Assembly (NCBI GenBank): GCA_035653615.1
Contig: DASRBN010000015.1
Coordinates: 186,001 to 250,000, forward strand
Length of the DNA stretch: 64,000 nucleotides
From: Ktedonobacteraceae bacterium
GTDB taxonomy: Bacteria > Chloroflexota > Ktedonobacteria > Ktedonobacterales > Ktedonobacteraceae
Direction: 5' to 3'
Below, piece after piece: positions 1 through 64,000 of this stretch. Every line of letters starts with the position of its first letter. The stretch's first letter is position 1. Position numbers and translations under genes: made by a program. The notes under the pieces were generated by a model. The model saw only the letters and a program-made list of their open reading frames with translations, made no database searches and had not been told where the DNA came from.

Positions 1-950
1 CCAAAAAACTGGGTGCCCTCACCGTCGGAATCGTCACGCTGCCTTTCGCTTTCGAAGGCAGGCGCCGGCGGAAAATCGCGGAAGATGGCCTGGCGGCCCT
101 TGGTGCCGAGATCGACGCGCTCATCACCGTACCCAATGACCGGCTCCTTGCTGTGACGGGAAAAGATCGCAGCCTCGCCGATGCTTTCAGGCTCGCGGAT
201 GATGTGTTGCGCCAGGGCGTGCAGGGGATCGCCGAAGTCATTAATGTGCCAGGACTGGTAAACGTAGACTTTGCCGATGTTCGCAGCGTCTTGCGCGAAG
301 CAGGTACCGCGTTAATGAGTATTGGCCAGGGGAAAGGACGCAATCGCGCCCAACTCGCTGCCCAGGAAGCCATTGCCGGGGGTTTTCTCAATGTAACCAT
401 TCGCGGCGCGCAGCGCGTACTGTTCAATATCAGCGGTGGAGAAGATATGACATTGTTCGAGGTCAACGAAGTGGCCGAATACATTGGCAACGCGATCGAC
501 AACAGCGCCGATATCACTTTTGGAGCCGTCATCGACCCCGCCCTGGATGATGTCATTCGTGTGACGTTGATCGCGGCAGGTATGGAGGAACTGCGAACAA
601 AGCGCATTCCGGCTCTCAATGTAGAGCAATCACACACATCTTTTGTGACATCGCCTCGTGCAGGAACCGCTTCACCTGGGCTTTCTACGCCCCAGCAGCC
701 GCCTTACGCACAATCTGTAGGGAAAGCGCCCCAGCCATCATCAGCGCCAAAACCTCCCCTTGCCCGGCCTGTTGGCCCGGCAGCATCAGGGCGGCCACAG
801 CGCAGCCTGGATGATTTGCGCGGCCTGCGCGATATGGGCCGTCGCCAGGGTCAAGAACCCTCACGAGGGAAACCCCGGCAAACAAATGACGGCGATCCGG
901 CAGAAGATGTTGGTGTAGATGTCCCCCCTTTCATCAAAAAGTACCGCTAG
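1..950 (+). CDS. ftsZ: Cell division protein FtsZ, C-terminal part (5' truncated by window edge)
   Basis: The open frame runs in from the left edge (reading from base 3) to TAG at 948-950. The first residues read KLGALTVGIVTLPFAFEG and then RRRKIAE and PNDRLL. These are the hallmark segments of the C-terminal half of the FtsZ GTPase domain, the tubulin-like protein that polymerises into the cytokinetic ring. The remaining tubulin-C domain follows, then a Pro/Ala/Gln-rich linker of about 90 residues and a short tail ending VDVPPFIKKYR. That tail resembles the conserved FtsZ peptide that binds FtsA or SepF. The GTP-binding N-terminal half lies outside the window. An internal GTG at 153 is not the true start because homology extends upstream of it. 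Confidence 0.95.
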   Translation, partial: KKLGALTVGIVTLPFAFEGRRRRKIAEDGLAALGAEIDALITVPNDRLLAVTGKDRSLADAFRLADDVLRQGVQGIAEVINVPGLVNVDFADVRSVLREAGTALMSIGQGKGRNRAQLAAQEAIAGGFLNVTIRGAQRVLFNISGGEDMTLFEVNEVAEYIGNAIDNSADITFGAVIDPALDDVIRVTLIAAGMEELRTKRIPALNVEQSHTSFVTSPRAGTASPGLSTPQQPPYAQSVGKAPQPSSAPKPPLARPVGPAASGRPQRSLDDLRGLRDMGRRQGQEPSRGKPRQTNDGDPAEDVGVDVPPFIKKYR

Positions 951-975
951 TTGCATTTGTATATTCTCGAGGTGA

Positions 976-997
976 GACAGGCCGGTAAAGGCCTGTC
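976..997. terminator. Hairpin between convergent ftsZ and KGG gene
   Basis: GACAGGCC at 976-983 and GGCCTGTC at 990-997 form a perfect 8-bp stem with a 6-nt loop. It lies 25 bp after the ftsZ stop and just before the end of the convergent KGG gene. No strong U-tract is present, so terminator function is inferred from position. Confidence 0.45.
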
Positions 998-1010
998 CCA
1001 CCCCGTGAAA

Positions 1011-1283
1011 CTACTCTTTATCAGCTGCGACAGCGCGACCGCGCTCTCCGCCTTTTTTCCCAATTTTAGAATAGAACTCGGAGCCTTGCTGGCGCTTCGT
1101 GGACTCGCCACCTTTCTTTCCAATCTCAGCATAAAATTGTGGCCCACGTTTCTCCTTGACCGTTTCGCCGCCTTTTTTGCCGATTCTGGAGTAGAACTCC
1201 GCACCGTACTTTTCACGTACGGCCTGGCCGCCTCGCTTCGCCTTTTGTGACCCAGGTTCTGGTCCGCGTTTGTTATTTGCCAT
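1011..1283 (-). CDS. KGG-repeat general stress protein (GsiB/con-10 type)
   Basis: This 90-residue hydrophilic protein has four repeats built around [K/R]xGxxFYxxIGKKGGE. IGKKGGE appears three times and a diverged KAKRGGQ once. This is the stress-induced KGG motif (PF10685) of Bacillus GsiB and fungal con-10. Family members are small, soluble, probably disordered proteins induced by starvation, desiccation or general stress; no enzymatic role is known. The ATG is preceded by a purine-rich AAGAAGGGCG. It converges on ftsZ and stands alone, so the context adds no further clue. Confidence 0.9.
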   Translation of the reverse strand: MANNKRGPEPGSQKAKRGGQAVREKYGAEFYSRIGKKGGETVKEKRGPQFYAEIGKKGGESTKRQQGSEFYSKIGKKGGERGRAVAADKE

Positions 1284-1367
1284 AGAAGTTTCGCCCTTCT
1301 TAAACTCAAACTACCACACCAAACAAAGCGGTGAGACATCCTGCTGCCAGAACATCCCGCTGCTTCC

Positions 1368-2150
1368 CTACTGCGCTTGATGTTCTCGCGCCTGTGCCAC
1401 GCGATTAGCAATAATCGCGGCGGTACTTCCCGCGCCTACGCCGTTGTCGATGTTGACCACAGAAAGACCCGGCACACACGTTTGTAACATCGAAAGCAAC
1501 GCGGCGACACCTTTGCCGCCCATACCATAGCCAATTGAGGTTGGCAAACCAATAACAGGGACAGGAACCAGTCCTGCCACTACTGACGGCAACGCACCAT
1601 CCATACCCGCTGCAACAATGATCACATCCACACCGTTGGAGAGGAGATTCCGCAAGGGCTCCATCAGGCGATGCAATCCTGCTACCCCCACATCATAGAT
1701 GCGCGTTACATGACAACCCATCTCTTCCGCAATCAGAGCCGCCTCCTCTGCCACCGGAATGTCAGACGTGCCAGCACTGATTACACCAACAAGCCCTCCC
1801 GTGCTCCGTCGCACATAGTCAGGCCTGTAAATAACTACTGCCCGAGCCTGTTCGCGAATACGAAATTCGTTTCCCTGAAACTCCTCACGCAGTACCTCTA
1901 CGATCCCAGGTTGGACGCGACTGATAATCGCACGTCCAGAAGCCGAAAGCAGGCTCCTGGCCATCGCTATGATTTGCCCCGGCTCTTTTGTCTCCCCCAA
2001 AATTACTTCCGGGACGCCTTTACGCCTTTCGCGTTCGGGATCTGCACGTATCTCGATTATCGATGAGATGTCATCGCTCAGAATTCTATGTAAATCCTGC
2101 TGTCTATCACCAGCAGGCTGTTGATCACTTTGCCGTTCGTTCAATGACAA
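1368..2150 (-). CDS. larB: LarB-like pyridinium-3,5-biscarboxylate mononucleotide synthase / PurE-like protein
   Basis: A 260-residue protein. The C-terminal half carries the PurE-like signature of LarB: GVISAGTSDIPVAEEA, VVAAGMDGALPSVVAGL-type loop, GLPTSIGYG and NIDNGVGAG. LarB carboxylates and hydrolyses nicotinic acid adenine dinucleotide in the first step of making the nickel-pincer cofactor of lactate racemase. Length fits the family (about 250 residues). The start is TTG at 2150, with GGGAG about 6 nt upstream. No larC, larE or larA lies next to it, so either the pathway is split across the genome or this copy acts alone. The family call is firm; the pathway role is inferred. Confidence 0.88.
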   Translation of the reverse strand: MSLNERQSDQQPAGDRQQDLHRILSDDISSIIEIRADPERERRKGVPEVILGETKEPGQIIAMARSLLSASGRAIISRVQPGIVEVLREEFQGNEFRIREQARAVVIYRPDYVRRSTGGLVGVISAGTSDIPVAEEAALIAEEMGCHVTRIYDVGVAGLHRLMEPLRNLLSNGVDVIIVAAGMDGALPSVVAGLVPVPVIGLPTSIGYGMGGKGVAALLSMLQTCVPGLSVVNIDNGVGAGSTAAIIANRVAQAREHQAQ

Positions 2151-2474
2151 ACTACTCCCATCACCTTGCTAAAATGCTTCCCACAGAGCAAGAGGTCAAT
2201 AGTAGTACACCATAAGTTGTACCCTCAGCCCGGTGATTTACAGGAATGTACATCCTTACTTGAGCTTGTAGGGTAATGCTCTCTCTCATCCAGAAGTCTT
2301 CCAACCAGTCTTAGTTTAACACACTCAAACCAATTGAGCAAGCCAACAATTCCACAATCTTTTGGAAAAACCGCAATAAATCGCAACGCTCCTCAATACA
2401 TTATAGAAAATAGACAAAATATCCCGTCTCCCCGCGGCTCGCATGACCTGTTCGAGGCGATTGTCTCACAGAAT

Positions 2475-2503
2475 TTGCACAGAAAGCCTTACTCTGTTAT
2501 AGT
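2475..2503 (+). promoter_or_regulatory. Sigma-70-type promoter for the lipoprotein gene
   Basis: TTGCAC (2475-2480) and TATAGT (2498-2503) are separated by 17 bp and lie 67 bp upstream of the lipoprotein ATG at 2570. Apart from this promoter, the 418-bp gap 2151-2569 shows nothing recognisable; a TTG-initiated 77-codon frame there has no ribosome site or domain. Confidence 0.5.
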
Positions 2504-2569
2504 AAATCGCAGGGATATTCTCGAGACGATGTTGATGAGTTCTTCATTTGACAAAATAGCTCTATAAAG

Positions 2570-3049
2570 ATGACGAAAAAGATGATGAACAAGTTCCGCT
2601 TTCTTACGTTAGGATCAGTTTTCCTTGTAATGCTGCTTGCAACAGCGTGTGGCACCTCCGCGACCGCTATAAAGCCGCAACCAACCGTCGTAATCAGCAA
2701 ATCGTTCCAAAACCAGCTTTCGCCGATTCCCACGGCTCCCACGTATAGCTGTGGGGCGTGGTCATCAAACAACACCCCAGGTCCAGGCGCGACGATTAAC
2801 ATTTATGCCAGAATCATGCATGACCTCAAACCGGTCAGCGGCGCAACCGCTTCGGCAGTGGTACACTTCCAAAACTTCGATCAGCAGCTTGGGCAGGAAA
2901 CGAGCGATAATGGAGGTTACGTGACGTTCACGCTCTCCCTGCAAGGCCACCAGCCGGTAAACGTTCCCGCGACCGTCGATGTCACCGTGACCAACTTACC
3001 AGGCGGAAAGACAGTACACTGCACCCCGGCATTTTTCACTCCGGTATGA
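2570..3049 (+). CDS. Secreted lipoprotein of unknown function
   Basis: A 159-residue protein with a clear type II signal peptide: a basic N-terminus (MTKKMMNKFRF), a hydrophobic stretch, then the lipobox LLATAC with the lipidated Cys near residue 27. The mature part is 130 residues, rich in Thr, Val and Pro. It has alternating hydrophobic segments (GATINIYARI, ASAVVHF, GGYVTFTLSL, ATVDVTVTNL) typical of a single Ig-like or carboxypeptidase-regulatory-like beta-sandwich. I do not recognise a named family. It is presumably anchored to the outer face of the membrane. Its last 14 bp overlap the end of the convergent mutM gene. Confidence 0.75.
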   Translation: MTKKMMNKFRFLTLGSVFLVMLLATACGTSATAIKPQPTVVISKSFQNQLSPIPTAPTYSCGAWSSNNTPGPGATINIYARIMHDLKPVSGATASAVVHFQNFDQQLGQETSDNGGYVTFTLSLQGHQPVNVPATVDVTVTNLPGGKTVHCTPAFFTPV

Positions 3050-3986
3050 GCTTTTGGCATGTAGGACAGAAGTGGGTTCCGCGTTGACCAACCACAATGC
3101 GCTCGATAAGCGTTCCACAGCGTGGGCAGGGCTTTCCCTCTTGTTGGTAGACGCGAACATGGTCGTAGTTATCGCCTGCCTCACCCCACAGGTCGCGATA
3201 CTCATTGAAGGATGTACCCCCGTGTTCGATGCCGAGCGTCAGCACCGCGATAATCCCCTCGTGCAACCAGCGTACTTCCTCCACCGTGAGCGACCCTGCG
3301 CGGCGTAGGGGATGAATGCGGGCGTAGAAAAGGGCCTCGTCCGCGTAAATGTTGCCCAGGCCCGCTATCACCTCCTGCGACAGCAGCACCTGTTTGATCG
3401 CGCCCCTGCGCCCCACCAGGCGCTGCGCCAGGCTTTCCACCGTAAATTCGTCGCTTAAAGGCTCCGGCCCCAGCCTCTCCAGCGCCTCCGCCTCTTGTTC
3501 TCGCGGCCATAACTCGATGCGTCCAAATTTGCGTGGGTCGGTGAAGAGCAGGCGCCTCCCGTCGGTAAGATTGAAGCAAACGCGGCAATACGCCGTTTTA
3601 GGAGAGGATACGATGGTTTGCTGGTTTCCCTGCTGCTCGGAATGAGTTTCGCGTATAGAAAAGGTTGGCCCTTTTCGATCCCATGTCGCCAGATCGCTCT
3701 CTCTCAAGCTCGTATCGATCTCCCAACCAGGCGGCAGCAGCAGCAAATTCCCCGACATACGCCGGTGAATGGTCAAAAGCAGCTCTCCTTCCAGGTCCAT
3801 CACCAGAAATTTCCCGCGCCGTCGAACTCCAAGGATACGGCTCTGCGCGATTCCGGCGAGAAAATCGGGCAGGTCGGGATGGCCGATAGAGCGCTGCCAA
3901 AAGACAAGCGCCCCCGCAATGGTTGCATCTACGATGGCATGTCGTAGCTGGCGGGCAGTATATTCTACTTCGGGTAATTCTGGCAC
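3036..3986 (-). CDS. mutM: Formamidopyrimidine-DNA glycosylase (Fpg/MutM)
   Basis: A bifunctional base-excision-repair enzyme that removes 8-oxoguanine and formamidopyrimidines and cleaves the abasic site. The GTG start gives PELPEVE, whose proline becomes the catalytic N-terminus. AGGA lies 6 nt upstream. GLGNIYADEALF is the helix-two-turn-helix, and the C-terminus CPRCGTLIERIVVGQRGTHF then CPTC is the four-Cys zinc finger. Length is 316 residues, about 40 more than usual. The extra segment (roughly residues 105-150: a Ser/Gln-rich stretch before the TDGRRLLFTDPRKFGR block) looks like a surface insertion. All catalytic landmarks are present. Confidence 0.95.
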   Translation of the reverse strand: MPELPEVEYTARQLRHAIVDATIAGALVFWQRSIGHPDLPDFLAGIAQSRILGVRRRGKFLVMDLEGELLLTIHRRMSGNLLLLPPGWEIDTSLRESDLATWDRKGPTFSIRETHSEQQGNQQTIVSSPKTAYCRVCFNLTDGRRLLFTDPRKFGRIELWPREQEAEALERLGPEPLSDEFTVESLAQRLVGRRGAIKQVLLSQEVIAGLGNIYADEALFYARIHPLRRAGSLTVEEVRWLHEGIIAVLTLGIEHGGTSFNEYRDLWGEAGDNYDHVRVYQQEGKPCPRCGTLIERIVVGQRGTHFCPTCQKLIPE

Positions 3987-4469
3987 AGTTATCCTGGTTC
4001 TAGAGCGGGTTGATATCCTTCCGCACGTATGCGATGCTTGTGCTCTTTAATTTCTCTTTGTTTTAGCCTCTTTTCCAATGCTCGTCCTTGTTCGTTGCGT
4101 ATTGGAGGCTTTCTGGTAGTATTGTATCACGCCTGGAAGGATATCATGCCCGCTCTTTCCCTCCTTTATGAAGTTAAGCTGGCAAGAGGATTTTTAAAGT
4201 ATCAAAACAAGAAAGGGGTTATGTATTGAAGATTGGCCCGGGAACACTGAAGAACTCATCCTCACCACCAAAAAAGGAGCAGGAATAATCCCACTCCTCC
4301 CCCACTTCTCCCCCCTATAGACACGTAGCAAGCAGGCAAAAAGTTACATGATTAACTCCTCCCGCTGAAACGGTAGAGTTCCTTTCGTTCGTATTATAAG
4401 AAAAGCCTGATTGTCTTGCCGGTGGGGAGAGGCATCAGCACAAAAAACAGCGGATGAAGGAGGTACTGA
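3987..4469. other. Intergenic region, no gene seen
   Basis: This 483-bp gap lies between divergent mutM and the receiver/kinase gene. I see no coding frame with a ribosome site and no convincing RNA or repeat, only a strong GGAGG Shine-Dalgarno at its right end (4459-4463) serving the next gene. Confidence 0.5.
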
Positions 4470-5561
4470 ATGGATTCGCCTCATATCCTTCTCGTTGATG
4501 ATGATAGAGCGTTACTGCAAGCACTGCCTCATATGGTTGCTCTGCGCATCCACGGCGTACAGGTCGATACTTCCGATACAGCCCAGGGAGCGCTCGAGCA
4601 GATTCAGGAGCATGATTACGATGCCATTGTCACCGATATCAAGATGCCGGGCATGGATGGACTGGAGCTGCTGGCAAAGATACAGGAACTGCGCCCAGAG
4701 ATACCAACCCTACTGATTACCGGGCATGCGGATCAGTCACTGATTATCCAGGCCCTGCGCTATGGAGCCTATGATTTTATTGAAAAACCTATTGACCGTG
4801 TCTACTTTGTAGCCGCGTTGCATCGCGCCATCCAGGCGCGTCAATTACGACGGCAGGTGCAGGAACAACAGCACGCTTTAGAACAGCACGCCCAAACGCT
4901 TGAGCAACTGGTGGAGCAGCGCACGCGGGAACTACTCGTGGCCAATGAACTCATGGACTCACTTGTCCGTGATCTGCTCGATTACTCTCTCATCCAATCA
5001 GGTGAATTCGTCCTCCACCCGGAGAGGTGCAACCTGGTCGAACTATGCCAGCAGGTACTGGACGCTTATACGACCGGTGCAGGTCTTGCATTAGTCTTTG
5101 AATCTGATGCGGCGCCGGTAGAGGTCGATGTGGATCGCGAGCGCATTGGTCAGGTACTCATTCACCTGCTTTCACATGCGCGTAAGCATTCCCCAGTTGG
5201 AACTCCTATCTCGATCACCCTACATCATTCTCATAAAGCAGCAATTATAGAGGTGCGAGATAGCGGTATTGGTCTGGAGCATGAGCTACTGCCTCATATC
5301 TTTGAGCCATTCTATCGCGCCCCAGAAATTGAAGCGCCAGCTACGATGCGTCCCAACATCAGCCCTGGACTGTACCTTTCACGATATATCATAGAACAAC
5401 ACGGGGGGTCTATCGAGGTTCAGAGTATTCCTGGTGAAGGTAACATATTCTCTATCATGCTGCCGCTTGCCACCAGTTCCACAGAGGAAGAGGTGAATGA
5501 TCTGGTTTCTGCGGGGCGTGTATCATCGCCCTTTCAGCCACCGCGCTGGCTTGTTTCGTGA
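4470..5561 (+). CDS. Hybrid response regulator/histidine-kinase protein lacking the phosphoacceptor helix
   Basis: Residues 1-120 are a CheY-like receiver: acidic pocket VDDDR, phosphoacceptor Asp56 in VTDIKMPGMDG, Thr84 and Lys106. A coiled coil follows (about 113-150, Gln/Glu/Arg rich), then a histidine-kinase ATPase domain (about 195-343) with a DSGIGL G1 box, a FYR F-box and an SPGLYLSR G2-like segment. In this family the coiled coil normally leads into an H-box helix with the phosphorylated His. Here it jumps straight to the second DHp helix (MDSLVRDLLDYS, 152-163), so no H-box exists. The N-box reads HLLSHARKHS, with His where the Mg-binding Asn is expected. The protein probably cannot autophosphorylate and may act as a receiver-controlled scaffold or be decaying. 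The start is set by GGAGG 6 nt upstream. Confidence 0.85.
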   Translation: MDSPHILLVDDDRALLQALPHMVALRIHGVQVDTSDTAQGALEQIQEHDYDAIVTDIKMPGMDGLELLAKIQELRPEIPTLLITGHADQSLIIQALRYGAYDFIEKPIDRVYFVAALHRAIQARQLRRQVQEQQHALEQHAQTLEQLVEQRTRELLVANELMDSLVRDLLDYSLIQSGEFVLHPERCNLVELCQQVLDAYTTGAGLALVFESDAAPVEVDVDRERIGQVLIHLLSHARKHSPVGTPISITLHHSHKAAIIEVRDSGIGLEHELLPHIFEPFYRAPEIEAPATMRPNISPGLYLSRYIIEQHGGSIEVQSIPGEGNIFSIMLPLATSSTEEEVNDLVSAGRVSSPFQPPRWLVS

Positions 5562-5563
5562 AC

Positions 5564-6184
5564 TCACTCTTCGTCCTCAGATGGTTGCCCCTCAGGGGAT
5601 TCAACCATTTCCAGCGCTTCGTATAGCCATTGCAGGTAGGTTTGCTCGAAAGCGATGGCAAAGCGAGCAATCAGGTTGAGATAGGGATTTTCCTGACTCT
5701 CAGTAGTGTAGGGGTTTGGGCGTTTGTTATCGTGCCGAAATGCTCCCTGCATAGGCATGGAGAGGGCGTTCTGCCGGTAGGCGAGCAGACGCATTTGATG
5801 CTCGGTGATACTGGTACGCAAGTTCCGTGCCAGGTCGCCAGGAGAGGCGAAGATGCCAAACAGGACTTTGAGCAGCAATTCATCACGAATTTGAAAGACA
5901 TCGGGTGGCTGTGCCTGCCAACTTCGTAATGCCGCGTAGCCTTGCTCCGTAATAGAGTAGACCTTGCGGTCGGGACGCGATTCCTGCTCCTCTCGCTCCA
6001 TCCTGACCCAGCCAAGTTCTTTCATGCGCCGCAATTCTTTATAGACCTGGCTCTGCACCACTCCCCACATCGGTGCCAGGATATGATCACTTAAATGCTT
6101 CAGGTCATATCCTGATAAAGGTCCCCACAAAGCCAGCAAGCCGAGCATGCCATAAGTGATTGGATAGGCTTCAAGCGATTCCAT
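5564..6184 (-). CDS. PadR-family transcriptional regulator
   Basis: A 206-residue protein with an N-terminal winged helix of the PadR type: LGLLALWGPLSGYDLKH, then VVQSQVYKELRRMKELGWV, then the wing with RKVYSITEQGYAALRSW. The C-terminal half is a helical dimerisation domain (subfamily with a long C-terminal helix). PadR proteins are homodimeric repressors released by small ligands such as phenolics or drugs. It converges on the receiver/kinase gene with a 2-bp gap. It is divergent from the SRPBCC gene at 6405, which is its most likely target. An AGAGG-rich ribosome site precedes the ATG. The 220-bp divergent region is AT-rich and probably holds both promoters. Confidence 0.9.
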   Translation of the reverse strand: MESLEAYPITYGMLGLLALWGPLSGYDLKHLSDHILAPMWGVVQSQVYKELRRMKELGWVRMEREEQESRPDRKVYSITEQGYAALRSWQAQPPDVFQIRDELLLKVLFGIFASPGDLARNLRTSITEHQMRLLAYRQNALSMPMQGAFRHDNKRPNPYTTESQENPYLNLIARFAIAFEQTYLQWLYEALEMVESPEGQPSEDEE

Positions 6185-6404
6185 TATGTTCTCTTCCCTC
6201 TTTTTCTGCCAATCAAGAGAATAGGTCGGAGCCGATTACGATATCCGCACCATTCTCTGCTCTTGACGAATCCTATGTTCTCCTATTATACTCGTTAGAG
6301 GAATATAACTTGAAGATATATTGTTTGAAGGAATAAACAGCTGAGAACCTGCTTCGATCAGAAACCATGGGCGAGGAAGAGTCATCAAAGAAAGGAAAAA
6401 ATAT

Positions 6405-6872
6405 ATGGGACAGATCACAGTGAAGTCAGAAGCTGTGCTTGAGGCGCCAGCGGAGGATGTATATGCTACGATAGCTGATTATTATCAGGGACATCCCAGG
6501 ATTCTGCCCAAAGAGTTTGAAGATTTGCGGGTCGAGCAGGGAGGCTATGGAGCAGGAACCATTATCCGCTTTAAGATGCGTGTGATGGGATCTGAGCAAT
6601 CATTCTACCAGCGGGTGAGCGAACCGGAACCAGGCCGGGTGCTGGTCGAGCAAGATATCAACCCCCCGCAACAAGTCACCACGACTTTCAAAGTAGATCC
6701 CCTCGAACAGGGACAAAAATCTCACGTCGAGATTTCCACTACAATGAAGACCAGCCCTGGTTTGCGGGGTCTGGTTGAACGAATCCTGGTGCCGATGATC
6801 AATCCAGCTGTCTACCGGAAAGAACTCAAGTTGCTGGAAGAGGTTACGCGCAAAAGAAGTACACGTGCGTAA
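6405..6872 (+). CDS. SRPBCC (polyketide cyclase/START-like) family protein
   Basis: A 155-residue single-domain protein with the SRPBCC pattern: an N-terminal strand (TVKSEAVLEAPAEDVYATIADY), a helix-loop PRILPKEFEDL, several beta-strands (GTIIRFKMRVMG, GRVLVEQD, TTFKVDPL, SHVEISTTMKT) and a long C-terminal helix (MINPAVYRKELKLLEEVTRK). These helix-grip folds bind hydrophobic ligands in a deep pocket; some are cyclases or hydrolases, but many only bind. The divergent PadR regulator suggests ligand-responsive expression. AAAGGAAAA lies 7 nt before the ATG. The precise substrate cannot be read from sequence. Confidence 0.82.
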   Translation: MGQITVKSEAVLEAPAEDVYATIADYYQGHPRILPKEFEDLRVEQGGYGAGTIIRFKMRVMGSEQSFYQRVSEPEPGRVLVEQDINPPQQVTTTFKVDPLEQGQKSHVEISTTMKTSPGLRGLVERILVPMINPAVYRKELKLLEEVTRKRSTRA

Positions 6873-7050
6873 TCATCAAGGCATTTCAAGACAGCATGCA
6901 ATGTATCGGTTGGAAGGTTTTCCCTTAGCTCGCAGAAATAGCTATCAGGTTTCTTTGTGTTTATGGTATAGTACAGAAAAATGGCCAGCGGGAGAGTGTC
7001 TGATAGACGAGCAGCATCTCCCTTAGTTCCCTCATAGGAGAAACGTCTCT

Positions 7051-7362
7051 ATGACATATCAAATTACCTTGAGCGACAAGGAATATGCAGCACTTGCCGC
7101 TGCCGCTGCTCAAAGGGGTACAGAGCCTGAAAAGCTTTTGCATGATATACTCCTGGACTTACAAACATCGTTTCAAGGAAAGCAAAATTTGATGGTGCAG
7201 GAGATAGCAAGAAGGCAATATGATGAAGGGAAAATTAGCCATATTCCCACAAGACAGCCACTCACTGTAGAAGAACGTGAATTGCGTGAGCAACGAGCTC
7301 GTCGTTTTGCTGGGGGGAAGTCTGCATCTCAAATGGTCATTGAAGATCGGGGACCTTATTAA
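7051..7362 (+). CDS. Antitoxin-like protein paired with a PIN toxin
   Basis: This 103-residue, charged protein has a short ordered N-terminus (MTYQITLSDKEYAALAAAAA) followed by an extended Arg/Glu/Gln-rich region. It has no enzyme motif. Its stop codon overlaps the start of the PIN-domain gene by one base (TAATG), the classic toxin-antitoxin arrangement. The N-terminus resembles a ribbon-helix-helix-type DNA-binding segment (YQITLSDKEYAAL). It is most likely the antitoxin that neutralises the nuclease and represses the operon. The family is inferred from context rather than recognised. Confidence 0.65.
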   Translation: MTYQITLSDKEYAALAAAAAQRGTEPEKLLHDILLDLQTSFQGKQNLMVQEIARRQYDEGKISHIPTRQPLTVEERELREQRARRFAGGKSASQMVIEDRGPY

Positions 7363-7841
7363 TGGTAGTATATTTTCTTGATTCTTCGGCTATTGTGAAG
7401 CGATACTTTTATGAGAAAGGGCATGATTGGGTAGAATCACTTCATGATCCAATCCAGGGGCATGCACTCTACATTGCGCAGGCGGCTCTAGTTGAGGTAG
7501 TAGCAAGCATTTGCCGGAAAGCGCGTGAGCAAAATATATCTTTTGAGGAACGAGATTCTACCATTGATGATTTCCGAGGAGATGTGCAAAATATCTACAG
7601 TATCTGGTTGATTGATAATGCTCTATATACTGCTGCTGGTAACCTATGCCGCTTGTACCGATTACGTGCCTATGATGCCATTCAGTTAGCCTGTGCTATC
7701 GCGGTACGTGAGGATATTTCCAAAACTCAGTTGCTTCAGACTGAACAGCCTGACTTTATCTTCGTTTCAGCAGATGTTGGACTACTCACCATTGCTAGCG
7801 CCGCCGGACTTAGCGTCGAGAACCCGAACAATTATGTTTAA
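7362..7841 (+). CDS. PIN-domain ribonuclease toxin (VapC-like)
   Basis: A 159-residue PIN-domain protein with the four acidic metal ligands in the expected places: Asp7 (YFLDSSAIVK), Glu45 (AALVEVVAS), Asp105 (LRAYDAIQLA) and Asp138 (FVSADVGLL). VapC toxins are Mg-dependent endoribonucleases that cleave specific tRNAs or rRNA when the antitoxin is degraded. The gene overlaps the upstream partner by one base, so translation is probably coupled. The protein is slightly longer than usual (about 130 residues), with extra helix between Glu45 and Asp105. The catalytic set is intact. Confidence 0.85.
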   Translation: MVVYFLDSSAIVKRYFYEKGHDWVESLHDPIQGHALYIAQAALVEVVASICRKAREQNISFEERDSTIDDFRGDVQNIYSIWLIDNALYTAAGNLCRLYRLRAYDAIQLACAIAVREDISKTQLLQTEQPDFIFVSADVGLLTIASAAGLSVENPNNYV

Positions 7842-7901
7842 ACTTCCTTCAAGTTTTAAGAACATCCGATCATTCTCATAAAGATTGATGAGCTAAATAC
7901 G

Positions 7902-8537
7902 TCACGCCACTTCCCAGACCCTGTACCCCGCCTCTGTGTCCTCCACCAGCGCCGATTTTGGATACCTCAACAATCGGGCAACAGTCCAGACATCGCCCGC
8001 TGCGCCGGAGACGTTACCCAGGCTGGCAAAGAGCGTGTACGACGCCAGCACGGGATTGAGCAGGGTGAAGATAATGCCTGCCAGGGTCAGCACAACGAGC
8101 GGGGCCAGGCCGATCACAAGATACTGGTCGCGGTGAAACAACTGATTTTTCGCGCCACAGTAGAGCGCCAGCGGCAGTTTCGTGCCAAAATAGGGCCTGC
8201 CACCCCAGAATAGGAAGGCTAACGCATGCACAACTTCATGAATTGGCAGGATAAGCACGTAGCCGGCGATATTGATTGCCAGCCACAGCAGCACACTTCC
8301 CCAGGTAAGATGCAGGGCAAGCGTGCGCGTTCGCCAGAAATAGGCGGCATAGTTCAGCACGACGAAAAATACCGCGCCGATACCCAACATTTGCAGGCTG
8401 ATTTTTGCCAGGGGCTGCAATTGTTCAGGCTCGAGCAGTTCAAGTTCTTCGAGCTTCTGAATTTGCTCGGCATCTACTGCTTTCTGCTCCTCACGTGCTA
8501 AGTCAGGGTGAAAGCGATCAATGATAGTTAAGGACAT
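7902..8537 (-). CDS. DUF3267 membrane zincin-like protein
   Basis: A 211-residue membrane protein. The N-terminal about 50 residues are soluble and Glu/Gln rich. Then come hydrophobic segments near residues 50-68 and 80-98, the motif LPIHEVVHALAF (an HExxH zinc-protease motif), and a pair of C-terminal helices around GLAPLVVLTLAGIIF and the region after it. This layout is that of the DUF3267 family, putative integral-membrane metallopeptidases with an Asp or similar residue as third ligand further on. No substrate is known. AGAGGAAGG precedes the ATG. It follows the toxin gene convergently and is not obviously linked to its neighbours. Confidence 0.82.
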   Translation of the reverse strand: MSLTIIDRFHPDLAREEQKAVDAEQIQKLEELELLEPEQLQPLAKISLQMLGIGAVFFVVLNYAAYFWRTRTLALHLTWGSVLLWLAINIAGYVLILPIHEVVHALAFLFWGGRPYFGTKLPLALYCGAKNQLFHRDQYLVIGLAPLVVLTLAGIIFTLLNPVLASYTLFASLGNVSGAAGDVWTVARLLRYPKSALVEDTEAGYRVWEVA

Positions 8538-8650
8538 AACCTTCCTCTTTATATCATCAGCATCGCGCTTTCGACTATTTTTGTGCTCTCAATCGCAATT
8601 GTTGCGCTTGCCTGGGCGCATACACATGATTTTGATCAGGCTGATTCCAA

Positions 8651-9445
8651 CTATTCTCCGACCAGTTCTCCCTTTAAAACCGTCACTGCCTGTCCACCAA
8701 GATAAACCCGGTCACCCTCCACGCGCACACGTATCGTACCACCGCGGGGTGAGGCCTGGTGGGCCACGAATTCTTTTTGCCCCAGGCGCTTGCTCCAGTA
8801 GGGACCCAGGCAGCAGTGCGCGGAGCCTGTCACCGGGTCCTCGGGAACGCCCACCTGCGGCGCGAAAAAGCGCGAGACAAAATCATAGCCTTGCTTGCTG
8901 GGAATGCTCGTCACTATCACACCTCGCACGGGTACCTTCGCCAGCAGCGTGAAATCCGGCTGCATGTTGCGTACCACCTCCTCCGAGTCCACCTCGACCA
9001 GGTAATCGAATTTGTTCCTGCCGACATAGGCTGCTGGTACGCCCAGCGCCTCTATCAAACCATCGGGAGCCTCGGCAGCTTCCTCAGGCGTGGCCGGAAA
9101 GTTCATCTCGATCCAATCGTCCTTACGTTCGGCCGTCAGCAGGCCGCTGCGAGTGCTGAAACGCGCCTGCTCCTCCGGCTTCAGATATCCCTCTTCCCAG
9201 AGAATATGCGCGCTGGCGAGTGTCGCATGCCCGCAGAGATCAACCTCCACAGCAGGCGTGAACCAGCGCAAATTGTAGCCATCTGCCTCCTTCAGCAGGA
9301 AAGCGGTTTCAGACAGGTTCATCTCACGCGCTACATTTTGCATCCAGGCATCGTCCCGTAGCCTGGACAGGACACACACGCCCGCAGGATTGCCCGCGAA
9401 TGGTTTATCTGTAAATGCATCAACCTGGAAAATTGTTTGTGCCAT
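8651..9445 (-). CDS. PhzF-family isomerase/epimerase
   Basis: A 264-residue protein of the PhzF/diaminopimelate-epimerase fold. FAGNPAGVCVL, NLSETAFLL (catalytic Glu46), RWFTPAVEVDLCGHATLASAH and DPVTGSAHCCLGPYW are the standard signature blocks in order. PhzF itself isomerises trans-2,3-dihydro-3-hydroxyanthranilate in phenazine synthesis. Most bacterial homologues, including lone copies like this one, have unknown substrates. There are no phenazine genes nearby. GGAG lies upstream of the ATG. It appears monocistronic. Confidence 0.92.
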   Translation of the reverse strand: MAQTIFQVDAFTDKPFAGNPAGVCVLSRLRDDAWMQNVAREMNLSETAFLLKEADGYNLRWFTPAVEVDLCGHATLASAHILWEEGYLKPEEQARFSTRSGLLTAERKDDWIEMNFPATPEEAAEAPDGLIEALGVPAAYVGRNKFDYLVEVDSEEVVRNMQPDFTLLAKVPVRGVIVTSIPSKQGYDFVSRFFAPQVGVPEDPVTGSAHCCLGPYWSKRLGQKEFVAHQASPRGGTIRVRVEGDRVYLGGQAVTVLKGELVGE

Positions 9446-9588
9446 ATGCTCTCTGCTCCTTCTCTGATAGATGGGTAACTTACTTTTGTGTTTTGCGAGT
9501 TATCGCAATTCGTCGGCTCCATATCACAGACATAGCATAGGATAAAGAGTAGGCAATGTAAACAGCCAATAGGGGACAACATACCCGT

Positions 9589-9713
9589 ATGAATAGGAAC
9601 AGCCGAATTCAGGCCTGTCATTCTGAGTGCAGCGAAGAATCCCGCTCGCCCATGAATAGGAACAGCCGAATTCGGCCTGTCATTCTGAGTGAAGCGAAGA
9701 ATCTCGCTCACCC
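9589..9713. repeat. Tandem 63-bp unit carrying two copies of the dispersed repeat
   Basis: A unit beginning ATGAATAGGAACAGCC and containing CATTCTGAGTG / AGCGAAGAATC occurs twice head to tail (9589-9651 and 9652-9713) with only a few differences. The repeat cores are at 9617-9641 and 9679-9703. The second copy runs into the DUF1848 gene and supplies its last codons and its stop. Confidence 0.9.
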
Positions 9714-10690
9714 AGGAGCTTCTTCTTTTTCCGAACCTGTAGTGCCGGAATAATCTGTTGTCTCTCCATCTCCTCATCTGCCGCCACAGAATCGTCATGG
9801 GGAAACAGAAATTCGCTCGTGGGGTCGTGTGCCTTGTAGCGTTCCAGCGCCAGGTCGCGATGCTGCACTGCGTAGCAATACACGCATCCATGCGGGCACG
9901 TATCGTATTCGCCGATATCTCTCGACTCGTAGCAGCCGCACTCCTCGCGATTACCTTTGAGCCTGATGCGATTAGTCAGCAGCTTGCCGGAAACCTTCTC
10001 AAGCCGCTCCGCATCGACGCAGCGCGCCTCCTGGGTCACACCCGGAATGACGAAATCTCTCTGGGAGCAAATCTTCACCTGCATACCATGTGAACCCGCT
10101 ACCTGGGCAAGCCCGGCAATCAGATTCCTTATATTCTCTAGCGACATGACCTCGTGTTCGTGCCATTGGAAGCCAAACTCTTTTGCCGCCCAGTCCATAT
10201 TGCGCCGCGTCTTCTTGTAGATTTGCGCGAACGAGATAACCACTTCGTCCGTCGATCCCTCTAGAGCGCGGGCAAGGTGCTCGAAATTGCGCCGATGCCA
10301 GTCCGCATCCGTGAGAGATGAGATCACAATGGGGTCGTAGCGCCAGACCGCGACGTATGGCCCATAATTCTCCGCCAGCGCCTTCATGTGTTCGACGGTA
10401 TGCGTGTAATTGATGACCCGGTATTCCAGCTCGCGTGGATAGCCCGTAATGGTATGCTGCACAATGAACGGGTAACCGCGCTGCCGCACTTCCGGCAGGT
10501 ATTTAAGGAAAGGGCCAATATTTTTAGTCCAGAAGACAAAGCCATCCACGTATCCGGGCGTAAGATCGATGGTGTAAAAGCGACGCGCGTAGGGGCTAAC
10601 CGTCTTACAATAGCCGGCCCGCAAACGGTTCATAAACCATTCACCGTAGAAGGTCGGGATATCGGTCCTGTAACTGGCCGAGATTATCAT
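9680..10690 (-). CDS. DUF1848 family protein (cysteine-cluster, radical-SAM-like)
   Basis: A 336-residue protein with the DUF1848 features: SASYRTDIPTFYGEWF at the N-terminus, GFVFWTKN, and a PRELEYRV region. Near residues 262-287 is a cysteine cluster, CGCYES..., DTCPHGCVYCYA, whose CPxxCxYC spacing resembles iron-sulfur ligands. The family fold is predicted to be a TIM barrel related to radical SAM enzymes; no reaction is known. The last seven residues (DSSLHSE) and the stop codon are read from the inserted dispersed repeat at 9679-9703, so the original C-terminus has probably been replaced. The ATG is preceded by AGAGGAG. Confidence 0.85.
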   Translation of the reverse strand: MIISASYRTDIPTFYGEWFMNRLRAGYCKTVSPYARRFYTIDLTPGYVDGFVFWTKNIGPFLKYLPEVRQRGYPFIVQHTITGYPRELEYRVINYTHTVEHMKALAENYGPYVAVWRYDPIVISSLTDADWHRRNFEHLARALEGSTDEVVISFAQIYKKTRRNMDWAAKEFGFQWHEHEVMSLENIRNLIAGLAQVAGSHGMQVKICSQRDFVIPGVTQEARCVDAERLEKVSGKLLTNRIRLKGNREECGCYESRDIGEYDTCPHGCVYCYAVQHRDLALERYKAHDPTSEFLFPHDDSVAADEEMERQQIIPALQVRKKKKLLGERDSSLHSE

Positions 10691-10739
10691 GGCATCGATC
10701 TCCTCTGTAGTACAATAGTCTCTGCTTTTTCAAAAGATA

Positions 10740-10769
10740 TTGCCATCGCTTCGTTTATTCTGCTATAGT
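10740..10769 (+). promoter_or_regulatory. Sigma-70-type promoter upstream of the GT-C-like gene
   Basis: TTGCCA (10740-10745) and TATAGT (10764-10769) are 18 bp apart and lie about 92 bp before the GTG start at 10862. This would drive the two membrane-protein genes that follow. Confidence 0.42.
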
Positions 10770-10861
10770 ACCTTTGGGTTATTCAGTATATTGGACTAGT
10801 GGCTTTATGTGATGCCTTTACTCTAAGGCAGAAAAAGCATGGATAAAAGGACGTAATCGCC

Positions 10862-12001
10862 GTGTTAAAGGAAATGAGCCGGTCAGATGACCGACCTTCA
10901 GCGCCCAGTTTTAACCAGCGCCTGTACAACCTGCTCTGGCGTCCATCGCTCCTTGTGGCCGTCGCATACCTGCTTTTTCTCGCTTATTTCACCATCAGTC
11001 ATCATTACCAGCTCATCGATTACGTTCACATCGGCACCCGCTTTTCGCTCCATGACCCTCATGGCACAAATGGATATGATGGGCAATTCTATTATTATAT
11101 AGCGCGCGACCCCTTACACGCATACCGGTATATGGATAGCGCTCCATATCGTTACCAGCGTATTCTTTTTGGCATTGTCATCTATGTCCTCAGCCTGGGA
11201 AATGCCTCGCTTATTCCATTTCTCATGCTGTTTGTCAATTTTCTCTCCATCGTTCTCAGTGTTGAGATCGTATCGCGTTTGCTTGCCAGGAGAAACCTCT
11301 CGCCCTGGTTCAGCCTGGCGCTTGCTTTCTATTTCGGCCAGACTGCTGCCCTGCTTTTTGATACAGCCGAACCATTTGCGATTCTCCTGCTGTGTGCGGG
11401 TTTATGGTGCATGGATGATGAAAACGTAACGCTCGCCGCGATTTTTATGGGACTGGCCGCGTTGACACGAGAAACAACTATTTTCTTCCCACTCGTGTAT
11501 ATGCTTGCTTTTCTCTGGCAGCGTCGTTGGTCGGATGCCATCCGTTTCCTTGTCCTGGCCATATTACCCCTGGCTGCCTGGTATATTGTCATCTGGATCA
11601 TCTTCGGACAACTGGGAGCAGCAGCAGCGCCGGCATTTGAACGCATCCCATTCGCGGGCATTTTCGCTTATCTGTCTCAGTATCGCTACTTCCTGTCTCT
11701 GGTTGCCCTGATTCTCATCCCAACCGTTGGGGGATGGCTTTACGCGGTACGAGAGGTATTGCGGGGGAACTGGCGCAGTAGCGTTTTCTTTATCTGGGTG
11801 TTAAATCTTATCCTCGTTACCTTTATGTCAGCAACTTCGTATGAAGATTATGTCTCTTGCGGACGTATCTCGACAACTTTAATCCTTGCCACGTTGCTTT
11901 ATGCCTGGTCTAACAAAGACCGGTGGCTTCTGTGGGCATCGCAGTATTACCTGCTGACGGTTCCATTATATGTAATTGGTCTCAGGCTCATTCATACCTG
12001 A
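10862..12001 (+). CDS. GT-C-like polytopic membrane protein, putative cell-surface glycan assembly
   Basis: A 379-residue protein with about nine hydrophobic helices. After the first helix a periplasmic loop holds NGYDGQFYYYIARDP, in the position where GT-C glycosyltransferases (dolichyl- or undecaprenyl-phosphate-sugar dependent) carry their acidic catalytic loop. The repeated helix-loop pattern and TRETTIFFPLVY also fit that superfamily. It is probably an integral-membrane sugar transferase for a surface polysaccharide. The GTG start has AAAGGA 10 nt upstream, whereas the nearby ATG at 10874 lacks room for a ribosome site. Only 14 bp separate it from the O-antigen-ligase-like gene, so the two form an operon. 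The exact family name is uncertain. Confidence 0.7.
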   Translation: MLKEMSRSDDRPSAPSFNQRLYNLLWRPSLLVAVAYLLFLAYFTISHHYQLIDYVHIGTRFSLHDPHGTNGYDGQFYYYIARDPLHAYRYMDSAPYRYQRILFGIVIYVLSLGNASLIPFLMLFVNFLSIVLSVEIVSRLLARRNLSPWFSLALAFYFGQTAALLFDTAEPFAILLLCAGLWCMDDENVTLAAIFMGLAALTRETTIFFPLVYMLAFLWQRRWSDAIRFLVLAILPLAAWYIVIWIIFGQLGAAAAPAFERIPFAGIFAYLSQYRYFLSLVALILIPTVGGWLYAVREVLRGNWRSSVFFIWVLNLILVTFMSATSYEDYVSCGRISTTLILATLLYAWSNKDRWLLWASQYYLLTVPLYVIGLRLIHT

Positions 12002-12015
12002 GCAGGAGTACAAAC

Positions 12016-13677
12016 GTGATTGACCGGTTGGGTCAACAGGTCAACAGCCTGGACCCAGTTGAAAGTCCCTCTGGAGAGGAAGAGAAAAAAGCGCGATCTA
12101 CGTCTTTCTGGCGTATGCGGGCTATCGAAGCCGGCATGATTCTTTCGATGGCGCTCTATTATGTTGCCTGCAATCCGAACATTCGCATTCATTCTATGCA
12201 TCTGCCGGCGCAAAATCTCAATCCCCTCTATTCTCTGCCATTTTTGTTAATTTTCGCGATATTATGCTGGTATCGTTTTCCGGTTGCTATTGCCCTGTTG
12301 CCCCTTTCTCTACCGTTTTGTTACGTGCAAAAAGATGTAACCCAGAACCTGCGTTTTAGCCTGGTAGAGATTACTTTATATACCTGCGTAACTGTCGGCA
12401 TATTGCAGTATCTCGTCTACCTTCTTCGACGGAAAAAGTGGCCTTACCAGCTCTCGTGGTCTGCTTTGCGCAATCGCTATGGCCCGTTTCTCTTGCCCAT
12501 AGGCATCTTCTTCCTGGCGGCGCTGGTCTCGATTGCGATTGCGTATTCGCAGCGCAATGCCGCGCGCGCCTTTCGCGAAGAGGTTTTTGGTCCGCTGCTC
12601 TATGTCGTGTTGATCTTTTTGTGCCTGCGCACCCGCCAGGATTTGCTGCGTTTGCTGCTGGCCTTGTTTGGCTCTGGTTTGATCGTTGCCTTGATAGGTG
12701 CCGTACAGTATTTCTTCTTTAGAAGTACCATCGTTCCAGACGTAGATGGTCTCAGGCGCGTTACAGCCGTTTATAGCAGTGGGAACGGGATTGGCACCTT
12801 TTTTGATTATATGCTCCCGCTGGGGCTGGCCATCATATGCTCTCGTCTTTCATGGAAATGGCGCCTTCCCATCCTGATCTGCTGTCTCCCCTTTTTGTTC
12901 GTGCTGTATGAGAGCGGCTCGCGCGGCGCGATTCTGCTGGCAATACCCGCCGCGCTGGTATTTATCGTCGCGTTCGCCATTCGCAACCGTAGAATATTGC
13001 TGATCGCCTCCATCTCTTTTATAGTCGTGGCGTCTATTGTTGGCAGCCTCTATTCACAAAAAATCGTCAATGCTATCCTGGATGCGCATACCAGCAGCAA
13101 CGGGCAGAGTACGGTTCTGGAACGCCCCTGGTTATGGCTCACTGCTCTTGACATGATTCACGACAGCCCCTGGCTCGGCTACGGCATGGATAACTGGCTC
13201 TGCCATTTCAGCAACAGCTATTACAACGTCTGCCTGTATCCCAACGGTTTCCCCGGGGGCAAATGGGTGCCCGGATCGCCTCCTCATCCACCGCTGCATG
13301 CCTACTGGATTACTCGCACCCCCTCTGGCCAGCCAACCGGCCTCGGCAGCCAGCCAACCCTATCGCACCCGCACAATGTCTTTTTACAGGTCTGGGTCAG
13401 CATCGGCATTTTCGGCTTGCTGGCCTTTCTCTCCATCCTGGTCCTCTTCTACTGGACGTTCGCTCGCCTCTTACGCTATCTCGCGAAAATAGGCCCGCCC
13501 GATTATGAGCTGCAGCGCACCCTGCTCATAGGTATCGGTGCCGGAATGCTGGCCGCGCTTGTGCAGGGCCTGGGTGACAGTTCTTTCCTGGAGCAGAACC
13601 TGTCGTTCTGTTTCTGGATACTGGTTGCCGCCCTGCTCCTCATTCGTTTTCGTCTTCGCATGCCCTGGCGTAGATAG
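12016..13677 (+). CDS. O-antigen ligase family (Wzy_C) membrane protein
   Basis: A 553-residue protein with about 12 transmembrane helices. The large extracytoplasmic loop near the C-terminus contains WLTALDMIHDSPWLGYGMDN and LSHPHNVFLQVWVSIGIFG, the H-x3-h signature of the Wzy_C/O-antigen ligase/polymerase superfamily. ESGSRGAILLAIPA precedes it as in WaaL. Such proteins transfer or polymerise undecaprenyl-linked glycans at the outer membrane face. The GTG start at 12016 has AGGAG 7 nt upstream. A longer frame from 11923 would overlap the previous gene by 79 bp and has no ribosome site. In a monoderm it would act on a cell-wall or S-layer glycan rather than LPS. Confidence 0.87.
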   Translation: MIDRLGQQVNSLDPVESPSGEEEKKARSTSFWRMRAIEAGMILSMALYYVACNPNIRIHSMHLPAQNLNPLYSLPFLLIFAILCWYRFPVAIALLPLSLPFCYVQKDVTQNLRFSLVEITLYTCVTVGILQYLVYLLRRKKWPYQLSWSALRNRYGPFLLPIGIFFLAALVSIAIAYSQRNAARAFREEVFGPLLYVVLIFLCLRTRQDLLRLLLALFGSGLIVALIGAVQYFFFRSTIVPDVDGLRRVTAVYSSGNGIGTFFDYMLPLGLAIICSRLSWKWRLPILICCLPFLFVLYESGSRGAILLAIPAALVFIVAFAIRNRRILLIASISFIVVASIVGSLYSQKIVNAILDAHTSSNGQSTVLERPWLWLTALDMIHDSPWLGYGMDNWLCHFSNSYYNVCLYPNGFPGGKWVPGSPPHPPLHAYWITRTPSGQPTGLGSQPTLSHPHNVFLQVWVSIGIFGLLAFLSILVLFYWTFARLLRYLAKIGPPDYELQRTLLIGIGAGMLAALVQGLGDSSFLEQNLSFCFWILVAALLLIRFRLRMPWRR

Positions 13678-13730
13678 ACCCTGGTGAATTTTTCCTGGCA
13701 AAATCGGTAATCCGAGCGATCCCAACCGTG

Positions 13731-13796
13731 TCATTCTGAGCGCAGCGAAGAATCTGCGTCCACTGGCCCTGAGATTCTTCGCTGCGCTCAGAATGA
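13731..13796. terminator. 25-bp perfect hairpin made from two inverted copies of the dispersed repeat
   Basis: The repeat core at 13731-13755 is repeated exactly in inverse orientation at 13772-13796 with a 16-nt spacer. It lies 54 bp after the O-antigen-ligase-like gene. The stem is strong enough to terminate or stabilise that transcript, although no U-run follows. The rest of the 308-bp gap 13678-13985 holds a GGGACAGCGG / CTGTCCC short repeat (about 13842-13872) and the promoter at 13917. Confidence 0.6.
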
Positions 13797-13916
13797 TCCG
13801 GCCTGGGAGCGATTACCAGTTTTGGTGGTAAAAATTCATGAGGGACAGCGGCTCGTCCCTGTCCCCGTCCCTATGCAACCATTCGACCTGATGATCTTTT
13901 CCAACCGAACATAGAA

Positions 13917-13944
13917 TTGCTACAAACACAGCCTGTGCTATAAT
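13917..13944 (+). promoter_or_regulatory. Sigma-70-type promoter for the NTPase-TPR gene
   Basis: TTGCTA (13917-13922) and a consensus TATAAT (13939-13944) are 16 bp apart and lie 42 bp before the ATG at 13986. This is one of the best promoter matches in the window. Confidence 0.55.
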
Positions 13945-13985
13945 CATAACAGTCTATACCACTCAAAATCGAGGAAGATGGAAAT

Positions 13986-16793
13986 ATGCAGCAGGTTCAG
14001 GGACGGCAGCCGAAACGATCAATTCGCGTGCGCCTGATCGTATTTATAATCGCGCTACTCATACTCATCGCCGGCGCGATCTTCCTGGCTTTGCAGAGCC
14101 TCAACTCCCTCCCTGCCCTTATCGTAACAATTTTCGGCGCGTTGGCAACCATATTTACCTTCCTGCAATTGTGGCCCATTTTCTTCCAAAAACCACCTGG
14201 ACCGGTTGCAGCCGCACCGCCCGTTCCCGTACCCCAGCCTATCAACATCCACTTTCACAATCCAGGTGGTACAGCATCTACAATGTTGCCGGTTATTACA
14301 ACGGAGCCTCAACCGGTTAGCACCTTACCTGATCCACCTGCCCCAGCTATTGCTCGCGATGATCTTACCCTGCACGCTCTACCTTTGCCCACAGACCCAT
14401 CCAGCATCCAGCAGCGCCAGATAGCCGTTGATGAAATCTACTCATTGCTAGTTGCTCCCGATACCGCCGCCGTTGTACTTACTGGCATCGGTGGCATCGG
14501 CAAATCCACGCTAGCATCGTTAGTATTCAACCACGCGGAACGCGAGCGGCGCGCAGGCAGAGGACCTTTTCAAAGCGAAGCCATATTATTGCGCATCAAT
14601 GACAATACCACCTTCCTCGAACTTGCTACCAACCTCTTTGCCGCCACGAATAGATCTATGCCCAATTTGGCAAACCTGCCACCACAGAATCAGGCCTTCG
14701 CCGTCTTCAATGCCCTGAATACGACAGACCAGCCGCGCCTGATCGTCCTGGATCAGTTCGAGAGCATGCTTGACCAGCACAGCGGACGCGCCCTCCCGAC
14801 TCAAGCCGGTGTGGGTGAATTCCTTGATGCTCTTAATAGCCAGTCCTGCACCAGCGGCCTACTGCTCACCAGCCGACCGCACCCCCACGGCACGCGCAAC
14901 GATGCACCTGCCTCACTGCGCATCTATCCTGTTGGCGGCCTTGATGAACAGGAAGGTGCTGCCTTGCTCAAGAGCCAGGGCGTTGCAGGCACCGAGCAGG
15001 AATTGTATGAAGCCGTGAGGCGCTGCAAAGGCCATACCCTCTCGCTCCGACTGCTCAACACCCTTTTGCGAACATACGGCATCAGCCTGACAACCCTGCT
15101 TACCAACCCTGATTATGAGCGTCTCTGGAGAGACCACATCGCGCAAAACCTGCTTAACCGCATTTTCGCCGGCCTGCCAGAACAAGCCTGTCAATTGTTA
15201 TGCGCCTTTTCCGTCTATCGTGAAGCCGTGCCTATCGATGCAGCATTGCCAATCGCTACTAGCATAACAAAACCCCAGGCGCTGGCAATCCTTGCCAGCC
15301 TGTTGGGTCAGCACCTCATCGAGCCTCAATCCATGAATGGTTCTTACAGGCTTCATCCTATTGTCGCCACCTACGCCTATGACCATTTTGTCGAAAACGA
15401 TGAGGCAGCGAACAGAGAAGCTCAGCAAGTGGCCCACGCGAAAGCCGCCCAATACTATCTGCCGGTAGCCACCATACGCTGTCCCGAACCCGACAAACGA
15501 AAAAAGATCAGCGATGTGGAACCGCTGATCGAGGCGGTCTGGCAATTCTGCCAGGCTGGACAGTTTCAAGAGGCGTATGATCTCCTGGAGCGGGATGGCC
15601 TTGCTGATAGTTTGAGTCTTTGGAGTGCAAATACCACCTTGCTTGAGTTGTATCGGCTTTTCTTATCTGAAAACAGGCAATATACACCACAGCAAAAGGA
15701 TCTTATTTTCAACAATTTGGGCTACATTTATGATTCCTTAGGGCAGAAGCGGCAGGCGTTAGAGTACTATAAGAAGTCTCTGGATATCAGCCGAGAAGTG
15801 GGAGACCGTGGGGGAGAGGGAATCTCACTCAACAACGTAGGCGGCGTATACGATAACTTAGGGCAGAAACAGCAGGCGTTAGAGTACTATAAGCAATCTC
15901 TGGACATCAGGCGGGAAGTAGGAGATCGTAGAGGAGAGGGAACCACACTCAATAGCCTGGGTCGCATGTACGATAACTTAGGACAGAAACAGCAGGCGTT
16001 AGAGTACTATAAGCAATCTCTGGACATCAGGCGGGAAGTAGGAGATCGCAGAGGAGAGGGTATCACTCTCAACAATCTGGGCACTGTGTACAATGATTTA
16101 GGACAGAAGGAGCAGGCCTTGGAGTACTACGAACAGGCATTGACCACCAGCCAAGAAGTAGGAGATCGCGCAGCAGAAGGAACCACATTCAATAACCTGG
16201 GTTTACTGTACAATAATTTAGGGCAGAAGCAAGAGGCGTTGCGCTACTACGAGCAGGCCTTACGCATCTTTGGGGAAGTGGGAGATCGCGGGGGAGAAGG
16301 GACAATACTCAACAACCTGGGTCTCCTGTACGAAAGTTTAGGGCAGAAGCAGCAGGCGCTCCAGTATTTCCGGCAAGTATTGGCCATCAGCCAAGAAGTA
16401 GGAGATCGCGCAGCAGAAGGAACCGCGCTAAACAACATAGGCGGCGTGTACAATGCATTAGGGCAAAAGCAGCAAGCGTTGGAGTATTGCAAACAGGCAT
16501 TGGTCATTGGGCAGGAAGTGGGATCTCCATTTGGTGAGGGAGTAAGTCTTAATAATATTGGGGCAATCTTTAATGAACGAGGTGATGACGAACCTGCTCT
16601 TGCTTGCTTCCTGCTTGCCAGAACCCTCTTCGAACGAGTGCAAAGCCCATCAGATATTGATTCTGTAGAACGGTGGATAGAAGATTTGCGAAAGCGCCTG
16701 GGAGAAGATCGATTCGCAACTCTGCTGGCACAAGTTGAGCCGAGGGCTGAGCAGATTGTGCAGGATGCGCTGCGTTCGTCTGAATACCTCTAG
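13986..16793 (+). CDS. Membrane-anchored NB-ARC/STAND-type NTPase with eight TPRs
   Basis: A 935-residue protein. Two hydrophobic helices (about 17-35 and 42-62) anchor it, followed by a Pro-rich linker to about residue 120. The NTPase has Walker A GIGGIGKST (167-175), Walker B LIVLDQFE (about 252-259) and a sensor TSRPH, as in NB-ARC/STAND proteins. These are switch ATPases that oligomerise when the sensor domain binds a ligand. A winged-helix region follows. The C-terminus has eight consecutive 40-residue TPRs of the kinesin-light-chain type (GQKQQALEYY, GDRRGEG), encoded at about 15700-16660. Several are almost identical at the DNA level, so the array expanded recently. No effector domain (TIR, protease, nuclease) is visible, so its output is unknown. 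Confidence 0.9.
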   Translation: MQQVQGRQPKRSIRVRLIVFIIALLILIAGAIFLALQSLNSLPALIVTIFGALATIFTFLQLWPIFFQKPPGPVAAAPPVPVPQPINIHFHNPGGTASTMLPVITTEPQPVSTLPDPPAPAIARDDLTLHALPLPTDPSSIQQRQIAVDEIYSLLVAPDTAAVVLTGIGGIGKSTLASLVFNHAERERRAGRGPFQSEAILLRINDNTTFLELATNLFAATNRSMPNLANLPPQNQAFAVFNALNTTDQPRLIVLDQFESMLDQHSGRALPTQAGVGEFLDALNSQSCTSGLLLTSRPHPHGTRNDAPASLRIYPVGGLDEQEGAALLKSQGVAGTEQELYEAVRRCKGHTLSLRLLNTLLRTYGISLTTLLTNPDYERLWRDHIAQNLLNRIFAGLPEQACQLLCAFSVYREAVPIDAALPIATSITKPQALAILASLLGQHLIEPQSMNGSYRLHPIVATYAYDHFVENDEAANREAQQVAHAKAAQYYLPVATIRCPEPDKRKKISDVEPLIEAVWQFCQAGQFQEAYDLLERDGLADSLSLWSANTTLLELYRLFLSENRQYTPQQKDLIFNNLGYIYDSLGQKRQALEYYKKSLDISREVGDRGGEGISLNNVGGVYDNLGQKQQALEYYKQSLDIRREVGDRRGEGTTLNSLGRMYDNLGQKQQALEYYKQSLDIRREVGDRRGEGITLNNLGTVYNDLGQKEQALEYYEQALTTSQEVGDRAAEGTTFNNLGLLYNNLGQKQEALRYYEQALRIFGEVGDRGGEGTILNNLGLLYESLGQKQQALQYFRQVLAISQEVGDRAAEGTALNNIGGVYNALGQKQQALEYCKQALVIGQEVGSPFGEGVSLNNIGAIFNERGDDEPALACFLLARTLFERVQSPSDIDSVERWIEDLRKRLGEDRFATLLAQVEPRAEQIVQDALRSSEYL
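15737..16560 (+). repeat. 120-bp tandem coding repeats (TPR array)
   Basis: Units of exactly 120 bp encode the 40-residue TPRs of the NTPase. Units starting near 15857 and 15977 differ at only a handful of positions. The invariant block TTAGGGCAGAAGCAGCAGGC (with small changes) recurs in each. The pattern is coding, with period 120 and no spacer diversity, so it is not a CRISPR. Confidence 0.9.
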
Positions 16794-16803
16794 AGACCCT
16801 ATC

Positions 16804-16933
16804 GAGGGCGACCACAAGGACCCCAGCCGCCACCGCCCATACTATGACTACGAAACCGCCCCACAAGAGCCGTAATCATTGTAAGGGTGGGGGGTGGAGC
16901 GGTTGCGGGGATGGGACCCTTGTAGTCGCCCTC
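16804..16933. repeat. Short inverted-repeat element (MITE-like)
   Basis: GAGGGCGACCACAAGG at 16804-16819 is matched in inverse orientation by CCTTGTAGTCGCCCTC ending at 16933, with 15 of 16 bases pairing. Internal GC-rich segments also pair partially. The 130-bp unit sits between convergent genes and has no coding frame. It may also serve as a terminator. Confidence 0.5.
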
Positions 16934-17034
16934 CAGGGGTATGCACTCGCTAGCTGGATCCGTCCCTGTGTGGTTTCCCTCCGCAGGATAGCACTCGCTT
17001 GCCCTTACGGAAAGAAGTGTCAGGGAGATAACTC

Positions 17035-18213
17035 CTACGCCCCAGCCGCAATTGCCTCAACGAAGGAAGCCCTTTCTCGCGACGCGAACCGTCCCAACCG
17101 GAACTTCTCCAACGGCACCTCCGGCTCCCTGTCGCGTACCATGCTGGCAAGCAGTTCGCCGAGCAGGATGCCGAACTTGAAGGCGTGGCCCGACATGCCG
17201 GTGGCGAAGATGATGCGCGGCTCTCCAGGCACGCGATCAAGGATGAAGTTCTCGTCGGGCGTCACATCGTACATGCACGAATCGACGCATGCGAGCCTGG
17301 CGTGTCGCAGATCGGGCAGCAGTTTGCACAACTTATCGGTGATCTGAGCAATCACCTGCTCATCCGGCGGCGAGATTTCGTCTGGATGCACGGTTTTGCC
17401 AAAATTGTGCGAAGATGCTTTGATCCAGCCGTTGCAGCCCTCGTGAATTGGGAATCCATAGAGGTCGTCGACGATGAAGGCCGGGAATGTACCTGCGCTA
17501 TAGAGCGGTAATGGTTCAATGGAAAAAAAGAGCAGGTACTGGCGCGTTATTCGTACAGGAAGGCGCAGGTGTGGCAGTAACCTATGCACCCAGCCGCCCG
17601 TTGCCAGCACAACGCGATCCGCCGCCAGTTCATCTCCCGAATCGAGTTTGAGACGAACAGGTCGATATTCTCCCTCGCTCCACAGTTGATTGACGCGGCA
17701 GCATTCGCGGACTTCTCCTCCTAGATCAAGAACCAGCTCTTTCAATGTGCGCAAACATGTTGAGGCGTGCAGGATACCCGCCTCGCGGTTGTAGGTAAAT
17801 ATATCGTGACCTCGCGTTGAGAATTGTGGGAAGCGCCGCCGGCATTGAGTCTCGGAAAGAAGCTCGGTTGGCAATCCCATTGCTCGCAGGATAACATAGC
17901 TGGGGTATGTGCAATTATCGGCTACAGTTCCCATCGAAAGCAAACCCGCCGGCGTATACAACGTGCGCTCCGCCTTCGCCTGCAGCGTTTTCCATCTTTG
18001 CAAACTCAGGCCCACCATCTCCGAATAAAAGGCGTCCAGGCCATACTCAAAGCGCAGCAGCCGCGAGAACCCGTGCGAACTGCATCGCGGATGATCGACG
18101 GCCTCCTGTTCCAGCACGGTAACATGCCGCATCCCCTGGGATAAGAGGGCATATGCCGTCGAAAGGCCGATAATTCCCGCTCCCACAATCAGTATGCGTT
18201 GCTGAAAATCCAT
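17035..18213 (-). CDS. FAD-dependent amine oxidase of the monomeric sarcosine oxidase / N-methyltryptophan oxidase type
   Basis: A 392-residue flavoprotein. ILIVGAGIIGLSTAYAL is the dinucleotide-binding Rossmann motif. SSHGFSRLLRFEYG is the MSOX signature around the FAD isoalloxazine, and ATGMSGHAFKFGILLGELL is the C-terminal FAD-contact motif. Cys313 (DSCMYDVTPDENF) aligns with the Cys that covalently binds FAD in monomeric sarcosine oxidase. The enzyme would oxidise an N-methyl or secondary amino acid to the imine with release of H2O2 and formaldehyde. The substrate is not fixed by sequence. It is divergent from the small 18639 gene across an AT-rich 425-bp region holding a repeated TACATTTAAA. 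Confidence 0.9.
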   Translation of the reverse strand: MDFQQRILIVGAGIIGLSTAYALLSQGMRHVTVLEQEAVDHPRCSSHGFSRLLRFEYGLDAFYSEMVGLSLQRWKTLQAKAERTLYTPAGLLSMGTVADNCTYPSYVILRAMGLPTELLSETQCRRRFPQFSTRGHDIFTYNREAGILHASTCLRTLKELVLDLGGEVRECCRVNQLWSEGEYRPVRLKLDSGDELAADRVVLATGGWVHRLLPHLRLPVRITRQYLLFFSIEPLPLYSAGTFPAFIVDDLYGFPIHEGCNGWIKASSHNFGKTVHPDEISPPDEQVIAQITDKLCKLLPDLRHARLACVDSCMYDVTPDENFILDRVPGEPRIIFATGMSGHAFKFGILLGELLASMVRDREPEVPLEKFRLGRFASRERASFVEAIAAGA

Positions 18214-18269
18214 GTTTCCCCCTTCTCAATGACAAGATTGCTTACACTTACGTGAGTATAACAGAAAGT

Positions 18270-18298
18270 ACATTTAAAGTCAATATTTACATTTAAAA
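18270..18298. promoter_or_regulatory. Paired TACATTTAAA direct repeat, candidate operator
   Basis: TACATTTAAA occurs at 18270-18279 and again at 18289-18298, 19 bp apart, about two DNA turns. It lies just upstream of the flavoenzyme start at 18213. The spacing suits a dimeric regulator. The rest of the 425-bp divergent region 18214-18638 is AT-rich with no gene seen. Confidence 0.35.
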
Positions 18299-18638
18299 CT
18301 GTTCGGTAGGAAATAGACTGAAAGATGTAATATATTACACTATATTTTGTTAGCACACTGTAATGCCTTTGTTTGTCTTTCTGTCAGGAAAAGGTATGGC
18401 AAAAGATGAGCCAAAGTAATAATTTTGGTCATCACCGAATAAGCATTGTGATATGAAAATGTTTTGTTCGTTCTCGTACTTGCGGGAGTTTACATACCCG
18501 CGTGCAAAAAAAGGAAAGAGGTAGACTTATGTGGTAAAATGTCTCTTATACAGGTAATATGGCTTTCGATCAGTGGGGAAAATTATCGTCTGCGCGTTCT
18601 CTTAAAGTAGCTGGATTTCAGGTCGAAAGGATAAGAAA

Positions 18639-18935
18639 TTGTACAGGTTTAAAGGCTTTGATAGCGCCCAATGTGGTGATAGTATGTCTGCCCTCGAAGC
18701 CATGATCAATGCCTGGATGGAGGAGGAGCGTCCTCGCATTCGACATGTGTGTCAAACCATGCGCGGTGAACACATCCTGCTCAGTTTTGTATATGAAGAG
18801 ACGCGCGAATTGGAGCAGCGCGTTGCGACACAGACGCAGGCCGCGACATTATCCCGCTTTTACGATGATGACTATATTGTTGAAGAACGGCCCACCGGCT
18901 CCCATATTCCGGCGACCCCGCCGCCTATGCATTAA
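18639..18935 (+). CDS. Small hypothetical protein upstream of radical SAM gene
   Basis: A 98-residue acidic protein, start TTG at 18639 with AAAGGA about 8 nt upstream. An ATG at 18684 would give 83 residues. The core is an amphipathic helical segment (SALEAMINAWMEEERPRIRH) followed by a strand GEHILLSFVYEE, a helix, and a disordered Pro-rich tail ending IPATPPPMH. No family is recognised. It ends 18 bp before the radical SAM gene and reads in the same direction. It may be a small partner or accessory protein of that enzyme. Confidence 0.6.
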   Translation: MYRFKGFDSAQCGDSMSALEAMINAWMEEERPRIRHVCQTMRGEHILLSFVYEETRELEQRVATQTQAATLSRFYDDDYIVEERPTGSHIPATPPPMH

Positions 18936-18953
18936 GTATATGTAAGGATAAGC

Positions 18954-20219
18954 ATGACTATTCCATATCTCATCTATTGTACTCCTGATGGAGAGGTACG
19001 CGAGGAGCCGCGCCTGCGTGCTCTTGCTTTCGGCGATCAACCCCTGGAGGCGAGCGATCTCATTCCTTTGCCAGACGGCGTGACGCTCTCGATGATGCCC
19101 GACCGCCTGGCCGTTGGCTTGAAGCGCTCGGGCGAGCGTCAAATTGTCGCGCAATCGCGCGGCTGGGCTGCCGCTGCCCTGCTGCCCATTGGCTACACGC
19201 GCACCCTCTTGCCGGCATACGAAAAAGTGCCAGATACCGCTCCCCTGCCTTTCTTTGGCTACAGCGCCGTCGCCGGAATGCATGGCCGGTTGTACGTAGC
19301 AGCCATGCGCACCGATGATCCGCGCAAATGGCATCCGCGCGCTTTCAACAAACGTGCGTTGACGCGCCTGGTGGCCGAGAAGAGGGCCGCTCATCCCCAT
19401 AATCGGATCATCGAGCAGCATGCCCATTGCGCCCTCGACTACTCCTGTCCCACCGCCAGCAACCTGTTCTTTGGGCGTTGGGAAATGGCCATCGCCGTCT
19501 CACCCGGCTGCAATGCCCGCTGCATCGGCTGCATCTCCAAACAGGAAGAGGAAGACCTGATTTCACCGCAGGACCGCCTGACCTTTATTCCTGGCGTTGA
19601 AGAGATCGTAGAGGTAGCCGTGCCGCACCTGGAGCAGGCGGAAGATGCCATCGTCAGCTTCGGTCAGGGTTGCGAGGGCGAGCCGTTATTGCAGTGGCGG
19701 CGTATCGAGCAGGCCATTCGTGCCATGCGCGCCAAAACCGCTAAGGGCGTAATTAATATCAATACCAATGCCAGCAATCCGCGCTGGCTGCAGCGCCTCT
19801 ACGACGCGGGCCTTGATACCATCCGCGCCAGCACCATCTCCGGTCATCCCGAAACCTACAACGCCTATTATCGCCCCTTGGGATACACGTTCGAGGATGT
19901 AAAAGAATCTTTGAAACGCGCGCGCGACGCTGGCGTATATAGTTCCATTAACCTGCTGTGCTTCCCCGGCATGATCGACCGCGAGCGCGAGGTAGAGGCA
20001 CTGCTCGCATTTGTGAAGGAGACCGGCTTGCGGCTGATCCAGCTGCGCAACCTCAATATCGACCCCGAAGTGCTGCTGCCTCGCATGCCTCCCCTCGACT
20101 CGATGGGCAAGGCGCTGGGAATGCGCGCTCTGATAGAGATTCTTCGCCGCGAAGCTCCCGAAGTTGAGATAGGAAATTTTACCCGGCCCGTGAAGAGAAA
20201 TTTGATTGCACAGCGATGA
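18954..20219 (+). CDS. Radical SAM protein of unknown function
   Basis: A 421-residue protein. Residues 1-160 form an N-terminal domain without a known motif. The radical SAM barrel begins at AIAVSPGCNARCIGC, where Cys176, Cys180 and Cys183 are the CxxxCxxC ligands of the [4Fe-4S] cluster. FGQGCEGEPLL matches the SAM-binding GE motif, and GVININTNAS and TIRASTISGHPETYNAYY match later barrel strands. There is no C-terminal cysteine-rich SPASM domain. A role in peptide or cofactor modification is possible but not shown. The last six codons and stop form the left arm of a 58-bp palindrome. Confidence 0.87.
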   Translation: MTIPYLIYCTPDGEVREEPRLRALAFGDQPLEASDLIPLPDGVTLSMMPDRLAVGLKRSGERQIVAQSRGWAAAALLPIGYTRTLLPAYEKVPDTAPLPFFGYSAVAGMHGRLYVAAMRTDDPRKWHPRAFNKRALTRLVAEKRAAHPHNRIIEQHAHCALDYSCPTASNLFFGRWEMAIAVSPGCNARCIGCISKQEEEDLISPQDRLTFIPGVEEIVEVAVPHLEQAEDAIVSFGQGCEGEPLLQWRRIEQAIRAMRAKTAKGVININTNASNPRWLQRLYDAGLDTIRASTISGHPETYNAYYRPLGYTFEDVKESLKRARDAGVYSSINLLCFPGMIDREREVEALLAFVKETGLRLIQLRNLNIDPEVLLPRMPPLDSMGKALGMRALIEILRREAPEVEIGNFTRPVKRNLIAQR

Positions 20220-20260
20220 AGAACAAGCCCGCGGGCTTGTTCTTCATCGCTGTGCAATCA
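20203..20260. terminator. Perfect 58-bp palindrome, bidirectional terminator candidate
   Basis: Bases 20203-20260 form an exact palindrome centred on CCCGCGGG. Its left arm is the 3' end of the radical SAM coding sequence, including the stop. The right arm lies just before the end of the convergent HEAT-repeat gene. As RNA from either strand it folds into a perfect hairpin of up to 27 bp or more, followed by A/T-rich sequence on the plus side. Confidence 0.7.
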
Positions 20261-20266
20261 AGAAAA

Positions 20267-21136
20267 TTATTTCTTCCTTCTATTTTTCTTGCGTGATTGT
20301 TTGGCCATCTTGCTTTTATTCTTCTGACTGGCCTTGCTTTTATGCGATGCATGCGCCCTGGCCGGTGCCGTAATAGGTTCAGTAACACTCTCCGCGGCCC
20401 CGTTCTCGTCACCTTTGTGTTCCAGAGCAGACGAAATAGTATCTCTCAGAGTGGGCACTTTAGCCAAAGACACTTCTGGCCACGGTTCGCGTTCTTTCAG
20501 GCCAAAATCTACCAGCACATCATCCAGGCCTATGAAACCTTCTTCGACCGCATCCGCATTATATGCGCGTTCGATGAGGGGAAGCGTTTCTACGGCTTTC
20601 AGCTGTGCAAGATCGCTGATGAGGAGTGCGTTGAGTTCAGGGTCTTCCTCGTCAAACAGTTCAAGCTGCTTGGAGATCGCCGATATCACTTCTGGACGCG
20701 CCTCTGGATGCATTTGGGCGATCTCTACCAATCCGTTTGAAGCTGAACTGCGCGAGTAGAGTTCTTTGGATTGATCGCTAAGATGTCTTGTGAGAGCAGG
20801 AATTGCGCCAGGGCCAATCATCCCGTAAGTTTTAGGCAATTCTTCTAGAATCCAGTCGTTATCATCAATTTTGTCAAACAGGGTCAGCAGCGGTTCGGCG
20901 GCTGCTTCGGCATGTAACTGTCCTAGCGCGCGAAATGCATGGACGGGAGCAAAGAATTCTTCGACAGGCGTATCTTCTGTCATTAACGATGAATCGGTCG
21001 CCATGCGGATGAGTTCCGGGATATCTTCTGGTCCTAGACCAAGCGCGAGATAATCGGGCCATTCTGTCGATGTCTCGTCTTCTAATGACCCGTATGTGAG
21101 TAGTTTATCAACCGGTGATGTGTACGTTGTAGCCAT
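20267..21136 (-). CDS. HEAT-repeat protein, DUF1186-like, with lysine-rich tail
   Basis: A 289-residue protein. Start ATG at 21136 has GAGGAG 6 nt upstream, whereas the ATG at 21142 directly abuts that site. The N-terminal segment PVDKLLTYGSLEDE...WPDYLALGLGPEDIPELIRMATD is followed by helical pairs (HAFRALGQLHAEAAAEPLLTLF, GAIPALTRHL, DLAQLKAVETLPLIERAY) typical of HEAT or PBS-lyase repeats, as in DUF1186 proteins. The last 35 residues are very basic (KSKASQKNKSKMAKQSRKK), suggesting nucleic-acid or ribosome contact. It ends the minus-strand glycan operon, 11 bp after the heptose-kinase gene. Function unknown. Confidence 0.72.
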   Translation of the reverse strand: MATTYTSPVDKLLTYGSLEDETSTEWPDYLALGLGPEDIPELIRMATDSSLMTEDTPVEEFFAPVHAFRALGQLHAEAAAEPLLTLFDKIDDNDWILEELPKTYGMIGPGAIPALTRHLSDQSKELYSRSSASNGLVEIAQMHPEARPEVISAISKQLELFDEEDPELNALLISDLAQLKAVETLPLIERAYNADAVEEGFIGLDDVLVDFGLKEREPWPEVSLAKVPTLRDTISSALEHKGDENGAAESVTEPITAPARAHASHKSKASQKNKSKMAKQSRKKNRRKK

Positions 21137-21147
21137 ATTCATCTCCT

Positions 21148-22122
21148 CTAATTACTGAGTCCTTCAAATCCTGCCCAAAGTTCCTCCAGGCTTACGGAAG
21201 CTGTGCCCACCTTGCCGACCACAATGCCCGCGGCATAATTAGCCAGTCTCGCGGCGGTCTCCAGATCCATGTGCAGGGCGAGCGATAAAGCAAGGACGGC
21301 GACGACCGTATCGCCCGCGCCGGTCACATCGTAGATGATACGCGCCTCGGCAGGTATATGCAGGACAGGACTATCGCGCCGGAAGAGCGACATGCCCCTG
21401 GCTCCTTGCGTGATCAGCAGGGCGCCATCGCGAATTTCTCCCAGTAAGCGATCTGCCACTTCCTCCAGGGTGAGTTGTTCTTCTTCCATTTCTACCGCTA
21501 AGTGCGCTTCCGCCAGGTTCGGTGTAACCACTGTAGCTCCTTGATAGCGCGCGTAGCGGTGACCCTTGGGATCGACAATTACAGGAATCCCGGCCTGCTT
21601 GCACAGCTTGATGACCGAGCGAATCAACTTTTCGGTCAGCGTGCCCTTGGCATAGTCCGAAAGCACGCAGGCATGCAGGCCGGGCAGCTGTTCCTGTATG
21701 TAGTCAAGAATATGTTCCTCGGCCCCGGCAGGTATGGGCCGCCTCTCCTCGCGGTCGGCGCGCAAGAGTTGCTTACCCTCGGCGATGATGCGTGTCTTGA
21801 TGGTCGTCGGTCGATCCTGGCATGGATAGAGATAAGGAGTGATATTGGGCATCAGCGCAAGTATTTCAGCGATCTGCGCCGCCTGAGCATCTGTCCCCAC
21901 GACTCCCACCAGCGATACCCTGCTGCCCAGGGCAGCCAGGTTAGCTGCCACATTACCCGCGCCTCCCAGGGCATGGCTTTGACGTTCGACCGCGACAACG
22001 GGTACCGGAGCCTCCGGCGACATGCGATGGACATTGCCCCATAAATATTCGTCCAACATAACGTCGCCAACAACCAGAATACTACGACCAGTAACCGCCT
22101 CCATTAACTCATCAACACGCAT
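21148..22122 (-). CDS. rfaE1: PfkB-family kinase, D-glycero-beta-D-manno-heptose-7-phosphate kinase type (RfaE1/HldE N-domain)
   Basis: A 324-residue ribokinase-fold sugar kinase. Signature blocks are LVVGDVMLDEYLWGNVHRMSPEAPVPVV, the GGAGNVAANLAALG motif, TTIKTRIIAEGKQLLRADRE-type substrate loop, and YDVTGAGDTVVAVLALSLA with the catalytic Asp and anion hole. The loop and SPEAPVPVV are specific to the heptose-7-P kinase branch, which makes heptose-1,7-bisphosphate for ADP- or GDP-heptose. It lacks the C-terminal adenylyltransferase domain of HldE, so the nucleotidyltransferase must be elsewhere. ATG at 22122 follows AAGAGG; a GTG at 22128 is possible. The gene directly follows four GT9 heptosyltransferase-like genes, which supports the heptose call. 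Confidence 0.85.
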   Translation of the reverse strand: MRVDELMEAVTGRSILVVGDVMLDEYLWGNVHRMSPEAPVPVVAVERQSHALGGAGNVAANLAALGSRVSLVGVVGTDAQAAQIAEILALMPNITPYLYPCQDRPTTIKTRIIAEGKQLLRADREERRPIPAGAEEHILDYIQEQLPGLHACVLSDYAKGTLTEKLIRSVIKLCKQAGIPVIVDPKGHRYARYQGATVVTPNLAEAHLAVEMEEEQLTLEEVADRLLGEIRDGALLITQGARGMSLFRRDSPVLHIPAEARIIYDVTGAGDTVVAVLALSLALHMDLETAARLANYAAGIVVGKVGTASVSLEELWAGFEGLSN

Positions 22123-22151
22123 ACACACCTCTTAATACAAAAGTAATATCA

Positions 22152-23339
22152 TCATGATGTCTTGCTTCCCTCGGTTTTACTCGCCGCATCCCTCAACAAA
22201 CGGCGGGCCGCGACTGCCACCGGATCAACGCCCAGCATTGCCAGGCAGTCGCGCGTCATACAGCCCTCCGGCGTGCCAAGATCATGGCCGCGATAGAAAC
22301 AGGGCATGCACGGCAGGTCCAGCCTCACGACTACCGCCTGTTGTTTTGACCCGTCGGCTACATATGGTCCCCATGCCTTCCAGTTCGAAAGGCCGAAGAT
22401 AGCCACGGTAGGTGTACACATAGCCGTGGCCAGGTGCATCAGGCCCGCGTCGTTGCCCACAAAAAGATCGGCCTGCCCTAATATCGCCGCCGCGACCTTG
22501 ATACTCCCCTTCCCCGCGAAATTGCGCACCGGCATGCCTGAACGCATCATACCCATAATGCGCTCATTCAACTCGGCTTCCTCTGGCCCGCCCATCAAAA
22601 GCAACTGCCCACCGGTATCGTGAAAGAGCGTATCGGCCAGTTGCGCGAATTTCTCCGGCGCCCAGCGACGCGCCGTGCTGTAGCCACCGCTGCCCGCGTG
22701 CATGGCGATGATCGGGCGCGGCACGCTACCAGGTGCCTCATCTCCATACACGAGTTTCCATGCCTGCTCGTATTCAGACTCGCCGAGTGGCACCACCAGC
22801 CGTTTATCGCTGATGGTTGCGCCCACGGCCTTTGCCACCGCGAGATTGTAATCAGCCTCGTGCATCGCTCCAAAGCCGTTGTCCTTGACGCGCACATTGA
22901 GAAACCAGCCGTGCCCGTTATCCAGTCCCACGCGCCATTTTGCTCCCGTTGCCCGCATCAGCAGTTGATGCTTCAGGCGTCCGAAAGGCAGTGTAAGGTG
23001 GTGGAGCAGGAGAACAGCATCGTAATGACCCGCGCGCAATTGCTCCCATAGTGGCCGCAGGCGCAGCAGATCGCGTGGGTTCTTCACTATCTGCCAGCCA
23101 TAGTCATAGAGGTACTTGTCGAGTACGATTACATGATCGATTACATCCCAGTCATCGAGCAGTCCAGCGGAACTCGGCGTCACCAGCAGATCGATGGTCG
23201 CGCGCGGATAGGTTTCACGCAGCGCGCGCAACGCGGGTGTAGCCAGCAACAGATCACCGATCGTTGCCAGTTTCACCACGAGAATACGCGCATTTTCTGG
23301 AAGCGCAACCGGTTGGAATTTGTTTCGCATAGTTTGCAT
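22152..23339 (-). CDS. Glycosyltransferase family 9 (heptosyltransferase-like), copy 4 of operon
   Basis: A GT-B protein of about 395 residues. ARILVVKLATIGDLLLATPALRAL is the GT9 N-terminal acceptor-domain motif. The C-terminal nucleotide-sugar site has AMHAGSGGYSTARRWAPEKFAQL and VGNDAGLMHLATAMCTPTVAIFG. Family members add ADP-heptose to a growing glycan. The frame is open up to 23381, but the first 14 residues from there (MTCPNRF...) are read from the dispersed repeat, so I prefer the internal ATG at 23339. The start remains uncertain. The 151-bp gap upstream is filled with repeats. Confidence 0.85.
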   Translation of the reverse strand: MQTMRNKFQPVALPENARILVVKLATIGDLLLATPALRALRETYPRATIDLLVTPSSAGLLDDWDVIDHVIVLDKYLYDYGWQIVKNPRDLLRLRPLWEQLRAGHYDAVLLLHHLTLPFGRLKHQLLMRATGAKWRVGLDNGHGWFLNVRVKDNGFGAMHEADYNLAVAKAVGATISDKRLVVPLGESEYEQAWKLVYGDEAPGSVPRPIIAMHAGSGGYSTARRWAPEKFAQLADTLFHDTGGQLLLMGGPEEAELNERIMGMMRSGMPVRNFAGKGSIKVAAAILGQADLFVGNDAGLMHLATAMCTPTVAIFGLSNWKAWGPYVADGSKQQAVVVRLDLPCMPCFYRGHDLGTPEGCMTRDCLAMLGVDPVAVAARRLLRDAASKTEGSKTS

Positions 23340-23348
23340 CAATCTATC

Positions 23349-23545
23349 GGCTGCCACTAAAAACCGATTCGGACATGTCATTCTGAGCCCTACGAGTGGC
23401 GTGCATGACGATCAGGTGGATGCGGCTGCCACTAAAAACCGATTCGGACATGTCATTCTGAGCGCAGCGAAGAATCTCTGGTCAGCCCCTGATCGATCTG
23501 GCCCCTTTCAGATTCTTCCCCGCTCGCTGCGCTCAGGGCTTCGGC
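23349..23545. repeat. Cluster of dispersed-repeat copies between two GT9 genes
   Basis: A 40-bp unit starting GGCTGCCACTAAAAACC and ending CATTCTGAGC occurs at 23349-23388 and 23424-23463. The second copy continues into the full repeat core (to 23477). An inverted, diverged copy (GATTCTTCCC... GCGCTCAGG) follows at 23511-23537. The cluster overlaps the 5' end of the open frame of one GT9 gene and the 3' end of the other. Confidence 0.85.
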
Positions 23546-24912
23546 ATTTTTCGCTCAGCATGACATGCGAGAGGGCCTTTTTCTTGCCCTGCTACCAGGT
23601 TTTCTGAATATTGCCGTTTTCCTGCCTGGATCTTTTCCCGTGCCATAGCAAGCACCGTCGATGGTAAGATATTTTTCATGCATTGCGTCGTATAGAACGG
23701 GCAATCGGCAGGGTCTTTTGCATTATAACATGGACTGCACCAGATATGGCTGCGTAAGGTCGTTGCGCCAGGACTGACTGGCCCATACCGCGACGGATTC
23801 GTTGGCCCAAAAAAGGCGATGAGCGGCGCATCCACTGCTTCTGCCATATGCATGGGGCCGCTGTCGCCACTGATAACGAGGTCCGCCCTCTGCAAAAGCG
23901 CCGTAAGTTGAGGCAGGCTGGTTTTACCCGCGAGATTGATAGCTCGCTCCCGCGCGCGCCGCAAAACGCTCTCGATGATGGGGAGATCGCCGGGAGCGCC
24001 TGTCAGCACAACCTGCGCGTGATTCTCGCGTACCAGGCGATCAATCAATGTTGCCCAATACGGAATGGGCCAGCGTTTGGACTGCCCGTTATTCGAACCC
24101 ACGTGGCAAACAACTACCGGCTCGCCCGGCGAAACACCGGCAACATGCAGCATTTGCACGACCTCCTGCCGCGACTGTTCATCCACATAAAGATGAGGGA
24201 TGCGGTCTTCAGGAGTGAGCGCTACCCCGGCTACTCTGGCCAGTTCGAGGCAGTAATCGACTTCGTGCTTCTGATCAAGTGGTTCATACTGCTGCCGGCG
24301 CGCAGGAATGCCTCGCGGCACGGGATCGGTCATAAAACCCGGATAGCCCTCCTGCCGGTAACCAGCGCGGCGACTTGACCCGCTCAGCGCGGCCAGTACT
24401 GCCGCCCATTGCCCGTAGACGCTGATGGCCAGGTCGTAATGGCGCGAGCGCAGGCGGCGCAAGAGGTTACGCGCCTCGCGCCAGTTTTTCAACCGCGCCA
24501 GGGCCTGGGGACGACGCCAGATGTTGGGGTCGTAGGTGATGATCTGGCTCAGGTTGGGATCGTGCAGGGCTACTCTGGCGCTGGCAGGCGTGGCGAGCAG
24601 ATCAATTTCTGCATCTGGATACGCGCGCTTCAACGCCTGCACCAGCGGCAGCGTGAGGACAAGGTCGCCGATCAGATCGAGCCGTATCACCAGGATACGC
24701 CTGGGATGAAACGTTGCGGGTGCCAGCGGTGGTTGTCGCTTGCCCAGCCTTCCCAGCCATAACATGCTCCCGGCAAGGCTCAACGCCAGGTAGATGCATT
24801 TAACCAGCAGGCTTCTGGCCGTCTTGATGCTATTCTTCCGCAATTTTCGCCGCGAATCCGGCGGAAACGGGTAGCCATAAGTATCCAGGTCTACTTGCTC
24901 TTTTGATGACAT
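23533..24912 (-). CDS. Glycosyltransferase family 9 (heptosyltransferase-like), copy 3 of operon
   Basis: A 459-residue GT-B protein with ILVIRLDLIGDLVLTLPLVQAL in the N-terminal domain and a C-terminal donor site built of VVCHVGSNNGQSKRWPIPYW and VISGDSGPMHMAEAVDAPLIAFFGPT. The N-terminus is extended by about 70 residues with a hydrophobic helix (ARSLLVKCIYLALSLAGSML), suggesting membrane association. The C-terminus after QEKGPLA (CHAERKMPKP and the stop) is translated from an inserted dispersed repeat. ATG overlaps the end of copy 2 by 22 bp, so translation is probably coupled. Heptose transfer is inferred from the adjacent rfaE1-type kinase. Confidence 0.87.
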   Translation of the reverse strand: MSSKEQVDLDTYGYPFPPDSRRKLRKNSIKTARSLLVKCIYLALSLAGSMLWLGRLGKRQPPLAPATFHPRRILVIRLDLIGDLVLTLPLVQALKRAYPDAEIDLLATPASARVALHDPNLSQIITYDPNIWRRPQALARLKNWREARNLLRRLRSRHYDLAISVYGQWAAVLAALSGSSRRAGYRQEGYPGFMTDPVPRGIPARRQQYEPLDQKHEVDYCLELARVAGVALTPEDRIPHLYVDEQSRQEVVQMLHVAGVSPGEPVVVCHVGSNNGQSKRWPIPYWATLIDRLVRENHAQVVLTGAPGDLPIIESVLRRARERAINLAGKTSLPQLTALLQRADLVISGDSGPMHMAEAVDAPLIAFFGPTNPSRYGPVSPGATTLRSHIWCSPCYNAKDPADCPFYTTQCMKNILPSTVLAMAREKIQAGKRQYSENLVAGQEKGPLACHAERKMPKP

Positions 24913-26117
24913 ATGTTATATAACTTTTCAGCTGCGGCCAGCACCTGTTGCTCGCTGATGAGCCGGACACAGGGATGAGCCGGTAATTCTGATGAAGAAA
25001 ATTCCAGGCGCCCGCAGGGAATAGCCGGGCAGTCTGGGCAGCGCGCCGTAGATGCCAGCACGATATGCTTTTCCGCCGCGCCCCAGGGGCCAAAGATGCG
25101 ATAATCAGTTGGCCCGAAGAGTTCCACGGTCGGCGTCCCCTGAGCCACCGCGATATGCGCCGGACCGTTATCGACGGCCAGCAACATCTGTGCCCGGCCC
25201 AGGAGCGCCGCCAGCTGGCCCACCGTCGCGTCCGTTACTATTATAGCAGGTGAGGCCATTTTTCTCGCAATCTCTTCAAGCATCGCCCGCTCGTTCTTGC
25301 TGCCCGTCAGTAGTATATGTACCGGCTTCGGCCACTGCGGTGAGTTCACAAGCGCGTCCGCACAGCTGGCCCATGCCTCATTACGCCATAACTTGACGGG
25401 CGCTCCGGTTCCCGGATGAATGATAACGAAAGGCGTTTCCGTGTCAATGCCCTCGCTGCTCAGTCGTTTTATCGCCCAGCGCTGCTCCTCCCCGGTAGGA
25501 ATAAACTCTGACGGGTATCTTTCTGGCGAAAAGGGTTCTTCCAGCGGTGGATAGCCCATTACCTCAAGGGCGGCGCTGGCCAGTCGAAGGTTGGAGACGG
25601 TGGCATGCTCAGGCGAGTGAAACGGCAGCGTCTTTGTCAGGAATGGTTTGCCAGGCTCAAGCGCGTAGCCGACGCGATGCGGGATGCGCGCGAGGTACAT
25701 CAAAGCGGCGCCCCACCAGAAATCGGGGCGCAGGTTAACTGCCACATCGTACTGCCCGCGCCGCAGTTGCTTCGCGGTTGTCCATAACAGGACATATGGG
25801 GCTAATGCTCGTTGCGGAGCGCGTTGAAAGCCGGGAAATGGACAGGTGAGCAGGTGATCGATATCAGGATGACGAGCAACTATTTCGCTTGACCACGGCC
25901 CAACCATCATAGTAATCTGCGCGTTGGGCGCGTGCTGCTTCAAGGCGTGCAGCACCGGCGTGGTCAATACCATATCACCCAGGTGATCCGGGCGTATCAA
26001 CAGGATGCGCGGCGCAGCCGAAAGAGGTTTTCTAGCCTGCTTCGGGGCTGCCCATGCGCCGGGCGCACCCAGCAGGCGTACCAGCAACAACATAACTCTG
26101 CGGAGCAGGCGTTTCAA
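24891..26117 (-). CDS. Glycosyltransferase family 9 (heptosyltransferase-like), copy 2 of operon
   Basis: A GT-B protein of about 408 residues. RILLIRPDHLGDMVLTTPVLHAL and the donor-site segments VIIHPGTGAPVKLWRNEAW and LLAVDNGPAHIAVAQGTPTVELFGPT identify GT9. The best start is the TTG at 26117, which overlaps the stop of copy 1 (CCTTGA) and has GAGG upstream. The frame is open to 26171 but that would overlap copy 1 by 58 bp. An N-terminal hydrophobic basic helix (RRVMLLLVRLLG) could bind the membrane. A cysteine-containing acceptor loop (CPDCPAIPCG) near the C-terminus is shared with the other copies. Confidence 0.86.
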   Translation of the reverse strand: MKRLLRRVMLLLVRLLGAPGAWAAPKQARKPLSAAPRILLIRPDHLGDMVLTTPVLHALKQHAPNAQITMMVGPWSSEIVARHPDIDHLLTCPFPGFQRAPQRALAPYVLLWTTAKQLRRGQYDVAVNLRPDFWWGAALMYLARIPHRVGYALEPGKPFLTKTLPFHSPEHATVSNLRLASAALEVMGYPPLEEPFSPERYPSEFIPTGEEQRWAIKRLSSEGIDTETPFVIIHPGTGAPVKLWRNEAWASCADALVNSPQWPKPVHILLTGSKNERAMLEEIARKMASPAIIVTDATVGQLAALLGRAQMLLAVDNGPAHIAVAQGTPTVELFGPTDYRIFGPWGAAEKHIVLASTARCPDCPAIPCGRLEFSSSELPAHPCVRLISEQQVLAAAEKLYNICHQKSK

Positions 26118-27307
26118 GGCGCGACCTCTTTGCTTTGAATGCTGGAAATGATCTGCCGCGCCGCCTGCCACACTTCGTCAAGCGTCACCGACTCAATGCA
26201 GCGGCATCCCTCAGCGGTCTGCATCTTGCCCATGAAGAAACACGGTTGTGCCGACGCGGGATGCCATAAAGAGACATGCAAGGGATCATTTGGCGGGTAA
26301 GGTCCGTACTCTTCTGGGCTGGTAGGCCCGAAAATGGCAATCACCGGAATGCCAACCGCAGCCGCCAGGTGCATGGGGCTGCTATCGTTGCCGATGAAGA
26401 GCGCGCAACGTTCCAACTGGGCCGCCAGTTCTCCGAAGCTGGTTTTGCCCGCGATATTTTTAACGCTGCCCTCCGGCGCATCGAGACCTTCCAACAGCGA
26501 CGCATTCAGCGCTGCGTCGTCCGGTCCGCCGATCAGCAGTACTTCGACATCCAGTTCTCGCACCAGCCGCCTTGCCAGTTCCCGGTAGCGATCCAGGGGC
26601 CAGCGCTTGGCCGTCAATTCCATGCCCGGATTGCTGCCACCGCCCGGCAACAGTGCCACCTGCATATGAGAAGAGCGTAAAGCAGCCTGCCTTTCCTCTG
26701 CCGCAGGTTCAAACCGCATACGAGGCTCACGAACAGGTAGCCCGATAGCTCTTGCGAGGTTCAAGTAGATTTCGGCCTCGTGTTGTAGCTTGTCTGGCGA
26801 ACTGGAAACTGGTACCCGCGTAGTGAGCGAAAAGCCGCGTCCGAGGCTATCAGGCCCGACGCGACGTGGTATGCCGGCCAGCCAGGGCAGCAGCGTCATC
26901 ATGGGAGAGCGGTCAAGGACAAAGGCGAGATCGAAATGATAGCTGCGCAGCCTGCGTGCCAGTTTCATATAGTCAGACAAACGGTAGCGTCCAGGAATGC
27001 CGGTGCTGCCGCAGTCGATAACAGCGCTCACTGCCGGGTGATGTTCGGGCACTACCTTCGACCACGAGCCTGCTACATAGGTAATTCTTGCGTCCGGGTA
27101 AGCGGAGTGGATAACGTCCAGCAGGGGAGTTGTCATCAACAGATCGCCCAGGCAACATGGTTTAATTACCACAATACTCTGCGGCCCGCGGCGGGTGCGT
27201 GGACGAAAGAACAGGGATATGCCATTCAGCAGCGCAAAAGGGATGCGTAATATAAGACAAAGTGCAGTAATGATGCGCTGGCGCAGCGTTTTCTCCCTTT
27301 CGATCAA
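26114..27307 (-). CDS. Glycosyltransferase family 9 (heptosyltransferase-like), copy 1 of operon
   Basis: A 397-residue GT-B protein and the first gene of the GT9 run. SIVVIKPCCLGDLLMTTPLLDVI is the GT9 N-terminal motif. VALLPGGGSNPGMELTAKRWPLDRY and FIGNDSSPMHLAAAVGIPVIAIFGPTSPEEYGPY form the ADP-sugar site. An N-terminal hydrophobic helix (IITALCLILRIPFALLNGISLFF) resembles those of copies 2 and 3. The start is TTG at 27307; no ATG or good ribosome site is available, so this is uncertain. A 36-bp terminator hairpin stands just upstream, insulating the operon from the DUF5679 gene. Confidence 0.87.
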   Translation of the reverse strand: MIEREKTLRQRIITALCLILRIPFALLNGISLFFRPRTRRGPQSIVVIKPCCLGDLLMTTPLLDVIHSAYPDARITYVAGSWSKVVPEHHPAVSAVIDCGSTGIPGRYRLSDYMKLARRLRSYHFDLAFVLDRSPMMTLLPWLAGIPRRVGPDSLGRGFSLTTRVPVSSSPDKLQHEAEIYLNLARAIGLPVREPRMRFEPAAEERQAALRSSHMQVALLPGGGSNPGMELTAKRWPLDRYRELARRLVRELDVEVLLIGGPDDAALNASLLEGLDAPEGSVKNIAGKTSFGELAAQLERCALFIGNDSSPMHLAAAVGIPVIAIFGPTSPEEYGPYPPNDPLHVSLWHPASAQPCFFMGKMQTAEGCRCIESVTLDEVWQAARQIISSIQSKEVAP

Positions 27308-27329
27308 GTCGCGATCATTTTTTGAGGGA

Positions 27330-27403
27330 TATTATCTCTCGCTTCTAGTTTCTCGCTTGCTGCCCGTGGGCAGCAAGCGAGAAACTAGAAGCGAGAGATA
27401 ATA
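27330..27403. terminator. 36-bp perfect-stem hairpin downstream of the DUF5679 gene
   Basis: Bases 27330-27365 pair exactly with 27368-27403 across a two-base centre. This lies directly after the stop of the minus-strand DUF5679 gene and just before the GT9 operon start. A T-rich run on the minus strand is not obvious, but the stem is unusually long. Confidence 0.65.
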
Positions 27404-27404
27404 C

Positions 27405-27563
27405 TTATGCCTTCTTTTCGGAGCCGAGGATCGTATTGATCGTCGTACCGCAAACGGAACACTGCCCTTTGAGGGCCGGCTTGCCATTCTTCATGGTCAC
27501 CTTCTGCGGGTCTTTCATCTCCCGCTTTGTTTTGCATTTCACGCAATAGTACAAATCTGCCAT
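27405..27563 (-). CDS. DUF5679 zinc-ribbon micro-protein
   Basis: A 52-residue protein: ATG at 27561-27563, TAA at 27405-27407, with GGAGG 10 nt upstream. It begins MADLYYCVKCKTKREMKDP, has KVTMKNGKPALKGQCSVCG, and ends SEKKA. Two Cys pairs (YYCVKC and QCSVCG) form a zinc ribbon. This is the DUF5679 pattern, small proteins common in Chloroflexota and archaea and without a known function; nucleic-acid binding is plausible. It was too short for the usual ORF cut-off. It sits between ispE and the GT9 operon, all on the minus strand. Confidence 0.85.
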   Translation of the reverse strand: MADLYYCVKCKTKREMKDPQKVTMKNGKPALKGQCSVCGTTINTILGSEKKA

Positions 27564-27593
27564 AGTAAAGTTGCCTCCTTATAATCGCTCAGG

Positions 27594-28511
27594 TTAACAA
27601 ATCCATACATTCCCGGCGTCGGGATGTATTGCACGCGACAGATACACATCATATCCCCTGGCCTGCATATCTTCCTGCACCTGCCTGGCGCGAGAAAGTT
27701 CAGCGAATGGCGCAAACAGCGTCGGCCCGCTTCCAGAAAGCCGTACAAGTCGAGCTCCTGCATCCAACAGGTCCTCTCTGGCCCTGGCAACCTCTGGATA
27801 TTTCTCCAGTACGCTCCGTTCCAGGCCATTGTACAGGTCTTCCGGGCGTGGCGTACTCCTGGCATCGAAGGCTGCGCAAACAGCGCCGGTGTGAGAGCCG
27901 TCTGTATAGTCGCTAGCAGGTAAGCCGCGAAAAACTGCCGCCGTTGACACGCTGATCGCCGGTTTAACCAGCAGCAGCCAGCGCATTGTGGGTGGCCAGT
28001 AAGGGGCAAGCGGTGTTACACGTTCGCCGCGCCCCTCGCAAAGCGCAAGCCCGCCTGTTAGAAAGAACGGCACATCCGAACCCAGTTCCGCCGCCATATC
28101 CAGCAGCTCTGATGAGGATAGCGGTAATTGCAACCACTGCTGCAAGGCAAGCAAGATAGCAGCCGCATCACTACTTCCCCCACCCAGCCCGGCTGCCACA
28201 GGAATGCGCTTGTACAGCTCGATGCCAATTCCCTGCTCCAGGGCAAAGTACTCGCGTACTAACCGCGCGGCGCGAACAGCCAGGTTTTTATCGTTGCTCA
28301 ATTCGGGTGTTGTACAGATCAAGCTGATACCGTCATCAGCGGTAGTTACCAGGCAGAGGGTATCATAGAGATCAACAGTCTGCATCACTGTTGCCAGGTC
28401 ATGATAGCCGTCGGCCCGGCGGCCCAAAATATCAAGCGTCAGATTGATCTTGGCATACGCCCGGACGAAACAAACGCTGCCAGAGGTTCGTGCTTGCTGT
28501 GCGTGACTCAT
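27594..28511 (-). CDS. ispE: 4-diphosphocytidyl-2-C-methyl-D-erythritol kinase (IspE)
   Basis: A GHMP-superfamily kinase of the MEP isoprenoid pathway that phosphorylates the 2-hydroxyl of CDP-ME. Motif 1 is VRAYAKINLTLDILGRRADGYHDL, motif 2 the ATP loop PVAAGLGGGSSDAAAIL, and motif 3 VRLSGSGPTLFAPF. All catalytic landmarks are present. The frame stays open to a TTG at 28586 (330 residues), but family N-termini are short, so I chose the ATG at 28511 (305 residues). Neither start has a strong ribosome site. It lies 30 bp upstream of the DUF5679 gene on the same strand and may be co-transcribed. Confidence 0.93.
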   Translation of the reverse strand: MSHAQQARTSGSVCFVRAYAKINLTLDILGRRADGYHDLATVMQTVDLYDTLCLVTTADDGISLICTTPELSNDKNLAVRAARLVREYFALEQGIGIELYKRIPVAAGLGGGSSDAAAILLALQQWLQLPLSSSELLDMAAELGSDVPFFLTGGLALCEGRGERVTPLAPYWPPTMRWLLLVKPAISVSTAAVFRGLPASDYTDGSHTGAVCAAFDARSTPRPEDLYNGLERSVLEKYPEVARAREDLLDAGARLVRLSGSGPTLFAPFAELSRARQVQEDMQARGYDVYLSRAIHPDAGNVWIC

Positions 28512-28680
28512 GCGTGCATTGTGCATAGAAATCAGAAACTTGTCAAGCATGAGGGCGGAATGGCCTATAAAATTCCTGATTACCAATTACCTATAGTACG
28601 CGAGTCAATACCGAAACTATGTTATACTTGAGCATATAGAAGGTGAATGTATTTACCTTTTTGTCCTATGTTGTTTATTA

Positions 28681-29664
28681 GTGCGTATCTCTGGTAGTTT
28701 AGCAGGTCACATGGATATAACGGTCGCATATTTTCATCCGTTGTTGCACGCAGCTAGTGTGAAACAGGATTTTGAGCAAATTCGCGCCGCCGGGGCGAGC
28801 AGCATTCTTTATGCCATACACGAACAGGAGGAGCAGCGCTTCCAGCGCGATATAGAGCGTGGTCTGCGGCAGGCGCAGGACGCAGGTTTGAAGGTACATG
28901 TAAGCCCCGGTCGCCATGGCAATCTATTCGCCGGCCCCTTATTTGTTCCCAGCTGGTATACATTTCGTCATCCACAATCGCGTGTAATGGACCGTCATGG
29001 GCGTTATCACGATATCTCCTGCTTCAATCACCAGTCTTTTCGCTCCTGGCTTTTCAAGGAGATCGAGCATTACCTCACCTCCTATCCGATCAACGGTATT
29101 GTGATCGATGAGCCGCGCGGCCTCGAAGTGACCTGTTTTTGCTCCGTTTGCCGGGCGCTCTGCCCCGACGTGACCGATATCCAGCGTTTTCGCAGGCGCT
29201 CCATGGTCGAGTTCCTGGGTGAGTTATGCTCCTGCGTCAAGCGCGTTGATAGCAACATCAAAACAACCGTCGTTCTGCTGCCACAGGATATGTCGCTGAT
29301 CGAAGATTTTGCCACCATTCCAGACCTGGATACAATCGGCTCTCACCTGTTCTGGAATTTACTAAACGAAGATGTAATGAGCGTTGAGCAATGGAGCAAC
29401 GAGGTCGTCAATATCGCTCGCAGGCAAGGCAAACGCAGCCAGCTCTGGCTACAGAACTTCAACCTGGACGAAGAAAGCCAGCAAGACCTCGGCACGGCTT
29501 TCACCCAGATTCTGAGCTCCGAACCCGATGAACTCGGCTGCTATTACTTCTGGCGCAATAATGCTAACCCCATTTCGGTCTGGCAGGAGACAAAAAAATA
29601 CCTGCATCGCATCCCACGCCGCCAGCTCTACTGGCACGTAAGTTCGGCTGCCAAGCAAGAATAA
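28681..29664 (+). CDS. Putative TIM-barrel, glycoside-hydrolase-like protein
   Basis: A 327-residue soluble protein (GTG start; an ATG at 28711 would shorten it by 10). The order of segments suits a (beta/alpha)8 barrel of the glycoside hydrolase type: ITVAYFHPLL, GASSILYAIHEQEE, GLKVHVSPGRHG, then YPINGIVIDEPRGLEV with acidic residues at a strand end, IKTTVVLLP, DTIGSHLFWN, QLWLQNF and ELGCYYFWRNN. IDEP could hold the catalytic acid. A Cys pair in CFCSVCRALCP is unusual and is often seen in bacterial proteins of this type. No specific GH family is assigned. It is flanked by a 29-bp terminator hairpin. Confidence 0.6.
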   Translation: MRISGSLAGHMDITVAYFHPLLHAASVKQDFEQIRAAGASSILYAIHEQEEQRFQRDIERGLRQAQDAGLKVHVSPGRHGNLFAGPLFVPSWYTFRHPQSRVMDRHGRYHDISCFNHQSFRSWLFKEIEHYLTSYPINGIVIDEPRGLEVTCFCSVCRALCPDVTDIQRFRRRSMVEFLGELCSCVKRVDSNIKTTVVLLPQDMSLIEDFATIPDLDTIGSHLFWNLLNEDVMSVEQWSNEVVNIARRQGKRSQLWLQNFNLDEESQQDLGTAFTQILSSEPDELGCYYFWRNNANPISVWQETKKYLHRIPRRQLYWHVSSAAKQE

Positions 29665-29727
29665 AACGTATCACATAAATCAGCTTCCAGCGTGGTGTGC
29701 TGGAAGCTGATTTATGTGATACGTTTT
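29663..29727. terminator. 29-bp perfect hairpin between convergent genes
   Basis: Bases 29663-29691 pair exactly with 29699-29727 around a 7-nt loop (GTGGTGT). The left arm starts in the stop codon of the TIM-barrel gene with AAAACGTATC, and the right arm ends in TTTTTCTTTT. It therefore has A- and T-tracts on both sides and should terminate both convergent genes. Confidence 0.8.
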
Positions 29728-29731
29728 TCTT

Positions 29732-30520
29732 TTATCCTCTCCCAGGCATATTTGAGGACTCTTTCTCGTCCTCGTGTACCTTTTCAAGCACTTCGCGTAG
29801 CGACTGAATTTGCCGGCTCATCTCTGCTTCACTATCACCGGCCGTTAAGATCACCGCCTGCACGCCTAACGTCGTGAGGGCGAAGGCATCATCTTCGCCG
29901 GTATTCTCGCTCACCTTGAGCAGTGCAGGGAAGCGTACCGCCTCGCGTACCGCGCGATAGCGCAGCATATCCTCGATGGTCATCGTGCCGACCTCGTCTG
30001 ACAGCCCGAAATTCAGTAAAACTGCCGCGATATTGTCAAATGCGGTCAAGTTGCGAATAAAGACCGGATACATATCTCCTTCGCGCATAGGCACGGAGAC
30101 AGCCAGTTCCAGGTCCTTTATTTTCAGTGCCAACAAACGCGCCGGAGCCTGCAACGGAATTATCACGAAGCTCAGGCCCAGTTCCTTGAAGTGCTCGATA
30201 TCTTTGCGCTCCAGCTTGTTCCAGCCACCGGTGATCTCCAGGCCGCAGATGAGATTTTCGTTACCGGTTTGAGCGGCCTCTATCGTTTTTTGTAGCACCT
30301 CAAGCGCGCTCGTATTCCCCTTGCCATCCCAGCTGAAGAGCAGACCATCCGCTCCAGCTTTAACGGCTGCTTCCGCCGTTCCTGCGTCGAAATTGTTCAA
30401 GGCCACAATCAGTGCCGCGGCGCGTGGCTTCACCATCGATTTATTCTTGCCGACAAATCCTATCCCGCCGCTGCTTTGCGCCCGGCGTACCTGCGTAAAC
30501 AGGTCCTGTAATTTTCCCAT
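29732..30520 (-). CDS. Hypothetical TIM-barrel-like protein
   Basis: A 262-residue protein with alternating strands and helices: AAALIVALNNF, AGADGLLFSWDG, NLICGLEITGG, GLSFVIIPLQAP, DLELAVSVPM, IAAVLLNFGLS, RFPALLKVSEN, GVQAVILTAGD. This spacing is that of a (beta/alpha)8 barrel like those of phosphate-binding enzymes, but I see no classic phosphate-binding GGxx(S/T) pattern or catalytic lysine signature. No family is recognised. The start ATG has AAGGAG upstream. It appears to be a single gene, convergent with the glycosidase-like gene. Confidence 0.6.
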   Translation of the reverse strand: MGKLQDLFTQVRRAQSSGGIGFVGKNKSMVKPRAAALIVALNNFDAGTAEAAVKAGADGLLFSWDGKGNTSALEVLQKTIEAAQTGNENLICGLEITGGWNKLERKDIEHFKELGLSFVIIPLQAPARLLALKIKDLELAVSVPMREGDMYPVFIRNLTAFDNIAAVLLNFGLSDEVGTMTIEDMLRYRAVREAVRFPALLKVSENTGEDDAFALTTLGVQAVILTAGDSEAEMSRQIQSLREVLEKVHEDEKESSNMPGRG

Positions 30521-30575
30521 GCTTTTTTGTTACTCCTTATTTATTCAATGACGGAGATCATCGCTCGAATCTACC

Positions 30576-30685
30576 GTTCCCAAGTCATTCTAAGCCCCGT
30601 TCCCAAGTCATTGATTTCCCAAGTCATTCTGGTTTCCCACGTCATTCGTAATTTCCCATGTCATTCTGAGCGAAGCGAAGAATCT
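30576..30685. repeat. Array of truncated dispersed-repeat copies
   Basis: Five units each starting TTCCCAxGTCATT begin at 30577, 30600, 30616, 30634 and 30653. The first four are cut short after 13-23 bp. The fifth continues into a full core (30660-30685). Another short repeat (GGGACAAATC / CTTGTCCC) follows at 30729. The 421-bp gap 30521-30941 otherwise holds only the xer promoter. Confidence 0.85.
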
Positions 30686-30762
30686 GCGTGCGAGGCAGAA
30701 CAGAATGGTACTTTATTATAGCACTTCTGGGACAAATCTGACTTGTCCCTGCCTCTTCCTAC

Positions 30763-30791
30763 TTGCCCTCCATCGCCTCATCGCTTATAAT
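30763..30791 (+). promoter_or_regulatory. Sigma-70-type promoter for the Xer recombinase gene
   Basis: TTGCCC (30763-30768) and TATAAT (30786-30791) are separated by 17 bp, 150 bp before the recombinase ATG at 30942. Confidence 0.5.
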
Positions 30792-30941
30792 GGCTATGGC
30801 CGTAATTATAGTCATTTCCTGTAAGTGGCATTGTCATCAGACAATGAAGCCAGGGCAATCAGGGTGGTTGCCCTGAAGGTAGAATCGTCCAACCGGGCAT
30901 CTCTCCATGAGTGATCGGTAATAAATAAACGGAAGTGTTCT

Positions 30942-31835
30942 ATGTTAGAAGATGTCGTTGATGAGTATATTGCCTCGCTTTCTGTGAGGGAACAGGGGCG
31001 AGATGGCACCAATCATAACACAATCATAGCTTATCGCAATGATCTGAACCAGGTTTGCCTCTATCTCAGACGACAGAAGGTGGAAAACTGGCAGCAGGTC
31101 ACGCGCGAGCATATTGCAGCGTATCTGCTCGAAATGCGCGAGGGCCAGGCCTATCGTCCAACCACCATAGCCCGTAAGCTTGCCGCCTTGAAAACCTTCT
31201 TCCGCTATATGCGCAGCAGCGGCCTGATTGCCGCCGATCCTATCGAAAGTCTTGAGGCTCCGCGCATACAGAAGGAGCCGCCGCACGTCTTGAGCGCGGA
31301 GCAGCTTGCCAGCCTCTTCCGGCAGTTGGAAGTCGAGACTCCCGCGGGGAAGCGCGATTTCGCCATGCTGCACATGCTCTATGCTACCGGTATGCGTGTC
31401 GGCGAGCTTGTATCCTTGAACCTGGATGATTTCGATGCCGCGAAAGCCACGATTGTTTGCCCAGGTCGCAATGGCCGCGTCCGGCGTGAGCGGGTCTTGC
31501 CGCTTTCCGCCGTTGCCGTGGAGGCCACAAAGCAGTATCTCGAAATGGCGCGTCCAGGCCTCATGGCCCGCCATCCTGAAGAGCAGGCGCTGTTCGTCAA
31601 CCATCATGGCGAGCGTCTGACGCGGCAGGGTTTCTGGCTGATCATCAAAGGCTACGCGCGGCAGGCAGGCATCACCACGATCACCCCGCACATGCTGCGG
31701 CACTCGTTCGCCATTTTGATGCTCCAGGGTGGCATGGAACTGCGCTCTGTGCAGGAACTGCTTGGTCATGCTCATATTTCTACCACCTCGATCTATACGC
31801 AGCTCGCCCGCGAAAGCATGGCCACAGGCGTTTGA
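30942..31835 (+). CDS. xerD: Tyrosine recombinase, XerC/XerD type
   Basis: A 297-residue two-domain recombinase: a SAM-like DNA-binding domain (1-105) and a catalytic domain (115-297). Catalytic residues are Arg152 (TGMRVGEL), His250 and Arg253 (TPHMLRHSF), His276 (LLGHAHI) and nucleophile Tyr285 (STTSIYTQLA). Length and architecture match chromosomal Xer proteins that resolve chromosome dimers at dif. The beta-hairpin that normally reads GKGxKxR with the catalytic Lys here reads PGRNGRVRRERV, with Arg instead of Lys and two extra residues. This substitution is unusual. A 46-bp gap separates it from punA. Confidence 0.88.
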   Translation: MLEDVVDEYIASLSVREQGRDGTNHNTIIAYRNDLNQVCLYLRRQKVENWQQVTREHIAAYLLEMREGQAYRPTTIARKLAALKTFFRYMRSSGLIAADPIESLEAPRIQKEPPHVLSAEQLASLFRQLEVETPAGKRDFAMLHMLYATGMRVGELVSLNLDDFDAAKATIVCPGRNGRVRRERVLPLSAVAVEATKQYLEMARPGLMARHPEEQALFVNHHGERLTRQGFWLIIKGYARQAGITTITPHMLRHSFAILMLQGGMELRSVQELLGHAHISTTSIYTQLARESMATGV

Positions 31836-31881
31836 CGGCGGTGGCCGCTATTCATACACCTGCTATTGAGGAAGCAAAGCT

Positions 31882-32733
31882 ATGGAACTCTATGAGCAAA
31901 TAAGAGAAGCAGCGGCAGCTATTCAACTACGCGCATCCCTGCAGCCTGACGTAGCACTTATCCTTGGCTCCGGCCTGGGAGATCTGGCCGCGGATGTAAG
32001 CCACGCCACTGCCATCCCCTATGAAGAGATTCCGCATTTCGCCCGTTCGACCGCTCCCGGTCACTCGGGCCGCCTGCTGCTGGGAACCCTAGAGAACGTC
32101 CCGGTCGTAGTCATGCAGGGGCGCTTTCACCTCTATGAAGGCTATACGCCGCAAACACTGACTCTCCCCGTGCGCGTTATGCGCATGCTTGGCGCGCATA
32201 CACTGGTCGTGACGAACGCGGCGGGCGGTGTCAATCCTGCCTATGCCGCCGGTGATTTCATGCTCATACGCGATCACATCAATTTTCCGGGTCTGGCAGG
32301 CATGAATCCACTTATAGGGCCGAACGATGAGCGTCTCGGCCAGCGTTTTCCACCATTGGCCAGAGCCTATGACGCGGGCTTACGTGCATTGGCGCAGAAG
32401 GTAGCCGCCGCACAGCCGGAAATCACGCTGCACGAAGGGATTTATGCTATGGTTGCTGGCCCTGGCTTTGAGACCGGCGCGGAACTACGTTTCCTGCGCG
32501 CCATCGGCGTGGATGCAGTAGGAATGTCAACCGCGCCCGAAGTCGTCGTCGCCCGTCATATGGCGATGCGCGTCCTGGGGATCAGCCTCATTACCAACAA
32601 GGCGACCGGCGACGATATAGAAGAGATCACACATGAAGGCGTGTTGGGCATCGCGGATGCCGCGCGTGCTAAATTTGCGCAGCTCGTGCTGGGAATTTTG
32701 CGGGGATTGGCTAATCTTCCTTCGGGACAATAA
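31882..32733 (+). CDS. punA: Purine nucleoside phosphorylase (trimeric, PNP family 2)
   Basis: A 283-residue enzyme converting inosine, guanosine and their deoxy forms plus phosphate into base and (deoxy)ribose-1-phosphate. LILGSGLGDLA is the N-terminal phosphate loop. GHSGRLLLGTLENVPVVVMQGRFHLYEGY, TNAAGGVNP, AMVAGPGFETGAELRFLRAIGVDAVGMSTAPEVVVARH and ITNKATG (the base-specificity loop with Asn) are the standard blocks in order. AGGAAG precedes the ATG. It probably shares the xer transcript. Its last 23 bp overlap the convergent 32711 gene. Confidence 0.95.
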   Translation: MELYEQIREAAAAIQLRASLQPDVALILGSGLGDLAADVSHATAIPYEEIPHFARSTAPGHSGRLLLGTLENVPVVVMQGRFHLYEGYTPQTLTLPVRVMRMLGAHTLVVTNAAGGVNPAYAAGDFMLIRDHINFPGLAGMNPLIGPNDERLGQRFPPLARAYDAGLRALAQKVAAAQPEITLHEGIYAMVAGPGFETGAELRFLRAIGVDAVGMSTAPEVVVARHMAMRVLGISLITNKATGDDIEEITHEGVLGIADAARAKFAQLVLGILRGLANLPSGQ

Positions 32734-33424
32734 TGCTGATCCAGACCCAATTATAGTGGATTCCGCTCCAATCTGCCAGGATAACCAGGTAGTACTGGCC
32801 GTGCTCAACCGAATTGTTCATGCTGTAATTCCATGTTACCTGTCCGGCAGCATTTGTGTCCTGTACCTGTGAAGAATTACCACTAAAGCTCAGCGCTCCT
32901 ACAATTTCTCCAGGAAGTGGTTGTGAAAGCGTCCCCACCGATTTAAGCCTCTTATAGTTATTCATCTTCAGATTGTCATTAACGTTGCTATCTTTCGTCA
33001 GCCAGATTTTACATGTAATGCCGGCAACATGGATAGGAGGGCCGGCCTTCTGATCTCTGGTTTCGCTTACCACCTGGATAGAGATCCTGTACGTAGTAGC
33101 TCCATCTGCTTTTTCCGTACCTGGAGGTTCCTGGATAATCTGCGGCCAGTAGATGGGCGAGGGATGAATTGTTTTTGTGCTGCCCGGCGTCTGCGTCTTT
33201 TGCGGTGTGACTTGCCCCGTATGAGAACCCGAATTGCCCGTCGTCGTTCCTATCTTCGGATGAATAAATGCGCCGGCAGCGAAACCGCTGATTAGTCCCG
33301 CGAATGCAAAGAGAATCACGGCTAAAACGGCAATCGCGCGCGTTTGCGAACGAACATTATTTGGACTACGGTCGGCTATAGATTGCATTGGTGAAAACGA
33401 TCCTCTTGTCAAATTCTTATACAT
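32711..33424 (-). CDS. Membrane-anchored extracytoplasmic protein of unknown function
   Basis: A 237-residue protein. A basic cytoplasmic N-terminus of about 28 residues leads to one transmembrane helix (AIAVLAVILFAFAGLISGFAAGAFI). A Gly/Ser/Thr/Pro-rich linker (about 58-90) follows, then a folded domain of about 145 residues rich in beta-strands (TYRISIQVVSET, GITCKIWLT, GQVTWNYSMNN, HGQYYLVILADWSG, YNWVWISIIVP). The layout suggests a signal-anchored, Ig-like surface domain. No family recognised. It overlaps the end of punA by 23 bp. Confidence 0.65.
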   Translation of the reverse strand: MYKNLTRGSFSPMQSIADRSPNNVRSQTRAIAVLAVILFAFAGLISGFAAGAFIHPKIGTTTGNSGSHTGQVTPQKTQTPGSTKTIHPSPIYWPQIIQEPPGTEKADGATTYRISIQVVSETRDQKAGPPIHVAGITCKIWLTKDSNVNDNLKMNNYKRLKSVGTLSQPLPGEIVGALSFSGNSSQVQDTNAAGQVTWNYSMNNSVEHGQYYLVILADWSGIHYNWVWISIIVPKED

Positions 33425-33851
33425 GCCTGTACCTCAGCATATCACAAATATGTTCCTTTGTCTGCTAAAATAAACGCAGCATAGCCACTTTTGGCCGCTA
33501 TCTCCCCATAGCGCGATGTATCTGGCCCTACCCCTGTGCTCCATGTTCGCGGGTAGGGGCCGATTTACCAGCCCGCGTGCCAATTACCAGAATATTTTAT
33601 CAAACTGCATCATCGCGCCCTGCCGGGGGAATCGCTCCACCAGAGATGATCTATCATGTTAAACTCTCAAGTGCTTTTAGAGGCTCCTTTACCATTCTTC
33701 TCTATCGCATCGAGCAGGCATATTGGGCCTGGATAGGGCGCCTGCATACTCAAATGTAAGTATCTCGATGCGGCCTTACCCTCCAGTTGGGCATTGGTGT
33801 TGTACAGTAGAGATGTGATCCAGAAAAAAGCAAATGATGGAGGGAACTTCT
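33425..33851. other. Intergenic region with diverged repeat fragments
   Basis: The segment 33545-33660 contains GGTAGGGGCCGATTTACC and CATCATCGCGCCC, which resemble the interior of the MITE-like element at 42794-42986, suggesting a decayed copy. No gene is seen here. The right end carries the GGAGG ribosome site for the hydrolase. Confidence 0.35.
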
Positions 33852-34679
33852 ATGCCTGAAGCGACATTGCATGACGGGAGTACTATCGAGATCGAAATTC
33901 ATGGTGCAGGACCGGCTCTATTGCTGCCGGTCAATCCACAGCCGGTGACCGGGCCCCTGGCGGAGCAAATGCGGCAATATGGCGCTGATCCAGCTCTGGG
34001 CCAATCGTTGATCGATGGGCTGAGAGATGTCTTTCGCGTGGTAGCCTTCGACTATGAAGGACAATGTCTTCGCATACCGAAACCGGACACGCTGACACCG
34101 GCCAATATTGCGAGCGATCTGCTTGCGGTGGCCGATGCTGCAAGGGTGGACCGTTTCGCCTACTATGGCTACTCCTGGCTGGCGATGATTGGCCTTCAAC
34201 TCGCCATCCGTACCGGCCGCCTCTCGGCGCTCATCATGGGTGGCTTCCCGCCGCTGAATGGCCCATACGAGGAGATGCTGCGGGTCACTACTGCTACCTA
34301 TGAGATGGCCGCTGGTGCGCGACCAATGCCGCCGGCAGGTGAATCTGAATGGTCTGAGATGACTCTCACAAGAGATCAGACGCGCCAATTTGTAACCCTG
34401 TACCAGGCATTGCGGGGGTTCGACGACCGGGCGGCCCAGGCCCGGCTCGCCTGTCCTCGCCTCTGTTTTGTTGGTTCGAAGGACGAGATCCAGTATCCCC
34501 AAAGCTGGGAGAACGTCTATGTGAGCTTAGCCGATCCAATTGTACAGGGACAGGCAGAACTCCATGATCTTGGCTGGGATGTGCAGGTACTTGATGGGCT
34601 TGATCACATCCAGGCAATGCAGGCAAAATATGTCGTGCCAATGCTACGTTCGTGGTTGATAGCCCGGCTCCGGCCATAA
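33852..34679 (+). CDS. Alpha/beta-hydrolase fold protein
   Basis: A 275-residue protein from ATG 33852, chosen because GGAGGG lies 8 nt upstream (an in-frame ATG at 33834 would use no ribosome site). Fold landmarks: VVAFDYEGQ after strand 4, the nucleophile elbow YYGYSWLAMIG (Ser in GYSWL, lacking the second Gly of GxSxG), PRLCFVGSKDEIQYP with the acid, and LDGLDHIQAM with the catalytic His. The triad is thus Ser-Asp-His. The HGxG oxyanion block near the N-terminus is replaced by HGAGPALLLPVNPQPV. The substrate is not predictable. Confidence 0.85.
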   Translation: MPEATLHDGSTIEIEIHGAGPALLLPVNPQPVTGPLAEQMRQYGADPALGQSLIDGLRDVFRVVAFDYEGQCLRIPKPDTLTPANIASDLLAVADAARVDRFAYYGYSWLAMIGLQLAIRTGRLSALIMGGFPPLNGPYEEMLRVTTATYEMAAGARPMPPAGESEWSEMTLTRDQTRQFVTLYQALRGFDDRAAQARLACPRLCFVGSKDEIQYPQSWENVYVSLADPIVQGQAELHDLGWDVQVLDGLDHIQAMQAKYVVPMLRSWLIARLRP

Positions 34680-34733
34680 CCTGTTTGCCGTCCGGGACAG
34701 GGACGACCCACTGTCCCTACAGGACGGTGCCAA

Positions 34734-35504
34734 TCACAGCGCGTATGCCGGTTGCGTGCGGAAGAACTTCGATTGCATGCCACGGCAAAAGAGGTCGGTC
34801 AGGGTGGGATCGAATTGCGTTCCGGCGCATCTACGCAGTTCGGCCAGCGCCTGTTCCTCTGTGCGCCTGGCCGAATAGGGGCGAGAGGCGGTCATCGCAT
34901 CAAATGCATCGGCAATGCTAATAATGCGCGCCCCTGGTGGAATAGCCTTACCCTGCAATCCGGTGGGATATCCATGACCGTCCCAGCGCTCGTGGTGGTG
35001 ATAGACCAGCGCTACTACCTCTTTCGAAGCTCCTATTTGCCTGAGCAGCATCGCGCCATATGCAGGATGCTGCTTCATTTGCTCGAACTCCTTCTGGGTG
35101 AGCGACGATGTTTTCTGGAGTATTGCATCATCGATGAGCATTTTACCAAGATCGTGAAATAATGCGGCCTGTTCGATGATCCTCACTTCGGATTCGGTCA
35201 GCGCCAGTTTTTGCGACAGGTGACGAGCAAGTTGTTGCACGCGACGCGAGTGCTGGTAGAGGGACGCATCCTTTTCTTGTAACAACTGCAGCAGGGGATT
35301 CTGCGCTTCACTCGGAATAACATGCCCCGGAGATGTCATTCCAAGTGAAGCGCAGAATCCCTGGAACGCATCAACTTGCTTCTGCAGACTGGCGTTGCTA
35401 TAGAAGTATAAATCCGTTCTGCCAGGAGAGCCTGCTGCTTTATCCGGGACGGCAGGCGAGGAAAATCCTCTATCGAGGGGAATCAAGGTCTGTACAGCGT
35501 TCAT
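34734..35504 (-). CDS. HD-GYP domain protein (probable cyclic-di-nucleotide phosphodiesterase)
   Basis: A 256-residue protein. The HD-GYP domain spans about residues 75-245: EKDASLYQHSRRVQQLA, the HD pair His117-Asp118 (ALFHDLGKML), HPAYGAMLL, and HHHERWDGHGYP (159-170), the GYP signature, then IADAFDAMTASRPY. HD-GYP enzymes hydrolyse cyclic di-GMP or related dinucleotides using a metal cluster. No receiver or sensor domain is attached. Residues 48-70 (FCASLGMTSPGHVIPSEAQNP) are translated from two inverted copies of the dispersed repeat inserted ahead of the catalytic domain. The protein may need a partner for input. Confidence 0.88.
   Translation of the reverse strand: MNAVQTLIPLDRGFSSPAVPDKAAGSPGRTDLYFYSNASLQKQVDAFQGFCASLGMTSPGHVIPSEAQNPLLQLLQEKDASLYQHSRRVQQLARHLSQKLALTESEVRIIEQAALFHDLGKMLIDDAILQKTSSLTQKEFEQMKQHPAYGAMLLRQIGASKEVVALVYHHHERWDGHGYPTGLQGKAIPPGARIISIADAFDAMTASRPYSARRTEEQALAELRRCAGTQFDPTLTDLFCRGMQSKFFRTQPAYAL
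35295..35361. repeat. Inverted pair of dispersed-repeat copies inside the HD-GYP gene
   Basis: GGGATTCTGCGCTTCACT at 35295-35312 is the exact reverse complement of 35344-35361, with 31 bp between. Both arms are diverged copies of the repeat core (cores read GAATGACAT-type at the inner ends). They lie in frame within the HD-GYP coding sequence. Confidence 0.85.
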
Positions 35505-35530
35505 ACTCCATCTTCTTCCCTGTGCGGCCT

Positions 35531-35589
35531 ATTCAAGAATGTATGGTAGGCTTCTTTCTTATCAAGAAGCCTACCATACATTCTTGAAT
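35531..35589. terminator. 26-bp perfect hairpin downstream of the FHA-ABC gene
   Basis: Bases 35531-35556 pair exactly with 35564-35589 around a 7-nt loop. It is 54 bp past the minus-strand FHA-ABC gene and upstream of the HD-GYP start. AAGAAGCC / GGCTTCTT forms the inner stem. Confidence 0.7.
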
Positions 35590-35642
35590 TCAAGCTTTGA
35601 ACAGGCTGAGAAGTTTATAAGAAAGCAAGCGGATGCAAGCAG

Positions 35643-38627
35643 CTACCCGCGCACATCTTTGCGTTTAAGAAAGTAAGCTGTCACTATGCCGAGTACGAGG
35701 ATGGAAACGACCAGCGCCAACCAGGTGATCAGCAGGTAGTGCGTATTGTGCTGATAGGTGTCGCAAGTCGCGCATGTGCCGAATATTTTATCGCCGTTGC
35801 CGGTCAGGTTCATCGTGGACCCTAACGACGCCAGGGACCAGCGCAGCGAAAACACTGCCCCAATCGTTTGCAACGGAATATCTTTCAACGGAAAAATGGC
35901 CCCAGAAAAGATCACCTGCGGGAGCAAGAGCAATGGAATGAAGCTCATGGCCTGGTCGTTGTTGCGTACCAGGGCCGAGATGGTCAACCCGAGCATTTGC
36001 CCCGCCAGAGCTGTCAGGGCGAGCGTGATATACACTTCCCACATGGCCGGCAGGATGATTCCAGCGTAAAACTGCGCCGCCAGGCTCATCAGAAGCAGTA
36101 ACACGGCGCATTGCACCAGGCAAAGCACGCCCAGCACGATGATTTTCGACAGCAGGTAGGGCAGAATGCCGAGATTTACTGTACGCTCGCGCTGGTAGAT
36201 GTGTAGCTCTTTGATGATCTCCCGTGCCGAATTGATGGTGCCGAACATGATAGCCGCAAAAGCCAGAATGAACAGGAAATGCTGCGCGTCTCCTTGCAGT
36301 AAAAAAGGAATGGGCTGCTTGAATACCGTCCTCTCGTTCAATACAAGCACGAGGATAAACAGGATGAAGCCTATCACGGGCGCTTGCAAGAGCAGGATGG
36401 ACAAGTTCCATTTATCATTCCATAGCAGTTCCAGGTAGCGCTGGCAGAGCAGAAGAAATTGTCTCCAGAAGCTGCCGCGCCTGGGCGCTTTTTGCTGCCG
36501 CTGCCCTTTTTGCGCATACTGTTTTGGATGTGCAAATTGCTTTGGCCGCGCAACTTCTTCCCCTTCGCTTCGTTCAGAGCTTCGGCTCCTGCGCTCAGAA
36601 TGATATGTCGGAGCCATGTCATTCTGAGCGGAGCGAAGAATCTGCGTGGATTTCAACCGTGACGCGATATAAGTCTGGTATGCGGCAGACCTGCGGAAGC
36701 GCTCCTCGGCTTCTTGTGGGATGTTGGGATGTTCGTCGGTTGGCTCCAGGCAATTGTATATTTCGGCAAAATCTGGCTGCTGGAAATAGGCTTTTGCCTC
36801 TTCCGGTGGGCCAAAGTAGGCCAGGCGACCACCTTGCGCCAGGAAACAAACGGCATCACAAATGTTGATGTTGTTTGTGGCGTGTGTGACGAGGAGAACC
36901 GTGTGCCCTTTATCGGCCAGTTTGCGTAGAAGCACCATCATTTTGCGATCCAGGCCGGGATCAAGCCCCGACGTGGGTTCATCGAGGAAAAAGACGCTCG
37001 GATTGGCCAGCAGTTCGAGGGCGATAGAGACCCGCTTGCGCTGGCCGCCGGAGAGTTTTTTGATCAGCAGCTTGCGGCGATGCGTCATTTCTACATCCTC
37101 AAGCACTTCGTCAATGCGCTGCTCGATCTGGGCGCGTGTAAAATCCGGCGGAAGGCGTAACTTTGCCGCATAATAGAGCGCTCTTTCCACCGTCAAATCG
37201 CGGTGAATGATATCTTCCTGTGGTACATAGCCCAGTTGCGAGCGGAAGGCGGAGAGATGCGTATAATAATTCTGCCCGTTATAGAAGACTGAACCTTGCT
37301 GGGCGGGCCGCAAACCGCTCAAGGCGTCCAGCAGTGTCGATTTGCCGGCCCCGGAACTGCCCACCAGCGCGACAAAGGAGCGCGGCGGAATACTCAGCGA
37401 GATACCATCCAGCAATACAACCTGGTTATTTCCTACCTTCCGCAGTTCTAAGGCGTCTATACCGATGCTTCCACTTTCATCATACTGCCGCAGCTCGTCT
37501 CCGGTATACGTGAGCCTGAACGGCCCGATACGGATTTCATCGTCCACCTTCAGTAAGACACTGGTTACGCGCATGCCATTCACATATGTATGGTTACTGC
37601 TGTTCAGGTCAGAGAGACGATGCGTTCCTGCTTCTAACGTCAGACGGGCATGGTGCGCCGAGACCTGCGGATGGTTCAACACGATATCGTTATCCTGCTG
37701 GCGACCGAGCGAGATGGAGGCTGTATGGAGCGGTATGGGTGAAATCAATGGCGAGATTACTTGAGGTGACCCTGTGCCGTCGTTATAGGTCAAGGTCACG
37801 ACGCTGCCATTGTCATCAGCGATGCGAAACACGTCGCCGCGCGCCAGTGTCTTACGAAATGTCTTGTTGCCGCGAATCTTACGTCCCTGGTACATCAGGC
37901 CTGTGCGCGTTTGTTGCCTGTCTGGATGTGGATGGATGAGCACCCATGCATTATTCTCATGCACGATTTGCATGTGAAAATCGGAGATAATCGGATCATC
38001 GATAACGATGTCGTTTGTCTCCTTACGCCCAATGTTGATGACTTCCTGATCCAGCGGGAAAACCCGCCTGTGCCCGGAAGTATTGTCCATCACCTCTATT
38101 GAAGGTATACCAAGCCTTGAGTAGGCGGCGATTTCCGTCTGCGCTGGCAAGTCCGGCGCTTTTGCCTCAAACTGTGGTACGCTTTCCGGCAAAGCCACAG
38201 GCCGCATGTGCAGTGTGTCTTCCTCTTTTCCAGAAGCGGATACAGCTTCTTGAGACTGGCCCGGAGGATTGGCATTTGCCGCCAGCGCAAAAAGGTATAC
38301 GCTGTCTTGCCCCAGTTCGATTCTAGAGTTATGTACAAGGGTCGCCTTCTCTATGCTTTGTCCATCGACGATCAGCGGGCGGGTCTGGGAGAGTTTTTCA
38401 ATGCTCCAAGTGCCGTTGTCGAAGGTAATGCGGGCATGGTATCTTGAGACTTTTTCGTCGAGAATAATAATATCATTGCTTGTATGGCGGCCAATAGTAG
38501 TAATTGGTTTTGTAATTTCAAATGTTTTGCCCATCAGAGGCCCACTGACAAAAGTGATAGAGACCTGTAGGGATAATGGCTTGTCCCTGTCCTCGTGCGC
38601 TGCTTGTAAATTTGCATTTATGAACAT
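35643..38627 (-). CDS. Triple-FHA ABCG-type ABC transporter (fused ATPase and permease)
   Basis: A 994-residue half-transporter. Three FHA domains (about 21-115, 173-285 and 298-377) each carry the G-R phosphothreonine-binding core (TTIGRHTSNDIII, INIGRKETNDIVI, ISLGRQQDNDIVL). An ABCG/White-type ATPase (about 393-625) has Walker A GSSGAGKST (423-431), signature LSGGQRKRVSIALELL (525-540) and Walker B VFFLDEPTSGLD. An ABC-2 permease with six helices occupies about 720-990. FHA domains bind phosphothreonine, so Ser/Thr kinases probably control it. In the linker, residues about 662-690 (ILRSAQNDMAPTYHSERRS) are translated from dispersed-repeat copies. The substrate is unknown; such transporters often export lipids or peptides. 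AAGGAG precedes the ATG. Confidence 0.93.
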   Translation of the reverse strand: MFINANLQAAHEDRDKPLSLQVSITFVSGPLMGKTFEITKPITTIGRHTSNDIIILDEKVSRYHARITFDNGTWSIEKLSQTRPLIVDGQSIEKATLVHNSRIELGQDSVYLFALAANANPPGQSQEAVSASGKEEDTLHMRPVALPESVPQFEAKAPDLPAQTEIAAYSRLGIPSIEVMDNTSGHRRVFPLDQEVINIGRKETNDIVIDDPIISDFHMQIVHENNAWVLIHPHPDRQQTRTGLMYQGRKIRGNKTFRKTLARGDVFRIADDNGSVVTLTYNDGTGSPQVISPLISPIPLHTASISLGRQQDNDIVLNHPQVSAHHARLTLEAGTHRLSDLNSSNHTYVNGMRVTSVLLKVDDEIRIGPFRLTYTGDELRQYDESGSIGIDALELRKVGNNQVVLLDGISLSIPPRSFVALVGSSGAGKSTLLDALSGLRPAQQGSVFYNGQNYYTHLSAFRSQLGYVPQEDIIHRDLTVERALYYAAKLRLPPDFTRAQIEQRIDEVLEDVEMTHRRKLLIKKLSGGQRKRVSIALELLANPSVFFLDEPTSGLDPGLDRKMMVLLRKLADKGHTVLLVTHATNNINICDAVCFLAQGGRLAYFGPPEEAKAYFQQPDFAEIYNCLEPTDEHPNIPQEAEERFRRSAAYQTYIASRLKSTQILRSAQNDMAPTYHSERRSRSSERSEGEEVARPKQFAHPKQYAQKGQRQQKAPRRGSFWRQFLLLCQRYLELLWNDKWNLSILLLQAPVIGFILFILVLVLNERTVFKQPIPFLLQGDAQHFLFILAFAAIMFGTINSAREIIKELHIYQRERTVNLGILPYLLSKIIVLGVLCLVQCAVLLLLMSLAAQFYAGIILPAMWEVYITLALTALAGQMLGLTISALVRNNDQAMSFIPLLLLPQVIFSGAIFPLKDIPLQTIGAVFSLRWSLASLGSTMNLTGNGDKIFGTCATCDTYQHNTHYLLITWLALVVSILVLGIVTAYFLKRKDVRG
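36560..36643. repeat. Inverted dispersed-repeat copies inside the FHA-ABC gene
   Basis: GCGCTCAGAATGATATG (36591-36607) and CATGTCATTCTGAGCGG (36615-36631) face each other, and the right copy continues to AGCGAAGAATCT at 36642. A diverged third piece (CTTCGCTTCGTTCAGAGC) lies at 36563-36580. The unit is in frame in the linker between the ATPase and permease domains. Confidence 0.85.
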
Positions 38628-38814
38628 AGGTTATTGCTCTCCTTGATACTCAACGTTAGCCGAATGGCATGGCGAACTTGTTATGCAAAGTATGCAATAA
38701 TCCAGGTTTGGAGATAAGATCTTTTGCTAGTCTTTTGCTAGTCTGCTTACCGTCTCAGAATTGAAATTGTTCTCTAATACGATGTGCAAGAGACCATTTT
38801 TCATGGCAAGGCTA

Positions 38815-39399
38815 TTATTTTCCACGCGATTGAGCAGAGTACGTGCTTTGCTCAATCGACCCGGGTTTCTTCCGACTTGCGCGATCTAGCAGGTTGCGGC
38901 GATAGCGCCCCTGGCGCCAGAGCCACCATAGAAAGATGGCCAGGGGAATCAGGCCGATGAGCCAGCCGAGCCACGCAGGCATATCAAACGGAACCCGGGC
39001 AGTGATAGGAAGCGAGGCGGAAGCAGGTCCCAGTGGGCCGTTGAATTCGAAGGTGAGACGCCAGTTGCCGCGTACAGAAAGGCTCAAAATTCCTACAAGT
39101 GTGCCGGGATGACCCGCCAGCGCATTCAGGCTCGCATGCGCCGGAATAGCGTCGGTGCCGTTTTCAGGCTCGGCAATGACGCGACCGGTCAGCGCCAGGT
39201 CGTTCTGAGAGACAACTGTGATAGTGAAAGCTTGCCCGACGTAGGGTGGATTCTGCGAGAATGTGACCTGTACCAGATATGGACCGGCTTGCAAAGGTTG
39301 CCCTTGTATGAATTGCCTGCCATTTGCCGCGAGCGCCGTCCCTGAGTTGAGCATGAGCGCCAATAAGATAACTACACCATATATGCCAATTCTATGCAT
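38815..39399 (-). CDS. Secreted YtkA-like/beta-sandwich protein with C-terminal membrane anchor
   Basis: A 194-residue protein with a signal peptide (MHRIGIYGVVILLALMLNSGTALAA). The single extracytoplasmic domain of about 105 residues reads as a beta-sandwich (GPYLVQVTFSQNPPYVGQAF, TITVVSQN, TGRVIAEPENG, GTLVGILSLSVRGNWRLTFEFNGPLG), the pattern of YtkA/FixH-type domains. A transmembrane helix (WLGWLIGLIPLAIFLWWLW) and a basic cytoplasmic tail follow. These domains are often linked to copper or respiratory-protein handling, but no Cys/His/Met metal site is evident here. It follows the polytopic gene by 15 bp, so the two are co-transcribed. Confidence 0.65.
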   Translation of the reverse strand: MHRIGIYGVVILLALMLNSGTALAANGRQFIQGQPLQAGPYLVQVTFSQNPPYVGQAFTITVVSQNDLALTGRVIAEPENGTDAIPAHASLNALAGHPGTLVGILSLSVRGNWRLTFEFNGPLGPASASLPITARVPFDMPAWLGWLIGLIPLAIFLWWLWRQGRYRRNLLDRASRKKPGSIEQSTYSAQSRGK

Positions 39400-39414
39400 G
39401 CAATCTTCCTCTGC

Positions 39415-40632
39415 TTAACGCCTGTTCCATTGCCAGATGTCCCCGAAAAATGCTCCCAGGAAAGCTCCCAGCAGTCCTGAGACTATCGCGACCGGCAATT
39501 CGAGCAGGACATTGGACCAGTCTGGCTGCAAAACCTGAGATTCCTCGTATGGTAGCCCCAGGGTCATCAGGACTTGTACGAGGAAAGGTGGAACCAGCGC
39601 GGCCAGTATCCCGATCAATATACCCGGTGACCAGATGCCTTGCAGGAGACGAGGTATGGTTTTGCCGGGCCGTCGCAAGAGCGCCAGTCCATCTATAACG
39701 AGAGCCGTCACCAGGAAGATGCATGGTACCAGCGCAATGGTCAGATTGAAAACAGGGCTAGCATTGTAGCGGTAAACATAGCCAGTACGAGGCACAACGA
39801 GATCGAGCGCAGCGGGTACGCCGGCCTGGGTCGCTATCGACTCAATCCATACCATGAGAGCCGTGAGTGTTGCCGCGCCGGTTTTACCGGTCAGGCGCTG
39901 GACGCTGAGCAGGCAACCCGCACCTGCCAGGGCAAGTGGAATGGCATAGGTTGGAATCTGCACGGAACCGCCGGTAATGGGCACGAACGTCGTGAGAGCC
40001 GGCAGGATGAATTCCATCACCGCCGAGAGAGCAATCATAGCCCCTATTTCTAGTGGAAGCAGTCCGAGGAAACGGTGGGCAGGACATCTGGATGCTCGTT
40101 CGATGGCGGCTTCGGACGCAAAGAGGTAGATCAGCCCCAATCCGGCAATGAAGCCTCCAATAGTGCCCATCACATGGAAAGGCGACCACAGTGTCAGGTC
40201 GATGCCGTAAAGTTCGTGCCAGTAATTGTCGAAAGGAGCGGCCACCAGGTCGGTGAGCGCGCCGAAGCCCAGCAGGACAAAGCCCAATGGAGCGTGGAAA
40301 ATACCAAAGATGCTGATGGTCGATTCGTCATCGACGCCTGGTTTGCCCTGATAGTAACGCAGGGTATCGAGCAGCACAACCAGTAGTGTGACGAATCCCG
40401 CCCCGGCCATCCCGCTATAAAGGGTGATATGCGGTGGTATCCAGAACTGGTCGCGACCAACGAGATCATGCCAGCGCCTATCCCAGGCAAGACCAAATTC
40501 GGCCTGGAGGAGCAAATACAGGATGAGCCACGCCGCTACCTGACGTAATCTACGTTCACCGCTATTTGATTCTGGAACAATTCTCGTCTGCCGGATTGCG
40601 CCTGCGTCTGTATGCCTGACTGACCGTTCCAT
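39415..40632 (-). CDS. Polytopic membrane protein of unknown function
   Basis: A 405-residue protein with about nine or ten transmembrane helices. The first periplasmic loop carries GLAWDRRWHDLVGRDQFWIPPH, a charged and aromatic signature, and later DNYWHELYGIDLTLWSPFHV. His, Trp and Asp residues in both loops could bind metal or haem. It is followed at 15 bp by the secreted YtkA-like gene, and the two probably work together at the membrane. I do not recognise a named family, but such His/Trp-rich pairs are seen in Actinobacteria and Chloroflexota. The start ATG is at 40630-40632. Confidence 0.6.
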   Translation of the reverse strand: MERSVRHTDAGAIRQTRIVPESNSGERRLRQVAAWLILYLLLQAEFGLAWDRRWHDLVGRDQFWIPPHITLYSGMAGAGFVTLLVVLLDTLRYYQGKPGVDDESTISIFGIFHAPLGFVLLGFGALTDLVAAPFDNYWHELYGIDLTLWSPFHVMGTIGGFIAGLGLIYLFASEAAIERASRCPAHRFLGLLPLEIGAMIALSAVMEFILPALTTFVPITGGSVQIPTYAIPLALAGAGCLLSVQRLTGKTGAATLTALMVWIESIATQAGVPAALDLVVPRTGYVYRYNASPVFNLTIALVPCIFLVTALVIDGLALLRRPGKTIPRLLQGIWSPGILIGILAALVPPFLVQVLMTLGLPYEESQVLQPDWSNVLLELPVAIVSGLLGAFLGAFFGDIWQWNRR

Positions 40633-40754
40633 GACCCACTTATACTTTTACAATCGCATTGCCGTACACTTTTCACTAATGAGCATAACATATTGGTAAC
40701 AAACTTGCATATATCAATCCTGATAAGCTGGTGATTCCTCAGAAGGTGGGCAGA

Positions 40755-40782
40755 GATGCTTCGCGGCGCTCAGCATGACATG
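40755..40782. repeat. Diverged dispersed-repeat copy at the WD40 gene start
   Basis: GATGCTTCGCGGCGCTCAGC (40755-40774) followed by ATGACATG is a diverged inverted copy of the repeat (expected GATTCTTCGCNGCGCTCAGA). The ATG of the WD40 frame is its next-to-last triplet. Confidence 0.7.
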
Positions 40783-41662
40783 CAGCTACGGCCATACTAA
40801 TTACGTGCGCTCAATAGCATTCAGCCCAGACGGCAATACACTTGCCAGCGGCAGTGAAGATGAAACGATACGCCTCTGGCATCCTTATACAGGTCATTAT
40901 CTGCGCGTTCTGCGTGGACACACCCATCTTGTGCGCTCAGTCGCATTTCACCCGGATAGTACACTGCTCGCGAGCGGGAGCCATGATCAGACCATTCGTC
41001 TCTGGCAGGTGAGCGATGGCCAATGTCTTCGTGTGCTGCCAGGACACGGGGGATTGATCTGGGCGGTTGCCTTTAACTTTGACGGTAGCCTGATTGCCAG
41101 TGCTAACGATGATACGACCGTGCGTCTCTGGGATACCAGAAGCGGTGAATGCCTTCAGGTGCTCAAGGGGCACACACACCGCGTATGGGCGGTTGCTTTC
41201 AGTCCCAACAAAAATGTCCTGGCCAGTTGTGGCGATGATTCGACGATACGTCTTTGGGATGCAGGTTCTGGAAAAAATGTTAGCACGTTGCGCGGTCACA
41301 CAAGCTGGGTCAGAACAGTGGCAATCAGTCCCGATGGTGGGCTCGTCGCCAGTGGAAGCCATGATCAAACCATTCGGCTCTGGAAGACGCAGACTGGGCA
41401 ATGCCTGGCAGTTTTGCATGGGCATAGCAATTGCCTCTGTTCTGTAGCTTTTCGCCCTGATGGAAGGACAATCGTCAGTGGTAGCGATGATGGAACGATG
41501 AAACTCTGGGATGTAGAGACAGGAACATGCATCAAGACATTGCAGGGTCTTCGTCCCTACGAAGGGATGAACATAACCGGTGTAAAGGGACTCACAGCGG
41601 CTCAAAAAGAAGGACTCAAAGCTCTGGGTGCGATTGAATACGAGGAACAGCTAGCCGGTTAG
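40775..41662 (+). CDS. WD40-repeat protein, probable C-terminal remnant of a larger NTPase-WD40 protein
   Basis: A 295-residue protein of six WD40 repeats of about 42 residues ([40 protein letters not shown] and so on). The tail [30 protein letters not shown] is typical of the end of large NB-ARC-WD40 proteins in this phylum. The frame begins in mid-repeat at an ATG supplied by a dispersed-repeat copy. There is no signal peptide, NTPase domain or good ribosome site. It is most likely the 3' relic of a larger gene whose 5' part was lost. A folded six-blade fragment might still be made. Confidence 0.7.
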
Positions 41663-41743
41663 CCATCTTTCTCAAAAAAAAGAGACCGGTCGCTGTCCTG
41701 GGGGAAGCACGACCGGTGAACCCAGATTAAGGGGTGTGTGGGG

Positions 41744-41876
41744 GAAGTCCTGGGTACTGAATACCGCCCATCGCGCTCCAGCGAGGATGGCTCAAGTGCA
41801 GAAGCCTGGTAGTCATCCTACCCTGCTCGCCCTTTCGCGAGGCTGCATTTGAGCCATCCTGCCTCTTCGCGACTTC
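41744..41876. ncRNA. Candidate structured RNA / three-way junction
   Basis: AGGATGGCTCAAGTGCAG (41784-41801) pairs with CTGCATTTGAGCCATCCT (41843-41860), 18 bp with one G-U. Inside it are two hairpins, GGTAG/CTACC (41808-41822) and CTCGC/GCGAG (41826-41841). Outside it GAAGTC (41744-41749) pairs with GACTTC (41871-41876). No coding frame covers it. The strand is unknown. It sits in the 463-bp gap 41663-42125 that otherwise holds only the repeat hairpin at 42027. Confidence 0.4.
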
Positions 41877-42026
41877 TTGTACACTCTCTATTTAAGAGAA
41901 CGCGACTGCTCTTATTTTTCGGGGAAATTTTGCGGAATTGTTATCCCCTCTTCTGGTTCTTCCGTATGATATGATAGAGGGGTGATGTACTACATACATA
42001 TAAATATGTGGGGTAACGAATTGTGA

Positions 42027-42103
42027 GATTCTTCGCTGCGCTCAGAATGACATGATGAAGGGAGTGTCTTTTCATCATGTCATTCTGAGCGTAGCGAAGA
42101 ATC
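42027..42103. repeat. Hairpin of two inverted dispersed-repeat copies upstream of tatA-like gene
   Basis: Bases 42027-42059 and 42071-42103 are inverse copies over 33 bp with one mismatch and an 11-nt loop. Each holds a repeat core plus ATGATGAA. The hairpin ends 22 bp before the TatA-like ATG, so it would lie in the 5' leader of that mRNA if transcription starts upstream. Confidence 0.85.
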
Positions 42104-42125
42104 GCCTATCAAAGAAGGGGGCACT

Positions 42126-42440
42126 ATGGGATTTCACTTGTTGGACCTGCTGCCGATTCTCGTCGTCGGACTGCTTATCCTGGGTCCGAAGACGTTTCAA
42201 TCGGTGGCACGCAACGCGGGCAAGGGAGTAAAAAAGGCGAAATCGGCAAAGGATGATCTCCTGGCAGACTTGCCTGTCGAAGAAATCAATAAGATAGCGC
42301 AACAAATACCGATGAGCCCCCAGCAGGCCGTTCTGAAACTCTTGACCCCGCAAGAGGAAGAAGCCCAACGCTCAAAACGCAAAAAGAAGAAAGTACCATC
42401 CGTCTCCATCGAGGAAGACAGCTCAATTGATAAAGGATAG
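42126..42440 (+). CDS. tatA: TatA/TatB-like twin-arginine translocase subunit
   Basis: A 104-residue protein with the TatA/B plan: a short N-terminal membrane helix ([20 protein letters not shown]), the hinge with LGPKTFQSV in place of FGPKKLPEL, then an amphipathic helix ([19 protein letters not shown]) and a charged, Lys-rich disordered tail. TatA oligomers form the pore for folded proteins with RR signal peptides. The Pro in GPK is conserved, and the Glu of TatB is absent, so TatA is favoured over TatB. AGAAGGGGG precedes the ATG. It is followed 16 bp later by phhB in the same direction. Confidence 0.78.
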
Positions 42441-42456
42441 AGGGAGACTGAGAGCC

Positions 42457-42798
42457 ATGGAAGAACTGGCGCAATTGAAATGTACCGCCTGCCGTGGGGG
42501 CGAGCCGACTCTGACAGATGCCGAAATTACCGGGCTGCAACCCCAGGTCCCACAGTGGCACGTCATCGAAGTCGACGGCATCAAACGGCTGCAGCGCGTC
42601 TTCATCTTTAAGGACTTCATCGCCGCGCTCGCCTTCACCAACCTCGTAGGCGATCTGGCCGAGGAAGAGGGCCATCATCCCGCCATCCTCACCGAATGGG
42701 GCAAGGTAACGGTCACCTGGTGGACGCATAAAATCAAAGGCCTGCATCGCAACGATTTTATCATGGCCGCGAAGACCGATGCGCTGTACCAGCTGTAG
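42457..42798 (+). CDS. phhB: Pterin-4a-carbinolamine dehydratase
   Basis: A 113-residue enzyme of the PCD/DCoH family that dehydrates 4a-hydroxytetrahydropterin and recycles the cofactor of aromatic amino-acid hydroxylases. Landmarks: [40 protein letters not shown] with the catalytic E-x3-HHP pattern, [21 protein letters not shown]. The N-terminus [15 protein letters not shown] is standard. The ATG at 42457 is preceded by a purine-rich GGGAGAC; the longer TTG frame from 42427 is rejected. Its TAG stop is the first TAG of a MITE-like element. Confidence 0.92.
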
Positions 42799-42986
42799 GG
42801 ACAGCGGCTTGTCCTTGACCTGTCCGCCTTGTCCCGTAGGGGCCGATTCATCGCGCCCATCGCCGATTGATCGACCCCTGGTGGGATTCCCACCATCATT
42901 TGTTAAACCGCGTCATCGCGCCCATCGCCGATTGATTGGCCCTGTCCTCGCCCCGGCCTGGACAGCGACTTGTCGCTGTCCCTACA
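42794..42986. repeat. 193-bp MITE-like element with stop-supplying ends
   Basis: TGTAGGGACAGCGGC at 42794-42808 is the inverse of GTCGCTGTCCCTACA at 42972-42986, matching 14 of 15. A 24-bp direct repeat beginning TCATCGCGCCCATCGCCG lies at 42848-42871 and 42913-42936. There is no coding frame. TAG in the left end is the stop of phhB, and the same TAG in the right end (complement of 42982-42984) is the stop of the convergent ASCH-like gene. Confidence 0.8.
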
Positions 42987-43413
42987 ATTTAATGGTGTGT
43001 ACGTTCTCCACGCAAATCCATGCCGCCATCGCTCCAAACCCTTGTTTATTGATCTCAAATGGCTCTACACGGCGCGCATTTTTCAGGTAGATCAACATGC
43101 AGTAGCGTTTCTGTTTGAAGCGTTCAAAGAACTGCGGGATGTTCTGCTCCTCAATGCCGGCATCCTTTGCATAGGTTTCTAGAATCTGCGACACTTTTCC
43201 GGGCGTAAGATCGGAAAAATAGCGCACCTTTTCGACCTCTGCCACCAGTGTAACCGGCTCACCGGCGTTCTTGAAGTAGACGTTCTCTCCCGGTTCAATG
43301 CGCCCCCATGGAGCATATCTGGCCCTGTACCAGCGCGATTCGATGATCTTTTCGCCGGACGCGATCCTGGGAATGAAGCCCCAGGATTTTCTCATGATGG
43401 CAACATGCTCCAT
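42982..43413 (-). CDS. ASCH/PUA-like domain protein
   Basis: A 143-residue protein: HVAIMRKSWGFIPRIASGEKIIESRWYRARYAPWGRI then EPGENVYFKNAGEPVTLVAEVEKVRYF. The order (SGEKxIExR, PW, GExVYFK, strand, V-x-KV) is that of the ASCH fold, a PUA-like RNA- or nucleotide-binding domain. It ends ICVENVHTIKL, whose stop lies in the end of the MITE-like element, so the C-terminus may have been altered. ASCH proteins are thought to act on RNA or modified nucleotides; no specific function is known. Confidence 0.65.
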   Translation of the reverse strand: MEHVAIMRKSWGFIPRIASGEKIIESRWYRARYAPWGRIEPGENVYFKNAGEPVTLVAEVEKVRYFSDLTPGKVSQILETYAKDAGIEEQNIPQFFERFKQKRYCMLIYLKNARRVEPFEINKQGFGAMAAWICVENVHTIKL

Positions 43414-43450
43414 AAAGGTGCCCTTTGATCAAATTGAATGGTTTGCCATG

Positions 43451-43513
43451 AAAAAGACTCGCTCGCATGTCATTCTGAGCGAAGCGAAGAATCTCATGCG
43501 AGCGAGTCTTTTT
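43451..43513. terminator. 19-bp perfect hairpin whose loop is one whole dispersed repeat
   Basis: AAAAAGACTCGCTCGCATG (43451-43469) pairs exactly with CATGCGAGCGAGTCTTTTT (43495-43513). The 25-nt loop 43470-43494 is precisely one repeat core. A- and T-tracts on both sides suit a bidirectional terminator, here for the PQQ-type gene on the minus strand. Confidence 0.8.
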
Positions 43514-43535
43514 ATCTCACCGCGCTCACCTGGCT

Positions 43536-45002
43536 CTACGTCCCATAGGCATAGAAATTACCATCCTTATTGCCAATATACAACACGCCGTTTGAAATCG
43601 AAGCCGCTCCATAGTACTTGGAATTACCGCTCTTGTCCCAGGTTTTGAAGAGATTGCTGCCATCTGCCGCGGCTACCAGATCAATAGCGGTGCCTTCTCC
43701 AATCGCGACGACACCGGGAACAACGGTAACAGCGCCGATAGCGGGTCCATCGGTCAGGCAGTTTTCCCAGATGTAGGCTCCCGTCGCCGGATTGACGGCC
43801 CGCAATCCCCCCTGGCAATTCTGTCCCTTGATAGTCGTGTTACCGCCGCCAACATAAAGCGTCTTGCCATCCCAGGCACTGGGCGAAATCGTTCCCTGGC
43901 CACTCTCAGGCCCGGAGCCACCAATGGCAACCTGGTCTTCCCAGATGGGACCCTGGCTCAGGTTCGTGCGGTCGAAGGCATAATAGATGCCATTTTTGTT
44001 GCCAACGCCTACGAGCTTATGCAAAGAGCCGTTGATAGTGGCCGTGAAGAGGGTGGGAGTAGAGCCAAAGTCGCTGTCGTTCACCTGCTGGTTCTGCGGA
44101 ACCTGCCAGGAACTGACGACTGATAGATCAGAGGCTTTCAGTTTGACGATAGCCACGGCGTATGGTTCTGATTGCCCGCAGACGTTGCCATTGCCGGTGG
44201 CAAAGTAAAGCGAATTATCACTGGTGTCAATCGTTACGCTGCCCCATACACCCGCGCCGGTACAACCATTGGGCACGACATTAAAGGTATTCTCGATAGT
44301 ACCATCGCTGGCCTTCAGCTGAAAAACCTTGCCCTGCACCAGCGGGCAATCGCCAAAAGATGCAAGTCCGATATAAATGCTGCCCTGGTAATACACTGGT
44401 GAGGCCCAGATGATATTATCGGGCGATGTCCCCAGGCGTGTCTTCCACAGGATCGCGCCCGTCCTGGCGTTAAGGGCGTAGAATTGCGCATCGCCCCCGC
44501 CTACCAGCAGCATGTTCGTCGTTTTCCCATGGCTTTTCACCTTGACTACTGTTCCTGTGCTCAATACGCCTAACGTACCGCCCCCACAACTTGGATCGGT
44601 CGTTTTGCCGATAAAGGTCGTCCAGGCCTGACTGCCATCCAGATTTGTCGCGTGCTCGTTGCCATCCCATGATCCCCAATAGATCAGACCATTGGCCACA
44701 ACCGGCTGTGTTGAGATAGTACTGGTTCCTGCAATCATCCAGTGCTGCTTGAGATTCTTTGCCGAACCGGGATTGATAATCTTCTCCGCGCTGTTATAGC
44801 CACTGTGATTCTTGTCATACAGGTATGTAGTCCAGTCGCCCGCCGATTTTGATTGTGGCGAGCTGATAGATGCGGCATGAGCGGCAATACCACTGCCAAA
44901 TGTTGCGAATAGCAGTGCTAATATTCCTGCTGCCATGAACGCGTGCAGCACGTATCGTCTTTGGATACGCAGGCCATCCTTCCGCGTTTGTAATCTCTGC
45001 AT
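43536..45002 (-). CDS. Secreted PQQ-type beta-propeller protein
   Basis: A 488-residue protein from ATG 45002 (AGAGGAAG upstream). The signal peptide runs to about residue 45 (YVLHAFMAAGILALLFATFGSGIAAHAA). It carries seven or eight pyrrolo-quinoline quinone-type blades (TQPVVANGLIYWGSWDGNEHATN, YYQGSIYIGLASFG, KTLYVGGGNTTI, NGVLYIGNKDGNFYAYGT) with W-docking motifs. A Cys pair (PSCGGG, QNCQGG) may form disulfides. The acidic and Ca-binding residues of true PQQ dehydrogenases are not evident, so enzymatic activity is uncertain; a surface binding or scaffold role is as likely. It lies just outside the IS66 insertion. Confidence 0.82.
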   Translation of the reverse strand: MQRLQTRKDGLRIQRRYVLHAFMAAGILALLFATFGSGIAAHAASISSPQSKSAGDWTTYLYDKNHSGYNSAEKIINPGSAKNLKQHWMIAGTSTISTQPVVANGLIYWGSWDGNEHATNLDGSQAWTTFIGKTTDPSCGGGTLGVLSTGTVVKVKSHGKTTNMLLVGGGDAQFYALNARTGAILWKTRLGTSPDNIIWASPVYYQGSIYIGLASFGDCPLVQGKVFQLKASDGTIENTFNVVPNGCTGAGVWGSVTIDTSDNSLYFATGNGNVCGQSEPYAVAIVKLKASDLSVVSSWQVPQNQQVNDSDFGSTPTLFTATINGSLHKLVGVGNKNGIYYAFDRTNLSQGPIWEDQVAIGGSGPESGQGTISPSAWDGKTLYVGGGNTTIKGQNCQGGLRAVNPATGAYIWENCLTDGPAIGAVTVVPGVVAIGEGTAIDLVAAADGSNLFKTWDKSGNSKYYGAASISNGVLYIGNKDGNFYAYGT

Positions 45003-45209
45003 GTCCAGGCTTCCTCTCAAAATAGGTGAGGCATTTTAGAAAGGATGATCAAGCGCGCAGTGCTGCAAGCCAATGTATCAACTTTTGCCGTAAAGAGGAA
45101 TCTACACGGGCAAATGCATAAGAATATGCCAATGTACAAATCTGCGTTGCTGCCAGAAGGCCATCCCCCGACTGCCTCTGTTTTCATTACTTCTGTTGGA
45201 TTAAACGAA

Positions 45210-46715
45210 TAGTAACTACTCAGGTGTCCTAGAGATTTGCCAAAGAGTTCAACATCCTGTAGAGTAAGGGCATGACGCCAGAAGAAGAACTGCTTCAGCT
45301 TCGACAAGAGAATAAAGACTTGCATGAGCGACTGGCCCAACGAGATGAACTGATCGCTCACTTGCAGCAACGGGTGCAAGCGCTGGAAGAGCGGCTGGCC
45401 AAAGATAGTCACAACAGTCACTTGCCGCCGTCCTCGGACCGCTTTGTGCGACAGCCCAAGAGTCTGCGCAAGAAGAGCGGGAAGAAAGCGGGCGGACAGG
45501 AGGGTCACCCAGGCGCGACGCTGGCGTGGCATGCCTGCCCTGATGAGGTGATTGTGCATGCGGTCACCTGCTGTGACCACTGCCAATACGATCTGCAAGG
45601 GGTGAAGCCCCTGCAAATCGAACGTCGCCAAGTGGTGGATGTGCCAGCGCCCCGCCTGCTCGTGCAAGAGCATCAAGCGGAGCGCAAACAGTGTCCTTGC
45701 TGCCAACAAATCACCGCCGCCGCCTTCCCAGCGGGGGTAGAAGCCCCGCTCCAGTACGGCATGCGTCTGGGGGCCACTGCTGTCTACCTGGTGCAGCAGC
45801 AACTCTTGCCCTGGGGCCGAGCCTGTGAAGTACTCGCGGACCTGCTCGGGGTCCAGATCAGTGAGGGCACGCTGGCTAGTCTGATCGAGCGCTGCGCCCA
45901 GAACCTGAAAGAAGTCGAGCAAGCCACCAAGGAAGCTTTGGTGAAAGCCGAGGTGCTCCATCAAGATGAAACGGGTCTCTACGTGAAAGGCATGCGCTAC
46001 TGGATGCATGTGGCCTCTACAGCGCAGCTCACCCACTACGCGGTTCACCCCAAGCGAGGCAAAGACGCCTTGGATGCCATCGGCATCTTGCCCCGTTTTG
46101 GGGGCACATCGGTCCATGATGGCTGGCGCTCGTACTTCCTGTATGCCTGTGCGCACGCCCTCTGTCTGGTGCATCTGTTGCGCGAGCTGACGTTCCTGGC
46201 AGAAGAACAGGGCCTGCAGTGGGCAGCAGAGCTCAAAACCTTGTTGCTGGATATGAAAGAGGCGACTGATGAAGCACGAAAGCTCGGTCTGGCCACGTTG
46301 CATCCCCTGGAGGTAGAGGACTGGCAAGCCCAGTTCGTGGCTCTGCTGGCACACGCTGACGCGACGACCCCCACCGCTCAGGCTCCCCCCGGCAAAAAAG
46401 GACGGGTGAAACAGAGTGCGGCGCGCAACTTGCTGGACCGCTTGCTCGAGGACCAGGAGGCCGTGCTGGCCTTCCTGCACCGCCTCGTCGTGCCTTTTGA
46501 CAATAACCAGGCGGAGCGCGATGTGCGCATGGTCAAAGTCCAGCAAAAGGTCTCTGGCTCTTTCCGCAGCGAAGCGGGAGCGACGGCCTTTTGTCGCATC
46601 CGCGGTTATTTGTCGACGTTGCGCAAGCAGGGCGTGGATCTGCTTTCTGCTTTGGAGGCCACGTTGCGCGGTCATCCTGTCCTTCCTTCATTTCAGACTA
46701 CCTGAGTAGTTACTA
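45210..46715 (+). mobile_element. IS66-family insertion sequence (transposase-only subgroup)
   Basis: TAGTAACTACTCAGGT at 45210-45225 is the exact inverse of ACCTGAGTAGTTACTA at 46700-46715, defining 16-bp terminal inverted repeats about 1.5 kb apart and enclosing a single transposase gene. There are no TnpA/TnpB accessory frames, as in the one-gene IS66 (ISBst12-like) branch. I could not find an 8-bp target duplication at the flanks. The element separates the PQQ-type gene from the integrase region. Confidence 0.85.
45272..46705 (+). CDS. tnpC: IS66-family transposase (TnpC type)
   Basis: A 477-residue DDE transposase. The N-terminal coiled coil (about 1-45) is followed by the LZ/NSH...SSDR motif (SHLPPSSDRF), a basic linker, a zinc-binding cluster (CCDHCQYDL... 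CPCCQQ) and the catalytic core: Asp232 (HQDETGLYV), Asp283 (VHDGWRSY) and Glu415 (DNNQAERDVR), the IS66 DDE triad. The C-terminal SFRSEAGATAFCRIRGYLSTLRKQG is the IS66_C segment. Intact. The long antisense frame on the other strand is a shadow. Confidence 0.97.
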   Translation: MTPEEELLQLRQENKDLHERLAQRDELIAHLQQRVQALEERLAKDSHNSHLPPSSDRFVRQPKSLRKKSGKKAGGQEGHPGATLAWHACPDEVIVHAVTCCDHCQYDLQGVKPLQIERRQVVDVPAPRLLVQEHQAERKQCPCCQQITAAAFPAGVEAPLQYGMRLGATAVYLVQQQLLPWGRACEVLADLLGVQISEGTLASLIERCAQNLKEVEQATKEALVKAEVLHQDETGLYVKGMRYWMHVASTAQLTHYAVHPKRGKDALDAIGILPRFGGTSVHDGWRSYFLYACAHALCLVHLLRELTFLAEEQGLQWAAELKTLLLDMKEATDEARKLGLATLHPLEVEDWQAQFVALLAHADATTPTAQAPPGKKGRVKQSAARNLLDRLLEDQEAVLAFLHRLVVPFDNNQAERDVRMVKVQQKVSGSFRSEAGATAFCRIRGYLSTLRKQGVDLLSALEATLRGHPVLPSFQTT

Positions 46716-46820
46716 AATTCCTAAGTTCATCCTCCTCAATTTAAATATAACATAATAAGTCAACAAGCAACCAAACATTTCGATGTAACTATACTTTATG
46801 GGACTTAGTCGAACTATATT

Positions 46821-47942
46821 TTAAGGACGCTTAAAGATATTCTCCATTCTTTCAACGACTTCCCGCCTCTGCTCAGGTAGCACGCTCTGATAGATATCCG
46901 CCGTAATCGCTATCGAGCTATGGCCCAACAATTCTGACACGACCTTTAAGTCAACTTTTGCCACAATCAAGATAGTTGCCACACTATGACGCAAATCATG
47001 AAACCGCACATCCGGTAAACCTGCCTTTTTCAAAAGTTTCTTAAAAAGCACGGTCATATGGTCAGCGTCATGATAGTTACCAACGGTGTTGCAGAAAACA
47101 AGCCCTTTTTCTTGCCACTTCTCACCAGCTTTTAACCTTGCCTGTTCCTGCTTTTCCCGATGCTCTTCTAACGCTTTTAACACAACAGGAGCAAGCGCAA
47201 TCTTACGCCTACCCGCTTTTGACTTTGGTTCTTTCTCAATATTTCCTACGCCATCCATACGCGCAACATTGCGCCGCACATGTAGTATCCCCGTCTCACT
47301 ATCTAAATCACTCCAATGAAGCGAAACCAGTTCGCCACGTCTCATCCCTGTTGTAAGAGCTACCAAAAGCAACGCATCCAGACGAGAACCACGCGCCACA
47401 TCCAAAAGTTTACGCGCTTGAGCTTCTGTCAATACTTGCCCCTCGTATCTCTCAGCACTAGGAAGCTGTACCATACTAGCTATATTGCGTTCGACTAATC
47501 CCCACTGTGCAGCATTGGTCAAGGCACTACTCAACACAGTACGGATATACCCAAGCATCGAAGGCTTTAACATTCCCTGCTTTTTCGCAAAAAAAGCCTG
47601 TAACTGCTCTACTGTGAGCTTTTGAAGCTTAATATGTCCAAGCGCAGGTATCAAATGGCATTTTACCGCCGAACGATACCCATTGTACGTATTCGGACTC
47701 TTCGTTAACCTAATCACCTGCTCTATCCACTTTTCTAGATACGTCCCTAATGTCTGTTCTGGCCCAGTTAGTAAAGCCCCGCGCTTCTGTTCGTAGAGTG
47801 CTAATTTTAGCTTTTCTTGCACTTCCCTACGAGTTTCACCATAGAATGTCTTCCTCTTACGGTTCTCTAAAGTAACAGCCGCAGCCCATCGCCCATCTTT
47901 CCGTTGATAAATGGAACCTTCACCATGCCCACGACGTGCCAT
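46821..47942 (-). CDS. int: Tyrosine integrase (phage/ICE type)
   Basis: A 373-residue integrase. An N-terminal AP2-like arm-binding segment (GEGSIYQRKDGRWAAAVTLENRKRKTFYGETRREV) is followed by a SAM-like core-binding domain (about 60-155) and a catalytic domain with Arg201 (TTGMRRGEL), Lys242 (EPKSKAGRRKI), His315 and Arg318 (RFHDLRHS), His341 (LLGHSSI) and nucleophile Tyr351 (DIYQ). All active-site residues are present. The gene follows the excisionase-like HTH by 21 bp, giving an xis-int operon. The att site would be expected in the AT-rich stretch 46716-46820 next to its 3' end. Confidence 0.95.
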   Translation of the reverse strand: MARRGHGEGSIYQRKDGRWAAAVTLENRKRKTFYGETRREVQEKLKLALYEQKRGALLTGPEQTLGTYLEKWIEQVIRLTKSPNTYNGYRSAVKCHLIPALGHIKLQKLTVEQLQAFFAKKQGMLKPSMLGYIRTVLSSALTNAAQWGLVERNIASMVQLPSAERYEGQVLTEAQARKLLDVARGSRLDALLLVALTTGMRRGELVSLHWSDLDSETGILHVRRNVARMDGVGNIEKEPKSKAGRRKIALAPVVLKALEEHREKQEQARLKAGEKWQEKGLVFCNTVGNYHDADHMTVLFKKLLKKAGLPDVRFHDLRHSVATILIVAKVDLKVVSELLGHSSIAITADIYQSVLPEQRREVVERMENIFKRP

Positions 47943-47963
47943 TATTTTTATCCTTTCTGGAGC

Positions 47964-48170
47964 CTATGCCCCACGCTCAATACGCCGCTCTATCCAATCC
48001 CGAAGCGAGACGTGATAGACCCGCACCGACCGCCCAAAATGCACGACAGGCAAACCTTCCATAGCGATCAGTTCGTACACTTTCGCCCGACTCAACCGCA
48101 GCGATACCGCCACTTCTGGAATACTCAACAATAATGGTTGAAAACTGGAACTCTGTTTCTGTTTCGTCAT
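47964..48170 (-). CDS. xis: Excisionase-type helix-turn-helix protein
   Basis: A 68-residue protein with a MerR/excisionase winged helix: LLLSIPEVAVSLRLSRAKVYELIAMEGLPVVHFGRSVRVYHVSLRDWIERR. This is the HTH_17 form used by recombination directionality factors. ATG at 48170 is preferred over the longer open frame (to 48251), whose N-terminus lacks homology to the family. It lies 21 bp upstream of the integrase on the same strand and would bias integrase toward excision. Confidence 0.87.
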   Translation of the reverse strand: MTKQKQSSSFQPLLLSIPEVAVSLRLSRAKVYELIAMEGLPVVHFGRSVRVYHVSLRDWIERRIERGA

Positions 48171-48340
48171 AGCACACCACTCTTTCAAAACCCGAACCGA
48201 TAAACAGAACAAACCCGACCAATTTCCGAGAAGAAACCCGAAACCGAGCAAGCAGAGATGTAGATAGAGGGGCGCGGTTTACTTGCACTGCGCCTATGAA
48301 ACATCTCGCGACGTTTTTCAAAACTGTGCGTTAGGCACGC

Positions 48341-48600
48341 TTTTTTGAAGGATATTTTTTGTGTGGCTCGACTCCCGACGCGAACAGCCAAGAGCCAGCA
48401 GGACAGCAACCCACCGCTTTTTTTGAAGTACATTTTTTTTGTGCTGGTTGTCCACGCGAACAGCCACAGGGGAACCGAACAGCACGCCGACACTTTTTTG
48501 AAGGACAGGTGTGGTGTGGCTTGACGCCCGATCAGTGCCAGTGCGACCGGGCAGGAGCAGCCCCCGCCCCGTTGGTGCAGGGAATTTTTTTTAGTGTCGG
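48341..48600. repeat. Degenerate ~77-bp periodic array in noncoding leader
   Basis: The motif CTTTTTTGAAG recurs at 48340, 48417 and 48493 (spacings 77 and 76), with a weaker A/T tract at 48582. Each is followed at similar distances by GTGTGGCT(C/T)GAC or CGCGAACAGCCA. The bases between are GC-rich and diverge. The array lies in the 733-bp gap 48171-48903 between the xis and sigma-factor genes; a long minus-strand frame across it is compositionally odd (Ser/Cys/Trp rich) and not credible. It could be an origin/iteron region, a regulatory array or RNA. Confidence 0.5.
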
Positions 48601-48903
48601 CGGTGGAAGCGGTACACGTTGTGGCAACAAGAGAGCCACCCGCAGCCAGAGCCGCAGACCCGCCATCAGCCGTCACGAGAACCAGAGAGCGTGTGGCGTG
48701 TGGCGTGCAAGGAGTTTCTCCAACCGAGCAACCATCAGAAGCCATCCAATCCACACGAGCCACCCAATATGCCAAACTGAGCGATGAAACAGACCAGGAG
48801 AAGACCCATCGGGAGGGAAGGCCGAGAACCAAAGAGGTATCAGTCACGGCCCCCCACTGGCGTAAAGTATCCTGCTGCATGGCCCTTGCTTTTTCTCTCT
48901 CCA

Positions 48904-49842
48904 CTATGCCACCTCCTGAGAAGACAGACCTGATTGTTCGAGCCGCCCAATCAACCGGCCAAGAGCACACCGGTTATGTTCCATGACACACGTCTTCGAC
49001 AGACCAAGCATCTTAGCGACCTCTCGCCACGACCGCACCGCCGATGGCCCTTCATCAAATCCATAGCGGGTGTACAAAACCTTGCGTTGTTGCTCCGTTA
49101 ATACCGTGTGTATCGCCTCATAAAGTACCTCTATCACCGCCGTTGTCCCTTCCATACCCCCATCGAGAGACGCATACAGCAGACGCACACCATCACACGC
49201 CTCCTCACCCTCCTTCTCAAGATGACCCTCAAAACTGGCAAGAAAGCGATACTGTTGATAGGAACCTAATTCCAGCACCTTTTCAACCGAGAGATGCAAA
49301 GCCGCCGCCAGTTCACACGGCATCGGTTCACGTTCCTGTGTGTCACAGAACCTCTCCTCAGCCTGTGCCAGCCGTTTGAGTTGACCAACCACCTCAGCAG
49401 GGACTCGTACCATGCCATCGCGATGATAGGACAAATCGTACATCGCTCCACGAATATAGGCCAGTGCCAGCGTGTGAAAAGCGGCTCCCGTCAACGCTTC
49501 ATACGTGTCTAAGCGATCAAGAAAATGGAGCAATCCGATTACACCCTCATTGATAAAATCGAGTCGGTCATTACTCGCACTCGAACGAGCGAACGAAGCA
49601 GCAATACTGGCAATCACCCGTTGATACGCCTCGACCAGACGGCTACGAGCTTCACGTGCTACCTGAACATCCACAGATGAAGCAGCAGAAGCCCTTCCCT
49701 GTTGGAGCAGTGCAACCAAACGGGCTTCTTCCTCTCGTGAAAGCGTCGGCATCCAACACAATTCCCGAAAGTATTGGTCATGTGCCATCAACGAAACAGC
49801 AAGGTCAGCGTCATGTGCATGAGCCTCATCAAAGTACGTCAT
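48904..49842 (-). CDS. Sigma-70-like RNA polymerase sigma factor carried by the integrative element
   Basis: A 312-residue protein with the order of sigma-70 group regions: region 1.2 (CWMPTLSREEEARLVALLQQG), region 2 (LVEAYQRVIASIAASFARSSASNDRLDFINEGVIGLLHFLDRLDTYEALTGAAFHTLALAYIRGAMYDLS), region 3 (VRVPAEVVGQLKRLAQAEERF) and region 4 (VLTEQQRKVLYTRYGFDEGPSAVRSWREVAKMLGLSKTCVMEHNRCALGRL), with the DNA-binding HTH. It resembles primary-like rather than ECF sigmas. Sitting inside an integrase-bearing element, it probably directs host RNA polymerase to element promoters. The ATG overlaps the stop of an upstream small frame by ATGA. Confidence 0.85.
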   Translation of the reverse strand: MTYFDEAHAHDADLAVSLMAHDQYFRELCWMPTLSREEEARLVALLQQGRASAASSVDVQVAREARSRLVEAYQRVIASIAASFARSSASNDRLDFINEGVIGLLHFLDRLDTYEALTGAAFHTLALAYIRGAMYDLSYHRDGMVRVPAEVVGQLKRLAQAEERFCDTQEREPMPCELAAALHLSVEKVLELGSYQQYRFLASFEGHLEKEGEEACDGVRLLYASLDGGMEGTTAVIEVLYEAIHTVLTEQQRKVLYTRYGFDEGPSAVRSWREVAKMLGLSKTCVMEHNRCALGRLIGRLEQSGLSSQEVA

Positions 49843-50087
49843 TCCCGTTGTTCCTTCCGTGTGTTTGACAGGTCAGGCTCGATGCTCATATGATGAGAGC
49901 GAGAGCCTGACAGTACGACCCAATCGGCTAACTGGTTTCTCATGGCTGGCTCGTGTGCTGGAACCATACGAGCTAGCACCTCAACAGAACGCACTACGAA
50001 TGTTCGCGACACCAATACACGGCGAACCATCGCTCTAACCCCGGTAGGCAGCCCGGACACACAAAACGTTGCCAGCAGCGAATGCAC
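49839..50087 (-). CDS. Possible small gene translationally coupled to the sigma factor
   Basis: An 82-codon frame from GTG 50087 ends with TGA overlapping the sigma-factor ATG (ATGA), a frequent sign of coupling. The product is basic (RAMVRRVLVSRTFVVRSVEVLARMV) with no family or motif and only a poor ribosome site. It could be a chance frame. Recorded because of the overlap. The rest of the gap 49843-50344 contains the iterons and promoter upstream of the HTH-GNAT gene. Confidence 0.25.
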   Translation of the reverse strand: MHSLLATFCVSGLPTGVRAMVRRVLVSRTFVVRSVEVLARMVPAHEPAMRNQLADWVVLSGSRSHHMSIEPDLSNTRKEQRE

Positions 50088-50202
50088 ACAAAATGGCCTT
50101 TTTTGCTTCCGACACTGGCTTGAATGAGATGTCCCTTACTCGAAGAACAAGCCGAACTCATAACCAACTCCTCATACAGTAATATCCATTGCCAAAATAG
50201 GA

Positions 50203-50229
50203 AACTTGGATAACTTGGACAACTTGATA
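50203..50229. promoter_or_regulatory. Three tandem 9-bp AACTTGGAT-type repeats (operator or iteron-like)
   Basis: AACTTGGAT (50203-50211), AACTTGGAC (50212-50220) and AACTTGATA (50221-50229) are in direct tandem. A related, partly inverse segment AAGTTGGGAAACTT lies at 50282-50295 over the promoter. The arrangement suits binding by the downstream HTH protein. Confidence 0.45.
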
Positions 50230-50276
50230 ATATTGTACCTGATAATTTTTAATTCGTCAAGTCAAATAGGCCAAAT

Positions 50277-50305
50277 TTGCAAAGTTGGGAAACTTAGTGT
50301 AAAAT
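50277..50305 (+). promoter_or_regulatory. Sigma-70-type promoter of the HTH-GNAT gene
   Basis: TTGCAA (50277-50282) and TAAAAT (50300-50305) are 17 bp apart and 40 bp before the ATG. They overlap the AAGTTGGGAAACTT motif, so binding there would block transcription. Confidence 0.55.
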
Positions 50306-50344
50306 AGACATATTAACACTGTCAAAAAAGGAGGATAAACCCAC

Positions 50345-51286
50345 ATGGCATTGAAGGAGTCTAAGGACTACTACACAGCCGCTCAGGTCAAAGAAATACT
50401 TGGTATCACAGACGGAATGCTCTACAACTATGTAGACAACGGAGCTTTGCAACGCATCATCCCACCCGGAAAAAAGCAAGGAGTATACCGCCGCGATCAG
50501 GTAAACCGACTGGCACGCGACCTCAAAGTCTTTATTGTCACGAGAGAAAGCCGACCCACCATCTTTACCAGAATGACCACCAGAGAGGAGGTACTTGAAA
50601 CCACAAAAATTAGCGATGCAATCTTCGGAGGACACATAGATATTGACAGACAGTTAGCATGGTTGAAGAGAAATCCCGACATCGGCTATGTGGTCAAAAA
50701 TGAAGGCAAAGTAGTAGGCTACGCAATCGTACTACCGCTAAAACCGGAGAAGATAGAAAAGCTCCTACGAGAGGAAGAACACACTGTCAATCTCGAACCC
50801 GAAGAGCTACAGGTATTCGAGCCAGGCATACCGGTACACCTCTATGGAGGAGCAATAGGCGTTCTCTCTGGCATAAGCCTTGCAGAAAAACGCACCTATG
50901 GTGCACGCCTCGTTGGTGGACTCATTGACGCCTTGATTGATATGGGAAAAAGAGGTATCATCTTTGAGAGTTTCACCGCTAGAAGTACAAAGCCCGATGG
51001 CATAAAACTTTTACGCAATCTTGGCTTTACTCAGATACCGTCAGTCACAGAGAAAAAGGATTTCGTACTGAATGTCGAGATGTCAGGAGCAAGAGAAGTC
51101 ATGCAATATAAACTGGCATTAAAAGAGTACGAACTAAAAACCGACCGTCAGGAGCAAAGAATTGACAGCAAATCTGACAGCAAAGCCGACGGAAAAGCAC
51201 AAACAATGGTAGACATCAGTGGACAAAGTAACGCGAAGCGAAAAACGCCGAGCCACTCGAAAAGCCACTCGACAAAGGTACAATAA
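50345..51286 (+). CDS. MerR-like HTH protein fused to a GNAT-like domain
   Basis: A 313-residue protein. The N-terminal winged HTH (YYTAAQVKEILGITDGMLYNYVDNGALQRIIPPGKKQGVYRRDQVNRL) is of the excisionase/MerR type. The middle (about 75-255) has GNAT features: DIDRQLAWLKRNPDIGYVVKNEGKVVGYAIVLPL, GAIGVLSGISLAEKRTYGARLVGGLIDALIDMGKRGI where the acetyl-CoA loop would be, and RSTKPDGIKLLRNLGFTQIP. The C-terminus is a Lys/Ser-rich disordered tail. A strong AGGAGG precedes the ATG. HTH-GNAT fusions like this are recurrent in Ktedonobacterial accessory DNA. It probably regulates the element, with its own promoter carrying tandem repeats. Confidence 0.72.
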   Translation: MALKESKDYYTAAQVKEILGITDGMLYNYVDNGALQRIIPPGKKQGVYRRDQVNRLARDLKVFIVTRESRPTIFTRMTTREEVLETTKISDAIFGGHIDIDRQLAWLKRNPDIGYVVKNEGKVVGYAIVLPLKPEKIEKLLREEEHTVNLEPEELQVFEPGIPVHLYGGAIGVLSGISLAEKRTYGARLVGGLIDALIDMGKRGIIFESFTARSTKPDGIKLLRNLGFTQIPSVTEKKDFVLNVEMSGAREVMQYKLALKEYELKTDRQEQRIDSKSDSKADGKAQTMVDISGQSNAKRKTPSHSKSHSTKVQ

Positions 51287-51305
51287 CCTGTAAGGAGATA
51301 TCGCT

Positions 51306-51383
51306 ATGCAAAAGAAAAAGACCTTTAGCACAATGGAGAAAGTGCTGAAAGCATTGCTGTTCTCAATAATGATGTATATATAG
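51306..51383 (+). CDS. Possible 25-residue peptide after the HTH-GNAT gene
   Basis: ATG at 51306 has AAGGAG 8 nt upstream and gives MQKKKTFSTMEKVLKALLFS then IMMYI and a stop. A basic N-terminus and hydrophobic end suggest a membrane peptide. It could equally be the broken 5' end of a lost gene at the edge of the element. Confidence 0.25.
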   Translation: MQKKKTFSTMEKVLKALLFSIMMYI

Positions 51384-51753
51384 GTACCAACAAATCAAAT
51401 ATCTATCAGCTTGCTCTCCCGTAAGAAGGAGGACTTTTGCTTCGGGTGTGTTTTGCCATATATAGATGCGATTGCTCTGCCCGGATGAATTGCATCTACT
51501 TAGCTTGTGAAAACCTTTTAGCAATCTCTATGGGTTCCATAGACTGATTTGTAGCAAGCAATTAGTAAAGATTTGCCGGCATAATCATGCTTTAGGAGCA
51601 GTTCTAAGGCTGCTCCAGCTGATTGAAACTACCGAGACGACGAAAGAAGCAGCGATTTCTTGCTAGAGGGAGAGCTAGCTAACGCAGCAAGCAATCGCTG
51701 CTTCTCTTGAGCAAGAAAGCTTCAGCAGTCATATGGTCAAGCCGAAGCTCTCT
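51384..51753. other. Probable right edge of the integrative element, no gene seen
   Basis: A 370-bp AT-rich gap. Apart from a GGAGCAG / CTGCTCC hairpin at 51596-51620 and the hairpin at 51645 there are no coding frames. The junction of the element should lie here if the integrase-proximal end is near 46716-46820, but no direct repeat shared by the two regions was found by eye. Confidence 0.35.
51645..51705 (-). terminator. Hairpin after the EXORDIUM-like gene
   Basis: AGAAGCAGCGATT (51645-51657) pairs with AATCGCTGCTTCT (51693-51705), extended by CTTGCT/AGCAAG after one mismatch. It lies 49 bp past the minus-strand stop at 51754 and is a plausible terminator. Confidence 0.5.
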
Positions 51754-52695
51754 CTACTCTCCTTGCGAACAACCACCTTGATTGTTACTCCACATTTCTT
51801 GAATGATGTAGTAGTGGTTGTTCCAGAGCTGATTCGCCTGGTCATTGTCCATGAGGTTGCCCCACTGACCCTCGCACTCATCACCTATCTCAGGAGTTTG
51901 GTTAGGCGCATACCACGCGCCTTGACTTGAGATGTATGTGAGAGGATCGGTTGCAGCCTCAAACTGCTCATGTGCAGACCAGGATATCGCATCATCGCAT
52001 GATAGACACACGTTCGGGCTGACAAGGTTATTCTCAACTTTCAAGAGACAGTTATGAAGATACTGACTATCAGGGTACGGAATGTATCCGTAGATAATGT
52101 CATTGGACGATGCTATATAGTTGTGGTATCCGCAGCCACCTACTGAGGATTGCACACCTGGATCAGTATAGACGACGAAATAGTTGGTCCAGCCACCCGC
52201 GGACCAACCGTTCGTGGCAATAGCATGGTTAACCTCGCCTTCAATGTCTGATTGAGACAGCGTACAAGGCGGTTGACTACATGAGAAGGGATATGCTGCG
52301 GTATCCACCCATGAATCAGAGGATGCGAATGTCGCCGAGCCAGGAGTACCAGTATATCCTGGATATTGGGAAAGCAGGTTGTACAGTTGATTGCCGCCGA
52401 CATCACTATAGTACCGATCAATCAAGGAAATATAATATGGGTCGACGGTACTGGGAAAGCTTGATGGTAGCCAGTAAATGATGTAGACGCTCACTGTACC
52501 TGACATGACAGGGCCACCATGATATCTCAAACATTGGCCCGGGGGATTAGTAGAAGAACAATCCACAACAAAAGGTTCGGCATGAGTAGCATGCACTGCT
52601 GTACTTTGGGCATGGGCAGAAAGGGGGAATATAACGAAAGCGACTAACAGAACGAAGAAACTGAAAGGGAACGAAAACCAGGGGCGTTGTTTCAT
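51754..52695 (-). CDS. Secreted EXORDIUM/PHI-1-like protein with HExxE motif
   Basis: A 313-residue secreted protein with a signal peptide (WFSFPFSFFVLLVAFVIFPLSAHAQ). The mature part has YHGGPVMSGTVSVYIIYWLPSSFPSTVDPYYISLIDRYYSDVGGNQLYNLLSQY, matching the N-terminal region of the phosphate-induced/EXORDIUM family. Later SWSAHEQFEAATDPLT carries an HExxExxxDP motif like a degenerate zincin site. Many Cys residues (10 or more) suggest disulfides. In plants the family is extracellular and linked to growth; bacterial members are of unknown activity. AAAGGAG precedes the ATG. It shares the HExxExxxDP motif with the 52968 gene product. Confidence 0.75.
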   Translation of the reverse strand: MKQRPWFSFPFSFFVLLVAFVIFPLSAHAQSTAVHATHAEPFVVDCSSTNPPGQCLRYHGGPVMSGTVSVYIIYWLPSSFPSTVDPYYISLIDRYYSDVGGNQLYNLLSQYPGYTGTPGSATFASSDSWVDTAAYPFSCSQPPCTLSQSDIEGEVNHAIATNGWSAGGWTNYFVVYTDPGVQSSVGGCGYHNYIASSNDIIYGYIPYPDSQYLHNCLLKVENNLVSPNVCLSCDDAISWSAHEQFEAATDPLTYISSQGAWYAPNQTPEIGDECEGQWGNLMDNDQANQLWNNHYYIIQEMWSNNQGGCSQGE

Positions 52696-52967
52696 GAGAA
52701 TCTCCTTTGTCTTCAGACTAGGGTGCTGCGGAAATCTGCCCGCTGTTTAGCCGATTAACATTGCCTTGATAGGTCGATTTGAACGACTTAGCCATCATCT
52801 GTTTGTAATGGTTGATACAAGCTCCTTTTCTTGTAGAAAGCAAACAACCTGGCACGATTGAAGTATACTAAATAATCCCATTCTTTCCCTATAAGGAAGA
52901 TAACACAGCTAGAAGAAAAAAGCTACCCTATGGGAATTTTAAATTTTACTTGCTGCAATTATGCTTT

Positions 52968-54083
52968 TTACGGACATGTCGGCGCATAACTTTTGAATGT
53001 ACCTCTATAGGTATACCGCCCATGGATGCCTTCTGACGGCGCCTGGCGCGCAAACCAGGAGAGGAACGTAATATCCTGCGGGTGATAAACAGTGCCGCCA
53101 ACTTCCACTTCATAAGCTATACCGATCAAAGGATCACCTACCTCTAGCAAACTCTGGCATGTCCCCTGTGGATTAAAAGGTAATTTATAGGACGGTACAA
53201 CATTATTGTCAAAAGGATCGTTCATCCATTCGGCAACTTCATGGCTCAAAAAGTTGATATCCTGCATTCCTGGATATACACCGGGAGAGAGATACGAACC
53301 CCAGATAAATGTCTGGAGATTGGAATAAATCACCTGGTGAAAACCCGCCAGGCAGCAGGCGCTACCTCCCCTATCAAAGAAGGTGAAGACATTGTAGGAC
53401 AGGAAGAAAGGCAACATGTTGGGCGCGATGCCGTCCGAGCCAAGCAGTCCCTCAAGTTTGCTATTAAACCAGCCGAAATAGACTGTGCCAACTACCACGC
53501 CATTTGCGGTGACACGAACCGAGCCATCGGTAGCTGGTACATGGATAGTTACGACAGGAGCAATTGTTGGTGTAGTCAGCAGGACATGATAATCCGGGCT
53601 GGTCTTCGAGACAATTTTCCAGAACTCGGCGCGCTGCATGGCATCTCCAAACTGTGTAGTGCCGCTCGAAAAACTGGCGGGCTGGAAAAGGGGCGAATTC
53701 AGCACGTTCGTGACTTGCTGCGAACCATCAAAGGTTGTGCCGTCAGAGAAAACAATCTTCAGCGGGATGATGGTTACGGGAACCGTTGTGGTAGCGGAAC
53801 CTTGCGAGGGATCGGTACCGATCATCGTATAGGGATATGTGTTCCCATTGTAGTCGAATGATGATGTCCAGGTCGGCAGCTGCGAACCGGCTTCTTGTAC
53901 GAGAGTAATATGGCTTTGCGGTTGATAAGATACGGACCGGGCAGGAAATGGTTGCATTGGCATACCTGCCGCATGCGTACCAGAGCTGAAAAAGAAGCCG
54001 GGCACGATAGTTCCCAGCATCAGAGTTATAGCCACACAAAGTGAGGTACACATCCCCATGACAATCCTCTTCTTTGAAGTCAA
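52968..54083 (-). CDS. Secreted protein with HExxE zincin-like motif, unknown family
   Basis: A protein of about 371 residues with a signal sequence (SLCVAITLMLGTIVPGFFFSSGTHAAGM). TTG 54083 is preferred because GGAAAGG lies about 7 nt upstream; the frame stays open to 54119. The mature region has Ig- or lectin-like beta segments (TTVPVTIIPLKIVFSDGTTFDGS, TIAPVVTIHVPATDGSVRVTANGVVVGTVYFG) and a DINFLSHEVAEWMNDPF motif, HExxExxxDP, like the EXORDIUM-like neighbour. The C-terminus has Asp/Cys-rich loops. I do not recognise a named family. It may be a metallopeptidase with Glu in place of the second His. Confidence 0.6.
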   Translation of the reverse strand: MTSKKRIVMGMCTSLCVAITLMLGTIVPGFFFSSGTHAAGMPMQPFPARSVSYQPQSHITLVQEAGSQLPTWTSSFDYNGNTYPYTMIGTDPSQGSATTTVPVTIIPLKIVFSDGTTFDGSQQVTNVLNSPLFQPASFSSGTTQFGDAMQRAEFWKIVSKTSPDYHVLLTTPTIAPVVTIHVPATDGSVRVTANGVVVGTVYFGWFNSKLEGLLGSDGIAPNMLPFFLSYNVFTFFDRGGSACCLAGFHQVIYSNLQTFIWGSYLSPGVYPGMQDINFLSHEVAEWMNDPFDNNVVPSYKLPFNPQGTCQSLLEVGDPLIGIAYEVEVGGTVYHPQDITFLSWFARQAPSEGIHGRYTYRGTFKSYAPTCP

Positions 54084-54305
54084 GATGCACCTTTCCTTTC
54101 GTCGCAACTCATGGCACAATTTTAATCAAGCTGTGAAAATCATTGTATATGATCGCAATATGGAGATGCAAACAATTGAAAAACCTGATCTCAACCGATT
54201 CTTAACCAGCCCTCACTGTTCTATCGATGGGTTGATATGAGACAATCCGTTATTGGGAGCGTTTCATCCAGGACAGATCATGCATTGGAAAGTGAGAACA
54301 AGTGA

Positions 54306-55703
54306 ATGTGCTTATCTTCCAGCTATAAATCGTTACTGCTGCTGATACTGCTGTTGATTTGCAGTGTGAGCAGCGTTTCGTTCTTTCATAATGCAGGCCT
54401 CGTTCATGCTGCTAGCGCGAGCATCAAACTCAATCCCAATGCGGGACCTCCAACGACACGGATAAAAGTGAGCGGCAAGCACTTCGGCAAAAATGAGCAG
54501 GTGCTGATCACCTTTGACTCCAACCCCCTGGCAACGGCCATGACGAATAATGCCGGCTCGTTCTCACAGCATGCAACAATCCCGGCTTCAGTCCTGCCAG
54601 GAAATCATACCGTGCAGGCTACCGGTCAGTCGAGCGGACTTTCAGCTTCAGCAATCTTCCTGGTGCAGACAAACTGGTCAATGTTTGGCTTCGATACGCA
54701 GCGCACCCATTTTAACCCTTATGAGAACGTCCTCAACACCTCGAATGTATCAGGATTAACACTTGCCTGGAAGTACAAGACAGGCGCAGGTGTTGGTTCT
54801 TCTCCGGCTGTCGTCAATGGCATCGTTTATTTCGGCTCACGAGACGACAAGTTCTATGCTGTGGATGCACAGACAGGTGCTCTCAAATGGAGTTTCACCA
54901 CCGGTGATCTCATCACAGCTTCACCGGCCGTAGCCAATGGCATTGTCTATATAGGCTCGCACGACCGCAATCTCTATGCCCTCAATGCGATCACCGGCGC
55001 AAAAATATGGAGCTTCACTACCGGAGACCTTATTTTCGCTTCGCCTGTTGTGGTGAAAGGCATGGTCTACATCACTTCGCACGACGGCAATTTATATGCT
55101 ATTAATGCTACAATGGGCACACTGACATGGAGCTATGCTATTGGACCCAATATGCAAAGTTCACCGAGCGTCGCCAATGGTATCGTTTATGCCACATCAA
55201 CCGACGTTTTTGCACTCAATGCGAAGACGGGCAAATTGCTATGGCGAACGAATTTTAACGCTGCAAACGCGTCCACTGCCACAGTGTCGAATGGCATTGT
55301 CTATGCTGCAATCGGCAACAATACACTGGATGCTCTGAATGCTAAGAACGGAACGCTTCTATGGAGTTACAGCTCATCAAGCGCAATCACATCTAATATC
55401 GCCGTAGGCTACGACTTGATCTATTTTGGCGCATTTGATAGCAACTTGTACGCGCTTGATGCATCGAATGGATCATTGAAGTGGAATTACGCTACGAAAG
55501 GCTCCATCTACTCCACTCCAGCTATAGCCAACGGCGTCATTTATGTTGGTTCGCAGGACAGCAATCTCTACGCCCTCAATGCCATATCAGGAGCATTTCT
55601 ATGGAGCTACACGGCAGGAAGCGGTATATCCTCTTCACCGGCTGTAGCCAATGGCGTAGTGTACGTTGGCTCGCTTGATGACAATCTCTATTCGTTCAGC
55701 TAA
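54306..55703 (+). CDS. Secreted IPT/TIG plus PQQ-type beta-propeller protein
   Basis: A 465-residue protein with a signal peptide (LLLLILLLICSVSSVSFFHNAGLVHAA). An IPT/TIG-like Ig domain follows (SIKLNPNAGPPTTRIKVSGKHFGKNEQVLITFDS), then seven PQQ-type blades of about 40 residues (SSPAVVNGIVYFGSRDDKFYAVDAQTGALKWSF and similar, ending LDDNLYSFS). The blades are very alike (GSHDRNLYALNAITGAKIW), suggesting tandem duplication. It has no catalytic signature. The gene is divergent from the 52968 gene and convergent with the citE-like gene. Confidence 0.85.
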   Translation: MCLSSSYKSLLLLILLLICSVSSVSFFHNAGLVHAASASIKLNPNAGPPTTRIKVSGKHFGKNEQVLITFDSNPLATAMTNNAGSFSQHATIPASVLPGNHTVQATGQSSGLSASAIFLVQTNWSMFGFDTQRTHFNPYENVLNTSNVSGLTLAWKYKTGAGVGSSPAVVNGIVYFGSRDDKFYAVDAQTGALKWSFTTGDLITASPAVANGIVYIGSHDRNLYALNAITGAKIWSFTTGDLIFASPVVVKGMVYITSHDGNLYAINATMGTLTWSYAIGPNMQSSPSVANGIVYATSTDVFALNAKTGKLLWRTNFNAANASTATVSNGIVYAAIGNNTLDALNAKNGTLLWSYSSSSAITSNIAVGYDLIYFGAFDSNLYALDASNGSLKWNYATKGSIYSTPAIANGVIYVGSQDSNLYALNAISGAFLWSYTAGSGISSSPAVANGVVYVGSLDDNLYSFS

Positions 55704-55718
55704 ACATAGCAAGAGATC

Positions 55719-55771
55719 GATGCGGTAAAAAAGCGGCCAGGACAAATACCTGATCGCTTTTTTACCGCATC
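55719..55771. terminator. Bidirectional terminator between convergent genes
   Basis: GATGCGGTAAAAAAGCG (55719-55735) pairs with CGCTTTTTTACCGCATC (55755-55771), a 17-bp stem with A/T tracts inside the stem and a 19-nt loop. Confidence 0.8.
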
Positions 55772-56725
55772 TTAGACCAACCCGGCTTTCTGCGCAATCG
55801 CCAGCTTTCTCCACTCCACCCGCAGCACCGCGGCATCGATCATCTGGTCATCAATCACAATCGCGCCCAGCCCACCCTGCACATCGGCCTTCTCGTATTC
55901 CTCAGTAATATGCTTTGCCTTCGCGATCTCCTCGGCAGTTGGCGTAAAGGTCTCGTTAATGATGTCAATTTGGGCCGGGTGAATGGCCCATTTGCCGTCG
56001 AAGCCCATACGTGCCGCCATCTGGGAATCGCGCTTGCAGGCCTCGTTGTCGCGAATCGCCAGCGTCACGCCGTCAACCACCGTAATGCCTGCCGCTCGAG
56101 CCGCCGTGATGCATTTGGCCTTGGCATAGTTATAGTAGAAGAATTGTTCGCTCCCCAATTCCTGCGCGCCGATATCGCCCGCGAAATCGACCAGCCCAAA
56201 AATTAGGCCTCCCATACGCGGTGTACATTTGGCAATCTGCTCGGCGTGCAGCACCGCATCGGCAGACTCTATCAAAACTTCGAGCCGAATGCGGCCAATC
56301 TCGAAGCCCATGTTCTCTTCGATTTGCGTTAAAAAGCGATCAACGAACAGAATGTCCTCAGGTCCATAACATTTGGGAATGACGACCACGTCGATGTTGA
56401 GTCCTGCAGCCTCGATCACCTCGATCAGATCGCGATAGAAGAACCTGGTGCGAATATTATTGGGGCGAAAAGCTCGTATCTTGCCGCCGAAGTCGAGCGT
56501 ATTGAACGCCTCCACGACGGTTTTTCGTGCCTCGACCTTCTGCGACACGGCACAGGCATCCTCCAGATCGAACATAACCTGGTCGGCATTGGAAGCTGCT
56601 GCCTTTGTCATCATTTTGAGGCTATGCCCTGGCACGGTCAGTTCGGAACGCCGCACCACGAAGTCTCGCGCCATCACCATCTGCGCTTTCGGTGGAATGA
56701 TATTGCCGCTGCTCATATTCGACAC
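55772..56725 (-). CDS. HpcH/HpaI aldolase, CitE/malyl-CoA-lyase-like
   Basis: A 317-residue TIM-barrel lyase. RRSELTVPGHSLKMMTKAAASNADQVMFDLEDACAVSQKVEAR is the CitE/Mcl N-terminus with the substrate-binding Arg and the acidic pair. FRPNNIRTRFFYRDL follows, IPKCYGPEDILFVDRFL holds the strand-4 region, and RLEVLIESADAVLHAEQI contains the metal-binding Glu. Mcl-type enzymes cleave malyl-CoA, methylmalyl-CoA or citramalyl-CoA to acetyl-/propionyl-CoA and glyoxylate or pyruvate. Its operon partner is a MaoC hydratase, as in mesaconyl-CoA and methylmalyl-CoA chemistry. A GTG start at 56725 is used; ATG at 56716 is possible. Confidence 0.85.
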   Translation of the reverse strand: MSNMSSGNIIPPKAQMVMARDFVVRRSELTVPGHSLKMMTKAAASNADQVMFDLEDACAVSQKVEARKTVVEAFNTLDFGGKIRAFRPNNIRTRFFYRDLIEVIEAAGLNIDVVVIPKCYGPEDILFVDRFLTQIEENMGFEIGRIRLEVLIESADAVLHAEQIAKCTPRMGGLIFGLVDFAGDIGAQELGSEQFFYYNYAKAKCITAARAAGITVVDGVTLAIRDNEACKRDSQMAARMGFDGKWAIHPAQIDIINETFTPTAEEIAKAKHITEEYEKADVQGGLGAIVIDDQMIDAAVLRVEWRKLAIAQKAGLV

Positions 56726-56810
56726 AACCCTTTATCTCTCTTCATGATTCCTGAAAGCGTAATAGCAACGCTGCGCTCAGGGCAATCAAATCCGATCATT
56801 GTTAGCTCTC

Positions 56811-57581
56811 TCATGATTCCTCGGGAATACTTGCCACCACTTTTAGCTCTGGATGGCGATAGCTAACGTAAAAGAGTGCCGCCTGGCATTCTTGCGCCTC
56901 GGCAGGATTACTATAATGGGGTTTAGCCACAAGCTCAGGCTCTGCTTCAGCTATATTAATAGCCAGAGTGGTAGTCAGTTCCGCCTGGCACAAAGGACAT
57001 CGCCATTGTACTTGTAGTCTGACCGAGCTATCGCACTGAATCTCTTTGTGCGGTAGCTGCTCTTCTGCCTTAACTCGTTCCGCAACCGCGTACTGTTCCA
57101 GCGCACTCTTCAATCCTAAGAGAGCGTTCATCGTCGCAGCCAGTTCTGTTTCACATTCTATCCCATCATTTATGTGAATGGGATAAATCGCGTTGGCTGT
57201 GTTTATTATATGTATGTTCTCCATCGCAGTGAGGACAGAAGCATCTACATCACTCAGGTGTTCGCGTAATGTTTCCACATCGGGGGTTACCTGCGCTTCA
57301 AGGGTATTTGCTGGCTCATTTTCTGACGAAGCTGATGTTTCAGTTTCAGAAGTTGATATTTCAGTTTCGTCAGAAGGTAGCCCCAGATCCTTCTTCATCT
57401 CTGTGAGAGCATTTATCGCTTCTCTCAGCTCTTTTCTACTACTCTTACCTTCCTTCATATAAATAGGATATATGGAATTGGTGGAGATGAGCGTTTGTAG
57501 CAACTCATAGGTGGCAAGGAGATGAGTTTCTACAACTTCCAATTGTTCACGCAATTTCTCTGTATCCACGAGTTTACTCAC
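56811..57581 (-). CDS. Protein of unknown function with internal duplication and zinc-ribbon-like cysteines
   Basis: A 256-residue protein. Two similar helical halves (about 5-68 and 99-162) each contain LRE(Q/H)L, a (S/A)IYPI(Y/H) block (residues 37-40 and 132-135) and an (A/M)(I)NAL...MKKDLG / LLGLKSAL helix. An acidic Ser/Thr-rich linker joins them. The C-terminal third has CPLC (Cys195, Cys198) and a second Cys near CQAALF, resembling half of a zinc ribbon. The GTG start overlaps the MaoC stop by 8 bp, so it is coupled to it. No family is known; it is likely an accessory of the MaoC/CitE pair. Confidence 0.6.
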   Translation of the reverse strand: MSKLVDTEKLREQLEVVETHLLATYELLQTLISTNSIYPIYMKEGKSSRKELREAINALTEMKKDLGLPSDETEISTSETETSASSENEPANTLEAQVTPDVETLREHLSDVDASVLTAMENIHIINTANAIYPIHINDGIECETELAATMNALLGLKSALEQYAVAERVKAEEQLPHKEIQCDSSVRLQVQWRCPLCQAELTTTLAINIAEAEPELVAKPHYSNPAEAQECQAALFYVSYRHPELKVVASIPEES

Positions 57582-58092
57582 TTTCTAATGTTCCACGAGC
57601 TTTTGCCATCTTCTCTTCCCATGCTCGCTGGCGCGCCTCATCCAGGGCCTTCGTAGGAACCATCACGCGCCGTTTGAACGAGAGGACGGTTACACCCTGC
57701 TGATTATACGCAATCGTTTCAACCGTGACAATACCACGGTCCGGCTTAGAGTTGGAGAGCCTTTTGTCGAGCACTTTCGTCTCCGCGTAAATGGTGTCGC
57801 CATGAAACGTAGGCCCCAGGTGCCTCACATTTTCGAACTCCAGATTGGCAATCGCCTTTCCGCTAACATCAGGTACGCTCATGCCAAGTGCTATACTGAA
57901 GATGAGCGGGCCAACCACCAGGCGCTGCTTGAACTCGGTATCCTCACAGTAATTCGCGTCGATATGCAAGGGATTGTGATTCATAGTCAGCATGCTGAAC
58001 AGCGTATCATCGTATTCGGTGATGGTGCGGCCTGGCCAATGTTTGTAGACCGCACCAATTTCAAACTCTTCAAACGTTCGACCAAACTGCAT
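57574..58092 (-). CDS. MaoC-like dehydratase (mesaconyl-CoA hydratase type)
   Basis: A 172-residue hot-dog-fold enzyme from ATG 58092 with GAGGAG 7-8 nt upstream; the frame is open to 58146 but that would start at a poor codon. FGRTFEEFEIGAVYKHWPGRTITEYDDTLFSMLTMNHNPLHIDANYCE carries the NPxHxD catalytic motif of R-hydratases. LVVGPLIFSIALGMS and HLGPTFHGDTIYAETKVLDKR follow. This subfamily hydrates enoyl-CoAs such as mesaconyl-CoA. Its operon with a CitE/Mcl-like lyase points to methylmalyl-CoA or C4-C5 dicarboxyl-CoA metabolism. The reaction is inferred from context. Confidence 0.87.
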   Translation of the reverse strand: MQFGRTFEEFEIGAVYKHWPGRTITEYDDTLFSMLTMNHNPLHIDANYCEDTEFKQRLVVGPLIFSIALGMSVPDVSGKAIANLEFENVRHLGPTFHGDTIYAETKVLDKRLSNSKPDRGIVTVETIAYNQQGVTVLSFKRRVMVPTKALDEARQRAWEEKMAKARGTLESE

Positions 58093-58292
58093 GTTGCGTC
58101 TCCTCATTTCTAGATTGCAATCCGTTGACATTACCAAATATATCACTTAGAATTAAAGTAGGGGTAAACAACAATCTTTTTGCGTTGCCTATCCGGTGCC
58201 ACTATAGGTGTAAGCCATGAAAAAGCAGATGAGCTACATTGCCCGGTAGTGCTAGCTCATTCCATTCAATTCCAAAAGAAGGGGGATATTTC

Positions 58293-59288
58293 ATGAGAAT
58301 TTCTCGTTTCGCGCGTTCACTGCTCTTCTTGCTCCTGCCTTTGTTCGTAGTCACCCTCTCTACTGCTGCACCAATTGCTCAGGCAAAGGTGGGCAAGATT
58401 AAAGAGTTCCAGCTCCCATTCAGCAAAAAGTGGGGGAGTAACAGGCCATATATTATTGTAACCGGCCCCGATGGGAATCTGTGGTTTACGGACTTCTACA
58501 CCGACAAAATCGGACGGATGACCCCTACCGGCCAATACAAGGCATTCAATATTCCCACGAAAAAGAGCGAACCTTACGGCATTGCAGTCGGTTCCGACGA
58601 CAATCTCTGGTTTACCGAACAGGTCGGAAGTAAGATAGGTCGCATCACGCTCCAGGGCAAAATCACTGAGTACCCAACTCCTACTGCGAACAGCGGTCCT
58701 CTTAATATTACTCCTGGTCCCGATGGTAACCTCTGGTTCACAGAGAACTACACCAATAAGATTGGACGCATCACCACCAGCGGCTCCATCACTGAGTTTA
58801 CCGTTCCGACTCCCAATAGCGGGCCTTTCAGCATCAGAACCGGTCCCGATGGCAACCTCTGGTTTACCGAGTCCAGCGCCAATAAGATCGGACGCATCAC
58901 CCTCAGTGGTTCAATCACCGAGTTTGCAGTTCCAACTCCTGGCAGCTTGCTTCGTTTCATCACAACCGGCCCCGACGGCAATCTCTGGTTTACCGAGTAC
59001 TTCGCGAATAAAGTTGGTCGCATGACTCCAACGGGTACATTCACCGAGTTCCCAATTCCAACAACGAATAGTGGACCTTTCGATATCACCGCTGGCCCCG
59101 ATGGCAATCTGTGGTTCCTGGAGTCAATGGGAGACAATGTTGCTCGCATCACTACCAGCGGGTCTATCACCGAGTTCCCTGTTCCAACTCCAAAGAGTGT
59201 ACCATTCGGCATTACAAATGGGCCTGGTGGCAATCTGTGGTTCGCCGAGGATCGCGGGAATAAAATCGCCTATATCACTCCCCAATAA
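58293..59288 (+). CDS. Secreted virginiamycin B lyase-like (NHL/Vgb) beta-propeller
   Basis: A 331-residue secreted protein from ATG 58293 (AAGGGGG upstream), with a signal peptide (FARSLLFLLLPLFVVTLSTAAPIAQA). About seven Vgb-type blades of roughly 42 residues repeat GPDGNLWFTE and NKIGRIT plus SGSITEF. Virginiamycin B lyase linearises streptogramin B antibiotics, but its catalytic His/Glu residues cannot be placed confidently here. Most such bacterial proteins are unassigned surface propellers. The gene is directly upstream of a tandem paralogue at 59362 and shares the GGGGGAT leader. Confidence 0.8.
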   Translation: MRISRFARSLLFLLLPLFVVTLSTAAPIAQAKVGKIKEFQLPFSKKWGSNRPYIIVTGPDGNLWFTDFYTDKIGRMTPTGQYKAFNIPTKKSEPYGIAVGSDDNLWFTEQVGSKIGRITLQGKITEYPTPTANSGPLNITPGPDGNLWFTENYTNKIGRITTSGSITEFTVPTPNSGPFSIRTGPDGNLWFTESSANKIGRITLSGSITEFAVPTPGSLLRFITTGPDGNLWFTEYFANKVGRMTPTGTFTEFPIPTTNSGPFDITAGPDGNLWFLESMGDNVARITTSGSITEFPVPTPKSVPFGITNGPGGNLWFAEDRGNKIAYITPQ

Positions 59289-59361
59289 GGGAAGTTTGAT
59301 ATATACCGGTCGTCATACGTTACTTGTTGTATTTTCCAGTCAAGTAAAAGGGGGATTTACC

Positions 59362-60354
59362 ATGAAACTTGTTCGTATCACCGGTTACCTGTTCGTCCTC
59401 GTTGCTTTTTTCAGTTTCACTGCATCGGCTACGGCTTCCGCTGCTAGCAGCCCAACGAAAGCGGGCAAAATCAAGGAGTACTCCATCCCGACTTCCGGCA
59501 GTCTCCCGTACTACATTACGCGCGGGCCGGATCACAGTCTCTGGTTCGACGAGTACACTGCCAATCAAATTGGTAAATTGTCCACTAAGGGTACATTTAC
59601 CGAATACCCGATCCCTACGGCCAGCAGCGGACCCGTCGATATCACCGCCGGTCCCGACGGGAATGTCTGGTTCACCGAGTACAATGTCAGTAACATTGCC
59701 AAGATTACTCCCAAGGGCAAAGTTACTGAATACCCGGTACCCACCTCTGGCGCTAATCCCTACAGCATTACAAGTGGACCTGACGGGAACCTCTGGTTCA
59801 CTGAGTACACCGGCAATAATATCGGCAAAATCACTCCCAAGGGTACAATAACCGAGTATCCGATCCCGACACCCGGTAGTCTTCCGTTTGATATTACAAC
59901 GGGTCCCGATGGCAACCTGTGGTTCGTTGAAAGGCAGGGGAACAATATCGGTCGCATCACTCCCAGTGGTCAAATTACCGAGTTCCCGGTGCCTACTCCT
60001 GGCAGTATGCCCCACAGCATCGCCGCCGGGCCGGATGGCAATCTCTGGTTCACTGAGTACACCGGCAATAATATCGGCCGCATCACTCCCAGCGGTCAAA
60101 TTACCGAGTTCCCGGTGCCCACCGCCAACAGCCAACCTGCCGATATTACCCTTGGTCCCGATGGCAACCTCTGGTTCACGGAATTGCAAGGGAACAATAT
60201 CGGCCGCATCACTCCCAGCGGTCAAATTACCGAGTTCCCGGTGCCCACCGCCAATAGCCAGCCTCTCGGCATCACACCTGGCCCTGACCACCTTCATAAT
60301 CTCTGGTTCGTTGAACACAACACGAACATAATTGGAAGGATCAGCACGAAGTAA
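59362..60354 (+). CDS. Secreted virginiamycin B lyase-like propeller, tandem paralogue
   Basis: A 330-residue protein from ATG 59362, with AAGGGGG upstream (a longer frame from 59071 runs across the end of the previous gene out of phase and is rejected). The signal peptide is LVRITGYLFVLVAFFSFTASATASA. The propeller blades again read GPDGNLWFTEY...NNIGKITPKG and SGQITEFPVPT. It shares roughly half its residues with the upstream copy, so the pair arose by duplication. The last blades are almost identical to one another (SGQITEFPVP), indicating recent blade duplication. Confidence 0.82.
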   Translation: MKLVRITGYLFVLVAFFSFTASATASAASSPTKAGKIKEYSIPTSGSLPYYITRGPDHSLWFDEYTANQIGKLSTKGTFTEYPIPTASSGPVDITAGPDGNVWFTEYNVSNIAKITPKGKVTEYPVPTSGANPYSITSGPDGNLWFTEYTGNNIGKITPKGTITEYPIPTPGSLPFDITTGPDGNLWFVERQGNNIGRITPSGQITEFPVPTPGSMPHSIAAGPDGNLWFTEYTGNNIGRITPSGQITEFPVPTANSQPADITLGPDGNLWFTELQGNNIGRITPSGQITEFPVPTANSQPLGITPGPDHLHNLWFVEHNTNIIGRISTK

Positions 60355-60408
60355 GAGAGGCACTACCCGAAATCGAAAAGTAAGTAATGACGACCGTGTA
60401 AATAGAAG

Positions 60409-60453
60409 CAGGAACTGCCTTGAAATGCGACAGAAATTTCGGGGTAGCTCCTG
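60409..60453. terminator. Imperfect hairpin between convergent genes
   Basis: CAGGA...GAAAT (60409-60426) pairs imperfectly with ATTTC...TCCTG (60436-60453) and is followed by TTTTCT. A plausible terminator for the Vgb-like gene and, inverted, for the acyl-CoA dehydrogenase. Confidence 0.4.
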
Positions 60454-60467
60454 TTTTCTGCTGTCAA

Positions 60468-61625
60468 CTATGATCTATATTTCTCCAGCAACTGCCTCGC
60501 AATCACCAGGCGCTGAATTTCGCTAGTTCCTTCGCCAACCAGCATAAACGGCGCATCGCGGTAATAACGCTCGACGTTGAACTCTTTGGTATAACCGAAG
60601 CCACCAAAAATTCGCATGGCCTCCAGCGTCACTTCCTGGCACGTTTCGGTGGCGAAGAGTTTGGCCATACCGGCTTCAAGGTCGGAACGTTCGCCGCGAT
60701 CTTTTTTCTGCGCTGCTTTGTGACAGAGCAGCCGGGCAGCCTCGATTCTGGTTGCCATATCGGCCAGTTTGAGCTGGATGGCCTGGTGCTGCGCAATCGG
60801 CTTGCCAAAGGTCATTCGCTGCTGCGCGTATTTGATGGCGTCGTCGAAAGCGGCCTGCGCAACCCCTATGGCGCGGGCCGCGACATTGATGCGTCCCACT
60901 TCCAGGCCACTCATCACCTGCTTAAAACCTTCACCTTCAACCCCACCAAGCAGATTGGAGGCAGGTACAATCGTTGCATGAAATACCAGTTCGGCGGTTT
61001 CAACACCCTTGTAACCAAGCTTGTCAAATGTGCGGCTGACACTCAAACCTGACGCGCCTTTTTCGACCAGGAACACGCTCATGCCACGATGGGGAGGCTG
61101 AACTCTGGTATTCGTTCGCGCCAGCACCGCGAAAATGCTACCATAGACACCATTCGTGACCCACAGTTTGGAGCCATTGAGAATGTACTCATCATTCTCG
61201 CGCTCGGCAGTCATGGTAATGGCCTGCACATCGCTGCCCGCATTGGCCTCGGATATACAGATTCCTCCTCGTTTCTCGCCGCGGGCCATTACCGGCAGGA
61301 AACGACGCCGTTGCTCCTCGGTACCGAAGGTCGCGATCATGTAGGCAACGAGGATGTGGGTATTCACAATTCCAGCCAGACTCATCCAACCGCGAGATAG
61401 CTCTTCAATGATCTGGACATAGGTAAGAAAATCAAGGCCAAGACCGCCATATGCTTCTGGAATAGTGGCGCTAAAGATGCCCAATTCCTTGAGCTTCTCA
61501 ATCAACTCGAAAGGATATTCATCCGCCTGCTCCAGGCGATGAGCATTGGGAATCACCTCGCGATTCACGAAGTGCCGCACCTCGGCTATGAGTGCCTGCC
61601 TTTCATCATCGAACTGTGTGCCCAT
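60468..61625 (-). CDS. Acyl-CoA dehydrogenase
   Basis: A 385-residue FAD flavoenzyme with complete ACAD signatures: the N-terminal helical domain, ICISEANAGSDVQAITMTAERENDEYILNGSKLWVTNG (the FAD/substrate region and first signature), FGKPIAQHQAIQLKLADMAT, and the C-terminal RIFGGFGYTKEFNVERYYRDAPFMLVGEGTSEIQRLVIARQLL. GEGTSEI matches the usual position of the catalytic-base loop. It introduces the alpha,beta double bond into an acyl-CoA thioester with electron transfer to ETF. The chain-length preference is not evident. The start follows AGGAAGGA. It is 18 bp downstream of the LysR gene. Confidence 0.93.
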   Translation of the reverse strand: MGTQFDDERQALIAEVRHFVNREVIPNAHRLEQADEYPFELIEKLKELGIFSATIPEAYGGLGLDFLTYVQIIEELSRGWMSLAGIVNTHILVAYMIATFGTEEQRRRFLPVMARGEKRGGICISEANAGSDVQAITMTAERENDEYILNGSKLWVTNGVYGSIFAVLARTNTRVQPPHRGMSVFLVEKGASGLSVSRTFDKLGYKGVETAELVFHATIVPASNLLGGVEGEGFKQVMSGLEVGRINVAARAIGVAQAAFDDAIKYAQQRMTFGKPIAQHQAIQLKLADMATRIEAARLLCHKAAQKKDRGERSDLEAGMAKLFATETCQEVTLEAMRIFGGFGYTKEFNVERYYRDAPFMLVGEGTSEIQRLVIARQLLEKYRS

Positions 61626-61643
61626 AGGATTGATCCTTCCTAC

Positions 61644-62561
61644 TCATACCACTTTTCTACGCAAACGGCGGTCGGCGTGTTGCAAGAGGAACGACTTGAA
61701 AGCGCGGGTCGTGGCCGATAGATACTTATCTTTTAAGTGTACGATGCGCCATTGCCTGACTATAGGGAACCCCTCAACGTCGAGAATAGTCAGGCGGTGA
61801 GTTTCCAACTCCATATCAATAGCCACGCGCGAAATCAGAGCGATACCGAGGCCTGCCGCCACACCTTGCTTAATAGCGCTATTATTGCCAACCTGCATGC
61901 TCACCTGTAAAGGAATATCGGCCTCTTGCAAAGCCCTTTCCAGCGCGGCTCGCGTACCCGAACCAGATTCACGCAGCAAGAAATGTTCGTGTCCCAATTC
62001 CTCGATCGGCACTTCCTTTCGCCCGGCCAGCCGGTGCGAGGGAGCGGCAACCAGCACCAGTTCATTGAATGCGAAAGGCTCAATCTCAACGGGAAGGTCG
62101 GCAGGCACAGTCCCCATAACGGCGATATCCACACGGTTACTCATGAGCGCCTCAACGAGTGAGGCACGGTTCAGGACCTCCAGGGATATTTCGACTTGCG
62201 GGTAAATCTGGCGGAACTTTCCCAGCAAACCCGGTATAACATACGAACCAACCGTTGTATCGGCCCCCACACTTAAACGGCCATAGTAAGGGCTGCGCAG
62301 CGCCTCGATAATCTCCAGCGTCTCGTCAATCACGGCAAATATTTTCTGGCTATAGAGATAGAGTTCTTCCCCGGCCTGTGTAAGGTGAGTCTTGCGGCCA
62401 ATCTGGTCGAATAGTTTGACGCCCAGGGTCTTTTCAAGGTGTCGAATCTGCGCGGAGACGGCGGGCTGGCTGAAATGCAGTTCCTCCGCTGCACGCACGA
62501 AACTGCAATATTTCGCGACGACTTGAAAGGTTGCGAGTTGGTGTAGGTTCAGCGTATGCAT
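61644..62561 (-). CDS. LysR-family transcriptional regulator
   Basis: A 305-residue LysR protein. The N-terminal winged HTH is LNLHQLATFQVVAKYCSFVRAAEELHFSQPAVSAQIRHLEKTLGVKLFDQIGRKTHLTQAGEELY, the textbook signature. The C-terminal substrate-binding domain (about 90-300) with IVGADTTVGSYVIPGLL and VDIAVMGTVPADLPVE is closest to the CbbR/CysB-like subgroup in its look. It lies 18 bp upstream of the acyl-CoA dehydrogenase and on the same strand, so it may regulate that gene and its own transcript. The start is ATG at 62561. Confidence 0.93.
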   Translation of the reverse strand: MHTLNLHQLATFQVVAKYCSFVRAAEELHFSQPAVSAQIRHLEKTLGVKLFDQIGRKTHLTQAGEELYLYSQKIFAVIDETLEIIEALRSPYYGRLSVGADTTVGSYVIPGLLGKFRQIYPQVEISLEVLNRASLVEALMSNRVDIAVMGTVPADLPVEIEPFAFNELVLVAAPSHRLAGRKEVPIEELGHEHFLLRESGSGTRAALERALQEADIPLQVSMQVGNNSAIKQGVAAGLGIALISRVAIDMELETHRLTILDVEGFPIVRQWRIVHLKDKYLSATTRAFKSFLLQHADRRLRRKVV

Positions 62562-62639
62562 AGTTTCAATCCCGGCCAGGAAGTCGTGAAAAGATCCGGT
62601 TCCCGCCGCTTCTCTGTAGGGAGAGTATAGCGGCCAAAC

Positions 62640-63350
62640 CCGATCATGTCAAGAGCAAATGCACCAGGCAAAAAGCCCCCTATGAAGAACGAGGCAGCCC
62701 AGGTATATATAGTATCTTAGCTGAATATGTGACACTCCGCTCCCGTTGGATAAGCGCAGCGAGCCCTCTTTGAGGCTCATGGCCGACCGTTTGTACTCAA
62801 TCCTGAAGTACCATTTGCGTTTGTGAGGGGGGTTGACAGTCGGATCACCGGCCTGTTTGCGTACTCTCCACGCTTTGAGCGAGGCAAAGAAGGCTTGCAC
62901 ACAGGTATCAGAGGTATGGGCATGCAGCTTCCTGGAAGTGAAGAGGCGCATCAGGTGTTTGGGTTTGAGCCATATCCCCTTGTGTCGCACGGTACGCCAG
63001 AAGAAGACCACCGTTTGCGAGTAAAGGCGCCCACATTCTCGCGCCAGGTCATCAAGCTGCTCGGTCTGGCCAATGGTCACCCGTCGTACTTGATACATGA
63101 GCGCACTCCTTTCTGAGCGTCGATGTCCATCTCGCATGGTTTGCTGACTGCTAGTGCTTGCTGTTGAAGCGAAGTGGTTTCTTGTCCACAGCGAGGGCAA
63201 CTGCTTCAAAGCCAGAAACGCTTTGCGCAAGGTGAAGGACATGACGCCCTTCTGTTCCTTTTCATAGTCTTTGTATACCAGATACGTGACCAGGATGCAA
63301 GGGCTAAAGCCCTTTACTGTCAATTGTTTCCTCTGCTGATTCCTCAGCAG
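62640..63350 (-). mobile_element. Remnant of an IS200/IS605-family element
   Basis: Upstream of the tnpB fragment is a hairpin AAGGGCTAAAGCCCTT (63299-63314) of the kind found at IS200/IS605 left ends, and CTGCTGA/TCAGCAG (63333-63350). No tnpA remains and the right end is not clear, so the extent is approximate. The gap 63099-63498 contains nothing else recognisable. Confidence 0.5.
62649..63098 (-). pseudogene. tnpB: Truncated TnpB (IS200/IS605 OrfB-type) N-terminal remnant
   Basis: From ATG 63098 (GAAAGGAG upstream) the frame reads MYQVRRVTIGQTEQLDDLARECGRLYSQTVVFFWRTVRHKGIWLKPKHLMRL, the RuvC-associated N-terminal domain of TnpB. Only about 130 residues remain; the RuvC catalytic core and zinc finger that make TnpB a guide-RNA nuclease are missing, and the frame ends in unrelated residues (HRGLFAWCICS). 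A real family member is about 400 residues. The remnant is non-functional. Confidence 0.8.
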
Positions 63351-63498
63351 TCAGTAGGGATGCTTCTCCTTCGTTCCTCAGAGCTAAAGACCCGGCATGA
63401 CATGTTCTTTGCCCTCCAATCGATGCAGCATTCCTTGCAATTCGTCTTTGCCATGTTGTACGATAATGTCGCGCGATACTCCACAACAAGGACGAGCC

Positions 63499-64000
63499 AT
63501 GTCATACCTGTTTAAAGGACGAGGGAAAGAGAAAGACCAGCGTTTTTCTCAGAGGCAAAAGGATTCAAGTGCCACTCAATTCTTGCCCGAAACAAGTTGG
63601 GCCGATGAATCTTTGCCATCTGGAATACCGCCGGAGGGGCGTCTAGTTGTGACGATTTCCCGCCAGTTTGGCAGCGGCGGGGCAGAGATCGGGCGCATCG
63701 TGGCTCGCGAGAGCGGACTCCAATACGTTGACCATGAGATCATCGACGAGGTGGCAAAACGGCTGGGTATCTCTTCAGAGAGCGCGGCCCGCCTCGATGA
63801 GCAAACTGCGGGATACGTCCGGCATATCCTCAATGCAGTCAATTCCAGCAATCCTTTCAATACAAACTACAGCAGGTTGTTCTCGACAACGCGGATTCCG
63901 GCACAGGTCAATGAACTGGCTTACCTGCGATTGACACAGCGAGTGATTCTAGAGTTGGCGACCGAGGGTAATGTCGTGATTGTAGGCCGCGGCTCACAGT
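63499..64000 (+). CDS. Cytidylate-kinase-like protein (5' part; runs off the window)
   Basis: ATG at 63499 with AAGGACG upstream opens a frame that continues to the window end (about 167 residues). After an acidic N-terminal linker of about 50 residues comes LVVTISRQFGSGGAEIGRIVA, the P-loop-type start of cytidylate-kinase-like proteins, then GLQYVDHEIIDEVAKRLG, ARLDEQTAGYVRHIL and NVVIVGRGSQ. The family includes phosphotransferases of unclear substrate. The N-terminal extension is unlike canonical Cmk, so the subfamily Cmk-like (PF13189) is more likely than true CMP kinase. Confidence 0.8.
   Translation, partial: MSYLFKGRGKEKDQRFSQRQKDSSATQFLPETSWADESLPSGIPPEGRLVVTISRQFGSGGAEIGRIVARESGLQYVDHEIIDEVAKRLGISSESAARLDEQTAGYVRHILNAVNSSNPFNTNYSRLFSTTRIPAQVNELAYLRLTQRVILELATEGNVVIVGRGSQ

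Follow-up and report, generated by a model that had tools for sequence, protein, structure and literature searches.

Does the sigma factor encoded beside an integrase and an excisionase-like protein in this stretch of DNA from a soil Ktedonobacteraceae bacterium (the window, 64,000 nucleotides) belong to a mobile element, and could such an element use it to turn host polymerase towards its own genes? The features on which the answer depends are, in the order of their coordinates:

about 45211-46714, plus strand: IS66-family insertion sequence (transposase 45272-46705, Pfam DDE_Tnp_IS66 7e-49; terminal inverted repeat AGTAACTACTCAGG)
46821-47942, minus strand: int, tyrosine-recombinase integrase, 373 amino acids (Pfam Phage_integrase 2e-29, SAM-like 4e-13)
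47964-48170, minus strand: xis, excisionase-like HTH_17 protein, 68 amino acids (HTH_17 1e-8, 'excise' 1.5e-8)
48337-48600, minus strand: array of repeats at a period of 75-78 in the xis-sigma gap; three copies are good, a fourth is weak
48904-49842, minus strand: sigma-70 family factor, 312 amino acids, regions 1.2-4
49994-50161, minus strand: zinc-ribbon-like protein gene, 55 amino acids (C..C...VCPGCL...WC..H), between promoter and sigma
50203-50229, minus strand: candidate operator, AACTTgga in three tandem 9-bp repeats, immediately downstream of the sigma-side -10 box
50232-50260, minus strand: candidate host-type promoter TTGACG-17-TACAAT, directed at the genes for the zinc-ribbon protein and sigma
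50276-50305, plus strand: candidate HTH-GNAT promoter TTGCAA-17-TAAAAT, with an inverted AAGTT...AACTT in the spacer
50345-51286, plus strand: HTH-GNAT regulator, 313 amino acids, divergently transcribed from sigma

Genes and regulatory sequences of the locus

The integrase and the excisionase-like helix-turn-helix protein beside the gap, both named in a preliminary description of this DNA, are borne out by their Pfam and profile matches and by the catalytic residues of the integrase. These are all visible in the translation (R in TGMRRGEL, HxxR in HDLRH, H in LGHSS and Y in IYQSV), and int encodes an intact tyrosine recombinase with an R-H-R-H-Y active site. Integrases 40-50% identical to it lie next to xis in relatives, in many cases at tRNA or tmRNA 3' ends, and xis homologs likewise adjoin int, as in the window.

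The same description had recognised a sigma-70-like factor, and this identification is upheld by whole-length matches to RpoD/SigA-type models (7e-21) and by a full-length Foldseek match to housekeeping sigma factors (E 1e-9). Sigma regions 2, 3 and 4 are present in order, each single Pfam sigma region scores slightly below its gathering cut-off, and the promoter-reading residues of regions 2.4 and 4.2 are altered. Judged by its sequence, the protein is a full-length but divergent sigma-70 factor with a putative role in directing transcription. A scan found no close relatives in named genomes, and among the matches listed those in phages are only distant, with 24-28% identity.

The divergently transcribed regulator combines an N-terminal HTH_17/MerR-like domain, a GNAT fold and a C-terminal tail of low confidence. 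Its AlphaFold model (pLDDT 90) has a GNAT fold according to a PDB comparison that took the GNAT part, residues 68-262 (Z 14, rmsd 3.1, 154 residues), and the N-terminal domain was assigned from HMM evidence and a weak Pfam match to HTH_17 (3e-4). In the alignment, the acetyl-CoA motif [QR]xxGx[GA] reads RTYGAR, with the first four positions kept and the last not G or A. No match to the HTH-GNAT protein was found in plasmids or phages. We discuss it below as a repressor; it could also act as an activator, or have acetyltransferase as its main activity.

Tandem 9-bp repeats had been placed in the promoter of the HTH-GNAT gene; the repeats are real and conserved in relatives, but they are located where the divergent promoter on the sigma side begins, with AACTT starting at 50203, 50212 and 50221. 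Eight upstream regions together hold 36 AACTT/AAGTT sites against 7.1 expected (maximum 14 of 500) and 11 nine-spaced AACTT pairs against 0.02 expected, and by this conservation we take the repeats to be a candidate operator. The promoters are candidates from a consensus-promoter scan, which is no proof of promoters; family-wide, the scan places a divergent host-type promoter at 47 of 56 HTH-GNAT genes, where 3.1 would be expected. The zinc-ribbon gene, which the earlier reader overlooked, encodes a protein that matches no Pfam family and has homologs in four other element loci, oriented like int. An overlapping 82-amino-acid frame just upstream of sigma was rejected as a gene: it has a background codon score, and it is the 55-amino-acid frame that has homologs instead.

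The array in the gap had been described as a 77-bp periodicity. It is real, its best 60-base self-match being 38 against a maximum of 33 in 300 shuffles, but the period is 75-78 and not a strict 77: four copies of a 25-nt unit start at 48341, 48419, 48494 and 48572 (spacing 78/75/78), the fourth of which is weak (64%). We rejected the array as a structured origin or RNA, since no stable single-strand fold (z -0.14 and +0.87) and no Rfam family was found, and likewise the open frame 48185-48904 as a gene, given its background codon score and the stops in most of its weak matches elsewhere. The 75/78 spacing does preserve the reading frame of this open frame. The consensus-promoter scan found no host-type promoter ahead of xis-int, and no promoter recognised by the element sigma was identified.

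Relatives in Ktedonobacterales and the state of the window copy

Related xis-int-sigma sets, which the preliminary description had suggested looking for, do occur in other genomes: the order regulator, sigma, xis, int recurs at unrelated sites. The recurrent arrangement in other Ktedonobacterales is a leftward HTH-GNAT gene followed by rightward sigma (in some), Rep or primase, xis and int, and the window set belongs to what is apparently an undescribed family of integrative elements in this order; in open-licence papers we found no description of Ktedonobacterial elements or of HTH-GNAT repressors. Family members are inserted at tRNA-Leu, tRNA-Pro and tmRNA 3' ends and at other sites, with direct repeats present. 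The closest sigma-bearing relative, L060, from another genus, carries GNAT (leftward) and sigma, Rep, xis and int (all rightward) inside 84%-identical direct repeats of 95 bp that lie 11.2 kb apart, and in its congener G016 the two flanks are kept at 97% and enclose no more than 458 bp of element-like DNA. At L121, in the genome of the window itself, 43-bp direct repeats enclose 14.2 kb with sigma, primase, HUH Rep, xis and int. HTH-GNAT genes also lie inside tRNA- or tmRNA-anchored repeats at L071, L072, L073, L079 (own genome), L122 and L167. The sites are thus varied and one is nearly empty, a pattern other than the single conserved locus without empty sites that would point to resident genes. 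It is extremely improbable that the sigma and a sensory HTH-GNAT protein form a resident chromosomal regulatory locus beside an unrelated integrase, as int and these neighbours are found together again within att-bounded segments elsewhere and the HTH-GNAT gene is scattered, occurring in 25 of the 61 genomes searched at 0 to 30 copies per genome (30 in the relative G002).

The earlier proposal of a compact integrative element with its own sigma factor therefore stands as far as the gene set is concerned, as this set recurs and sigma lies inside direct repeats in L060 and L121, whereas neither end of the element was found in the window. An end at 51383 had been given, for which we found no basis, and the right-hand neighbour of the locus is one of a multicopy family that lacks synteny. 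Flanking att direct repeats, present in L060, L121, L079 and others, were not detected here: searches for exact repeats of at least 10 bases and for 22-mers with up to 4 mismatches, shared by its two sides and in the surroundings of the IS66 copy, gave nothing convincing. We class the window copy as a derived or remnant element and not as a proven mobile one because of this result. The earlier statement that no relaxase, capsid or replication gene is recognisable is right for the window copy; relatives, unlike it, carry HUH Rep or AEP primase, and without Rep and a detectable att repeat it may no longer move.

The IS66 copy lies outside the element and occupies the expected place of the attachment core, 106 bp from the int stop, inside the range of 66-190 bp at which att begins in relatives; inspection by eye shows inverted repeats at its termini and no 8-bp target duplication. 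With IS66 in this position, the window copy might be a remnant left stranded and not a functional compact element. We consider it probably stranded, and give an even chance to the stronger reading that it is dead, an old element immobilised by IS66 and by the loss of Rep and att, the genes of which have not yet decayed. The missing target duplication, direct repeat and Rep speak for this, but each of the five genes has an open frame, operator and promoter remain intact and agree with those of distant relatives, and L143 and L155 are repeat-bounded at only 4.0-5.5 kb, with no more than GNAT, (xis) and int. The reading concerns the present state of the copy and is compatible with the mechanism set out below.

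A proposed repressor-sigma-excision switch

We propose, as on balance the probable reading, a switch running from an HTH-GNAT repressor through sigma to xis-int, in a probably stranded member of this family. Observed are the genes, the family, sigma-bearing relatives bounded by att repeats, the conserved operator and promoter, and fusions of sigma to HTH domains; the repression, the activity and target promoters of the sigma factor, and the trigger are what we infer. HTH-GNAT would be the element repressor, binding the AACTT repeats between its own gene and the sigma gene, where it would restrain a strong promoter of host-sigma type directed into the element and also tune its own promoter. Once repression is lifted, host polymerase would transcribe the zinc-ribbon gene and the element sigma, which in turn would guide polymerase to promoters of a non-standard kind; the likeliest place for these is the gap with the repeat array, ahead of xis-int, and, in complete relatives, also the region before Rep. 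Expression of xis-int would then lead to excision. That the element sigma could control host polymerase fits with the lack of a host-type promoter before xis-int and with the altered promoter-reading residues. In a tree, the sigmas of the elements group outside the clade of host sigmas (support 94), and at their C-termini the L103 and L061 sigmas have 3 and 1 HTH domains of regulator type, respectively (HMM; whole-protein E 7e-43 and 1e-8), which suggests a common DNA target of sigma and HTH arrays.

Alternatively, the sigma factor might be cargo, acting on host genes or idle for the element, with HTH-GNAT alone controlling xis-int by read-through from the divergent promoter. Most family members lack sigma yet have the same divergent promoter and int. 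Of 32 HTH-GNAT/int elements, collected in a way that biases the figure upward, 8 contain sigma, and its density inside elements does not significantly exceed that in the flanks (8 in 292 kb versus 5 in 306 kb, p 0.41). Sigma may moreover be a frequent passenger and not a core part because at least three unrelated sigma types occur in elements. On the other hand, in the window, L060, L103 and L121 the sigma gene is oriented like int and lies, within the run of genes leading to int, on the side nearer the regulator, and these sigmas differ from host sigmas, with two related ones fused to regulator HTH domains. We lean against the cargo reading, although it deserves to be kept in mind.

GNAT toxins are known, and one might think of sigma and HTH-GNAT as a toxin-antitoxin or defence pair that maintains the element, GNAT being the toxin; B. 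subtilis SigN is itself toxic at high expression levels, according to one report (PMC10601692). The two genes, however, are divergent and not in one operon, HTH-GNAT usually occurs without sigma, and its acetyl-CoA motif is partial, which makes such a pair very doubtful.

Returning to the proposed switch, one might speculate that HTH-GNAT is an acetyl-CoA sensor, or that it acetylates the sigma of the element (or host polymerase); metabolic state would then time the sigma takeover. On this view the elements would be a large undescribed class in Ktedonobacteria with a DNA-binding repressor of acetyltransferase fold, and the sigma-HTH fusions a form of the circuit in which sigma is brought straight to the operator. 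We regard this extension as unlikely. A small element with a complete sigma, a conserved operator and a single candidate repressor would make a simple natural switch, and allows the direct question of whether mobile DNA is able to redirect host polymerase in order to excise itself. The family occurs widely among Ktedonobacterales and ties sigma factors to HTH arrays by fusion.

Comparison with known systems

Actinomycete integrative and conjugative elements (AICEs) are defined by Int, RepSA, RepAM or Prim-Pol, and an FtsK/SpoIIIE Tra protein, with sigma not among the defining modules (PMC3218068). Our relatives resemble the pSAM2 type in Int, xis, tRNA sites and RepSA-like or primase replication. 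They differ in that no FtsK/TraB or FtsK/SpoIIIE transfer protein was found in any of the element intervals examined, and the window copy, in addition, has no Rep. Conjugative transposons of Clostridioides difficile are likewise integrated elements with sigma-factor-like proteins, there described as accessory genes recognised by a -35-binding helix-turn-helix (PMC3158075), whereas here a full-length sigma stands beside a regulator and xis-int.

On the Bacillus subtilis plasmid pBS32, LexA represses the host-type promoter of the plasmid sigma SigN (SigN/ZpdN), which then drives its own promoter (PMC6751061). The likeness lies in a mobile-replicon sigma behind a strong, repressed host-sigma promoter; there, the repressor is the host LexA, the replicon is a plasmid and a link to int-xis is lacking.

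Orf7 of Tn916 is a sigma-like protein. Repression of orf7 is attributed to Orf9, and orf7 raises the expression of xis and int (PMC7288454); the order of this module (Orf9 - orf7/orf8 - xis - int), with a divergent regulator, an activator gene, xis and int, is also found here. In contrast to Tn916, the window has a sigma of full length (regions 1.2-4), a zinc-ribbon gene and an HTH-GNAT protein as candidate repressor, lacks the tet(M) attenuation and comes from another phylum. We conclude that the window element would work like the Tn916 control region and is not a member of the Tn916 family, because a conjugation module (relaxase, FtsK-like coupling protein) was not found in it, nor FtsK in the element intervals of its relatives. 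Taken together, the logic of the proposed circuit resembles that of Tn916 Orf9/Orf7, while its parts are new.

Layout and regulatory region of the window element

The window set consists of a minus-strand run, ordered from right to left as zinc-ribbon gene, sigma-70, gap, xis and int, and a divergent HTH-GNAT gene. An IS66 copy flanks the set on one side and a secreted-protein gene on the other.

Features of the window element
46821-47942, minus strand: tyrosine integrase (int), catalytic residues kept
47964-48170, minus strand: excisionase (xis)
730 bp between sigma and xis: gap containing a repeat array
48904-49842, minus strand: sigma-70 factor, aligned to housekeeping sigmas in sequence and model
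49994-50161, minus strand: zinc-ribbon-like gene, 55 aa, unannotated, with homologs in other element loci
50345-51286, plus strand: HTH-GNAT, divergent from the minus-strand run

A leftward host-type promoter (TTGACG-17-TACAAT, 50260-50232) precedes the run, and a second one, also of host type (TTGCAA-17-TAAAAT, about 50277-50305, plus strand) reads into HTH-GNAT. The preliminary description had placed tandem 9-bp repeats in the HTH-GNAT promoter; the repeats exist, but they lie at 50203-50229, where transcription from the leftward promoter would be expected to start, and the spacer of the HTH-GNAT promoter carries an inverted AAGTT/AACTT pair. Eight related upstream regions, drawn from several genera, together contain 36 copies of AACTT/AAGTT, against 7.1 expected and at most 14 in any of 500 shuffles; nine-spaced pairs number 11 (0.02 expected). 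A strong promoter-like site in the opposite direction is present at 47 of 56 HTH-GNAT genes, compared with 3.1 expected. HTH-GNAT is confidently modelled as an HTH plus a GNAT fold (pLDDT 90.5, Z 14 against N-acetyltransferases); its acetyl-CoA motif is partly retained and acetyltransferase activity is putative.

The periodic array previously noted in the gap is real, as its self-match exceeds all 300 shuffles, with four copies at 48337-48600 spaced 78/75/78 rather than 77 bp, the last of them weak. An open frame across the array is unsupported as coding, even though this spacing preserves the reading frame. No folding was detected in the array, no Rfam family matched it, and a scan of the sigma-to-xis interval revealed no host-type promoter towards xis-int. 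The 55-aa zinc-ribbon protein, which matched no Pfam family, is possibly an anti-sigma or small regulator. Homologs are found at L156:5727-5939 (minus), L151:2552-2764 (minus), L159:9273-9470 (plus) and L076:13291-13488 (minus).

The integrative element family and the state of the window copy

Across 61 genomes searched by protein and 100 fetched loci, one layout recurs, in which HTH-GNAT lies at one end and is transcribed outward, and xis followed by int lies at the opposite end. The interior carries an HUH Rep, an AEP primase or an unassigned 400-aa protein, plus variable genes. An att repeat lies about 66-190 bp from the int end; in several members it is a tRNA or tmRNA 3' end and has a second copy beyond HTH-GNAT.

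Members bounded by tRNA or tmRNA repeats
L071: tRNA-Pro, 23-bp repeat, 13.1 kb
L072: tRNA-Leu, 25-bp repeat, 10.3 kb
L073: tmRNA, 25-bp repeat, 6.9 kb
L122: tmRNA, 44-bp repeat, 9.2 kb
L167: tRNA-Leu, 61-bp repeat, 10.1 kb
L079 (window genome, G000:C30): tmRNA 15649-16015, 3' end, 31-bp repeat, 12.5 kb, without sigma

As these repeat pairs enclose HTH-GNAT, the gene belongs to the elements and the family is integrative. The approximately 400-aa protein adjoins xis in many elements (e.g. L069:14310-15512); in Pfam it and its homologs matched nothing and in PHROG there was a single weak match, and it is likely an unrecognised replication protein. The window occupies G000:C15:186001-250000 in a genome of 6.59 Mb, which its gene content would place in Ktedonobacterales. 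A 4.3-Mb relative, G002, contains 30 HTH-GNAT copies; stop codons interrupt several of them, and the genome apparently carries many remnants of the family.

A search for the att direct repeats expected of the window element detected none. The IS66 copy (45211-46714) starts 106 bp from int, where relatives carry the att core, and lacks a matching 8-bp target duplication, which suggests that DNA next to it was deleted or rearranged. Rep is absent, in agreement with the earlier reading that no replication gene is recognisable. Small size by itself is not decay, since repeat-bounded members of 4.0-5.5 kb exist (L155, L143) with only GNAT, (xis) and int. The window copy has probably become stranded while keeping an intact switch.

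Sigma factors within the elements

Related xis-int-sigma sets, for which the preliminary description had proposed a search, are present in other genomes. L060, from another genus, holds two HTH-GNAT genes, sigma, Rep, xis and int between repeats 11.2 kb apart (84% identity, alignable over 95 bp), and could represent two elements in tandem. Its congener G016 has both outer flanks at 97% identity with 458 bp between them, similar to an element end; the proposed comparison with an unoccupied site yielded a nearly empty site for this relative, but not a perfectly clean one. In L121 (window genome, contig 2), 43-bp direct repeats 14.2 kb apart enclose sigma, primase, HUH Rep, xis and int, with an XRE-TPR protein as divergent regulator in place of HTH-GNAT. 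L062 carries a different sigma type and is bounded by an 18-bp repeat. Sigma genes occur in 8 of 32 HTH-GNAT/int elements, seven in int orientation, a set biased upward by the choice of L060 and the window for their sigma. As, in addition, sigma density inside elements is not significantly higher than in the flanks of these sigma-rich genomes, we make no claim that sigma belongs to the core of the family.

The window sigma aligns full-length with housekeeping sigmas in sequence and model (pLDDT 78, moderate confidence). Host sigmas form one group in the tree (support 94), and the sigmas of the window, L060, L061, L121, L077 and L103 fall outside it, as does that of L019, which is not assigned to an element. 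Region 2.4 reads IRGAMYDL, compared with IRQAITRA in the host sigma, with loss of the paired tryptophans, and region 4.2 reads SKTCVMEHN, compared with TRERIRQIE. From these altered regions, a promoter preference unlike that of the host sigma is expected. The L103 sigma (6729-8177, minus) has three C-terminal HTH_17 domains of the HTH-GNAT N-terminal type (whole-protein E 7e-43), and the L061 sigma (393-1649, minus) has one (1e-8). These fusions provide independent evidence that sigma and regulator act on one system.

Proposed switch and precedents

We propose that HTH-GNAT most likely represses the leftward promoter through the AACTT operator. Upon a presumed trigger, its release would allow the host polymerase to transcribe the zinc-ribbon gene and sigma, and the element sigma, if active, would then open xis-int from promoters of its own. 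In Tn916, which has the same logic, orf7 up-regulates xis and int and is itself believed to be repressed by Orf9 (PMC7288454). SigN of pBS32 is a sigma that sits behind a repressed host-sigma promoter and shows positive feedback (PMC6751061), and sigma-like genes are also carried on C. difficile conjugative transposons (PMC3158075). Given these precedents, an element-borne sigma is not new in kind; what appears to be new is the combination of parts and the element family.
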